34,368 nucleotides of DNA from Gammaproteobacteria bacterium 42_54_T18 (GTDB taxonomy: Bacteria > Pseudomonadota > Gammaproteobacteria > Pseudomonadales > Ketobacteraceae). A program made the position numbers and the translations under genes. The stretch covers positions 1-34,368 of the forward strand of contig MAAL01000086.1 of the NCBI GenBank assembly GCA_002163245.1. The letters are read 5' to 3'. Of this stretch, positions 1 through 34,368 are shown one piece after another (the stretch's first letter is position 1; each line of letters begins with the position of its first letter). The notes below the pieces were generated by a model. The model saw only the letters and a program-made list of their open reading frames with translations, made no database searches and was not told the DNA's origin.

Positions 1-12
1 TTATTATGTGCC

Positions 13-90
13 AAGGCCTAATTTTCCTTTTGTATTACGTTGTTTGTTCGCACTTGCATTGTAACACTTATCGAGAATTAGGCCTTTTTT
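13..90. repeat. Long-loop inverted repeat, possible terminator
   Basis: An 11-base sequence, AAGGCCTAATT (13-23), is repeated in perfect inverted form at 76-86 and is followed on the plus strand by a run of T (85-90). Inside the loop a second, imperfect pair can form (GTATTAC against GTAACAC), so the whole folds as a two-step stem. The T run suits a terminator for a plus-strand gene left of the window; the structure also lies just past the stop of the minus-strand gene at 89-271. The 52-base loop is long for an ordinary intrinsic terminator. Confidence 0.45.
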
Positions 91-271
91 ATGTCAAACT
101 GTGGGACAGCAGTGACATTGAGTAAGGCTTTCCATCTGGTCCTGCTAGCTCTATCACCGTATCTTTACCACTGCGTTCGCGCAAAGCCTCATAACCCAAT
201 GCCACCAATTCATCTATATAAAGCCACTGCATTTTCGCCATTACGTAATTGTTATTGTGAGATATCCCCAT
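89..271 (-). CDS. Small hypothetical protein (60 aa)
   Basis: I do not recognise this family. The protein is soluble-looking, with a charged, helix-prone middle (ELVALGYEALRERSG) and a short beta-like segment (TVIELAGPDGKPYSM), which reads like a real small domain and not a random frame. The start at 271 has a GAGGGG sequence about 11 bases upstream; a second ATG (MAKMQW) eleven codons inside is also possible. A plus-strand frame over the same bases (91-342) has poor composition and was set aside. No neighbour on the same strand suggests a role. Confidence 0.45.
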   Translation of the reverse strand: MGISHNNNYVMAKMQWLYIDELVALGYEALRERSGKDTVIELAGPDGKPYSMSLLSHSLT

Positions 272-412
272 ATCGATTGGCCCCTCATGTTCACGTATTC
301 TATCAATTGATTTTTCTTTACACTCGCCAACTTATTTTATAGTCTCTTTACTAATGTAAAGCAATTAATGTTAATGGATCACCCATGCAGAGTAAACAAT
401 GCGGAGCTATTA

Positions 413-2752
413 ATGAATAGGTTTGAACAGACAATGAAGGCGTTTGAACAAGGCTATCTTGCAGTTTCTAGAAACATTATTGACCACCCAATAAAATGGA
501 TTTTCGGATGGATTCTGGTAATTGCACTCCTGCTAGCAGGGCTTTTAACACATACCAAGCAGTTTACTGAAATTCAGTACCACAGCGGCCCCTACCTGTA
601 TTTCACTGATGACAATGCTGACTTTCAGACACTGCAACAAATGGAAAGTCGTTATGCACCCGATACATCTCTAATATTTGTATTTGCACCCAACGAGGGT
701 GATATTTTTACCACCGAATCCCTCAAAGCTATCGAAGAAATTACTGAAACTGCCTGGACATTACCTTATGTTAGTCGGGTGGATTCTATCAGCAACTTCC
801 AACACACGAAAATCAATGGCGACACCTTATCCACGGACTATCTTTACACCCAGGCAGAAACGTTATCTAACGATGACTTACAAAAGATAAAACATATTGC
901 ACTCAATGAAAAAGCGCTCTTACGTCAAACCATATCTACATCGGGCAATGTTGCAGCCATCATCGCCACCGTCAACATTGACGAAGCACAAACTCAAGCA
1001 CTGGAGATCATGCCTCTCGCGAATGAAGCAGCGGACAAACTTAGGTTAAAATACCCTGGGGGAAAAATCATGTTTCTCGGTGATGTCCCCATTGCCGCGG
1101 CAACCAACACAGCAACGTTAGATACCTTCACAAAAACATCACCTATCGCGATGACTCTGGTACTTATCTGCCTCATCATTTTGTTGCGCAACGCCTATAG
1201 CATTATCGTGACACAACTAGTGATTGTACTATCCATTGGGCTGGCCTTTTGTATTTTTATGCTTTTGGGTTGCATGTTATCACCTATTTCTGCTGGGGCT
1301 TCACCCATCATCCTCACCCTCGCCGTTGCTGATTGTGTACATATACTCGTTTCGTACCAACAACAATGCAGTCTCAATAAAAACAAACAAGAAGCAATGA
1401 TGGAAAGTTTACGTTTAAACTTTTCCCCCATATGGCTCACAAGCATCACAACAGGCATCGGATTCCTAATGATGAATTTCGCAGAATCCCCCCCATTTCA
1501 CGACCTCGGCAATGCCGTATTTATCGGTGTTATGCTGGGTTTTTGCCTTTCGGTATCACTATTACCGGCAATTATGATGTTATTACCAAGACCAAACTAT
1601 CAGTTTGGAAATAGCCAGATACGCTACATGAAAAACCTAGCTCAATTTACTATCAAACAACGCAAAAAATTATTATGGGGGATGAGCATTACTGTCGCGT
1701 TATTAATTAGCTTTATCCCAATGAACCGGGTCAACGATATTCTTACAGAATATTTTGACGAAAGTTTTGACGTTCGACGAGCATTAGATTTTTACGTGAC
1801 CAACATGGGCGGATTGCAACGACTTCAATTTGTAGTACCTGCTCAGGGTGTTGGTGGCATCGCCGAACCGGAATACCTTAAGCATCTAGATAAACTGATT
1901 CATTGGGTTGAAGCACAACCCAAAGTATCGCATGCTCGCAGTTTTGTTGATGTGGTTAAACGATTAAACCGAAGCCTGCATGAAGGGGATCAAGCATACT
2001 ATTCTATCCCCGATAACCGAGAGCTTATTGCACAATACATTCTGCTGTACGAACTAGGCTTACCTTTTGGCCTCGGTCTCGATACACAAGTCGATATGAA
2101 CAAGTCCGAAACCAAATTAGAAATAGTCTTTGAACGCATACATTCTGATGAAATTGTTATGCTGCGTAATGCCATAAACCAATGGATACGTACTAACTGG
2201 CCTGATTATATGCAGGCATCAGCCACAGGCATGGACTCGTTATTCAGTGACATTACATTTGCTAACGTTCATTCGATGATTATTGGCACAATCATCGCTT
2301 TGACATTAGTCTCTGCATTACTCATCGTGTCCTTAGGTTCGGTTCGTTATGGTTTGCTCAGCTTACTTCCTAATTTATTGCCTGCTGCGATGACTTTCGG
2401 CGTATGGGGTATTATCTCTGGTGAAGTGGGGTTAGTGGTATCTATCATTACCTGCATGACCCTGGGCATAATTATTGATGATACCGTTCACTTTCTCAGT
2501 AAATACGTGCGCGCCAAACGAGAGCAGAACCTCAATACCGAGCAAGCAGTGACGTTTGCTTTTGAAACTGTTGGTATTGCCTTAATTGCTACCTCAATAA
2601 TCCTAGTGGCAAACTTTGGCGTCATGGGATTTAGTCACTACTACCCAAATGCCGCAACCGGAATCCTAACATCGATGACCATCACCTTTGCATTGGTGAT
2701 TCACTTCCTTTTCTTTGTCCCACTATTACTAACAATTGATGCAAAACGCTAG
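413..2752 (+). CDS. RND/MMPL-superfamily exporter (HAE3-like)
   Basis: A 779-residue inner-membrane transporter of the RND superfamily. The layout is typical: one N-terminal membrane helix, a large periplasmic loop, a block of five helices, then the same pattern repeated. The proton-relay acids are visible in both halves: TLAVADCVHIL in the first block and GIIIDDTVHFL in the second, each in the usual GxxxD...H context. The length and the lack of an adaptor gene nearby fit the single-component HAE3/MMPL branch, whose members export lipids, hopanoids or other hydrophobic molecules; the substrate here is unknown. The chosen start (ATG 413) has GGAG six bases upstream; an ATG at 368 in the same frame has no good ribosome site. 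The Lnt-like gene follows after about 80 bases, so the two may be co-transcribed. Confidence 0.88.
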   Translation: MNRFEQTMKAFEQGYLAVSRNIIDHPIKWIFGWILVIALLLAGLLTHTKQFTEIQYHSGPYLYFTDDNADFQTLQQMESRYAPDTSLIFVFAPNEGDIFTTESLKAIEEITETAWTLPYVSRVDSISNFQHTKINGDTLSTDYLYTQAETLSNDDLQKIKHIALNEKALLRQTISTSGNVAAIIATVNIDEAQTQALEIMPLANEAADKLRLKYPGGKIMFLGDVPIAAATNTATLDTFTKTSPIAMTLVLICLIILLRNAYSIIVTQLVIVLSIGLAFCIFMLLGCMLSPISAGASPIILTLAVADCVHILVSYQQQCSLNKNKQEAMMESLRLNFSPIWLTSITTGIGFLMMNFAESPPFHDLGNAVFIGVMLGFCLSVSLLPAIMMLLPRPNYQFGNSQIRYMKNLAQFTIKQRKKLLWGMSITVALLISFIPMNRVNDILTEYFDESFDVRRALDFYVTNMGGLQRLQFVVPAQGVGGIAEPEYLKHLDKLIHWVEAQPKVSHARSFVDVVKRLNRSLHEGDQAYYSIPDNRELIAQYILLYELGLPFGLGLDTQVDMNKSETKLEIVFERIHSDEIVMLRNAINQWIRTNWPDYMQASATGMDSLFSDITFANVHSMIIGTIIALTLVSALLIVSLGSVRYGLLSLLPNLLPAAMTFGVWGIISGEVGLVVSIITCMTLGIIIDDTVHFLSKYVRAKREQNLNTEQAVTFAFETVGIALIATSIILVANFGVMGFSHYYPNAATGILTSMTITFALVIHFLFFVPLLLTIDAKR

Positions 2753-2833
2753 AAATAAAAAGCCTAAAGTGGAAAGTGCCCTACATGCTAACTATTCTAT
2801 AGTCAGATCACACAGGTAACGGGAGTTACGTTC

Positions 2834-4378
2834 ATTTTAGATCGACTGCTTTGGCTATCCCTGTCTATATTATTGATTGCACTCAGCTTTCCTGGGCGCC
2901 CATTACCTTTGCTTGTATGCTTTTCACTTGCCCCCATCATGATTGCCAGCATCAAACTTTCAGCCTTCAAAAGTGCGACGCTATACTTTATCTGGGCACT
3001 ACTCTGGTGGCTAGGGGCCGTATGGTGGTTAGCACCTGCATTAAGTCGCTTTGCTGACGTATCGATACTACCCAGTATATTGTTGTTAACCTTAACTTGC
3101 TGTGTGCTCGCACTACCCTATTGCATTGCGGGATTCTTAACCCACTACTACCAATGGTGGAGCAAACGCTTCAACCTTATAAAAATTCCTCTCACATTTA
3201 CCGTATGTACAGCACTAACGCCATCCCTTATTCCCGCCTCTCCTATTAACGCGCTATATAACTTTCCAATACTTATTCAATTTGCAGATATTGGTGGAGT
3301 ACCGTTATTAGTATTCTTATACGTAGCGTTTAATGTAGCCTGCGTAAATATCTATCGATATTTCTCATCCGATAGAAAGTGCAAGAGCCCCGCTATTTCG
3401 AATCAGCTCTTTTTTCTCAGGCATATCCGTATTGTGCTTCCAGCGCTCCTAATCCCATGTCTTGTTCTTAGTTATGGTTGGTTGCGCTTACCTGCATCGG
3501 AATCAACAAATACGACTAAAAATGATGCTATCTCTATTGGATACATTCAACCAAACACAACAGGGAAAGACAAACTATCAGCACTTATCCTGCATTCAAA
3601 ACGTCTCTTAGAATTAAAAAATAACAACATTGATCTGATTGTTTGGCCAGAGGTTCCAACATCCTTCTCTTGGGCCGATAGTAGCTACGATCGTTATCGA
3701 ATCCAGCGTTATATAAATGAAATTGATAGCCACCTTATTTTGGTATCTGGTTACCGTTACGTAAACAACAAAAATGCATCCAGTGGTTTTTACAACACTG
3801 CCCATTTCATATCACCTAAAGGCATCCAACTATCTCAATATAACAAACAACATCTAGTCCCATTTTTTGAATACCTTCCTTTTAAAAATACGATCCCTTG
3901 GATTAAACAATGGTTTCCTGGATCTAGGAATTACCTTCCAGGAACAACACCAAAAATCTTCGAGTTCAATAACCGCTACCGGTTAGCACCTCTTATTTGC
4001 TACGAGATCTTATTCAGTGACCTTGTTAGGAATTACAAAGACCTTGGAGCAACTATTATTATCAACCCTAGCAACGATGGATGGTTTGGAGCACAAGGTG
4101 CATTAAGCCACTTATCCATTGCCATGTTTCGAACAGTTGAATATCACATACCTTTAGTTCGTGTCGGAAATACTGGTATTAGCACCGTAATAAGTGCTCA
4201 CGGTAAAATATCAAAGAATGATTCAATCCCTGTTAATCAAACTGGGGAAAATGTAGCCCATGTTTCAGCTTCGTCTGACACAACGATCTATTTACTGTTT
4301 GGAAAGTGGGTACACCACATAACAATCCTTGTTTTTTTATTACTACTGGTAATAGATCGCCCAATGAATAGAACCTAA
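2834..4378 (+). CDS. Apolipoprotein N-acyltransferase-like protein
   Basis: A membrane-bound carbon-nitrogen hydrolase resembling Lnt, which adds the third acyl chain to bacterial lipoproteins at the periplasmic face of the inner membrane. About six to seven hydrophobic helices precede a nitrilase domain, and a C-terminal helix anchors the end. The catalytic triad is visible: Glu in LIVWPEVPTS, Lys in YNKQHLVPFFEYLP and Cys in LICYEILF; NPSNDGWFG and the GNTGIS region also match Lnt. The start is uncertain. The frame is open from 2792 without any ATG. The first standard start is TTG at 2873, but this falls inside the first membrane helix. An ATT at 2834 sits eight bases after GGGAG (2821-2825) and gives a complete first helix (LDRLLWLSLSILLIALSF), so I prefer it. 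It may be a paralogue specialised for the neighbouring exporter and not the housekeeping Lnt; no ybeX/ybeY context is present. Confidence 0.82.
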   Translation: MLDRLLWLSLSILLIALSFPGRPLPLLVCFSLAPIMIASIKLSAFKSATLYFIWALLWWLGAVWWLAPALSRFADVSILPSILLLTLTCCVLALPYCIAGFLTHYYQWWSKRFNLIKIPLTFTVCTALTPSLIPASPINALYNFPILIQFADIGGVPLLVFLYVAFNVACVNIYRYFSSDRKCKSPAISNQLFFLRHIRIVLPALLIPCLVLSYGWLRLPASESTNTTKNDAISIGYIQPNTTGKDKLSALILHSKRLLELKNNNIDLIVWPEVPTSFSWADSSYDRYRIQRYINEIDSHLILVSGYRYVNNKNASSGFYNTAHFISPKGIQLSQYNKQHLVPFFEYLPFKNTIPWIKQWFPGSRNYLPGTTPKIFEFNNRYRLAPLICYEILFSDLVRNYKDLGATIIINPSNDGWFGAQGALSHLSIAMFRTVEYHIPLVRVGNTGISTVISAHGKISKNDSIPVNQTGENVAHVSASSDTTIYLLFGKWVHHITILVFLLLLVIDRPMNRT

Positions 4379-4757
4379 ATGACCATTTGGATTATTCAAT
4401 TTCGGTATCACGGTAGATCATTTTGAACTTAAGAATTAATAACGCTAAATTCAATGTTATAAAAACCAGTTCACAAAAAACAAAACGACTGGAATAAGCG
4501 GTTGAATACAAAACAGTTTATGCGGACTGCAAAGTCATCATTTAGGCAAATAGATTACCCCTACAATTGGAAACCCACATAATTTAATTTTAGACAACCT
4601 TTTTAGTATGAATTAGATTGCATATGTACTTAACAATAAGTATACGGCCCAACAGGAACCGGACCGACATTAGGACACCGCTAAAAGGTGAATAATTTTA
4701 GAGATGCCCCGTTAACAAGGATCATAAAAAGCATTCAATAAAAAAAAGGCTTGATCT
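4379..4757. other. Intergenic region upstream of the lipase gene
   Basis: A 379-base AT-rich stretch with no credible gene on either strand. I see a short hairpin TACTTA-ACAA-TAAGTA (4627-4642) and little else that stands out. It presumably holds the promoter and 5' leader of the lipase operon, but no clear -35/-10 pair could be chosen by eye. Confidence 0.5.
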
Positions 4758-5720
4758 ATGAAAGCGAATAAAACAAAAACCGCTAAAAAAACAATTACTC
4801 GCATCATTTCCTTATTCATCTTCCTATCCACTGGTTTTACCACCGCACTGTATGCTTCCGGTGGAGCAAATGATTATGCAGAAACAGAATATCCTATTGT
4901 ATTAGTCCACGGTTTTTTAGGATTTGATACTATGTTAGGTGTTATTGATTATTGGTATAAAGTTCCCGCGACATTAGAAGATGAAGGCGGCGACGTACAC
5001 GTCGCCCTGGTATCTCCGACTAATTCACCAGAAGCACGAGGTGAACAACTTATCACGCAAATCGAAAATATTTTAGCGATTACCGGAGCAAGCAAAGTAA
5101 ACTTGATGGGCCACAGCCACGGATCACCAACCTCTCGGTATGTAGCTTCCGTTCGACCAGACTTGGTTGCATCGGTTACAGGTATTTCCGGCGTCAATAA
5201 TGGCGTTGAGTTTGCCGATGCGATAGCTGCAGGAAATCAACAGTTACTCGCTAGTATCGTTCCCCTATTATCAAGTGTGATCGCCTTTATGAGCGGCAAC
5301 GATAATCCAAACGACGCTGCTCTTGCACTAGCCTCCATGAGCACAGAAAACATGGATGCATTTAATGCCGCTCATCCAGGCGGAACTATTTCCAGTGATA
5401 CGTGTGGTGAAGGGGATTATATATATAACGGAATCCGTTACTACAGCTGGTCTGGCAACTCTCAATCGACCTTGCATTTAACCAACCCTATTGACCTTGC
5501 AGACCTTCTGTTCGCTGTTACCGGGTTAGAATACAACCGAAAAAATGACGGGCTTGTTGCCAGCTGCACATCACATTTAGGCAAAGTTATTCGTGATGAT
5601 TTTTATTTCAACCATTTAGATTCAACAAATGGTTTACTTGGCTTAACTAGCATACTGGCTCATGACCCTGTTGAAGTTATCATGGACCATGCTAATCGTT
5701 TAAAAGGTGAAGGACTGTAA
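4758..5720 (+). CDS. Secreted triacylglycerol lipase, family I.1/I.2
   Basis: An extracellular alpha/beta-hydrolase that cleaves long-chain triacylglycerols. The first ~34 residues form a Sec signal peptide (basic Lys-rich start, hydrophobic LFIFLSTGFTTA, cleavage near ALYA). The oxyanion-hole motif HGFLGFD lies at residues 51-57. The nucleophile Ser120 sits in GHSHG. The acid Asp264 is in NDGLV and the base His286 in NHLD. Cys216 and Cys270 are placed as in the Pseudomonas LipA disulfide, and HLD also carries the usual calcium-ligand aspartate. The 320-residue length is normal for the family. Such enzymes need a dedicated foldase and leave the cell by type II secretion; the foldase gene follows directly at 5814. 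Translation begins at ATG 4758, preceded by AAGG. Confidence 0.93.
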   Translation: MKANKTKTAKKTITRIISLFIFLSTGFTTALYASGGANDYAETEYPIVLVHGFLGFDTMLGVIDYWYKVPATLEDEGGDVHVALVSPTNSPEARGEQLITQIENILAITGASKVNLMGHSHGSPTSRYVASVRPDLVASVTGISGVNNGVEFADAIAAGNQQLLASIVPLLSSVIAFMSGNDNPNDAALALASMSTENMDAFNAAHPGGTISSDTCGEGDYIYNGIRYYSWSGNSQSTLHLTNPIDLADLLFAVTGLEYNRKNDGLVASCTSHLGKVIRDDFYFNHLDSTNGLLGLTSILAHDPVEVIMDHANRLKGEGL

Positions 5721-5740
5721 TTAAAGACGCTCTTGAAACT

Positions 5741-5773
5741 CACGTTGTTACGCCTACCTGACGTAACAACGTG
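5741..5773 (+). terminator. Hairpin between lipase and foldase genes
   Basis: A perfect 12-bp stem, CACGTTGTTACG (5741-5752) against CGTAACAACGTG (5762-5773), with a 9-base loop, 20 bases after the lipase stop codon. There is no T run after it, so it is more likely a partial terminator, an RNA-processing site or a 3'-end stabiliser that lowers foldase expression relative to lipase than a full stop to transcription. Confidence 0.55.
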
Positions 5774-5813
5774 TATAAAACATGCATAAAAACCCAAGAC
5801 AGATTAGATTGAT

Positions 5814-6869
5814 ATGTCTCAAAAAATAAAAATAATCCTCCTTCTACTTATTATATCTACATCGATAATATTTTTTGTGACCGATGATAACAGTGATAAT
5901 TATTCAACCTCACTACAGTCAACCTCACCACAAGCAACAAAAAACACTATCAACCATCAAAATACAATAACGCCTTTGTCCAACAACAAGATATTAACCA
6001 CCCCCATTGATATCTCAGGAAAACTACCATCCGTCCCAAGCTTCGCAACACTGCAAGGAACACGTATACATGGAAATTTACGTGTAGATGATCAGGGAAA
6101 CTTAATTATCGACAATGACATTAAAAAATTGCTGCACTATTTCCTTAATGTTGAGGGCGAAATTTCCCGAGAAGAACTTATTATATTACTTCGCAAAGGA
6201 ATTTCTGATTACCTACCACAGCCAGCGGAAGGTCAAGCTCTAGAAATTCTCACCCAATATCTTGCCTACCAAAATGCCTTACAAGAACAAATCAATCAAG
6301 GCGTATATCAACTCCAATCAGGTGGCATTGAAGGTTATCGCCAAGCCTTTGAACTTCGTAACCAATTACGTATTCAGTACCTCGGAGCTGAAGTCGCAAG
6401 CGCTTTTTTCGCAGAAGAAGAGGCTTATGATTTGTACACAGTTACCCGCTTAGAACTATCCAGTGATACATCACTCTCCGATGCAGAACGCACAGCGCAA
6501 CTCAAAGTAGTAGAAGAACAACTACCAGAGCAATACCTTAATGTGAGAAAAAAACAACAAAGCAGAGTGGCCATCAACGAAGAAATAAACACACTAAGAG
6601 AAAGCAACGCTAGTATCTACGAACTTCAAGACACATGGACTCAACACTATGGAGCGGAAGCCGCCCAACGGCTAGTGACGCTAGAAGTAAAAAGGCAGGA
6701 GTGGAAAGACCGTTATACTACCTATAGCCAGCAACGCCAATCATTACAAGCAATGGGCTTAGGTGACGAAGCTTTTAAATCACAACTTAACTTACTAAAA
6801 ACATCATTATTCACGGAGGCTGAGCAAAAACGCATTCAGGCTTTGGACAAGATAAATGAAGGTGGTTAA
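5814..6869 (+). CDS. lifO: Lipase-specific foldase (steric chaperone)
   Basis: A 351-residue membrane-anchored chaperone that folds the partner lipase in the periplasm before secretion. Residues 5-22 form the N-terminal membrane anchor. A low-complexity Ser/Thr/Asn/Gln linker follows to about residue 70. The mini-domain starts with LPSVPSFATLQGTRIHG, close to the family's SLxGTxxDG block, and the rest is the long Gln/Glu-rich helical arm that wraps the lipase. The usual signature RxxFDY(F/C)L(S/T)AxGE is present but diverged as KKLLHYFLNVEGE (residues 104-116): Tyr, Phe, Leu, Gly and Glu are kept, while Arg, Phe, Asp, Ser/Thr and Ala are replaced. Position after the lipase gene confirms the assignment. 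Confidence 0.9.
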   Translation: MSQKIKIILLLLIISTSIIFFVTDDNSDNYSTSLQSTSPQATKNTINHQNTITPLSNNKILTTPIDISGKLPSVPSFATLQGTRIHGNLRVDDQGNLIIDNDIKKLLHYFLNVEGEISREELIILLRKGISDYLPQPAEGQALEILTQYLAYQNALQEQINQGVYQLQSGGIEGYRQAFELRNQLRIQYLGAEVASAFFAEEEAYDLYTVTRLELSSDTSLSDAERTAQLKVVEEQLPEQYLNVRKKQQSRVAINEEINTLRESNASIYELQDTWTQHYGAEAAQRLVTLEVKRQEWKDRYTTYSQQRQSLQAMGLGDEAFKSQLNLLKTSLFTEAEQKRIQALDKINEGG

Positions 6870-6888
6870 CAACCTTCACACACACCCC

Positions 6889-7143
6889 TTAATGTACATC
6901 AGTACCCTGCACAAACAACATGCCCATAGACTCATAAGCCATAATTTCTCGCTTCCCAATCATCGCCATCAGCGCCTCCTCACTAATACCCTTTGCATCG
7001 CAGTATTCACTGGCAGTTATCGCAACCCCAAGAACCTTCTCCGCCTCCTCAAAAGCATCTTTCGGGCTCTTTTTCCTCACCAAAAAGAATACGCCTATCG
7101 GTACAATCACTAGGAGCAGCATGATTTCTAGAAAGTATGTCAT
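6889..7143 (-). CDS. Small membrane protein of unknown function (84 aa)
   Basis: One N-terminal membrane helix (FLEIMLLLVIVPIGVFFLV) is followed by a basic stop (RKKSPK) and a soluble helical tail of about 55 residues. The topology suggests a bitopic inner-membrane protein with its tail in the cytoplasm. The start at 7143 is supported by AGAGG six to seven bases upstream. The plus-strand frame over the same bases has unlikely composition. It stands alone, convergent with the foldase gene and divergent from the YebC-like gene; a 6-bp hairpin (GAACCC/GGGTTC, 7159-7174) lies just upstream. I do not recognise the family. Confidence 0.7.
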   Translation of the reverse strand: MTYFLEIMLLLVIVPIGVFFLVRKKSPKDAFEEAEKVLGVAITASEYCDAKGISEEALMAMIGKREIMAYESMGMLFVQGTDVH

Positions 7144-7245
7144 GGAAAACCTCTATCAGAACCCCTAAGGGTTCCCTATTTCATGGCTTAGCTGTAAAAT
7201 TTGCGCCATTATTCTTCTCTTTATCAATACTGACAGGACATCGTA

Positions 7246-7962
7246 ATGGGCAGAGCCTACCAAAACCGAAAAGAATCCATGGCCAAAACGTCTGACGCGA
7301 AAGCCAAAGTCTACAGCAAGTATGGCCGAGAAATCTACGTATGCGCTAAAGCTGGTGGCCTAGACCCCTCAGGAAACTTGGCCCTAAGAGGGTTAATCGA
7401 TAAAGCGAAGAAGGATCAAGTACCCACTCACGTTATCGATAAAGCCATCGATAAAGCCAAAGGTGGCGGTGGCGAAGACTTCGCAACGGCTCGATATGAA
7501 GGTTTCGGTCCCGGTGGCAGTATGGTTATCATAGACTGCTTAACGGACAACCCAAATCGCACCTTTGGTGACGTACGCCAGTGTTTTACCAAAACAAAGT
7601 GCAAAATTGGCACCCAAGGCACGGTTAGCCATATGTTTGATCATAGCGCTATCCTTGTTTTTAATGGTGACGATGAAGATGCCGTACTTGAAGCATTGAT
7701 GGAACAGGACGTTGATGTAACGGATATTGAGAGTGAAGAGGGCAAAGTTACCGTATTTGCGCCAAACACCGAATATTTCAAAGCCAAACAAGCTCTATTG
7801 GATACCCTTGGTGAGATAGACTTTGATGTCGACGAAATCCAATTTATCCCTCAAAACACTACCCCTATTGCTGCCGACGATATGGAAATGTTTGAAAAGT
7901 TTCTATTTATGCTAAATGATTTGGATGATGTTCAGAATATTTATCATAATGCTGAAATGTAA
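7246..7962 (+). CDS. YebC/PmpR family protein, YeeN-type
   Basis: A 238-residue member of the YebC/TACO1 family, whose members act as transcriptional regulators or, as shown for several bacteria, help ribosomes translate difficult proline stretches. The sequence begins [15 protein letters not shown] and shows the family's [27 protein letters not shown] and [10 protein letters not shown] blocks, then the acidic central part and the C-terminal domain. The first residues and the spacing ([17 protein letters not shown]) resemble the E. coli YeeN branch more than YebC. YebC proper is usually beside ruvC; that context is absent, which agrees with a YeeN-type paralogue. Confidence 0.9.
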
Positions 7963-7989
7963 GATTGTATAACTAAGACGATCAAACAA

Positions 7990-8016
7990 TGACACCCCGA
8001 TAGTAGTGGGGTGTCA
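7990..8016. terminator. Bidirectional terminator
   Basis: A perfect 9-bp stem, TGACACCCC (7990-7998) against GGGGTGTCA (8008-8016), lies between the convergent YeeN-type and hydroxylase genes. It is flanked by T-rich sequence on the plus strand (CTTATTCTTAT) and reads ATTGTTTG on the minus strand. The stop codon of the minus-strand hydroxylase gene is inside the stem. Confidence 0.75.
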
Positions 8017-8781
8017 CTTATTCTTATACTCAAGATACTGTTTAACATAGGTTCCAAAAAAACCATCGACATAATGCAACGCCCCCGCATAATTCCCTCT
8101 AATACGCGCATGATGAAAGTCATGATAAACAGCGCCATCATAAAACGGTAAGTAACGTAACAAATTCCATGGTGCATCATAACCAGAATGCCCATCAGCA
8201 CCCTCAATTCCCCGAATAATTACCCACGCATAGAGAACATACAGGTGACAACCCAGAGCCAATGGAGCAGCTAAAGTAAGGCTACTAATCACAACATGTT
8301 CAAACCAATGCATATACATACCATCTAGAGCACAGGTATTTCTAATACGGTGGTGTACAGAATGAACTTTTCTTAACAGCCACTTATTTTCATGCATTAG
8401 GCGGTGCGCCCAATAGAATAAAAAATCATCAATAAAAATGAAAGCAACTAGCTGTATAACCCACACATACCACTCAGGAATTTCACCCCCGTGTATATTA
8501 CTAAGCCTCAGCAACGGCCAAAAAAGAACCAAAAGTATCAGTAGGATAAACGTATTGGTCATAATCCTAAAAAGGCCAGCCCAAAAAAACTCGCTTATTT
8601 GAAAAGGTTTTTGCTGAATCTTATAACGCCTAGCCCAAGGAGGGTCAATCCAAGCCAACAATGTCCAGGGTATCGCCGTTACTAGAAATGCACCAACACT
8701 CAACACCATGGCCGCAATGGGAAACTTCAAAAACATCGGATCTTGATATAATGCCAGCCAATCAGTGAATATTGTATCCAT
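8014..8781 (-). CDS. Sterol desaturase / fatty acid hydroxylase family protein
   Basis: A 255-residue integral membrane di-iron oxygenase of the fatty-acid hydroxylase superfamily. Four or so membrane helices surround the characteristic histidine clusters: HRLMH, HSVHHR, HWFEH and HDFHHAR. These bind the two irons on the cytoplasmic side. Family members hydroxylate or desaturate sterols, fatty acids, carotenoids or ether lipids; the substrate cannot be told from sequence. The start at 8781 has an AGAAGA sequence upstream. It is divergent from the AraC-type regulator at 8954 with 172 bases between, which suggests that the regulator controls it. Confidence 0.88.
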   Translation of the reverse strand: MDTIFTDWLALYQDPMFLKFPIAAMVLSVGAFLVTAIPWTLLAWIDPPWARRYKIQQKPFQISEFFWAGLFRIMTNTFILLILLVLFWPLLRLSNIHGGEIPEWYVWVIQLVAFIFIDDFLFYWAHRLMHENKWLLRKVHSVHHRIRNTCALDGMYMHWFEHVVISSLTLAAPLALGCHLYVLYAWVIIRGIEGADGHSGYDAPWNLLRYLPFYDGAVYHDFHHARIRGNYAGALHYVDGFFGTYVKQYLEYKNK

Positions 8782-8803
8782 ATATTGTTCTTCTATGTGT
8801 AGT

Positions 8804-8846
8804 TAACACGGTACCTAGTTATTAACGTGTCTGGTGATCAACGTGT
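8804..8846. promoter_or_regulatory. Candidate regulator sites in divergent promoter region
   Basis: The 172-base space between the hydroxylase gene and the AraC gene contains AACGTGT twice in direct orientation (8824-8830 and 8840-8846, period 16). A related inverted form, AACACG, lies nearby at about 8805. Direct repeats spaced by one and a half helical turns fit AraC-type binding, but this assignment is inference. Confidence 0.3.
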
Positions 8847-8953
8847 TTTGAGCTACATGCTTTAAACTGCGTACTGACGTCAAAAGAAATTCATTTCTGC
8901 CAACACCTATGCTTAAATAATATGCTGTCCACCAACAAATAACTTGTGAAGCT

Positions 8954-9976
8954 ATGCCAATAGATTGCTCTCTAACGCCAACATCACCTTTTAAGGGAGA
9001 AGTTGCTCTACCGTACTGGCAGTCACTTGTCGATGTATGTAAAGCGTGCGGATTGAAGGACAACAGTATTGAAGAAAGGGCGCCTAACGCTGTATCCGTT
9101 GAGCAATACATCGCTTTATTTAAAAAGGGTGTCGCTCACCGTGAAGATTTCGGGCTGGAAGTCGGCAAAGCCGTTAGCTTAGGAGCTCTTCCTGTATTAG
9201 GGATGATGTTATTAAGCTGTCACAACCTTGGACAAGCCCTTGAACAAATATTACGTTATGAAAGTTTGAACCATAATCTTGGCATCTCTCAAGTCACACA
9301 CAACAAGGGGGAAACGCAATATATTTGGACGCCAAATCGACTCTACCTTCCCACCCCCCACGATGAGTTATCCTTCCAGTTAACACTCAGTGTTTTTGCG
9401 AGCTTTAAAACATTCCTCCCACAACTAACTAAGGAAGAAGTTTCGATAAAGTCCGTCAATTTTATGTACCCCAAACCAAAAAATATTCAACGTTATCATA
9501 GCTTCATCAATACCAACTTAACATTTAATCAATCTTACAACTTCATCACTATTGATAGCAAAGAATTGGAGAAAGTCATAACCGAGGGAGATGCCACGTT
9601 ATTCTCTGCCTTATCCGCCCATGCTGATGACCTATTGCTTACTAAAAAAAACCAAAGAGACATCATCTGGCAACTCAAGTCAGCTTTACCTAACGCCTTG
9701 CAAAACCAAACGTTTAAAATAGAAGACATTGCTAACCAGCTAAACGTGAGCACCCGTACATTGCAGCGAAAACTCAACAATTCAGGCACAGGTTTCCAAG
9801 AAGTGCTTGATGACGTTCGCCAACAATTGGCCGAGCGTTACTTGAGGGATAGTAATTTGTCGATGAGTGAAATTGCATCATTGCTAGGATTTCAAGAACA
9901 AAGTTCCTTTAATCATGCCTTTAAGAGCTGGAATGCATTATCCCCTTCCGAGTATAGAGAGAAAAACGTAAACTAA
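8954..9976 (+). CDS. AraC-family regulator with OruR/ArgR-like sensor domain
   Basis: A 340-residue transcription factor. The N-terminal two thirds match the 'arabinose-binding AraC regulator' domain found in ornithine- and fatty-acid-responsive regulators (LGALPVLGMMLLSCHNLGQALE... region). The C-terminal ~100 residues form the two helix-turn-helix AraC domain: first HTH around IEDIANQLNVSTRTLQRKL, second around MSEIASLLGFQEQSSFNHAFK, ending LSPSEYRE. It is divergent from the hydroxylase gene and is its likely regulator; the effector is unknown. The start codon has no strong ribosome site, so the first ~10 residues are uncertain. Confidence 0.9.
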   Translation: MPIDCSLTPTSPFKGEVALPYWQSLVDVCKACGLKDNSIEERAPNAVSVEQYIALFKKGVAHREDFGLEVGKAVSLGALPVLGMMLLSCHNLGQALEQILRYESLNHNLGISQVTHNKGETQYIWTPNRLYLPTPHDELSFQLTLSVFASFKTFLPQLTKEEVSIKSVNFMYPKPKNIQRYHSFINTNLTFNQSYNFITIDSKELEKVITEGDATLFSALSAHADDLLLTKKNQRDIIWQLKSALPNALQNQTFKIEDIANQLNVSTRTLQRKLNNSGTGFQEVLDDVRQQLAERYLRDSNLSMSEIASLLGFQEQSSFNHAFKSWNALSPSEYREKNVN

Positions 9977-9991
9977 AGATCTCTACAATCA

Positions 9992-10885
9992 TTAACATTT
10001 CACAGAAAGCAGCTCTCTATCACTACAAAACACTCGTTCATCCTTTGTTATCGGATCAACAAATTCTAATTTTTTTGCCAACAACTGTAATGGTTTTGAG
10101 AAGTCATCCTCTTTTTTAGGCTGCAATATTGGGTAGACTTTATCGTTTAAAATTGGATAGCCTATTGATTGCATATGAACACGTAATTGATGTGTTTTTC
10201 CGGTAACAGGGGATAACTCAAACAATCCTTTATTTCCCGTATCATCCACACAATCAATGACCGAATGTGCATTCGTCTCACCGGAAACTATATGCATAAC
10301 AAAACGTGGATTCGATTTCTCCATTCGATTCTTTACCACCCAGTGCTTGCACAACATAGCGTCGGCACCAATGTCGGCTACCGCTTGATACGTTTTGGTA
10401 ATTTTGTGATGTTCAAACAATGTATGATAATCAGAACGAGTCTCAGGGTTCACAGAAAACAACACCAATCCCGCCGTTTCTCTATCCAACCGGTGTAACG
10501 CTTGCAAATTATCATTTTTCGTTTTACGACGAAGCCGACTTTGCAAACATTCATCCACATAATTCCCTCCTGGTGTCACCTGTAGAAAATGGGGTTTGCA
10601 GGCGACCAATATGTGTTCATCTTGAAAAATAATATGTTCTTCGAAAGGTATTACTGGCTCCTTTTCAACCTCGCGATAATAACAAACACATTGTTGTGAT
10701 CGATATAATGTACTGCTATTGATCATCTCACCATTCAACCAGTGCACCTTCCCGTCCATCAAACGTTGGCGCCAAACGCTTTCTGCGATGTACGGGAATT
10801 TCACAACAAGATAATCCAACACCGTTCCACAACCGGGGTTATGTAACGGCAAATGCACTTTTGAAGGATATTTTGATAAACCCAA
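9992..10885 (-). CDS. RluA-family RNA pseudouridine synthase
   Basis: Isomerises specific uridines in rRNA or tRNA to pseudouridine. The N-terminal ~75 residues look like a small S4-type RNA-binding region (TVLDYLVVKFPYIAESVWRQRLMDGKV). The catalytic domain shows the family block HRLDRETAGLVLF, where the Asp of HRLD is the catalytic residue, followed by KTYQAVA and the C-terminal TGKTHQLRVHM motif. Length (297) is normal. The start is TTG at 10885, only five bases after the RNase H stop codon, so the two are very probably one transcript. The exact target uridine cannot be assigned from this reading. Confidence 0.88.
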   Translation of the reverse strand: MGLSKYPSKVHLPLHNPGCGTVLDYLVVKFPYIAESVWRQRLMDGKVHWLNGEMINSSTLYRSQQCVCYYREVEKEPVIPFEEHIIFQDEHILVACKPHFLQVTPGGNYVDECLQSRLRRKTKNDNLQALHRLDRETAGLVLFSVNPETRSDYHTLFEHHKITKTYQAVADIGADAMLCKHWVVKNRMEKSNPRFVMHIVSGETNAHSVIDCVDDTGNKGLFELSPVTGKTHQLRVHMQSIGYPILNDKVYPILQPKKEDDFSKPLQLLAKKLEFVDPITKDERVFCSDRELLSVKC

Positions 10886-10890
10886 TTTAA

Positions 10891-11643
10891 TTAACCCGCA
10901 CGTAAACGCAATAACGCATTCACATCCATATCACCACTATACTTACAGTATTCAAGCTCTCGACTATCAACAGCAATCATAGTCATCCGATCTGCCAATT
11001 CATTACCCTCGATTCCAGCATGAGCCTTCACATGAAGCAATGTTAAATCATCTTTCAGACGTTCATAAAGCTCATGAGCATCTTTTATTATTTCAAGATT
11101 CTTTATTTCACCTGTTGGTTTTTTCCAGCCTTTTTTCTTCCAACCATATGCCCATAGACTAATGCAGTTAATGGAATACATGGAATCACAATAAACCGTC
11201 ACGCTTTTTTGGTTATTGATACCTTCTTCCGCGATTAACAATGATTGATATAACGCATTTAACTCGGCGGTATTATTGGTGCCATTAGGGTTAAACAATC
11301 CATACCATAATTCAGCAAGCTTACCATCTCGATACACCGCAGTTCCTGAACCGGCTTTGCCTGGATTTGGATCACAGCCACCGTCACAAAAAATCTCTAT
11401 ATCCGTATTACCCATTATTGGTAATGAGGTAACACTTTTGGTCGCATTGGCAGATTTTTTTCGAACAGCAGGACGCCCGCCTGACCCTGCAGTACCGCCA
11501 AACGCAGATTCTGCTTCGGCACGAGTAGGAAAAGATTTATATCTAGCACCAGAAAACTTATCAATAGAACGTTTACAGCTTCCCCAATCCGTAAAAATAC
11601 CGGTTTCTCTTCCGGCCCATACTACGTAAAACTTTTTTGCCAT
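10891..11643 (-). CDS. rnhA: Ribonuclease HI with N-terminal hybrid-binding domain
   Basis: Cleaves the RNA strand of RNA-DNA hybrids. The first ~48 residues (KFYVVWAGRETGIF... YKSFPTRAEAESAF) form the caulimovirus viroplasmin-like hybrid-binding domain seen in eukaryotic RNase H1 and some bacteria. A Ser/Ala-rich linker leads into the catalytic domain from about residue 77. The four acidic metal ligands are all present: Asp in IFCDGGCDPNPG, Glu in NNTAELNAL, Asp in VYCDSMYS and Asp in GNELADRM; the His of KAHAGIEGN is also kept. Length (250) fits the two-domain form. It heads a probable two-gene transcript with the pseudouridine synthase. Confidence 0.92.
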   Translation of the reverse strand: MAKKFYVVWAGRETGIFTDWGSCKRSIDKFSGARYKSFPTRAEAESAFGGTAGSGGRPAVRKKSANATKSVTSLPIMGNTDIEIFCDGGCDPNPGKAGSGTAVYRDGKLAELWYGLFNPNGTNNTAELNALYQSLLIAEEGINNQKSVTVYCDSMYSINCISLWAYGWKKKGWKKPTGEIKNLEIIKDAHELYERLKDDLTLLHVKAHAGIEGNELADRMTMIAVDSRELEYCKYSGDMDVNALLRLRAG

Positions 11644-11678
11644 GTTACTTACCTAATCCTATTCTACCGAACCCTATG

Positions 11679-12143
11679 TCAACGAAGAAAGGGCTGTATT
11701 TGTTGTGCCATTGCATCAACGATTCTTTCATGGTGGTTTTCCATGACATCCATATTTTCCATTTCATCTAATGAAAAATAACCATAAGCAGTTGTCTCAT
11801 CACTTAAGCGTAATACGCCACCTGTCACAACCACTTCAAAACACAAACCAAGAATTTGCACACTATTATCCGCATACTCTACTAACATGTGGGGATTAGA
11901 ATACACCCCCACCATTTTTCTAACTTCAACAATTAAACCTGTTTCTTCCAACACCTCACGCACACAACACTCTTCTACACTTTCACCAGGATCCAAGCGT
12001 CCACCAGGCAAACACCAACGACCGTTGTCCGTTCGCTGCGTCAATAATACCTTCTGAGCTGCATCATTATAAACAATGGCCGAACACCCAGGCTGAATAA
12101 TGCCACGTTTAGCAATTCGATCCCCATAACGAAGTATTGCCAC
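11679..12143 (-). CDS. Nudix hydrolase
   Basis: A 154-residue Nudix-fold pyrophosphohydrolase. The Nudix box is complete: GGRLDPGESVEECCVREV then LEETGL, with the REVLEE glutamates that bind magnesium. The N-terminal part (CSAIVYNDAAQKVLLTQRTDNGRWCLPGG) is typical of ADP-ribose or nucleoside-diphosphate-sugar hydrolases. The substrate is not predictable here. Translation appears to start at GTG 12143. It lies 35 bases before the RNase H gene on the same strand and may be co-transcribed with it. Confidence 0.87.
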   Translation of the reverse strand: MAILRYGDRIAKRGIIQPGCSAIVYNDAAQKVLLTQRTDNGRWCLPGGRLDPGESVEECCVREVLEETGLIVEVRKMVGVYSNPHMLVEYADNSVQILGLCFEVVVTGGVLRLSDETTAYGYFSLDEMENMDVMENHHERIVDAMAQQIQPFLR

Positions 12144-12392
12144 AATATTACCGCCCAGTATGATTATGTATTTTCGTCAAACCTCGACGGCTGTGTACGT
12201 ATTATACAGCGCGCATTTTACACCATCCCCCGCTCGCAATAACCTTCTTTATCATGTTATCGCCACCCTCCTATAACCATGCCCATTTCACGATGGCCAA
12301 ATCACCACATCCTTATCGTCCAACCGGACGACGGCAGAAAGCAGTACCTCCTATACACTGCCCGCACTTATCCAATGTAGGGACACAAACCC

Positions 12393-13784
12393 ATGAAACC
12401 GCTTAGCACCCTAGACGCAACTTTTCTTCGTATGGAGTCTACTCGCACCCCCATGCACGTTGGCGCACTACTCACATTTCGACTTCCTGCGGATGCGCCG
12501 CCAGATTTTGTTCAACAACTGACAGATAAGATGCGTGACAGCCCCTTTATGCCAGAACCCTTTGGGTTTCGTCTAGATACGTCACTACTTTCTCGTATTA
12601 CACCTGCCTGGACAGAAGCGGATGTCGATATCGATTACCACCTTCGCCATTCTGCCTTACCATACCCAGGCGGGGAACGTGAATTAGGTCAGCTGGTAGA
12701 ACGCCTACACTCCCACCCTTTGGATTTAACACGCCCACTATGGGAGTGCCACTTAATAGAAGGTCTGGAAAACAACCGTTTTGCCTTGTACTTCAAAGCG
12801 CATCATTGTGCTATTGACGGTATGGGCGCAGTGGGAATGGTGAACAAATGGTTATCAACAGACCCTCTAGACGCGAGCAGCCAAGGGCCCTGGGTTCTTG
12901 CACAAAAACCATCCGCTAATGTTGAGCGCCCCAAAACCTCTCTTGCGAAACGTTTTAGCCGACCTGTAAAAGCTGCTGCAGAGCAGGCCGTTGGTTTCAA
13001 AGAGTTACTCAAAGGCCTCAGTAAAATGGCACAAGGGCCTGATAGTGGCGCTCGAATGGCGCTAACCACACCTCGCAGCCTATTTAACAAACCTGTCACT
13101 CAACAGCGTCGTTTGGGCACTCAGATGCTTGAACTCAAACGCTTAAAGGCCCTATCGAAGCAAACCGGCACCAGTGTTAACGATGTCCTGCTAACGGTAG
13201 TTGGCAGTGCAATTCGCCGTTACTTGTTAGAGCAACAGGTAGAACAACCTACCGACGCGTCCTTACTCGCCTCAGTTCCAATGGGTTTAGCGCGTAAAGA
13301 TGGCAAAGGAGGTAATGCAGTCGCCGGATTTGTTGTGCCTCTAGGCACTGACCTTGATGAACCCATTGAACGGCTAAAGCAGATTAACCGAGTAACCACT
13401 CGCAGTAAGCAGGAAATATCCGATATGCCCTCTTCTGCACAGGGGCAATTGGCATTACTCGGATTATCGCCGTTTGTTGCTGGGCAAATGTTAGGGATTT
13501 TACCTAAAATCCCTCCACTCTTTAATTTTGTCGTTTCAAATGTGGTGCTATCAAAAGATCCACTGTATTTAATGGGGGCTGAACTCGAAGCGATGTACCC
13601 GGTATCATTCCTCTTTGACGGATACGCCCTTAACATCACACTTGTAGGATACAGTGATCATGTTGCTATTGGCTTTCTGGGGTGTCGAGAAGCAATACCA
13701 AGCCTTCAACGGTTAGCTGTGTATACAGGGGAAGCGCTTGGTGAATTAGAAAACGCTTTGGCAAACGAGCCGACAATAAGTTAA
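12393..13784 (+). CDS. Wax ester synthase/diacylglycerol acyltransferase (WS/DGAT)
   Basis: Makes wax esters from fatty alcohol and acyl-CoA, and/or triacylglycerol from diacylglycerol and acyl-CoA, for storage as lipid inclusions. The 463-residue length is normal. The N-terminal LSTLDATFLRMESTRTPMHVG, the PLWECHLIEGL block and the catalytic HHxxxDG motif (HHCAIDG, residues 137-143) are all clear. The second conserved region, SVNDVLLTVVGSAIRRYL, and the C-terminal FNFVVSNV block also match. It is a single gene with its own promoter region (12144-12392). Some bacteria carry several WS/DGAT paralogues; whether this one is the main enzyme cannot be told. Confidence 0.93.
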   Translation: MKPLSTLDATFLRMESTRTPMHVGALLTFRLPADAPPDFVQQLTDKMRDSPFMPEPFGFRLDTSLLSRITPAWTEADVDIDYHLRHSALPYPGGERELGQLVERLHSHPLDLTRPLWECHLIEGLENNRFALYFKAHHCAIDGMGAVGMVNKWLSTDPLDASSQGPWVLAQKPSANVERPKTSLAKRFSRPVKAAAEQAVGFKELLKGLSKMAQGPDSGARMALTTPRSLFNKPVTQQRRLGTQMLELKRLKALSKQTGTSVNDVLLTVVGSAIRRYLLEQQVEQPTDASLLASVPMGLARKDGKGGNAVAGFVVPLGTDLDEPIERLKQINRVTTRSKQEISDMPSSAQGQLALLGLSPFVAGQMLGILPKIPPLFNFVVSNVVLSKDPLYLMGAELEAMYPVSFLFDGYALNITLVGYSDHVAIGFLGCREAIPSLQRLAVYTGEALGELENALANEPTIS

Positions 13785-13802
13785 AGCCTCTTAACGCTTG
13801 TA

Positions 13803-15062
13803 CTACGCTGATACAGCGACCAAACGTCGGACCTCTTCAACTTGCTCCTTAGCCTCTACAAGCATCGCAATACTTTTTTCCGGGGTTAACCCCGCCTTCT
13901 CTAACTTTGAAAAAGCCATAATCGCTCCCATAGGGGGGTGAGCTGGCTTATCCTTCGCACCCAACCAAGCATGTACCTGCGCAATGATCACAATATCGGT
14001 AAGGTTTGGGCCTCCTGAACCCGAATCATATTGCCAATTCTCAGCGTTAACCAGTGCATCTATCATAACGTCAGACCAGCCCCACTTCGTCAGCATGGTC
14101 TTGCCCATATCCGCACGCAGCTCATCAACAACGTTATCCAACAAGGCTGTATCATGAATAAGCTCGGCATAACCCTCTGCGTATAACAATACTGGAATCA
14201 CCCCAACATCATGCGTTAGACCTGCCAACAACGCTTGCTCTGGATTTACCGTCCCCGTCAATTTCGCTAACGTGTGAGCAATAACAGCTACCGACTGGCT
14301 ATGCTCCCATAACGCCTGCATTCGACTCTGGAGCTTACCTAATTTGGACCCAAACAACTCCCGTAACGCGTAAATATCCACTAACTGCTTTGTTGTCGCC
14401 AATCCCATACGAACCACAGCGTCAGTGCAGGTTTCTATGGCCGAGGTTCCACGATATATGGGGCTATTTGAAGCGGAAATGACTTTCACCATCATCGCAG
14501 GATCGGCACTTATTAATCGCGTCATATCTTGCGTCGAAAAACCCTCATCTGTCATCGCTTCTCGTATATGATTTGCGACAACGGGGATACTGGGTAAATT
14601 AAACTGATTATTTGATAGATCTTGATAAAAATTTGAACGTATTAACTCCGTTGGCTCATTACTTACTGCCGTTTGTACCTCAAGTACATCAGAGCTGTCT
14701 TTCGGTGCCTCACGAACAAACTGAGCAAGTACAGCCCAATCAATGATCAGAAAAATGGCAGCTTCCAACACCTTTACATTGTATTGACGAGGCTGTAAAT
14801 GTGCTATGGGTCTCATCGCTGCGGGGGTTCCGCCCTCTATCTCATTTTGCTTGCCATCACTTGCTGTCAGCAACAGCTTACCCTGAACCAAAAAATATTC
14901 TTTGTTATCACTGGAATCCAGCTCAATAACCATTGCCTTTTTCTTATACCGCTTAATTTCATGATGAGACGCGAGCAATATCAACTGCTTATCGTTCAGT
15001 CGATTCAACGGCGTAAACTTCTTTAAAATCTTTGCCGTCAGTAAGTTAGGCGCATCTGCCAT
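13803..15062 (-). CDS. HDOD-domain signalling protein with cNMP-binding-like N-terminus
   Basis: A 419-residue cytoplasmic protein. Residues 1-120 resemble a cyclic-nucleotide-binding fold (FTPLNRLNDKQLILLASHHEIKRYKKKAMVIELD... EYFLVQGKLLLTASDG), although the phosphate-binding cassette seems degenerate. The rest is an HDOD domain, a relative of HD phosphohydrolases that usually lacks enzymatic activity and acts in signalling: LPSIPVVANHIREAM, SADPAMMVKVISASNS and LTHDVGVIPVL are the recognisable blocks. HDOD proteins often connect to motility, biofilm or c-di-GMP circuits. It is convergent with the WS/DGAT gene and has no obvious operon partner. Confidence 0.87.
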   Translation of the reverse strand: MADAPNLLTAKILKKFTPLNRLNDKQLILLASHHEIKRYKKKAMVIELDSSDNKEYFLVQGKLLLTASDGKQNEIEGGTPAAMRPIAHLQPRQYNVKVLEAAIFLIIDWAVLAQFVREAPKDSSDVLEVQTAVSNEPTELIRSNFYQDLSNNQFNLPSIPVVANHIREAMTDEGFSTQDMTRLISADPAMMVKVISASNSPIYRGTSAIETCTDAVVRMGLATTKQLVDIYALRELFGSKLGKLQSRMQALWEHSQSVAVIAHTLAKLTGTVNPEQALLAGLTHDVGVIPVLLYAEGYAELIHDTALLDNVVDELRADMGKTMLTKWGWSDVMIDALVNAENWQYDSGSGGPNLTDIVIIAQVHAWLGAKDKPAHPPMGAIMAFSKLEKAGLTPEKSIAMLVEAKEQVEEVRRLVAVSA

Positions 15063-15217
15063 GTTTTTTTAATCCGTGATATTGATTGGTTAGCTCATTT
15101 TAATGGCCACACTGGTGTGTCAAATCCATCAAACTCCTTTTAAGTATAGATACAATATAACAAACCCAGAGGAACTATTTCCCTATATAAACGTAGCTAT
15201 TTAGCACCTTAACACTG

Positions 15218-15364
15218 TCATTCCTCAACGGGGCCGCCATCCTCCTCTAGCTTTGCTCTATCGGCTTTCGATATGTAACGAGGTTTATTGGTTGGCTTTT
15301 GCTTGTCGCTGGCCTTCTTTGCTCTTTTCACAATGCTACCTTTCACTTTTTTCTTTCTGCTCAT
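15218..15364 (-). CDS. DUF2986 family small basic protein (48 aa)
   Basis: Starts MSRKKKVKGSIVKRAKKA and continues NKPRYISKADRAKLEEDG. The Lys/Arg-rich start and the NKPxYISKADRAKLE block match the short DUF2986 proteins of gammaproteobacteria, whose function is unknown; the charge suggests binding to nucleic acid or ribosome. The ATG at 15364 is preferred because it begins the family-like sequence and has GGGTGG nine bases upstream; the frame is open further to 15421, but the extra residues look unlike the family. It lies just downstream of the metallopeptidase-like gene, 67 bases away on the same strand. Confidence 0.75.
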   Translation of the reverse strand: MSRKKKVKGSIVKRAKKASDKQKPTNKPRYISKADRAKLEEDGGPVEE

Positions 15365-15431
15365 TCTAACGTGCCACCCAGCTATCAATAAAAATCGTAT
15401 TGTAAAAGTAAAGTAGACCAAACACTATCCA

Positions 15432-16394
15432 TTAAAAAGCGACAAACCCTTTTTCTTTTTGCCGAAGCCAGAGTTCCCACCCTGTTTCCATTCCACCAAT
15501 GTCACCAATATAGTTATCTCTCACCAAATATAAGCTTCGCGTGCGACTTCCACGTTTATATTCCTGCAATATCCGTAACACGAAGCTTTTTCTTGGTGGG
15601 GCAGATAATAGAAAATACAACAGCTCTCCAGAATGCGCTTGCAAATATGCATTACCAGAAACATTTTTTTTACGCCATTGACTACTGTGTAAATCAAGAA
15701 TCTCACGTAATGGCAACATATTCGCTCGATGGGACAACCTTTCCTTATTCTCTGCATGTCGCAGCATAACAAGGCGACCATCTTTTCTTTCAATTTTCTC
15801 CATTTGCTCAGCTAAACCTTCGTTTAACCATCCCGGTGTATTGGGCGCAATGGATGCAATAATGGCATGACTCGTTTCATGCTTAATCGTCTCCAAAGTG
15901 CCATTTCTATCCTCTCGCATATACACCACGATCTCATTCGTCTTAGGAAAAAAAACACCTCGTGAGTTAGATCCATTAATACCCAATTCCTTTTTTAAAT
16001 AACGCTGATAAGCATGCTTGTCTTTAAGAAGAGTAATTGAAACAGGCACTGTTTTATAAAAATCAAAAAACATTACATCATCATAAAAGCGATAAACGTT
16101 ATTCACATCTCTTTTAATTCGCAACGTCTCTTGATCAGTTAGCTTCACACCCTGCACTCGGATCGTAATATCAAAACGCTGCCACGAAGAGGGGGTTATA
16201 TTTAGCGTCACCTTTTCCTTTTTAGTACTTTTCTTAGCATTTCCCTGCAATACTGGCCGAGCACTATCATCAAAATGGACTCGACCCTTATCATCCACCC
16301 AACGATAAATATCGCTATATGCAACCCCAGAAAGCATAACCAAAAAACAGAACGTCATACTCTGTATACAAGCTATGTACCTATTATGCACCAT
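15432..16394 (-). CDS. Secreted DUF4124 protein with gluzincin-type peptidase domain
   Basis: A 320-residue exported protein. A signal peptide (MTFCFLVMLSGVAYS, from the second Met at residue 13, or the whole 28-residue start) is followed by a DUF4124 module (DIYRWVDDKGRVHFDD), a short domain common in periplasmic proteins. The rest resembles the 'peptidase MA' family of metalloproteases: the zinc motif HETSH (HExxH) in IKHETSHAIIAS, and a downstream Glu in WLNEGLAEQME as third ligand. The C-terminus (GGMETGWELWLRQKE) is typical of such DUF4124-peptidase proteins. Substrate unknown. Translation could begin at 16394 or 16358. Confidence 0.82.
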   Translation of the reverse strand: MVHNRYIACIQSMTFCFLVMLSGVAYSDIYRWVDDKGRVHFDDSARPVLQGNAKKSTKKEKVTLNITPSSWQRFDITIRVQGVKLTDQETLRIKRDVNNVYRFYDDVMFFDFYKTVPVSITLLKDKHAYQRYLKKELGINGSNSRGVFFPKTNEIVVYMREDRNGTLETIKHETSHAIIASIAPNTPGWLNEGLAEQMEKIERKDGRLVMLRHAENKERLSHRANMLPLREILDLHSSQWRKKNVSGNAYLQAHSGELLYFLLSAPPRKSFVLRILQEYKRGSRTRSLYLVRDNYIGDIGGMETGWELWLRQKEKGFVAF

Positions 16395-16472
16395 CGTTCC
16401 ATTTTATTCTCATCACAGGTAATCTATGGATAGTCCGCTTTGCTTACTACATTCAATAATAGGTGAAACACC

Positions 16473-17891
16473 ATGAACAACAATAACATTTGCCATGCCT
16501 TTGATGCAGATATTTTACAAGATCATGACGCTGTAGGGCTAGCTAACCTATTAAAAGCAAAAGAAATATCACAAGAAGAAGTGGTTAAGGCTGCCATTAA
16601 AAGAGCTGAAAAAATTGATCCTCATTTAAATGCCGTGGAATTTGATTGTTATGATCACGCCTTAAAGCAATCCCGGTTCTCTCCTAACCCAGGGTACTTT
16701 TCAGGTGTACCCACCTTCATTAAAGACAATACCCCCGTGCAAGGCATGCCAACGAATCACGGCTCTGCAGCGATAAACTCTGCACCAGCAGAAGAACACG
16801 GCCCTTACGCCAAACAATACCTTGATCAGGGATTCGCATTATTGGGTAAAAGTACCCTGCCTGAATTTGGTTTTAATGCCACCACTGAACCCGCCCATAA
16901 AGAGCCGACAAGAAACCCTTGGAACACGGATTATTCCACAGGTGCATCATCCGGTGGTGCGGCGGCCCTTGTTGCATCTGGTGTTGTTCCCATTGCGCAT
17001 GCGAACGATGGCGGAGGCTCCATAAGAATTCCAGCCGCCTGTTGCGGATTGATCGGATTAAAACCCAGCCGAGGTAGGCATGTGTTATCCGACCAATCAA
17101 AATCATTACCGCTTAACATTGTTAGTGAAGGTATTGTCAGCCGAAGTGTCAGAGATACCGCATACTTTCATGCAGAGGCAGAGAAGTATTATCGCAATAA
17201 AAAGCTACCCCCCATTGGATTGGTAGAAGGCCCTGGAAAAAAACGCCTTCAAATTGGTTATGTTGCAGATTCTATTACGGGCCACCCAACCGATGACCAA
17301 ACACGAAAAACATTAGAAGAAACAGTCGCTTTACTGGACACTCTAGGCCACCACGTAGAAACAATGCCCTTACCGATCGAGCCCTCGTTTATTGAAGACT
17401 TTAGTTTATATTGGGCAATGCTTGCATTTCTTACCCAAAAAACGGGCAAGCTGATTATGGATCCCAGTTTTGATGCATCAAAACTGGGCGCATTAAGTCT
17501 TGGCCTTGGGAATATGTATAAGAAAAAATTTTACAAAACCCCATTATTTCTTTATCGTCTCAAAAAAACCTATGACGACTATGCGAAAGCATTTTCCGGT
17601 TTTGACATTGTGCTAACGCCAGTACTTGCGCAAACACCAGTAAAACTAGGACACATTAGCCCAACGGTACCCTTCGATGAATTATTTGATCGTTTAATGC
17701 GCTACGTGAGTTTTACTCCCCTTGCGAACACATCAGGGGCACCCGCGATATCTCTACCGATGAGCGCCACTGAGAACAATTTAGCGATCTCTATGCAATT
17801 TGCTGCTAATCATGGTCGAGAAAAAGTGCTATTAGAATTAGCGTACGAGATTGAAGAAGCAAAACCGTGGCGAAAAATTCATAATTTATAA
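16473..17891 (+). CDS. Amidase-signature family hydrolase
   Basis: A 472-residue cytoplasmic amidase with the Ser-cisSer-Lys triad: Lys84 in TFIKDN, the cis-Ser in STGASSGGAAAL (about residue 159) and nucleophile Ser183 in NDGGGSIRIPAACCG. The family hydrolyses a wide range of amides (including fatty-acid amides and 6-aminohexanoate dimers), and also includes GatA; there is no GatB/GatC here, so a catabolic or detoxifying amidase is more likely. The stop codon is 16 bases before the start of the BASS transporter gene, which points to an uptake-plus-hydrolysis pair. Confidence 0.9.
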   Translation: MNNNNICHAFDADILQDHDAVGLANLLKAKEISQEEVVKAAIKRAEKIDPHLNAVEFDCYDHALKQSRFSPNPGYFSGVPTFIKDNTPVQGMPTNHGSAAINSAPAEEHGPYAKQYLDQGFALLGKSTLPEFGFNATTEPAHKEPTRNPWNTDYSTGASSGGAAALVASGVVPIAHANDGGGSIRIPAACCGLIGLKPSRGRHVLSDQSKSLPLNIVSEGIVSRSVRDTAYFHAEAEKYYRNKKLPPIGLVEGPGKKRLQIGYVADSITGHPTDDQTRKTLEETVALLDTLGHHVETMPLPIEPSFIEDFSLYWAMLAFLTQKTGKLIMDPSFDASKLGALSLGLGNMYKKKFYKTPLFLYRLKKTYDDYAKAFSGFDIVLTPVLAQTPVKLGHISPTVPFDELFDRLMRYVSFTPLANTSGAPAISLPMSATENNLAISMQFAANHGREKVLLELAYEIEEAKPWRKIHNL

Positions 17892-17907
17892 CATTAAGAA
17901 TATCACT

Positions 17908-18822
17908 ATGTTTGATTTTTACGTACAACAGGAATACTGGTTCGCAGCCATTCAACTTATTCTGGCTATGGCAGGAATGGGAGCCACCCTGACCTTGAGG
18001 GATTTCAAAGGTGTATTGATAGAACCCAAAGCTGTATCCATTGGCCTAGGCATCCAGCTGTTAGCAGTCCCTCTTACGATTCTTTTGGTAATCAAAACCC
18101 TTAACCTAACCGGCGGGGTTGCCGTTGGTTTTGCGATTCTTGCAGCGATACCAGGTGGCACGGTATCGAATATTTTCACGCTTTTTGCAAAAGGCAATAT
18201 CGCACTATCAATTTCAATTACTGCAATTACAACACTTGCCTGCTTGGCTACAACACCATTAATACTCGACTTTTTAATTGCCCCCTATATGCCTGACAAT
18301 TTTGTTATGCCCATATCAAAAATAGCACTTGAGATTGGGTTCTATCTACTTCTTCCTCTGCTTGTTGGCATGATTTTTCTAAAAGTCTTTTCCCGCCATG
18401 CGGAAACCTTTTCACTGTGGTGCATCAGAGGTTCGTTATTCGTTATTGTACTCATTGTTATCGGGTCACTCGGGGCTGGACGGCTAGATCTCAAAGCATT
18501 TGGCATTATCAATATTGCTTATGTCTTTTTACTAACTCTTATCTTGGTCATGCTAACCCGACCTTTAGGAAAGATTCTATCCCTGTCAAAACCCGACTCC
18601 ACTGCAATCGAGCTGGAAGTCACCGTACGCAGTGTAAACTTAGGTTTATTGATTAAAGCATCACTATTTCCTGCTGTCGTGGGGAGTAGTGATGCTTTAG
18701 GCAACACGGTGCTTTTCACCCTACTTCTTTACGGCGGCTTTCAGCTTACCGCCGGCGCGATATTGGTTTGGTGGCATAGAGGAAAACCAACCCCCTCTTG
18801 GTTTCTAAGAGCGTCAACATAA
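17908..18822 (+). CDS. Bile acid:sodium symporter (BASS) family transporter
   Basis: A 304-residue integral membrane protein with about nine to ten helices. The family hallmark IPGGTVSNIFTLFAKGN lies at the unwound crossing helix that binds sodium and substrate, and EVTVRSVNLGLLI is the second repeat's equivalent. Members move organic anions (bile acids, keto acids such as pantoate or pyruvate) with sodium. ATG 17908 is chosen since it starts 14 bases after the amidase stop and gives a natural N-terminus; an upstream TTG at 17851 would overlap the amidase gene. Substrate inferred only as an organic acid, perhaps linked to the amidase. Confidence 0.88.
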   Translation: MFDFYVQQEYWFAAIQLILAMAGMGATLTLRDFKGVLIEPKAVSIGLGIQLLAVPLTILLVIKTLNLTGGVAVGFAILAAIPGGTVSNIFTLFAKGNIALSISITAITTLACLATTPLILDFLIAPYMPDNFVMPISKIALEIGFYLLLPLLVGMIFLKVFSRHAETFSLWCIRGSLFVIVLIVIGSLGAGRLDLKAFGIINIAYVFLLTLILVMLTRPLGKILSLSKPDSTAIELEVTVRSVNLGLLIKASLFPAVVGSSDALGNTVLFTLLLYGGFQLTAGAILVWWHRGKPTPSWFLRAST

Positions 18823-18840
18823 TAAAGGGCTGCCAAATAA

Positions 18841-18862
18841 GGGGGCTAAAGTCCTAGCCCCC
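18841..18862. terminator. Bidirectional terminator
   Basis: A perfect 8-bp stem, GGGGGCTA (18841-18848) against TAGCCCCC (18855-18862), with a six-base loop, between the convergent BASS transporter and histidine kinase genes. The TAG stop of the kinase lies inside it. T-richness after the stem is modest on both sides. Confidence 0.75.
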
Positions 18863-21616
18863 TACTCTTAACCATTTATTTATACTCCCTTTTATTAAGT
18901 CACGCTTTACCGGTTTTTGTAAAAAATCATTCATACCAACAGAAAGACAGCGCGCCCTATCTCCTGACATGACATTCGCCGTTACAGCAATAATAGGGAT
19001 ATTATTTTTGGCTCCTTTTTTTGCTCTGATGATTCTCGTAGTTTCAAAGCCATCTTTTACCGGCATCTGGCAATCCATAAAAATAAGATGAAACTTTTCT
19101 TGCTCAAGCATTGCTAACGCAACATCACCATTCTCAGCAATACGACATTGATAACCTAAAGATCTTAATATGCCTCGCATGATCGTTTGGTTCACGACAT
19201 TGTCTTCGACGACCAAAAGACACGCATCATCCTGACGCAAACACGGTTTATCGTTATCCGTAACAGCAGCTTCTATGCGCTCTATTTTTAAGTCAATAGT
19301 GAAATCGAATCGACTGCCTTCGCCAGGGATTGAAACTAACGAAAGTTCGCCGCCTAACATGTCGCATAGAGCCTTGCTTAGAAAAAGCCCCAGCCCCACG
19401 CCCCCGTATCGACGAGTATTTGAGTTGTCTGCCTGGCTAAACAGAGAAAATACTTTGTCTCTATCTTCTTGATCAATCCCAATACCGGTATCAGTTACTG
19501 AAAACAAAACAGAAGATAGCCCCGTTGGTTTGTCCTGTGAAACCGGTTCTTCTTCCAATACCTTTATACTTAACCCTACTGAACCGGCGGGCGTAAACTT
19601 TAAGGCATTAGACAAGAGCTCATCTAGGATTTGAAATATTTTCCTGGCATCCCCCACCAAGATCGCTGGAATGGGACCTTCCAACATGAGTTCAAAATTC
19701 AGAGATTTTGTTTGGCAACTGTTGCAATATTTTTCTTTCAAGGGGTTCAAGATGCTGCCTAGGGTAAACTCAACGGGTTCAATCGTTAAGCTTTCAGCAT
19801 GTAGCTGGGAGAAATTAAGAATTCGGTTAATCATCAATAACAAATCTGAAGATGAGCATTCGATGCCTCTCAAATTTTCATTATCCTTAATCTGATCTTT
19901 TAACAGTTGCAGATAGCCGTTTATGCCGTTAAGTGGCGTTAGCAGTTCATGGCTGATGGTAGAGAAAAACTCATTCTTAATTTTATCTGACGTTTTAAGG
20001 CCTTCAATCAAATTGAACTCTGCTTTCTCTTTAAGCTTTCGATCAGTTATATCTACAATCGTACCTTCGATGGCAATTATCGACCCAGATCCATTTTCTA
20101 GGTATCTACGCTTCACTGCAAGCCATCTATCTTGATCTTCAGTAGTGTGGATGACTTGCTCTTCATCCCGGCGCAGGTGCTTATTTTTAACGGGAATACT
20201 ACAAACACCTAATTTCAAACGATCCATAATCTGCGTAATGAAGTTTTCATCATCACTGCCATCAACCATATCTTCGATACCATTCATTTTGGCAAAAGAA
20301 TCATTAAATATGATGGCGCTCTCAACCAGGTCAATTTTAAATAAACCTTCGAGAGAATTATTATAGATGGCTTTGTATTGCTCTAAATTTTTTGCATTGA
20401 GAATGTTGGCTATTTTTGCATCTTCTTCCGCGCTGATTCTTGCATCGGTCACCGCTTTGATTTTCAAAGACAACGCAAATGATAGTAGCGCGATCTCGAT
20501 ACCTGTTCCAATCTGCCAACTATTTGCAGTAATAACATTGATGGGTATGATACCAAATTTAGTTAATACCAAAGCCACAGCACCTGCAATAACGCCAAAC
20601 CATGAAATCAAATACAGCCGCGCGGATTCAAAACTATAACGGAGCGCTCCAACTACTGTTATCAAAAGGAGAATCAGGCAAAGGATCACAGATAACATCG
20701 CAATTTTTATCGCCAATTCGTAGGCCATAAAGAATGAAGTAAGTGTAAATAAGCTTAACCCAATGCAACAAAAACGAATGGTGTTTGATAAATTTGGCCT
20801 ATCCACTCTCACATTCAAAAATACATTGGTGAACAACAGTATAAAAATAACACTAGACAACATTGATGCAGGGATTATGGCATTATTCCACCAAGTCGCA
20901 TTGGGCCATATGTACTGAAAGCTCAATCCCAACATGGTGAGTTGCACGGTTAACACGGAAATCCCGTATAAAACGTAATAAAGATATTCAGGTGTTCTAA
21001 ATACATACCAGAGTGAAAGATTATAAAACAACATGATTCCAATCACGCCTGCCAATATGCCTTCCATCAGGTAAAAAGCAAACTCCTGTTGATGATATTC
21101 TTCTTCAGAAAGTAGTTTTGCTGGTAGCTGTAAGGTGCCTTCTGTGTCCAGATGTAGGTAGATGGTTTTTTCAGTTCCATCCAAGTCGACAGGGAATACG
21201 AATTTATTACTCTTTACTGGGCGCTGTGCATACGGCACCGTATCCCCAGTTTCGTAGCGAGATTCTATTTCATCGTTGGATACGAGGAAAAACTTAACCG
21301 AATCCAGAACGGGATAATCGATAATGTAATAGTAACGCCCCAGCCCTAAGGAGGCGCTGCTTGGAAGCTTGATCTTGAACCAGTAAGTATCTTCGGTATA
21401 GCCATAATTAGGTGTTTCAGAAGCAGGCGCCACCCAACGACTATCGCGAAAATTAATGATATCAATGATTTTCGCGGAACCCTCACCTAACGCTACACGA
21501 TAGCTAAAGGTATGATTCTCAAGGATATACTCTGAAGATCTCGCTTGTGAGCTGAAACTGAAAAGCACCAGTATTAGCATCGCGATGACTGTCACTCTGA
21601 GGGGTAGGCTTGGCAT
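18854..21616 (-). CDS. Hybrid sensor histidine kinase, 7TMR-DISM type
   Basis: About 920 residues. Order of parts: signal peptide (MPSLPLRVTVIAMLILVLFSFSSQA); periplasmic 7TMR-DISMED2 sensor domain, often carbohydrate- or ligand-binding; seven membrane helices (7TMR-DISM); short coiled link; PAS domain; HisKA with the phospho-accepting His in TISHELLTPLNG; HATPase with N box (LLSNALKFTPAG), G1 (DTGIGIDQED) and G2 (GVGLGLFLSKA); C-terminal receiver with phospho-acceptor Asp in IFMDCQMPVKDG and the conserved Lys in FLQKPVKRD. The frame is open to 21733, but ATG 21616 gives a clean signal peptide. No cognate response regulator or output gene is adjacent, so it may feed a phosphorelay elsewhere. 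Confidence 0.9.
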   Translation of the reverse strand: MPSLPLRVTVIAMLILVLFSFSSQARSSEYILENHTFSYRVALGEGSAKIIDIINFRDSRWVAPASETPNYGYTEDTYWFKIKLPSSASLGLGRYYYIIDYPVLDSVKFFLVSNDEIESRYETGDTVPYAQRPVKSNKFVFPVDLDGTEKTIYLHLDTEGTLQLPAKLLSEEEYHQQEFAFYLMEGILAGVIGIMLFYNLSLWYVFRTPEYLYYVLYGISVLTVQLTMLGLSFQYIWPNATWWNNAIIPASMLSSVIFILLFTNVFLNVRVDRPNLSNTIRFCCIGLSLFTLTSFFMAYELAIKIAMLSVILCLILLLITVVGALRYSFESARLYLISWFGVIAGAVALVLTKFGIIPINVITANSWQIGTGIEIALLSFALSLKIKAVTDARISAEEDAKIANILNAKNLEQYKAIYNNSLEGLFKIDLVESAIIFNDSFAKMNGIEDMVDGSDDENFITQIMDRLKLGVCSIPVKNKHLRRDEEQVIHTTEDQDRWLAVKRRYLENGSGSIIAIEGTIVDITDRKLKEKAEFNLIEGLKTSDKIKNEFFSTISHELLTPLNGINGYLQLLKDQIKDNENLRGIECSSSDLLLMINRILNFSQLHAESLTIEPVEFTLGSILNPLKEKYCNSCQTKSLNFELMLEGPIPAILVGDARKIFQILDELLSNALKFTPAGSVGLSIKVLEEEPVSQDKPTGLSSVLFSVTDTGIGIDQEDRDKVFSLFSQADNSNTRRYGGVGLGLFLSKALCDMLGGELSLVSIPGEGSRFDFTIDLKIERIEAAVTDNDKPCLRQDDACLLVVEDNVVNQTIMRGILRSLGYQCRIAENGDVALAMLEQEKFHLIFMDCQMPVKDGFETTRIIRAKKGAKNNIPIIAVTANVMSGDRARCLSVGMNDFLQKPVKRDLIKGSINKWLRVGG

Positions 21617-21835
21617 TCCACCAATATGCACACTGCTAAAAATAAAGATCATATAACGACAGTCAGTACGCGCCTTAATTCCAACGCAATCACCTTCTAC
21701 TCCTAAATAAATAAAAGTGTAGCAGGTGACCATGAGATTGCCTGCCTAGTCAGGCTAGACTACTCTTGACCAATAACATGTGGAGCCCGTTGTAATACCC
21801 ACTTACGTGGTATAAGCGTTAACTAAGGTTGTTTT

Positions 21836-23185
21836 TTATTCAGGTTTAGTGCATCTCGACCAGATATCTTCACTCATTGTCGCTTTATCTTTTCGTTTTT
21901 TCTTAGCCTTCTTTTTACCGCTGCCTTCAGGCGCCGCCATCGGTTTATTGGCGGCTAAAGCTGCATCAGTGATAATGTCATCAATTTCAAAACCCACGAC
22001 TTGCTCACGCTCAAGCCAGATCTTGTTCTTCTTTTCGATGACTTTGAAATGATGATAATCTTCATGATCGATAAGCGACAATGCTAAGCCCACCTCACCT
22101 GCACGGCCGCTTCGACCAATTCGGTGCATGTAATCTGATGGGCTTCTTGGTAAGTCAAAATTAATCACTACGGGCAGTTTTTCGATGTCTAGGCCGCGGG
22201 CTGCAATATCGGTGGCAATTAACACCTCAATCTCGCCTGCTTTAAACGCGTTAAGCACACGACTACGAGCACCCTGGCCTTTATCGCCATGAAACACTTC
22301 AGCGGTAATACCACGCTTAGAGAGTTTACTCGCTAAATGCTCACAGCTGTTTTTGGCGTTAACGAAAATAAGTGCTTGTCGCCATTGGTGCTGTTTAATT
22401 AAATGCGCTAATACAGCTGTTTTTTCGCCTTTGTTAACGGTAAAAACACGCTGTACTAGGGTGCTAGCATCAGCACTTTGCACTTGTATTTCAACAGGGT
22501 CATTGAGTAATTCTTGGGTTAACGCCCGTACTTGCTCTGGAAAGGTCGCTGAAAATAATAAGATTTGTTTTTTCTTTGGCGTTAATGCTAACAGCGCCGA
22601 TAACTCGTCAGTAAAACCGAGACTTAACATTCGATCCGCTTCATCAAGCACTAAGGTTTTAATCCGATCCAGCTTAATGGCATTACTTGAAATCAGATCG
22701 AGTAATCGACCAGGGGTTGCAACCAAAATATCGGTGCCACCGCGTAATGCTTGCATTTGAGTATTCGCAGATACACCTCCAAAAACAGCAACCGTTTTAA
22801 TCTTACCGTTAAAGTGCACTGCATAAGACCTGATACTGTCAGCAACTTGTTTAGCTAACTCACGAGTAGGCACCAAAACCAGCCCAGCAACGTAGTTACC
22901 TTTATTGCTAGTGCTTTTGCTACTTGATAGTTTTTCAGCGTGCTGTAGCTGTATTTTTTGCAATAAGGGCAGTGCAAAAGTGGCTGTTTTACCTGAACCG
23001 GTATTTGCCCCTGCAATTAGGTCACGCCCCGATAATACACTTGGGATAGCTTGCGCTTGAATAGGCGTCGGTTGCTGATATTCCAGCTCAGCTAATCGAG
23101 CTAGCAAAGGTGGAATAAGGCCTAGCTCTGTAAAGCTGACTGATGTTGTGACGTTGGCTGTGACTTTCGTTGTGGTAGTGCTCAT
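21836..23185 (-). CDS. DEAD-box RNA helicase (RhlE-like)
   Basis: ATP-dependent RNA helicase of 449 residues with all motifs in order: Q motif (QQPTPIQAQAIP), I (GANTGSGKT), Ia (PTRELAKQ), Ib (TPGR), II (DEAD in VLDEADRML), III (SAT), IV (LIFVN), V (TDIAARGLDI) and VI (HRIGRSGRAG). The short basic C-terminal tail (KKKAKKKRKDK) is an RNA-binding extension typical of RhlE-type proteins. These act in ribosome assembly, mRNA decay and cold adaptation. The start is placed at ATG 23185, since the upstream part of the frame (to 23245) is not family-like. It is a separate unit about 220 bases upstream of the kinase start. Confidence 0.9.
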   Translation of the reverse strand: MSTTTTKVTANVTTSVSFTELGLIPPLLARLAELEYQQPTPIQAQAIPSVLSGRDLIAGANTGSGKTATFALPLLQKIQLQHAEKLSSSKSTSNKGNYVAGLVLVPTRELAKQVADSIRSYAVHFNGKIKTVAVFGGVSANTQMQALRGGTDILVATPGRLLDLISSNAIKLDRIKTLVLDEADRMLSLGFTDELSALLALTPKKKQILLFSATFPEQVRALTQELLNDPVEIQVQSADASTLVQRVFTVNKGEKTAVLAHLIKQHQWRQALIFVNAKNSCEHLASKLSKRGITAEVFHGDKGQGARSRVLNAFKAGEIEVLIATDIAARGLDIEKLPVVINFDLPRSPSDYMHRIGRSGRAGEVGLALSLIDHEDYHHFKVIEKKNKIWLEREQVVGFEIDDIITDAALAANKPMAAPEGSGKKKAKKKRKDKATMSEDIWSRCTKPE

Positions 23186-23308
23186 TAATATAAGGGGCTC
23201 AAAGCTAAGGTAATAGACCACTATTTTAGCGTATTTATGCCCCACTAAGTTAGTGGAATCGATTAAACCCTTTAGAGGCTTGTTGTAGGGCTGGATTATC
23301 TATACTCG

Positions 23309-23848
23309 TTAACCCGCTACCAACTCCTCCGCAATCATCCTCAACATAAACGTCTCCCTCTCAATCGAAAGCCCTTTCTTATCACTATTCGCAATCACCG
23401 CTTCATTATGCGCAATAGCCACATAAATATTCATCCACTGCGGTCTCATGCCATTGCTCACTTCATGTGACTCAAAAGCAGTCTCAGCCAGCTCCTCATC
23501 AATTTCACAAACGTAGCAATGCGAGACCATATGAATAATATCAGCATCGGATTTATACCACGGGCGGTACTCATCATAACGTGCAAAGGCTTTTACATTG
23601 CGTACGCCTTGCGCCCCCGTTTCTTCCTTTAGCTCGCGTATCAAACCCGCAATTTCATCCTCACCCTCGTCTATGCCACCACCGGGGAGGCTGTAGTCGT
23701 GATAACGTTGTGTATATAACAATAAAATATTCTCGCCCTTAACCACAATACCTCGTGCAGCGTGGCGTACTATGAGCATAAGCTCACTAGCAGGAGAAAT
23801 ATCTGTAGGTGACAAATCTGGATGAAAAGTAGTTTTTACAAGTCGCAT
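23309..23848 (-). CDS. Nudix hydrolase
   Basis: A 179-residue Nudix pyrophosphohydrolase. The Nudix box is complete (GGGIDEGEDEIAGLIREL then KEETGA). The sequence before it (ARGIVVKGENILLLYTQRYHDYSLPGG) and the following FARYDEYRPWYKSDAD fit the family; the substrate is unknown. ATG 23848 gives a natural N-terminus with AGG about nine bases upstream; an ATG at 23884 in the same frame would start only 12 bases after the TetR stop codon. Lying directly after the TetR regulator on the same strand, it is probably part of the same transcript. Confidence 0.85.
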   Translation of the reverse strand: MRLVKTTFHPDLSPTDISPASELMLIVRHAARGIVVKGENILLLYTQRYHDYSLPGGGIDEGEDEIAGLIRELKEETGAQGVRNVKAFARYDEYRPWYKSDADIIHMVSHCYVCEIDEELAETAFESHEVSNGMRPQWMNIYVAIAHNEAVIANSDKKGLSIERETFMLRMIAEELVAG

Positions 23849-23896
23849 GAATAAATACCTAAGGGTGCCAGCTTGACCGTTCATAGAACGCTCGGC

Positions 23897-24559
23897 TTAT
23901 TTCTCTTCAACCGCCAAGGTTGCTGTTATCAAATTATGGGAATACTTAATTAGCCCTTCTCGATCAAGGTCAACACGGTCAAATAATCGACTCCCCGTTG
24001 AATCCTGCAACTGGATCACCCCATGTAAGGAACCACGCATAAACATCGCGGTTTGCAATGGAGAGTTAACCTTGGCCTTATCTATTGTTCCATCCGCTAA
24101 ACCAGATTCTATTGCTAACACCATTTGGTGCATTATTTGATCTTCGAATTTTTGCATTTCTAGCTGGTATGGCGTTTCATTCCCCGGCGCAGGCTGCATT
24201 TCTTCCAACATGCCCAATTTCATGCTCATGATCTTAAATAGATTCGGCTCTTCCCTATAAAACGCATAATACGCTTCACCCGTGGCATAAACTTTTTCGA
24301 TGCCTGTTTTACATTGTGCCATGCCCTCCTCTTGATAACGAAGAAGTGCCTGCCCAGCCCGAAGACATAACCCCATATGGACATCGATTTTATCTTTAAA
24401 ATAAACATAAATGAGAGAACGACTTAACTTAGCTTTTTTGGCGATTTCATCCATCGAGGCCTTTTCGAATCCCTTACTAAAAAACACCTGCATAGCGGCA
24501 TCTAAAATGACCTCTCTACGTAGAAATTTTTCTTCATCATTTCGCGATCGGGTACGCAC
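23897..24559 (-). CDS. TetR/AcrR-family repressor of the adjacent RND pump
   Basis: A 220-residue one-component repressor. The N-terminal HTH is clear: ILDAAMQVFFSKGFEKASMDEIAKKAKLSRSLIYVYFKDK is split over the canonical three helices (KASMDEIAKKA, LSRSLIYVYF). The C-terminal ligand domain has no evident relatives by eye. Translation begins at GTG 24559, eight bases after AGAGG. It is divergent from the RND adaptor/permease genes, and the space between holds a three-copy direct repeat, so autoregulation and pump repression are likely. Confidence 0.9.
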   Translation of the reverse strand: MRTRSRNDEEKFLRREVILDAAMQVFFSKGFEKASMDEIAKKAKLSRSLIYVYFKDKIDVHMGLCLRAGQALLRYQEEGMAQCKTGIEKVYATGEAYYAFYREEPNLFKIMSMKLGMLEEMQPAPGNETPYQLEMQKFEDQIMHQMVLAIESGLADGTIDKAKVNSPLQTAMFMRGSLHGVIQLQDSTGSRLFDRVDLDREGLIKYSHNLITATLAVEEK

Positions 24560-24588
24560 TGGCTAAACCTCTTTTGGTATTTTTAGGG

Positions 24589-24650
24589 TTACATATTGAC
24601 ATATTGCCAATAAATAACATACTGTCAATTATTAACATATTGTCAATAAG
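24589..24650. promoter_or_regulatory. Three-copy 18-bp-period operator array and promoter
   Basis: Three near-identical 14-base units follow each other at exactly 18-base intervals: GACATATTGCCAAT (24598-24611), AACATACTGTCAAT (24616-24629) and AACATATTGTCAAT (24634-24647). A TTGACA that can serve as the -35 of the pump promoter (24596-24601) overlaps the first unit, and a possible -10 (TACTGT, 24620-24625) overlaps the second. The TetR protein at 23897-24559 is the natural candidate to bind here. Confidence 0.65.
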
Positions 24651-24673
24651 AAAGCACAAATGAGGAATACCCA

Positions 24674-25837
24674 ATGCTAAAGACTCCTAACGCCCCTCTG
24701 TCATTACGCAGTAAGTCTTTGTTAATATTAGCATTAATTATAATGCCCCTATGCTCAAAACTACTGGCAGACGCCCCCAGCAGCGGGCTCAATGAAAACC
24801 CAGCAGACATGCGAGCTATCCCGGTTAGGACAACAGTATTGAGTGAAGAAAAACCTCAATTATTTCGCTCCTTCTCAGGCACAAGCCGAGCCGCGCAGCG
24901 TGTATCTGTACGCCCCCAGGTAAGTGGCCGTCTGCTTAGCAAAATGGTTAACCTTGGAGATAACGTCAACAAAGGCGACATCCTTGCTCATCTTTACAAT
25001 CCAGAAGCGACCCCTCGAGCACAAGAAGCCAAACAACGTTGGGAACAAACTCAGGTACGAAAGGCTCAGCAATTAAGGGATTTTCAACGAATCCAAACGC
25101 TGTATAAAGCGGGCGCAGCGACCAAGCAAGAGTTTGAAACCGCCCGGACTAACCTTTGGGCAGCAGAAACAACGCAAGCGGCAGCAAAGTCAGGCTACCA
25201 ACGAGCAGCTCAAATAAAGGAAGAGCAGCTAATACGAGCACCATTTAAAGGCATCGTCACGCAAATTGACCTGGATGAAGGTGAGGTAATTAATGCAGGC
25301 CAGTCCCTTATGCAACTAGCTGACCCTAGCCAAGTTGAAGTTGAAGTCACCGTAAGTGAACAAATTGCCAGCACGTTAAATAAAGGAGACCTTGTTCCCG
25401 TTACCTTCCCACTTTTAGATTCATCGGAGGAAATACAGGGCTTGGTGCAAGAAGTCTCACCTTTTCGTGAACGCGGTGCTCTACCAACTGTTGTTATTTT
25501 ACTGCCCACACAATCTACAAAGCCGGGTATTACCGCTCACATCCATTTTACCATTGAAGATAACAGCCAATTTGCGCTACCTATTTCTGCTGTCATCAAA
25601 ACCGGCGCGTATGGCTCTGCTGTCTATCGAGTAAACGACAACAAACATGTCGAACTAATACCAATCAGGCCTCATCAAATAATCGCAAACCAGGTAACGA
25701 TATCAAGTGACCTAAAACCCCGAGACATCATTGTTGTTGCCGGTGCACAGCATTTATTTGATGGCGCCCCCGTTACGATAGTAAACACGCCACATAACGT
25801 GGAAATAGTGGGTAATAATTTGGAGGCAAGACAATGA
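24674..25837 (+). CDS. RND efflux periplasmic adaptor (membrane fusion protein)
   Basis: The HlyD/AcrA-type subunit that links an RND pump to an outer-membrane channel. A signal sequence (LLILALIIMPLCSKLLA) is followed by the beta-barrel/lipoyl/hairpin arrangement: RVSVRPQVSGRLLSKMVNLGDNVNKGDIL is the first lipoyl half, the coiled hairpin runs from about residue 115 to 180, and LIRAPFKGIVTQIDLDEGEVINAG is the second lipoyl half. Length (387) is normal. No lipobox Cys, so it is not lipid-anchored in the usual way. A GAGG site lies eight bases before the ATG. Its stop overlaps the permease start by four bases. Confidence 0.92.
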   Translation: MLKTPNAPLSLRSKSLLILALIIMPLCSKLLADAPSSGLNENPADMRAIPVRTTVLSEEKPQLFRSFSGTSRAAQRVSVRPQVSGRLLSKMVNLGDNVNKGDILAHLYNPEATPRAQEAKQRWEQTQVRKAQQLRDFQRIQTLYKAGAATKQEFETARTNLWAAETTQAAAKSGYQRAAQIKEEQLIRAPFKGIVTQIDLDEGEVINAGQSLMQLADPSQVEVEVTVSEQIASTLNKGDLVPVTFPLLDSSEEIQGLVQEVSPFRERGALPTVVILLPTQSTKPGITAHIHFTIEDNSQFALPISAVIKTGAYGSAVYRVNDNKHVELIPIRPHQIIANQVTISSDLKPRDIIVVAGAQHLFDGAPVTIVNTPHNVEIVGNNLEARQ

Positions 25838-28800
25838 ACGTCTTTGATACCCTCATTCGTTACCAACGGTTTATTTTTGCATTAACATTAGTATCAGTAT
25901 TCGTTGGTTTAGCCGCATACGGCACCATGGCAAGGCAAGAAGACCCAAGCTTTCCCTATCGAGCCGGGTCTTTACAAGTTGTCTACCCTGGCGCCACAGC
26001 ACAACAAATTGAAAAACTCATTACTGAGCCTTTAGAAGAAGAATTAGCACAAGTAGAAGAGCTCGCCAAAGTAAAATCTATTTCCCGCGACAACATATCC
26101 GTAATCACTGTTATTTTAGCCGATCATATTTACGATACTGATACTGCTTGGGACCGTGTACGTCGTGCAATGGAACGCGCAGAAAAAACCTTTCCAGAAG
26201 GCGTTACTGATATAACACTAGAAGATCGTCGAATGGATATCCCCACAGTGGTGTTAAGTGTCACTGGATCTGATGATCTCATTTTATTGGCCGACGCTGC
26301 CGACGCGTTAAAACAACGATTGTTAACTGCACCCTATGTATCGCGTATAGAAATTAATGGCTCACCAGAAAAAGAACTATTAATCGAGATAGAAAACACA
26401 ACACTCAATCAACTAGGTATTAACCGACAGTATGTTGTTAGCATTTTAAAGCAGCGCAACGCCCTGATTCCCGGCGGGTTGATCAATTTAGGTCAGCGTT
26501 TTATCCGAATTAATACCGCCTCTGACCTACAATCAATCGAGGAAATTGCCCAACTCCCGATATTATTACCCAATGGACAACGAATCCCTCTACAAGCCAT
26601 AGCCGATATCTCTATACAGCCCACCCAACCGTTAACTGCTCAAGTATTCCATGACGGCAAGCCTGCCATATCTCTAGGAATCATCACTGAACGCGGACAA
26701 ACAGATACCGTGGAATTCGGGAAAATACTCCGTAACAAATTAGCGTTACTACGTTCGGATTTCAAACCACTTCAGATCGAAGAAACATTCTTTCAACCCG
26801 ATTTTGTAGAAGAACGATTACACGGCCTACAAGAAAGCTTATTAATCAGCGCAGCTCTAATTGCTCTGGTTGTTTTCTTAGCATTGGGTTGGCGCACGGG
26901 AATCCTTGTCGCGCTTGTTCTACCGATTGTAGCGCTCATGGCCTTAGCGGCGTACAACTTAGGGGGTGGAATACTTCATCAAATTGCCGTGATTGGTATT
27001 GTAATTTCCTTAGGTATTCTGGTTGATAACGCCATTGTTATCGTTGAGTCCATAGAGTCCCATTTACGAAATGGAGTAAAGCGTAGCCTGGCTGTTCGTA
27101 TGGCAGTGAAACAACTTGCCATGCCCTTATTTTCATCAACCGGGACTACCATCGCTGCATTTATTCCATTGTTATTATCAAAAGGGCCTACGGCTGACTT
27201 TACGCGCGGTATCCCCGTAATGATCATATTGGCTCTTATTGCCAGCTATCTTGTATCTGTCGTATTGCTACCCCTGGTTGCATTTTATTGGCTTAAGCCT
27301 AGTCGCCAACGAGCGGTTCCCGGCAGCCAATGGGTAGCCAAACACGTATTGAACTTACACCAGCGTTTTCGCTGGTTACCACTAGCATCAATCGTTGGAC
27401 TGCTGGTAATTTCTCTATCTCTCATCCCTCAGTTAAAAGTCGAATTTTTTCCCAGCGTGGACCGCAACCAATTCTTAATTGATATGGAATTGCCCGTCGG
27501 TACCCCCGTAAGCCACACTCTTAAGGTGAGCAAACAACTAGAACAGCAACTAAGAGCCAGAAATGATGTTGTGTCGGTAATGCGTTCTACCGGCATGTCC
27601 GGGTTTCGTTTTTTCTACAATTTATCCGCAACACCCAGTGCATCAAATCGCGCACGCTTAATGGTAAACACCACCAGCCCATCCGCCAATAAAAAAATCA
27701 TCGATTGGATTGAAACTACAGTCAAAATCGAATTTCCCGAAGCCGTGCTAGTGGCAAAAAATTTAGGCCAAGGCCCACCCGTTGCAGCCCCTATTGAAAT
27801 ACGTCTACAACACCACGACCCTAAAGTATTATTCGAAGCCTCACAAACGGCACTAGCCGCTTTGCACCGTGTTAAAGGTACTCGTGAAGTTCGCAGCAAT
27901 CTAGACGCAGGTGTACCAGAAATGATGTTGGATATTGAAGATTACACCGCAGAAGAATTGGGTTTACACCGAGCTCAACTGGCCAGTGAAATATTTAGCC
28001 AAACCCGTGGCCTTGAATCGGGAGAGTTTCGCTATAGTAACAACCCGGTAACAATGCGTGTTCGCTCCATGCAAGGTGATCGCACACCTCTATCTGATGT
28101 GCCATCACTATATATTTATCAAAACCAACAGGCTATTCCCTTGGCTTCAATGGCGGCTATTAAGACTCGATGGGCCGCTGCTGAAATTCACCATTTTAAC
28201 AATGTACCAACGGTGACGCTATTGAGCGAGTTACAGCCCGATGCTGCATTTAATCAAGTGATGGAAAGGTTCTATGATGAAATCAAACAAAACCCGTTAC
28301 CCTCAGGTGTTATTATTTCCGTTGGCGGTGATTCAGAAGGAGCTGGTAATGCCAACAAAGCCATACTGCAAACAGCACCTTTGGGCATACTCGTTTTACT
28401 GTTTTTTATGATGTTGCAATTTAACTCATTTCGCCGTCTCGGTATTATCATAACAACCATTCCTTTGGCAGCCATTGGTATTGTTCCAGGCTTGGTCATT
28501 AGTGGACAACCTTTTGGATTTCAGCCATTGCTAGGCGTCATCGCATTAATCGGTATTGTGGTTAACAACGCTATCGTTCTTATTGATGTAATTGATGCTG
28601 AATTAAAATCGGAAAATACTATTGAAGATGCCATTAGCAAAGCAATACAACAACGTACGGCACCCATTTTATTAACCACCATTACAACGATTCTAGGATT
28701 GTTACCGCTAGCACTATCTGAATCCACATTGTGGCCACCAATGGCTTGGGCAATCATATCAGGCCTCGCAATGAGCACGGTGCTAACATTAATTGTCATT

Positions 28801-28881
28801 CCCAGCTTATGCCGTTTATTGCTGGATACAATCCCCTACATGAAGTGGGCACAAAAACTCAATCATTCAACAAATATTTAA
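25834..28881 (+). CDS. RND efflux permease (HAE1/AcrB-like)
   Basis: A 1015-residue inner-membrane proton antiporter that forms the pump with the adaptor before it. Two repeats of six helices carry the signature segments GILVDNAIVIVESIE and GIVVNNAIVLIDVID; the first holds the proton-relay Asp. Periplasmic porter loops lie between helices 1-2 and 7-8. The start overlaps the adaptor stop (ATGA), so the two are translationally coupled. No outer-membrane channel gene is in the operon; a TolC-like protein encoded elsewhere would be needed. Substrate unknown. Confidence 0.93.
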   Translation: MNVFDTLIRYQRFIFALTLVSVFVGLAAYGTMARQEDPSFPYRAGSLQVVYPGATAQQIEKLITEPLEEELAQVEELAKVKSISRDNISVITVILADHIYDTDTAWDRVRRAMERAEKTFPEGVTDITLEDRRMDIPTVVLSVTGSDDLILLADAADALKQRLLTAPYVSRIEINGSPEKELLIEIENTTLNQLGINRQYVVSILKQRNALIPGGLINLGQRFIRINTASDLQSIEEIAQLPILLPNGQRIPLQAIADISIQPTQPLTAQVFHDGKPAISLGIITERGQTDTVEFGKILRNKLALLRSDFKPLQIEETFFQPDFVEERLHGLQESLLISAALIALVVFLALGWRTGILVALVLPIVALMALAAYNLGGGILHQIAVIGIVISLGILVDNAIVIVESIESHLRNGVKRSLAVRMAVKQLAMPLFSSTGTTIAAFIPLLLSKGPTADFTRGIPVMIILALIASYLVSVVLLPLVAFYWLKPSRQRAVPGSQWVAKHVLNLHQRFRWLPLASIVGLLVISLSLIPQLKVEFFPSVDRNQFLIDMELPVGTPVSHTLKVSKQLEQQLRARNDVVSVMRSTGMSGFRFFYNLSATPSASNRARLMVNTTSPSANKKIIDWIETTVKIEFPEAVLVAKNLGQGPPVAAPIEIRLQHHDPKVLFEASQTALAALHRVKGTREVRSNLDAGVPEMMLDIEDYTAEELGLHRAQLASEIFSQTRGLESGEFRYSNNPVTMRVRSMQGDRTPLSDVPSLYIYQNQQAIPLASMAAIKTRWAAAEIHHFNNVPTVTLLSELQPDAAFNQVMERFYDEIKQNPLPSGVIISVGGDSEGAGNANKAILQTAPLGILVLLFFMMLQFNSFRRLGIIITTIPLAAIGIVPGLVISGQPFGFQPLLGVIALIGIVVNNAIVLIDVIDAELKSENTIEDAISKAIQQRTAPILLTTITTILGLLPLALSESTLWPPMAWAIISGLAMSTVLTLIVIPSLCRLLLDTIPYMKWAQKLNHSTNI

Positions 28882-28933
28882 CAAAGAAAACAATACACAA
28901 AAGGAAAAGTACTCGTTTAAAGCGAACCATGCC

Positions 28934-29017
28934 ATATAACCTCCTGCACACGCCGCTAGGCTTGACTACCCTAGCGGTAAGCCGCGTTTACATAGTCGGT
29001 GTTGTCAGGCGTTAGGT
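28934..29017 (-). other. Integron attC site 1 (3' of the GFA-like cassette)
   Basis: Read on the minus strand, an R'' box ACCTAAC (29017-29011) and an R' box GTTATAT (28940-28934) bound an 84-base imperfect palindrome. The L'' arm (CCTGACAACAC) pairs with L' (GTGTGCAGG) with two unpaired bases in L'', as in true attC sites, and the centre holds an 8-bp hairpin (CCGCTAGG/CCTAGCGG). R' deviates from the GTTRRRY consensus at one position. It lies directly after the stop codon of the cassette gene. Confidence 0.65.
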
Positions 29018-29035
29018 GAATGTTTTATACATCAC

Positions 29036-29608
29036 CTACAAAACATTGGCCTTCACAACCGGTTCCCTATTGCGAAAGAATGGTGATGGAGTATTCTTTT
29101 TACCGAACAACCCCCTTAGCATAAAGCCAAGTAGTTTTGGCATAACGGAAAGCGGAATTTTGGGATGCGCATCTTGTGGCATTTTACCTTTGGCATACTT
29201 ACCAAATGCCTTCATTTTAACAGGCCCGATAACTCTCAATTTATCTTGTTCGTTATCGAATTGCATTAGCTTAGGTGACACACCGACAAAAGGCACCTTT
29301 GGCGAAGTCAGTGTATTAGCCAGGGGCATGTTACAACATGTGGTATGCCACCTATACGTACCTTTTTCGCGAAGTTGCACACAGCCAATATTTTCTTTAC
29401 CTTCAGTAATTTCCATATGGGCGGGATAGGTTTGAAATAGCTCGGTCCCGCCATGCTCGTCCAATATATTTTCTTCATTACCTAGGTAAGAAGCGAAACT
29501 CTGACAATCACAGCAAAGACAATGTATGTGTAAGAACGAACCATCAACAACTTTGAGCTTTCCTTTTACAGTGCCACATGTGCAACTCAAATTAATAACG
29601 TTTGACAT
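29036..29608 (-). CDS. DUF6151 / GFA-like zinc-binding protein (cassette gene)
   Basis: A 190-residue protein with the cysteine pattern of the GFA (glutathione-dependent formaldehyde-activating) zinc fold: CTCG near the N-terminus, CLCCDCQSF and TTCCNMPL. It also shows GGTELFQTYPAHMEI and the C-terminal AHPKIPLS, which match the DUF6151 branch. A zinc-binding role is likely; any enzyme activity is unproven. GGAGG sits just upstream of ATG 29608. Placement between two attC sites, 31 bases after the core site of attC 2, identifies it as an integron cassette gene. The plus-strand frame here (29016-29429) was rejected as a shadow. Confidence 0.82.
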   Translation of the reverse strand: MSNVINLSCTCGTVKGKLKVVDGSFLHIHCLCCDCQSFASYLGNEENILDEHGGTELFQTYPAHMEITEGKENIGCVQLREKGTYRWHTTCCNMPLANTLTSPKVPFVGVSPKLMQFDNEQDKLRVIGPVKMKAFGKYAKGKMPQDAHPKIPLSVMPKLLGFMLRGLFGKKNTPSPFFRNREPVVKANVL

Positions 29609-29638
29609 AGTACCTCCAATTTGACGCTGGCCTCATTC

Positions 29639-29704
29639 ACCTAACGCGTGCCTCAATAGAGGCTGATTTTTGTTTATGCCTTCTATTGCAGGCACTTGTT
29701 AATC
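29639..29704 (-). other. Integron attC site 2
   Basis: On the minus strand this 66-base element reads R'' GATTAAC (29704-29698), L'' GTGCCTGCAATAG, a spacer, L' CTATTGAGGCAC and R' GTTAGGT (29645-29639). The two L arms pair perfectly over 12 bp except for one extra G in L'', the extrahelical base that guides integrase strand choice. R' matches GTTRRRY exactly. It follows the stop of the gene at 29724 and precedes the GFA-like gene, so it is the attC of the upstream cassette and the recombination core for the next. Confidence 0.8.
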
Positions 29705-29723
29705 TTTGCTAAAAATATTGTTT

Positions 29724-29996
29724 TCACATACATGGATGAAAACCTTCTTTCAGTATTTCTTCCGATACGAAACCAATTTCACAATTAGGACAATAAAAGC
29801 CACTCACAAACTGTTCTAGTGGTGGTTCACCTAAAGCTTCTGGTAGAACTTGATCCGCACGAAGGCCCAGAGCACATTTTTCTCTGGAATCTCTTCCTGG
29901 ATAGTCCACCCACGCAATCTCAAGAAGAATTAACTTCTTCAAGCTACTTGCATTTCCACACTTGGGGCATATTTCTTTAATTTCCGACTTATCCAT
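29724..29996 (-). CDS. Hypothetical cassette protein with zinc-ribbon-like cysteines (90 aa)
   Basis: Two Cys pairs, CPKCG near the N-terminus and YCPNCEIGF near the C-terminus, suggest a small treble-clef or zinc-ribbon fold with an inserted central segment (DYPGRDSREKCALGLRADQVLPEALGEPPLEQFV). I do not recognise a family. It ends 19 bases before the R'' box of attC 2, which makes it a cassette-borne gene, read in the same direction as its neighbours. It begins only 28 bases after the stop of the gene at 30025; a complete attC does not fit between them. Confidence 0.65.
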   Translation of the reverse strand: MDKSEIKEICPKCGNASSLKKLILLEIAWVDYPGRDSREKCALGLRADQVLPEALGEPPLEQFVSGFYCPNCEIGFVSEEILKEGFHPCM

Positions 29997-29997
29997 T

Positions 29998-30029
29998 CTT
30001 CAGATTGCACGCCCTTGTTCTGTGTTATA
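29998..30029 (-). other. Possible eroded attC remnant
   Basis: The 28-base gap between two cassette-type genes begins with ATATAAC on the minus strand, an R''-like box overlapping the stop codon, then continues ACAGAACAAGGGCGTGCAATC. GGGCGTGCAATC could be a mutated GGGCGTTAATC end. GTTAATC is the partner expected from the R'' box of attC 2, whose cassette starts here. This would be an attC whose central part has been deleted. Low certainty. Confidence 0.3.
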
Positions 30030-30483
30030 TACCTAAATGAAGCAGACATTGTGAACCACCACTTTCCTTAATAGCAACACAGAAGGATACTAATTTTGAA
30101 AGTTTATCTACCAGTCCTTTTTTACTGAATGATAACTTCTCATAATTCCCAGTCTCTGATGACTCTCCTTCAGTCCAAGTCCAACCTCCTTTTAAGGCAA
30201 CTATATCTGGAGCTTCAGAAAGAATCTGGAGCCAGCCTGAAATGATTGAGCTGAATTTATCAATGTTCCCAGCCTCAATGATCGTAGGGCCATACCAACA
30301 CAGACCAACTGTCTCTTCTTCCGTGCAAGGATTATATGAAGAAGCCCAAGATAGAGAGTCTGCAAAATATCCTAACAAATCATCATGAATTTCAATCAGA
30401 TTAGATTTTGAATACAGATCATAATTATCAAGTGAGAAACTGCCACTCTCAATTACTAAAAAGTCGTGATTTAAACCTGCCAT
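30025..30483 (-). CDS. Hypothetical protein (152 aa), probable cassette gene
   Basis: A soluble acidic protein without signal peptide or membrane segment. Visible features are an alternating strand/helix pattern, a Trp-rich stretch (LKGGWTWTEGES) and four scattered Cys. No family recognised; the size and acidity recall cassette-encoded immunity-like or SMI1-type proteins, but no diagnostic motif was found. Its stop codon is inside an R''-like box, as is common for integron cassettes. A 6-bp inverted repeat (TGAGGT/ACCTCA) lies in the space upstream, between 30484 and 30575. Confidence 0.6.
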   Translation of the reverse strand: MAGLNHDFLVIESGSFSLDNYDLYSKSNLIEIHDDLLGYFADSLSWASSYNPCTEEETVGLCWYGPTIIEAGNIDKFSSIISGWLQILSEAPDIVALKGGWTWTEGESSETGNYEKLSFSKKGLVDKLSKLVSFCVAIKESGGSQCLLHLGI

Positions 30484-30575
30484 ACTCTAATTCTTCACTT
30501 CACAGAACAGCTTATTCTACATAATCAGCCTTGTGAGGTAAATTATGCAAACACCTCATTTCTTATTCCGCGTAG

Positions 30576-30884
30576 CTAAAACAACCGCAATAAAAATGCG
30601 AGTGCTTTAATCGCTTTGGCGGCTTTAACAAGATACCCTTCAATTTTCTCTATATCTTTCACCGCCGCCTTAGCCGCCGCAGTGGCTTTTTTAGCATCCT
30701 TTATTGCATCAATATATTCTGGAACACTGTCGTTAAGTTGTTTACTCAGTAACTCTGTTAGCTGTCGTTCTTTTGCGATAATTAGCTTAACAACACGCTC
30801 ATAGTCCTCATAACTATCCACTAGTTTCTTAATGTTATGCAGCTCATTAAGCTCATTCACCAACTGTGTTCGAATTGTACTCAT
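30576..30884 (-). CDS. Small helical protein with cationic amphipathic C-terminus (102 aa)
   Basis: Almost entirely helical by composition: a Glu/Lys/Leu-rich coiled-coil part (residues 1-55) followed by an Ala/Lys-rich segment (DAKKATAAAKAAVKDIEKIE) and a hydrophobic-basic end (YLVKAAKAIKALAFLLRLF). The end could insert into or lie along a membrane. No signal peptide and no family recognised. AAGG lies seven bases before the ATG, and the gene begins 11 bases after the lipoprotein gene's stop, so the pair is one transcript. Confidence 0.65.
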   Translation of the reverse strand: MSTIRTQLVNELNELHNIKKLVDSYEDYERVVKLIIAKERQLTELLSKQLNDSVPEYIDAIKDAKKATAAAKAAVKDIEKIEGYLVKAAKAIKALAFLLRLF

Positions 30885-30895
30885 GATTCAGCCTT

Positions 30896-31903
30896 TTACT
30901 CATCCAGTGACTTTTTATAGCTTCTATATTCTTTGTTTAATTGACTTAATACCTTGCCCGCGGCCTTAACCGAATCTTTATTAAGCTTTTTATCTTCACT
31001 TACTGATGTATACAATTGTGTTAATGCGGCATTAAGTGCATCGGTCGTAACGACTACCACGTCCACCTTGTCAGGTGCTTTACAGTCTTTCACTCCCAGG
31101 GGACATACGTATTTTGGAGCACTGCGATCATAAAGTTCCCGTGCATTATGGTAGCGTTCCATCATCAGCATTCTATTACCAAGAACTCCACTCTTCTGCT
31201 TCGCATCAGCCCCAGCTGCCCACACCCCAGATGCATACATTCTAGACTTATCCATTATCGATTCTCTTTTGAGCACCACGTCATCAGATACTGCCTGCAG
31301 GTCTTTAGACAATATTGTTAAACTAGCCGACATTACCGGATGGTATTGTTTAATGATCTCCCTTAATGCACGATCTCTTTGCCAGCCCATATAAAGCGAG
31401 CTAAGAGAATAAACAACCTCACTGACGTTATCGATTTTGTCTTTATTCGAATGCGCCTCATCGTCATCATTGTATTCAACCCAGGCATCATCCGCCTTCT
31501 TTGATGCGCTATTAAATTTTTCAGCGCTTTTTTTGATTTCTTCCAGCGGAGCATCGGAGGCCAATATTGCAATCATTGCCAAATAGTTTTTGATAGCAAT
31601 CGTATAATCACGCATCAACTTCACAGGGACTCTGTATTTATTTCGCTCATAATAACTTGGACAGGGCACACTGAGCGTAAAACCAGAAGGTTTACACATA
31701 TCAAGGAGTTGATCTAAAGAAGAAACCTTCTCTAACCGATAGCTGGTCTCTAACGATTCTTCAGCCAAGTTCAAAAACTGGGAGGTTTTTGCGCCCCATT
31801 CTTCGCCAGATTTTCCAATTTTTTCAACCGAAGCTAAATTCACACAACCCGGAAGCAGGGCAATCAATAAAAAAACATACAAAAAAGGAGATAAATTTTT
31901 CAT
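30896..31903 (-). CDS. Putative lipoprotein of unknown function
   Basis: A 335-residue protein with a lipoprotein signal: hydrophobic PFLYVFLLIALLPGC, where the Cys after LLPG would be lipidated. The mature part is helical and charged, with two Cys pairs (CKPSGFTLSVPC and YVCPLGVKDC) that may form disulfides in the periplasm. Residue +2 after Cys is Val, so outer-membrane sorting is expected. ATG 31903 is favoured; a GTG six bases earlier is in frame. It heads a two-gene unit with the small amphipathic protein. No family recognised. Confidence 0.7.
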   Translation of the reverse strand: MKNLSPFLYVFLLIALLPGCVNLASVEKIGKSGEEWGAKTSQFLNLAEESLETSYRLEKVSSLDQLLDMCKPSGFTLSVPCPSYYERNKYRVPVKLMRDYTIAIKNYLAMIAILASDAPLEEIKKSAEKFNSASKKADDAWVEYNDDDEAHSNKDKIDNVSEVVYSLSSLYMGWQRDRALREIIKQYHPVMSASLTILSKDLQAVSDDVVLKRESIMDKSRMYASGVWAAGADAKQKSGVLGNRMLMMERYHNARELYDRSAPKYVCPLGVKDCKAPDKVDVVVVTTDALNAALTQLYTSVSEDKKLNKDSVKAAGKVLSQLNKEYRSYKKSLDE

Positions 31904-32020
31904 CAGCACTCGCTTTACGATATAGGAAAGCGTCAGGATACACTGATATTAAGAAGAACAACAAAGGTTTGCCGCTAACACCAGATGAAAGGAATTGTTA
32001 ATAGAATTGGCATTTGAATG

Positions 32021-32053
32021 TGATGAATCAACTCTGCAGGAGAAGATTCATCA
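32021..32053. repeat. Interrupted palindrome after the prepilin gene
   Basis: TGATGAATC (32021-32029) pairs with GATTCATCA (32045-32053); the loop itself contains CTC-TGCAG-GAG. It lies about 34 bases beyond the stop of the minus-strand prepilin gene. There is no T run, so it could be an RNA 3'-end structure or a protein-binding palindrome rather than a plain terminator. Confidence 0.5.
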
Positions 32054-32086
32054 CCAATAAGGGCAACACTGAAAAGTATCTACAAA

Positions 32087-32569
32087 TTAGCATGCTGTTG
32101 TAACAGACCCTACAACGCCTTTTACGCCTGCTCCCGTCGACCCATCATAAGTCACCATACAATCAACTGTGCTATTTAATCTAAATTGGCGTTGCCCCCC
32201 TGAATTTACAACCACGAACCCGCCAATATCATCAACAACCAAGTCAATACCATTGGCTGACTCTTCTGGGTAACCAAAATCTACCCTAAGATCAACGCCA
32301 TTACCATCAGTGTTATCACCGTCATCATTCCAGTCCACATACAAGTTGGCACCGTTGAGATTAATACCTCCAAGCTGCGCCTTGCCATTGACAGATTCAA
32401 TAGCCGAACGCATGCCGTCTTCAAAATTCTCAACGATAACAACACGAGACTCTGAACTCATATCCGCAAAACGGGGCAATGCTACCGCTGATAAAATCCC
32501 GATAATAACAATCACCACAACGAGCTCTATAAGGGTAAAACCCCGTTGATTGGCTGAATACGTTCTCAT
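32087..32569 (-). CDS. Type IV-type prepilin (MSHA/T2SS-like)
   Basis: A 160-residue prepilin. The class III leader MRTYSANQRG is cut before FTLIELVVVIVIIGILSAVALPRF, with the required Gly at -1 and Glu at +5, which anchors the N-methylated helix. The globular part is Asp/Gly-rich (DWNDDGDNTDGNG) and ends with a disulfide-like loop (Cys in VDCMVTYDG and the final Cys). The helix and the ADMSSESR sequence resemble MSHA-type pilins. GGGGAAG about five bases before ATG 32569 supports this start; the frame extends to 32683 but without pilin character. No assembly genes are nearby, so it is an orphan subunit. Confidence 0.88.
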   Translation of the reverse strand: MRTYSANQRGFTLIELVVVIVIIGILSAVALPRFADMSSESRVVIVENFEDGMRSAIESVNGKAQLGGINLNGANLYVDWNDDGDNTDGNGVDLRVDFGYPEESANGIDLVVDDIGGFVVVNSGGQRQFRLNSTVDCMVTYDGSTGAGVKGVVGSVTTAC

Positions 32570-32737
32570 ATAACTTCCCCAACATCTAATTAATTCAAAT
32601 AGGTTACTTAAATAATAGGGGAGTACAAAAAATACGCTAGTTATTTTACTCACAGGCACACTGAGCTGGCGTTGCAGCAACAATAATAATAACCGCCGCG
32701 CACCTTAATAAAAACTGCCTTTTCAAGGGCCAAAAAC

Positions 32738-32772
32738 AAAAAAAGCGGGGCCGGTAATTTCCGTGCCTCGCT
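32738..32772 (-). terminator. Intrinsic terminator of the CsrB-type RNA
   Basis: On the minus strand AGCGAGGCACGG pairs with CCGGCCCCGCU around the loop AAAUUA (one A-C mismatch and one bulged A), followed directly by seven U (32744-32738). This sets the RNA's 3' end within a few bases. Confidence 0.85.
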
Positions 32773-33082
32773 CAGCTCAGGCGTTTCAGCCTAGTTGCAT
32801 CCTGTCCTTTTATCGTCATCCATAACGAATATCCCTCATCACGTCCATGCAATCAGCATGGGCTCCATGATTTGTCCTTGCACAACCCTTGTGCACATTG
32901 CTTACATTCCTTAGCAGCAATTTCCCTATGGCCTCCAAATCCGTGGGGGCTCATTGGTAGTCCGTTAATCCTTTCTTATAAATCCTTTTCAATACTCTTT
33001 TTGATACATCCTGTATCAAGATCCTTTAACACAACATCCTGTTGTGCTGAGCAACATCCTTTGCCCTTGTGTCCCTGAGTAC
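32738..33082 (-). ncRNA. csrB: CsrB-family CsrA-sequestering small RNA
   Basis: The minus strand of this gene-free region carries about 20 GGA motifs in roughly 345 nt, ten of them AGGA, evenly spread. Three sit in hairpin loops: TTGATACA-GGA-TGTATCAA (33001-33019, matching the CsrA SELEX consensus RUACARGGAUGU), CACAACA-GGA-TGTTGTG (33030-33046) and GCAA-AGGATG-TTGC (33051-33064). The 3' end is a strong GC-rich terminator followed by seven U. A promoter with TTGAGC (33117-33112), 16-base spacer and TAAAGT (33095-33090) would start near 33082. The size and motif count match E. coli CsrB (369 nt, 22 GGA). Such RNAs titrate the translational regulator CsrA/RsmA. No protein frame here is credible. 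CsrC or a large RsmB form are equally possible names. Confidence 0.85.
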
Positions 33083-33089
33083 GGAGCCT

Positions 33090-33117
33090 ACTTTATCGTT
33101 TTTCTGACGCCGCTCAA
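33090..33117 (-). promoter_or_regulatory. Candidate promoter of the CsrB-type RNA
   Basis: Minus-strand TTGAGC (33117-33112) and TAAAGT (33095-33090), separated by 16 bases, each match four of six consensus positions of sigma-70 elements and lie just before the first GGA motif. The start point near 33082 is a prediction. Confidence 0.45.
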
Positions 33118-33172
33118 TGGGGGGCAGGGGCATTTTCTCACCCCCGTCTAATTCATGAAATACTTTCTTCTT

Positions 33173-33190
33173 TGTATTCAACAAGTTACA
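33173..33190. promoter_or_regulatory. Weak GacA/UvrY-like box
   Basis: TGTATTCAACAAGTTACA has the outer TGTA...TACA of the TGTAAG-N6-CTTACA box that GacA-type regulators bind upstream of csrB/rsm RNA genes, but the inner AG/CT bases are not kept. It lies about 100 bases upstream of the predicted RNA start. Suggestive only. Confidence 0.3.
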
Positions 33191-33239
33191 CGCTTTTGCA
33201 GATATTCTACCACCACATTAGCGCAAAAGGATCACAGCA

Positions 33240-33259
33240 TTGTGAGATATATCGCACAA
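33240..33259. promoter_or_regulatory. 20-bp palindrome, CRP-like or TetR operator
   Basis: TTGTGAGATATATCGCACAA is an inverted repeat with one mismatched pair. It contains TGTGA-N6-TCGCA, one base from the CRP/Vfr consensus TGTGA-N6-TCACA. A further half-site, ATCTCACAA (33274-33282), is the exact complement of the left part. It sits between the csrB-type RNA and the TetR gene and could serve either. Confidence 0.5.
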
Positions 33260-33411
33260 ACAAACAGGCCACTATCTCACAACGGAGCTTTGACCAAAAA
33301 GCACTCAACGTCATAAAAGCCAACTGATTACGCAAATGCTCTCTGGTTATCCCAACTAATCCTGATTACACTGCGCTCCATTACCCTAGAAAATGCGATT
33401 AGGAGTACCTC

Positions 33412-33996
33412 ATGGGGCGCAAAAGCTTAAAAACTGAACGTGTCACACAAATACTTGACGCATTCGAACGCTGCATGGAGCAAAAAGGGTTAGAAAGCAC
33501 CACATTAGATAACGTCGCGAAAGAGGCAGGTGTAGCGCGTCGCATCATCCGGCATTATGTGGGAAACAGGGATGAACTGATACAAACAGCCGTTGATCGC
33601 ATTATTGATAAGTTTTCTGATCAGGTGTTTGATGTCATAGAATCCTCCGAATCGGATAATCGCTTTGACTCCGGGCTTAATTATATTTTTAGTAGTGACT
33701 TTAATGCGCTTCCGATTAACCGCTTAGTCGCTGCTCTTTTACCCGTTAGCTTACATGATGAGCGGGTACAACAAGCCGTTAAGAAAATATACGATGCGTT
33801 TCACACCGGTCTTGATCAAGAACTAGCAAACCACCTACCTCTTGCTCCAGAAAGTAAACGTAGCGATGTTGCCTACTCCATTATGTGCTTAGCATTTGGC
33901 GGTGGCTGGATGGGTAATATTGGTTTCTCGGTGGAGAAAAATCAATTGAATAAAAGCATTGCTCAAGGGTTAATTATTAATTTAGTAACAAACTGA
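33412..33996 (+). CDS. TetR/AcrR-family transcriptional regulator
   Basis: A 194-residue repressor-type protein. The HTH is at residues 10-55: VTQILDAFERCMEQKG, then STTLDNVAKEAGV and ARRIIRHYVGNRDEL, where the recognition helix has ARRIIRHYV in place of the more common KGTLYHYF. The C-terminal domain, with LAFGGGWMGNIGF, is a ligand-binding helical bundle. AGGAG lies eight bases before the ATG. It has no same-strand target gene next to it except the partial gene 124 bases downstream; the palindrome at 33240-33259 may be its own operator. Confidence 0.88.
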   Translation: MGRKSLKTERVTQILDAFERCMEQKGLESTTLDNVAKEAGVARRIIRHYVGNRDELIQTAVDRIIDKFSDQVFDVIESSESDNRFDSGLNYIFSSDFNALPINRLVAALLPVSLHDERVQQAVKKIYDAFHTGLDQELANHLPLAPESKRSDVAYSIMCLAFGGGWMGNIGFSVEKNQLNKSIAQGLIINLVTN

Positions 33997-34119
33997 AATA
34001 GGTAAGTCGAGACTCTCCTGCATCGAGGTTTTGAGGAGTTTAATTGTGCCAACAATTAATGATCGAATGTATAATCCCCTTATGATTGACGAAGTCAGCA
34101 ATAATCAGGAAGCTCCACA

Positions 34120-34368
34120 ATGAAAATCACACCAGAAGACTATGCCATTTTGGAGCGTGCGGTAAAGCACACGATTGCCCTCACAGGCCTTACCCTGGAC
34201 AATTACACCTCTCTTGGACTAACCGCCAAACGTTACCGATGGGATATGCTCGAAAAAACACAACTCAAGATAGGTGACGGCATCACCATTGACGGAGATG
34301 TGAACATTTATGCCTATGCCAACAATAACCATATTGATACAGCCCTTCGAAAAATCACCAAGACCAGA
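34120..34368 (+). CDS. Conserved hypothetical protein, 3' end outside window
   Basis: The frame starts at ATG 34120, with AGGA ten bases before it, and stays open to the window edge (83 codons). It begins MKITPEDYAILERAVKHT, continues GLTAKRYRWDMLEK and ends YAYANNNHIDTALRKI, which recalls short conserved gammaproteobacterial proteins of unknown function with the RYRWD and HIDTALR blocks. No signal peptide or membrane helix. A frame at 34086-34277 in another phase is its shadow. The C-terminus is missing. Confidence 0.7.
   Translation, partial: MKITPEDYAILERAVKHTIALTGLTLDNYTSLGLTAKRYRWDMLEKTQLKIGDGITIDGDVNIYAYANNNHIDTALRKITKTR

Follow-up and report, generated by a model that had tools for sequence, protein, structure and literature searches.

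Does the gap between two divergently oriented protein genes in this contig encode a regulatory RNA and, if so, how does that RNA relate to the CsrA sponges of better-known bacteria? The window, by which we mean the whole 34,368-nucleotide stretch analysed, contains a 728-base gap (32684-33411) flanked by a pilin-like gene on the minus strand (32087-32605, Pfam N_methyl) and a TetR-type gene on the plus strand (33412-33996). A sequence-only reading had placed in it an unannotated CsrB-type RNA on the minus strand, with about 20 GGA motifs in 730 bases. The GGA-rich stretch proved to be real: within 32738-33082, GGA occurs 20 times on the minus strand and never on the plus strand. The count of 20 held for these 345 bases, but the gap as a whole holds 23, the other three lying at 33352-33379, outside the RNA.

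We compared this motif content with that of shuffled sequence. Dinucleotide shuffling of 32738-33082 gave a mean of 10.7 GGA (sd 2.2), and none of 5000 shuffles reached 20, which places the observed density far above the background. Sites of the form A(N)GGA numbered 16, as opposed to 3.5 in dinucleotide shuffles, a count also reached by 0 of 5000. Across both strands of the entire 34 kb, the GGA-richest 345-base segment was 32738-33082 on the minus strand, and the runner-up had 13. Such an excess of GGA and A(N)GGA on the transcribed strand is a feature of the CsrA-titrating class of sponge RNAs. One motif had been presented as a match to the CsrA SELEX consensus, RUACARGGAUGU (PMC7652899), which turned out to be incorrect: AUACAGGAUGU is one base short of the consensus and lacks the R preceding GGA.

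The minus strand of 32738-33082 folded with a predicted minimum free energy of -99.9 kcal/mol (z -2.77), and 0 of 100 shuffles were equally stable. In sampled structures, GGAs occupied hairpin loops in 33% of cases and were unpaired in 75%, compared with 14% and 48% in 100 shuffles preserving GGA units, none of which reached either value. The earlier placement of GGAs in hairpin loops was thereby confirmed for the predicted fold, and their display in loops or single strands is a further feature of the sponge class. For three other full-length copies and a second sponge, both described below, the loop or unpaired value was reached by 0-2 of 100 shuffles. Reading along the minus strand, the predicted fold presents a loop GGA in hairpins at 33049-33066, 33030-33047 (GCACAACAGGAUGUUGUG), 33001-33019 (UUGAUACAGGAUGUAUCAA), 32932-32949 (the ACGGAUU region), and 32898-32920, followed by a hairpin at 32879-32895 (UGCACAAGGGUUGUGCA) with a loop devoid of GGA and by the hairpin CCAUGCUGAUUGCAUGG at 32845-32861. 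A 28-nt block at 32813-32840, identical in all five known copies, contains a terminal hairpin (UCGUUAUGGAUGACGA) with a loop GGA; a 24-base piece of this block has an exact match in the sequence records of relatives.

On the same strand, an interrupted GC stem followed by seven T (32738-32771) would act as the intrinsic terminator. It folds at -16.5 kcal/mol (z -3.06), in keeping with a terminator that had been called unmistakable, but the terminator scan did not list this interrupted stem, and by eye the two copies in genome G003 have no clear T run at this point. Six helices, five of them with a loop GGA, were tested on five sequences, and 98.1% of cells could pair versus 30-46% when slid. 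These helices showed no excess of covariation across the five sequences (112 of 500 shuffles scored as high), with changes being almost all one-sided. The hairpin at 32845-32861 has U-A, U-G, and C-G at one pair across copies and was the sole one with two-sided changes; its covariation was not significant (65 of 500 shuffles reached its score), and three of its pairs fail in G003, whose stem differs there. With so few sequences and scores that did not exceed those of shuffles, we rejected covariation as proof of structure. The predicted structure is backed by energy and conservation, not by covariation.

A DNA search covering 57 genomes (own, genus, family, and order) returned matches in five. 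The RNA and its control region were present in four of the five genomes of the genus, counting its own. The fifth matching genome, G005, matched over only 36 query bases, and G004, the remaining member of the genus (87% complete), had no DNA match to the RNA. The five copies are those in the window, G001, G002, and G003, the last having two in tandem with their upstream boxes 745 bases apart. A second match in G001 (L008) was rejected as a paralogue: the two G001 matches each sit at the end of a contig and cover overlapping parts of the query, and we take them for a single gene that was cut in two during assembly. Relative to the window, the first 288 nt are 89% identical in G002 and 70-73% in the G003 copies, as against 78% and 66-67% over the preceding 177 bases. 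Thus, judged from these alignments, the putative RNA is better conserved than the bases preceding it, within which the box, the IHF-like site, and their spacing are kept.

The surrounding genes are less constant. The upstream TetR gene of the window is common to G001 and G002, its position in G003 is taken by a 292-aa gene that looks AraC-like by eye, and the gene downstream of the RNA differs among the window, G001, G002, and G003. Neighbouring genes change while the RNA persists, which implies that the RNA is its own unit. This bears on whether the stretch, instead of being a free sponge, could be an extended 5' leader through which CsrA controls the pilin-like gene (32087-32605, minus) in cis. 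Stretch and gene do share a strand, and CsrA is described as binding mRNA leaders such as those of glgC and cstA (PMC7652899). However, a predicted terminator lies between them, the 20 sites far exceed the up to four mentioned for cstA in that source, and relatives keep the RNA next to a different downstream gene. We therefore regard a leader as very unlikely and a separate RNA gene as the preferred reading.

Upstream of that gene, all five copies carry a GacA/UvrY-type box. In the window it is an 18-bp inverted repeat at 33241-33258 on the minus strand (plus-strand TGTGAGATATATCGCACA), centred about 167 bp upstream of the probable transcript start at 33083; in G003 it reads TGTGAGATATCTCTTACA, and both are near-palindromes. 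Between the end of the box and the conserved CCGTACTC at the probable start there are 156-157 bases in all five copies. The window box is near-identical to the UvrY operator of E. coli csrB, TGTGAGAGATCTCTTACA, which is reported to be centred at -183/-182 (PMC4682653). An upstream 18-bp inverted repeat of this kind is a feature of GacA/UvrY-controlled sponge genes, to which this gene would belong by its upstream sequence. In all five copies, an IHF-like site starts 52 bases past the box. It reads TAACTTGTTGAAT in the window (33176-33188, minus) and has one mismatch to the IHF consensus, YAANNNNTTGATW, in three copies and none in the two G003 copies.

The sequence-only reading had also described a plausible promoter. 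By eye, the candidate elements are a -35 TTGAGC (33112-33117, minus) and a -10 TAAAGT (33090-33095, minus), both within a conserved block and separated by 16 bases, from which transcription would start near 33083. This arrangement is conserved in five of five copies, but a sigma-70 scan at its threshold found no promoter on either strand. With 8 of 12 positions agreeing with TTGACA/TATAAT, the putative promoter is weak by consensus.

The genome also encodes candidates for the proteins with which such an RNA would work. CsrA, whose presence in the same genome is a feature of the sponge class, had one match (119 bits versus a cut-off of 73). GacA, the counterpart expected for a GacA/UvrY-controlled gene, was identified by equivalog NF007018 (324.7 bits versus 280) in the gene order gacA-uvrC-pgsA. 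A BarA-like kinase of 963 aa had BarA as its best NCBIfam match, at 809.9 bits, which is below the equivalog cut-off of 890, along with the Pfam domain sCache_4 (25.2 versus 22.1).

Covariance models were less decisive. Applied at their gathering scores, Rfam models gave no match in the window, nor in eight of the genus's loci that hold a sponge or a box. At a permissive threshold, the CsrB model (RF00018) aligned end to end at 32735-33064 with an E-value of 3.4e-8, but with a score of 36 bits it remained below the gathering score of 71 bits that defines membership. The covariance check suggested by the earlier reading thus returned a full-length match that falls short of the family's threshold. 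Of the combination named there as a computational refutation, a covariance search with no hit plus unremarkable GGA density, neither part was observed. No CsrB match was listed for the two G003 copies even at E-values up to 1, and one of them matched RsmZ at 18.1 bits (E 0.14). RsmZ (RF00166) had no match in the genome at an E-value of 0.001, with 100 of 100 candidates scored. Given the sub-gathering CsrB score and the unlisted G003 copies, the covariance-model evidence is weak, and the CsrB alignment is a pointer rather than proof of RF00018 membership. A CsrB search across genomes scored 103 of 190 candidates in one run, which found the second sponge on contig C1 and missed that of the window, and 53 of 190 in another, which found neither; with candidates only partly scored, these misses prove nothing. 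On the plus strand, 32677-32716 matches CrcZ at 17.6 bits (gathering score 95); the sequence there is an A-rich CAACAATAATAATAAC stretch, and the match is probably due to chance.

A score beneath the Rfam threshold is what a functionless purine-rich spacer, decayed or arisen by chance, might give. Such a spacer would not be expected to hold a GGA count that 0 of 5000 shuffles reach, to be better conserved than the 177 bases before it, or to retain its box, IHF-like site, and spacing, and we consider this explanation highly improbable. That the stretch codes for a small protein is scarcely credible. The gap holds short frames only; those overlapping the RNA reach 68 aa (plus strand) and 52 aa (minus strand). 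G002 has a 113-aa frame antisense to the RNA, but the window lacks it, with no frame at this place longer than 68 aa, and the alignment includes gaps whose lengths are not multiples of three.

We conclude with considerable confidence that the minus strand of 32738-33082 encodes a small RNA in the functional class of CsrB and RsmZ, a predicted CsrA sponge. By computation, there is a motif excess with stable folding, conservation together with control elements, persistence beside changing neighbours, and a CsrA, a GacA, and a BarA-like kinase in the same genome. The CsrB-type reading was upheld by motif density and placement, by conservation, by a GacA/UvrY-type operator and an IHF-like site spaced much as in csrB, and by these trans-acting factors. 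From this configuration we infer that the gene is transcribed, that GacA and IHF bind upstream of it, that the RNA titrates CsrA, and which phenotypes it would control. A BarA/GacS-type kinase would phosphorylate the GacA/UvrY-type regulator, which in its phosphorylated form would bind the inverted repeat at 33241-33258. IHF would presumably bend the intervening DNA, and transcription would be activated from near 33083, yielding a transcript of about 345 nt with 20 GGA that terminates at 32738-32771. Its many GGA sites, around one-third of them in hairpin loops, could then capture CsrA dimers and pull them away from target mRNAs. The earlier reading named motility, biofilm, and carbon storage as processes under its control; these roles are carried over from other bacteria and may apply here by analogy.

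A more specific proposal is that these copies represent a sponge lineage belonging to the genus that keeps its own GacA-IHF control unit as its neighbourhood changes, with a 28-nt 3' block that does more than hold CsrA. The block is identical in five copies, compared to 70-89% identity to the window for full copies overall. We view this combined proposal as unlikely; if true, the extra role of the block might be, for example, the setting of RNA turnover or pairing with targets.

The RNA had been described as the organism's CsrA sponge. It is a predicted sponge, but not the sole one: a second CsrB-like RNA lies at C1:43401, between fdxA and rpoS, which makes the RNA in the window a sponge of this organism and not the sponge. 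The CsrB model scores 38.3 bits, below gathering, on a shorter stretch of this second locus; the whole locus (L002) gives RsmY at 21.3 bits and no CsrB. A mutS-like frame, read by eye, lies beyond fdxA. The second sponge has DNA matches in four of the five genomes of the genus, its own included, and none in G001. Its box has one mismatch to the pattern TGTRRGANATNTCNYACA.

How specific is the box? The pattern TGTRRGANATNTCNYACA, which was composed after several of these boxes had been seen, was found 33 times, in 11 of the 15 family genomes, and read backwards it was found in none of the 15. Allowing one mismatch in the window's own genome, the backwards control gave 1 and 1 places versus 4 and 4. 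Fourteen of the 33 exact boxes are followed by 14 or more GGA, counted over 300 bases or whatever the contig end leaves (345 for the copy in the window). Another six, by our reading, precede a short GGA-hairpin RNA adjoining fdxA (7-11 GGA). The other 13 have no recognisable sponge after them, including one with 11 and one with 10 GGA per 300, and may serve other genes. Hence, the box alone is not a marker for sponges, but the box combined with GGA density is.

Several further loci came to light in the course of this survey. A third sponge type, in which a box lies close to a GGA-rich stretch, was seen in G002:C65 (L044:1-325) and G001:C260 (L049:600-960), which are 91% alike; it had no match in the genome of the window. 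In G005:C1, of the same family, L052:1628-2240 has a GacA box and then a very long GGA-rich stretch near an fdxA-like gene, with 40 GGA in 613 bases, 2 on the opposite strand, and a maximum of 38 in 2000 mononucleotide shuffles. This stretch includes a perfect 14-bp tandem array of 7.9 copies with one GGA per unit, has a terminator-like end by eye, and matches RsmZ weakly (22.9 bits versus a gathering score of 44); one possibility is an expanded CsrA sponge, perhaps variable in copy number. In sister genus g4, RNAs resembling sponges also lie next to an fdxA-like gene and have GacA boxes (L054, L056, L057, L059, L060, and L062). Five of these six loci have two exact boxes, before one short and one long RNA, and L056 has one exact box; CsrB-model matches to the long RNAs spanned 279 nt in G012 and 276 nt in G009.

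Other boxes lie beside protein genes. In four sister-genus genomes (L053, L055, L058, and L061), a GacA box occupies a corresponding place before a gene of 219 aa, which is listed for three of them. The one such protein that was scanned had a SprT-like domain, just below cut-off, as its only Pfam match, and the gene is a possible direct GacA target rather than a sponge. Boxes near lipoprotein-looking genes were observed in the genome of the window (L039:1489-1506, contig C99) and at L041 and L043 (G002 among them), with no adjoining GGA-rich RNA at these three loci. An exact box at L038:1506-1523, on contig C38 of the window's genome, lies near a DUF4158-domain gene and has no GGA-rich RNA.

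These results add a well-supported predicted CsrA sponge in a gammaproteobacterial genus known from draft records, in which Rfam thresholds find none. It is very probably a new representative of a familiar class of regulator, here overlooked by standard RNA annotation. Sponges that score below the covariance-model thresholds can be recovered from a GacA box combined with GGA density downstream of it, although searching for sponges by such features is not itself new (PMC2375449, PMC5568370). A narrow literature search found no paper on this lineage. The novelty is modest because Vibrio species are already reported to carry two to four csrB copies, some of them by duplication, with four in V. 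tasmaniensis (PMC6262261).

Among known systems, the RNA resembles CsrB of E. coli and relatives in length (about 345 nt versus 356 model positions), in repeating CAGGAUG-type sites in hairpin loops, and in its intrinsic terminator. As in E. coli csrB, a UvrY-type inverted repeat lies far upstream, reportedly at -183/-182 there and at about -167 here, with an IHF-like site between it and the promoter. It differs from CsrB in that its 36 bits fall short of the gathering score of 71 and the G003 copies are not listed as CsrB; although not an RF00018 member by the family's own threshold, it has control logic that looks csrB-like from the arrangement of its putative sites. With RsmZ and RsmY of Pseudomonas (RF00166, RF00195) it shares GGA loops and a TGTAAG-N6-CTTACA-type GacA box; the second sponge of this genome sits among mutS, fdxA, and rpoS, which are also named for the Pseudomonas rsmZ region (PMC4353343). 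However, the RNAs of this type in P. fluorescens SS101 are given as 118 and 133 nt with eight GGA (PMC4353343), whereas the RNA in the window is approximately 2.6-2.9 times longer, has 20 GGA, and has other neighbours. The multiple csrB copies described for Vibrio offer a parallel in having several sibling sponges per genome, some from duplication. Unlike in Vibrio, the sponge described here coexists with one of different sequence between rpoS and fdxA, and in G003 it forms a tandem pair.
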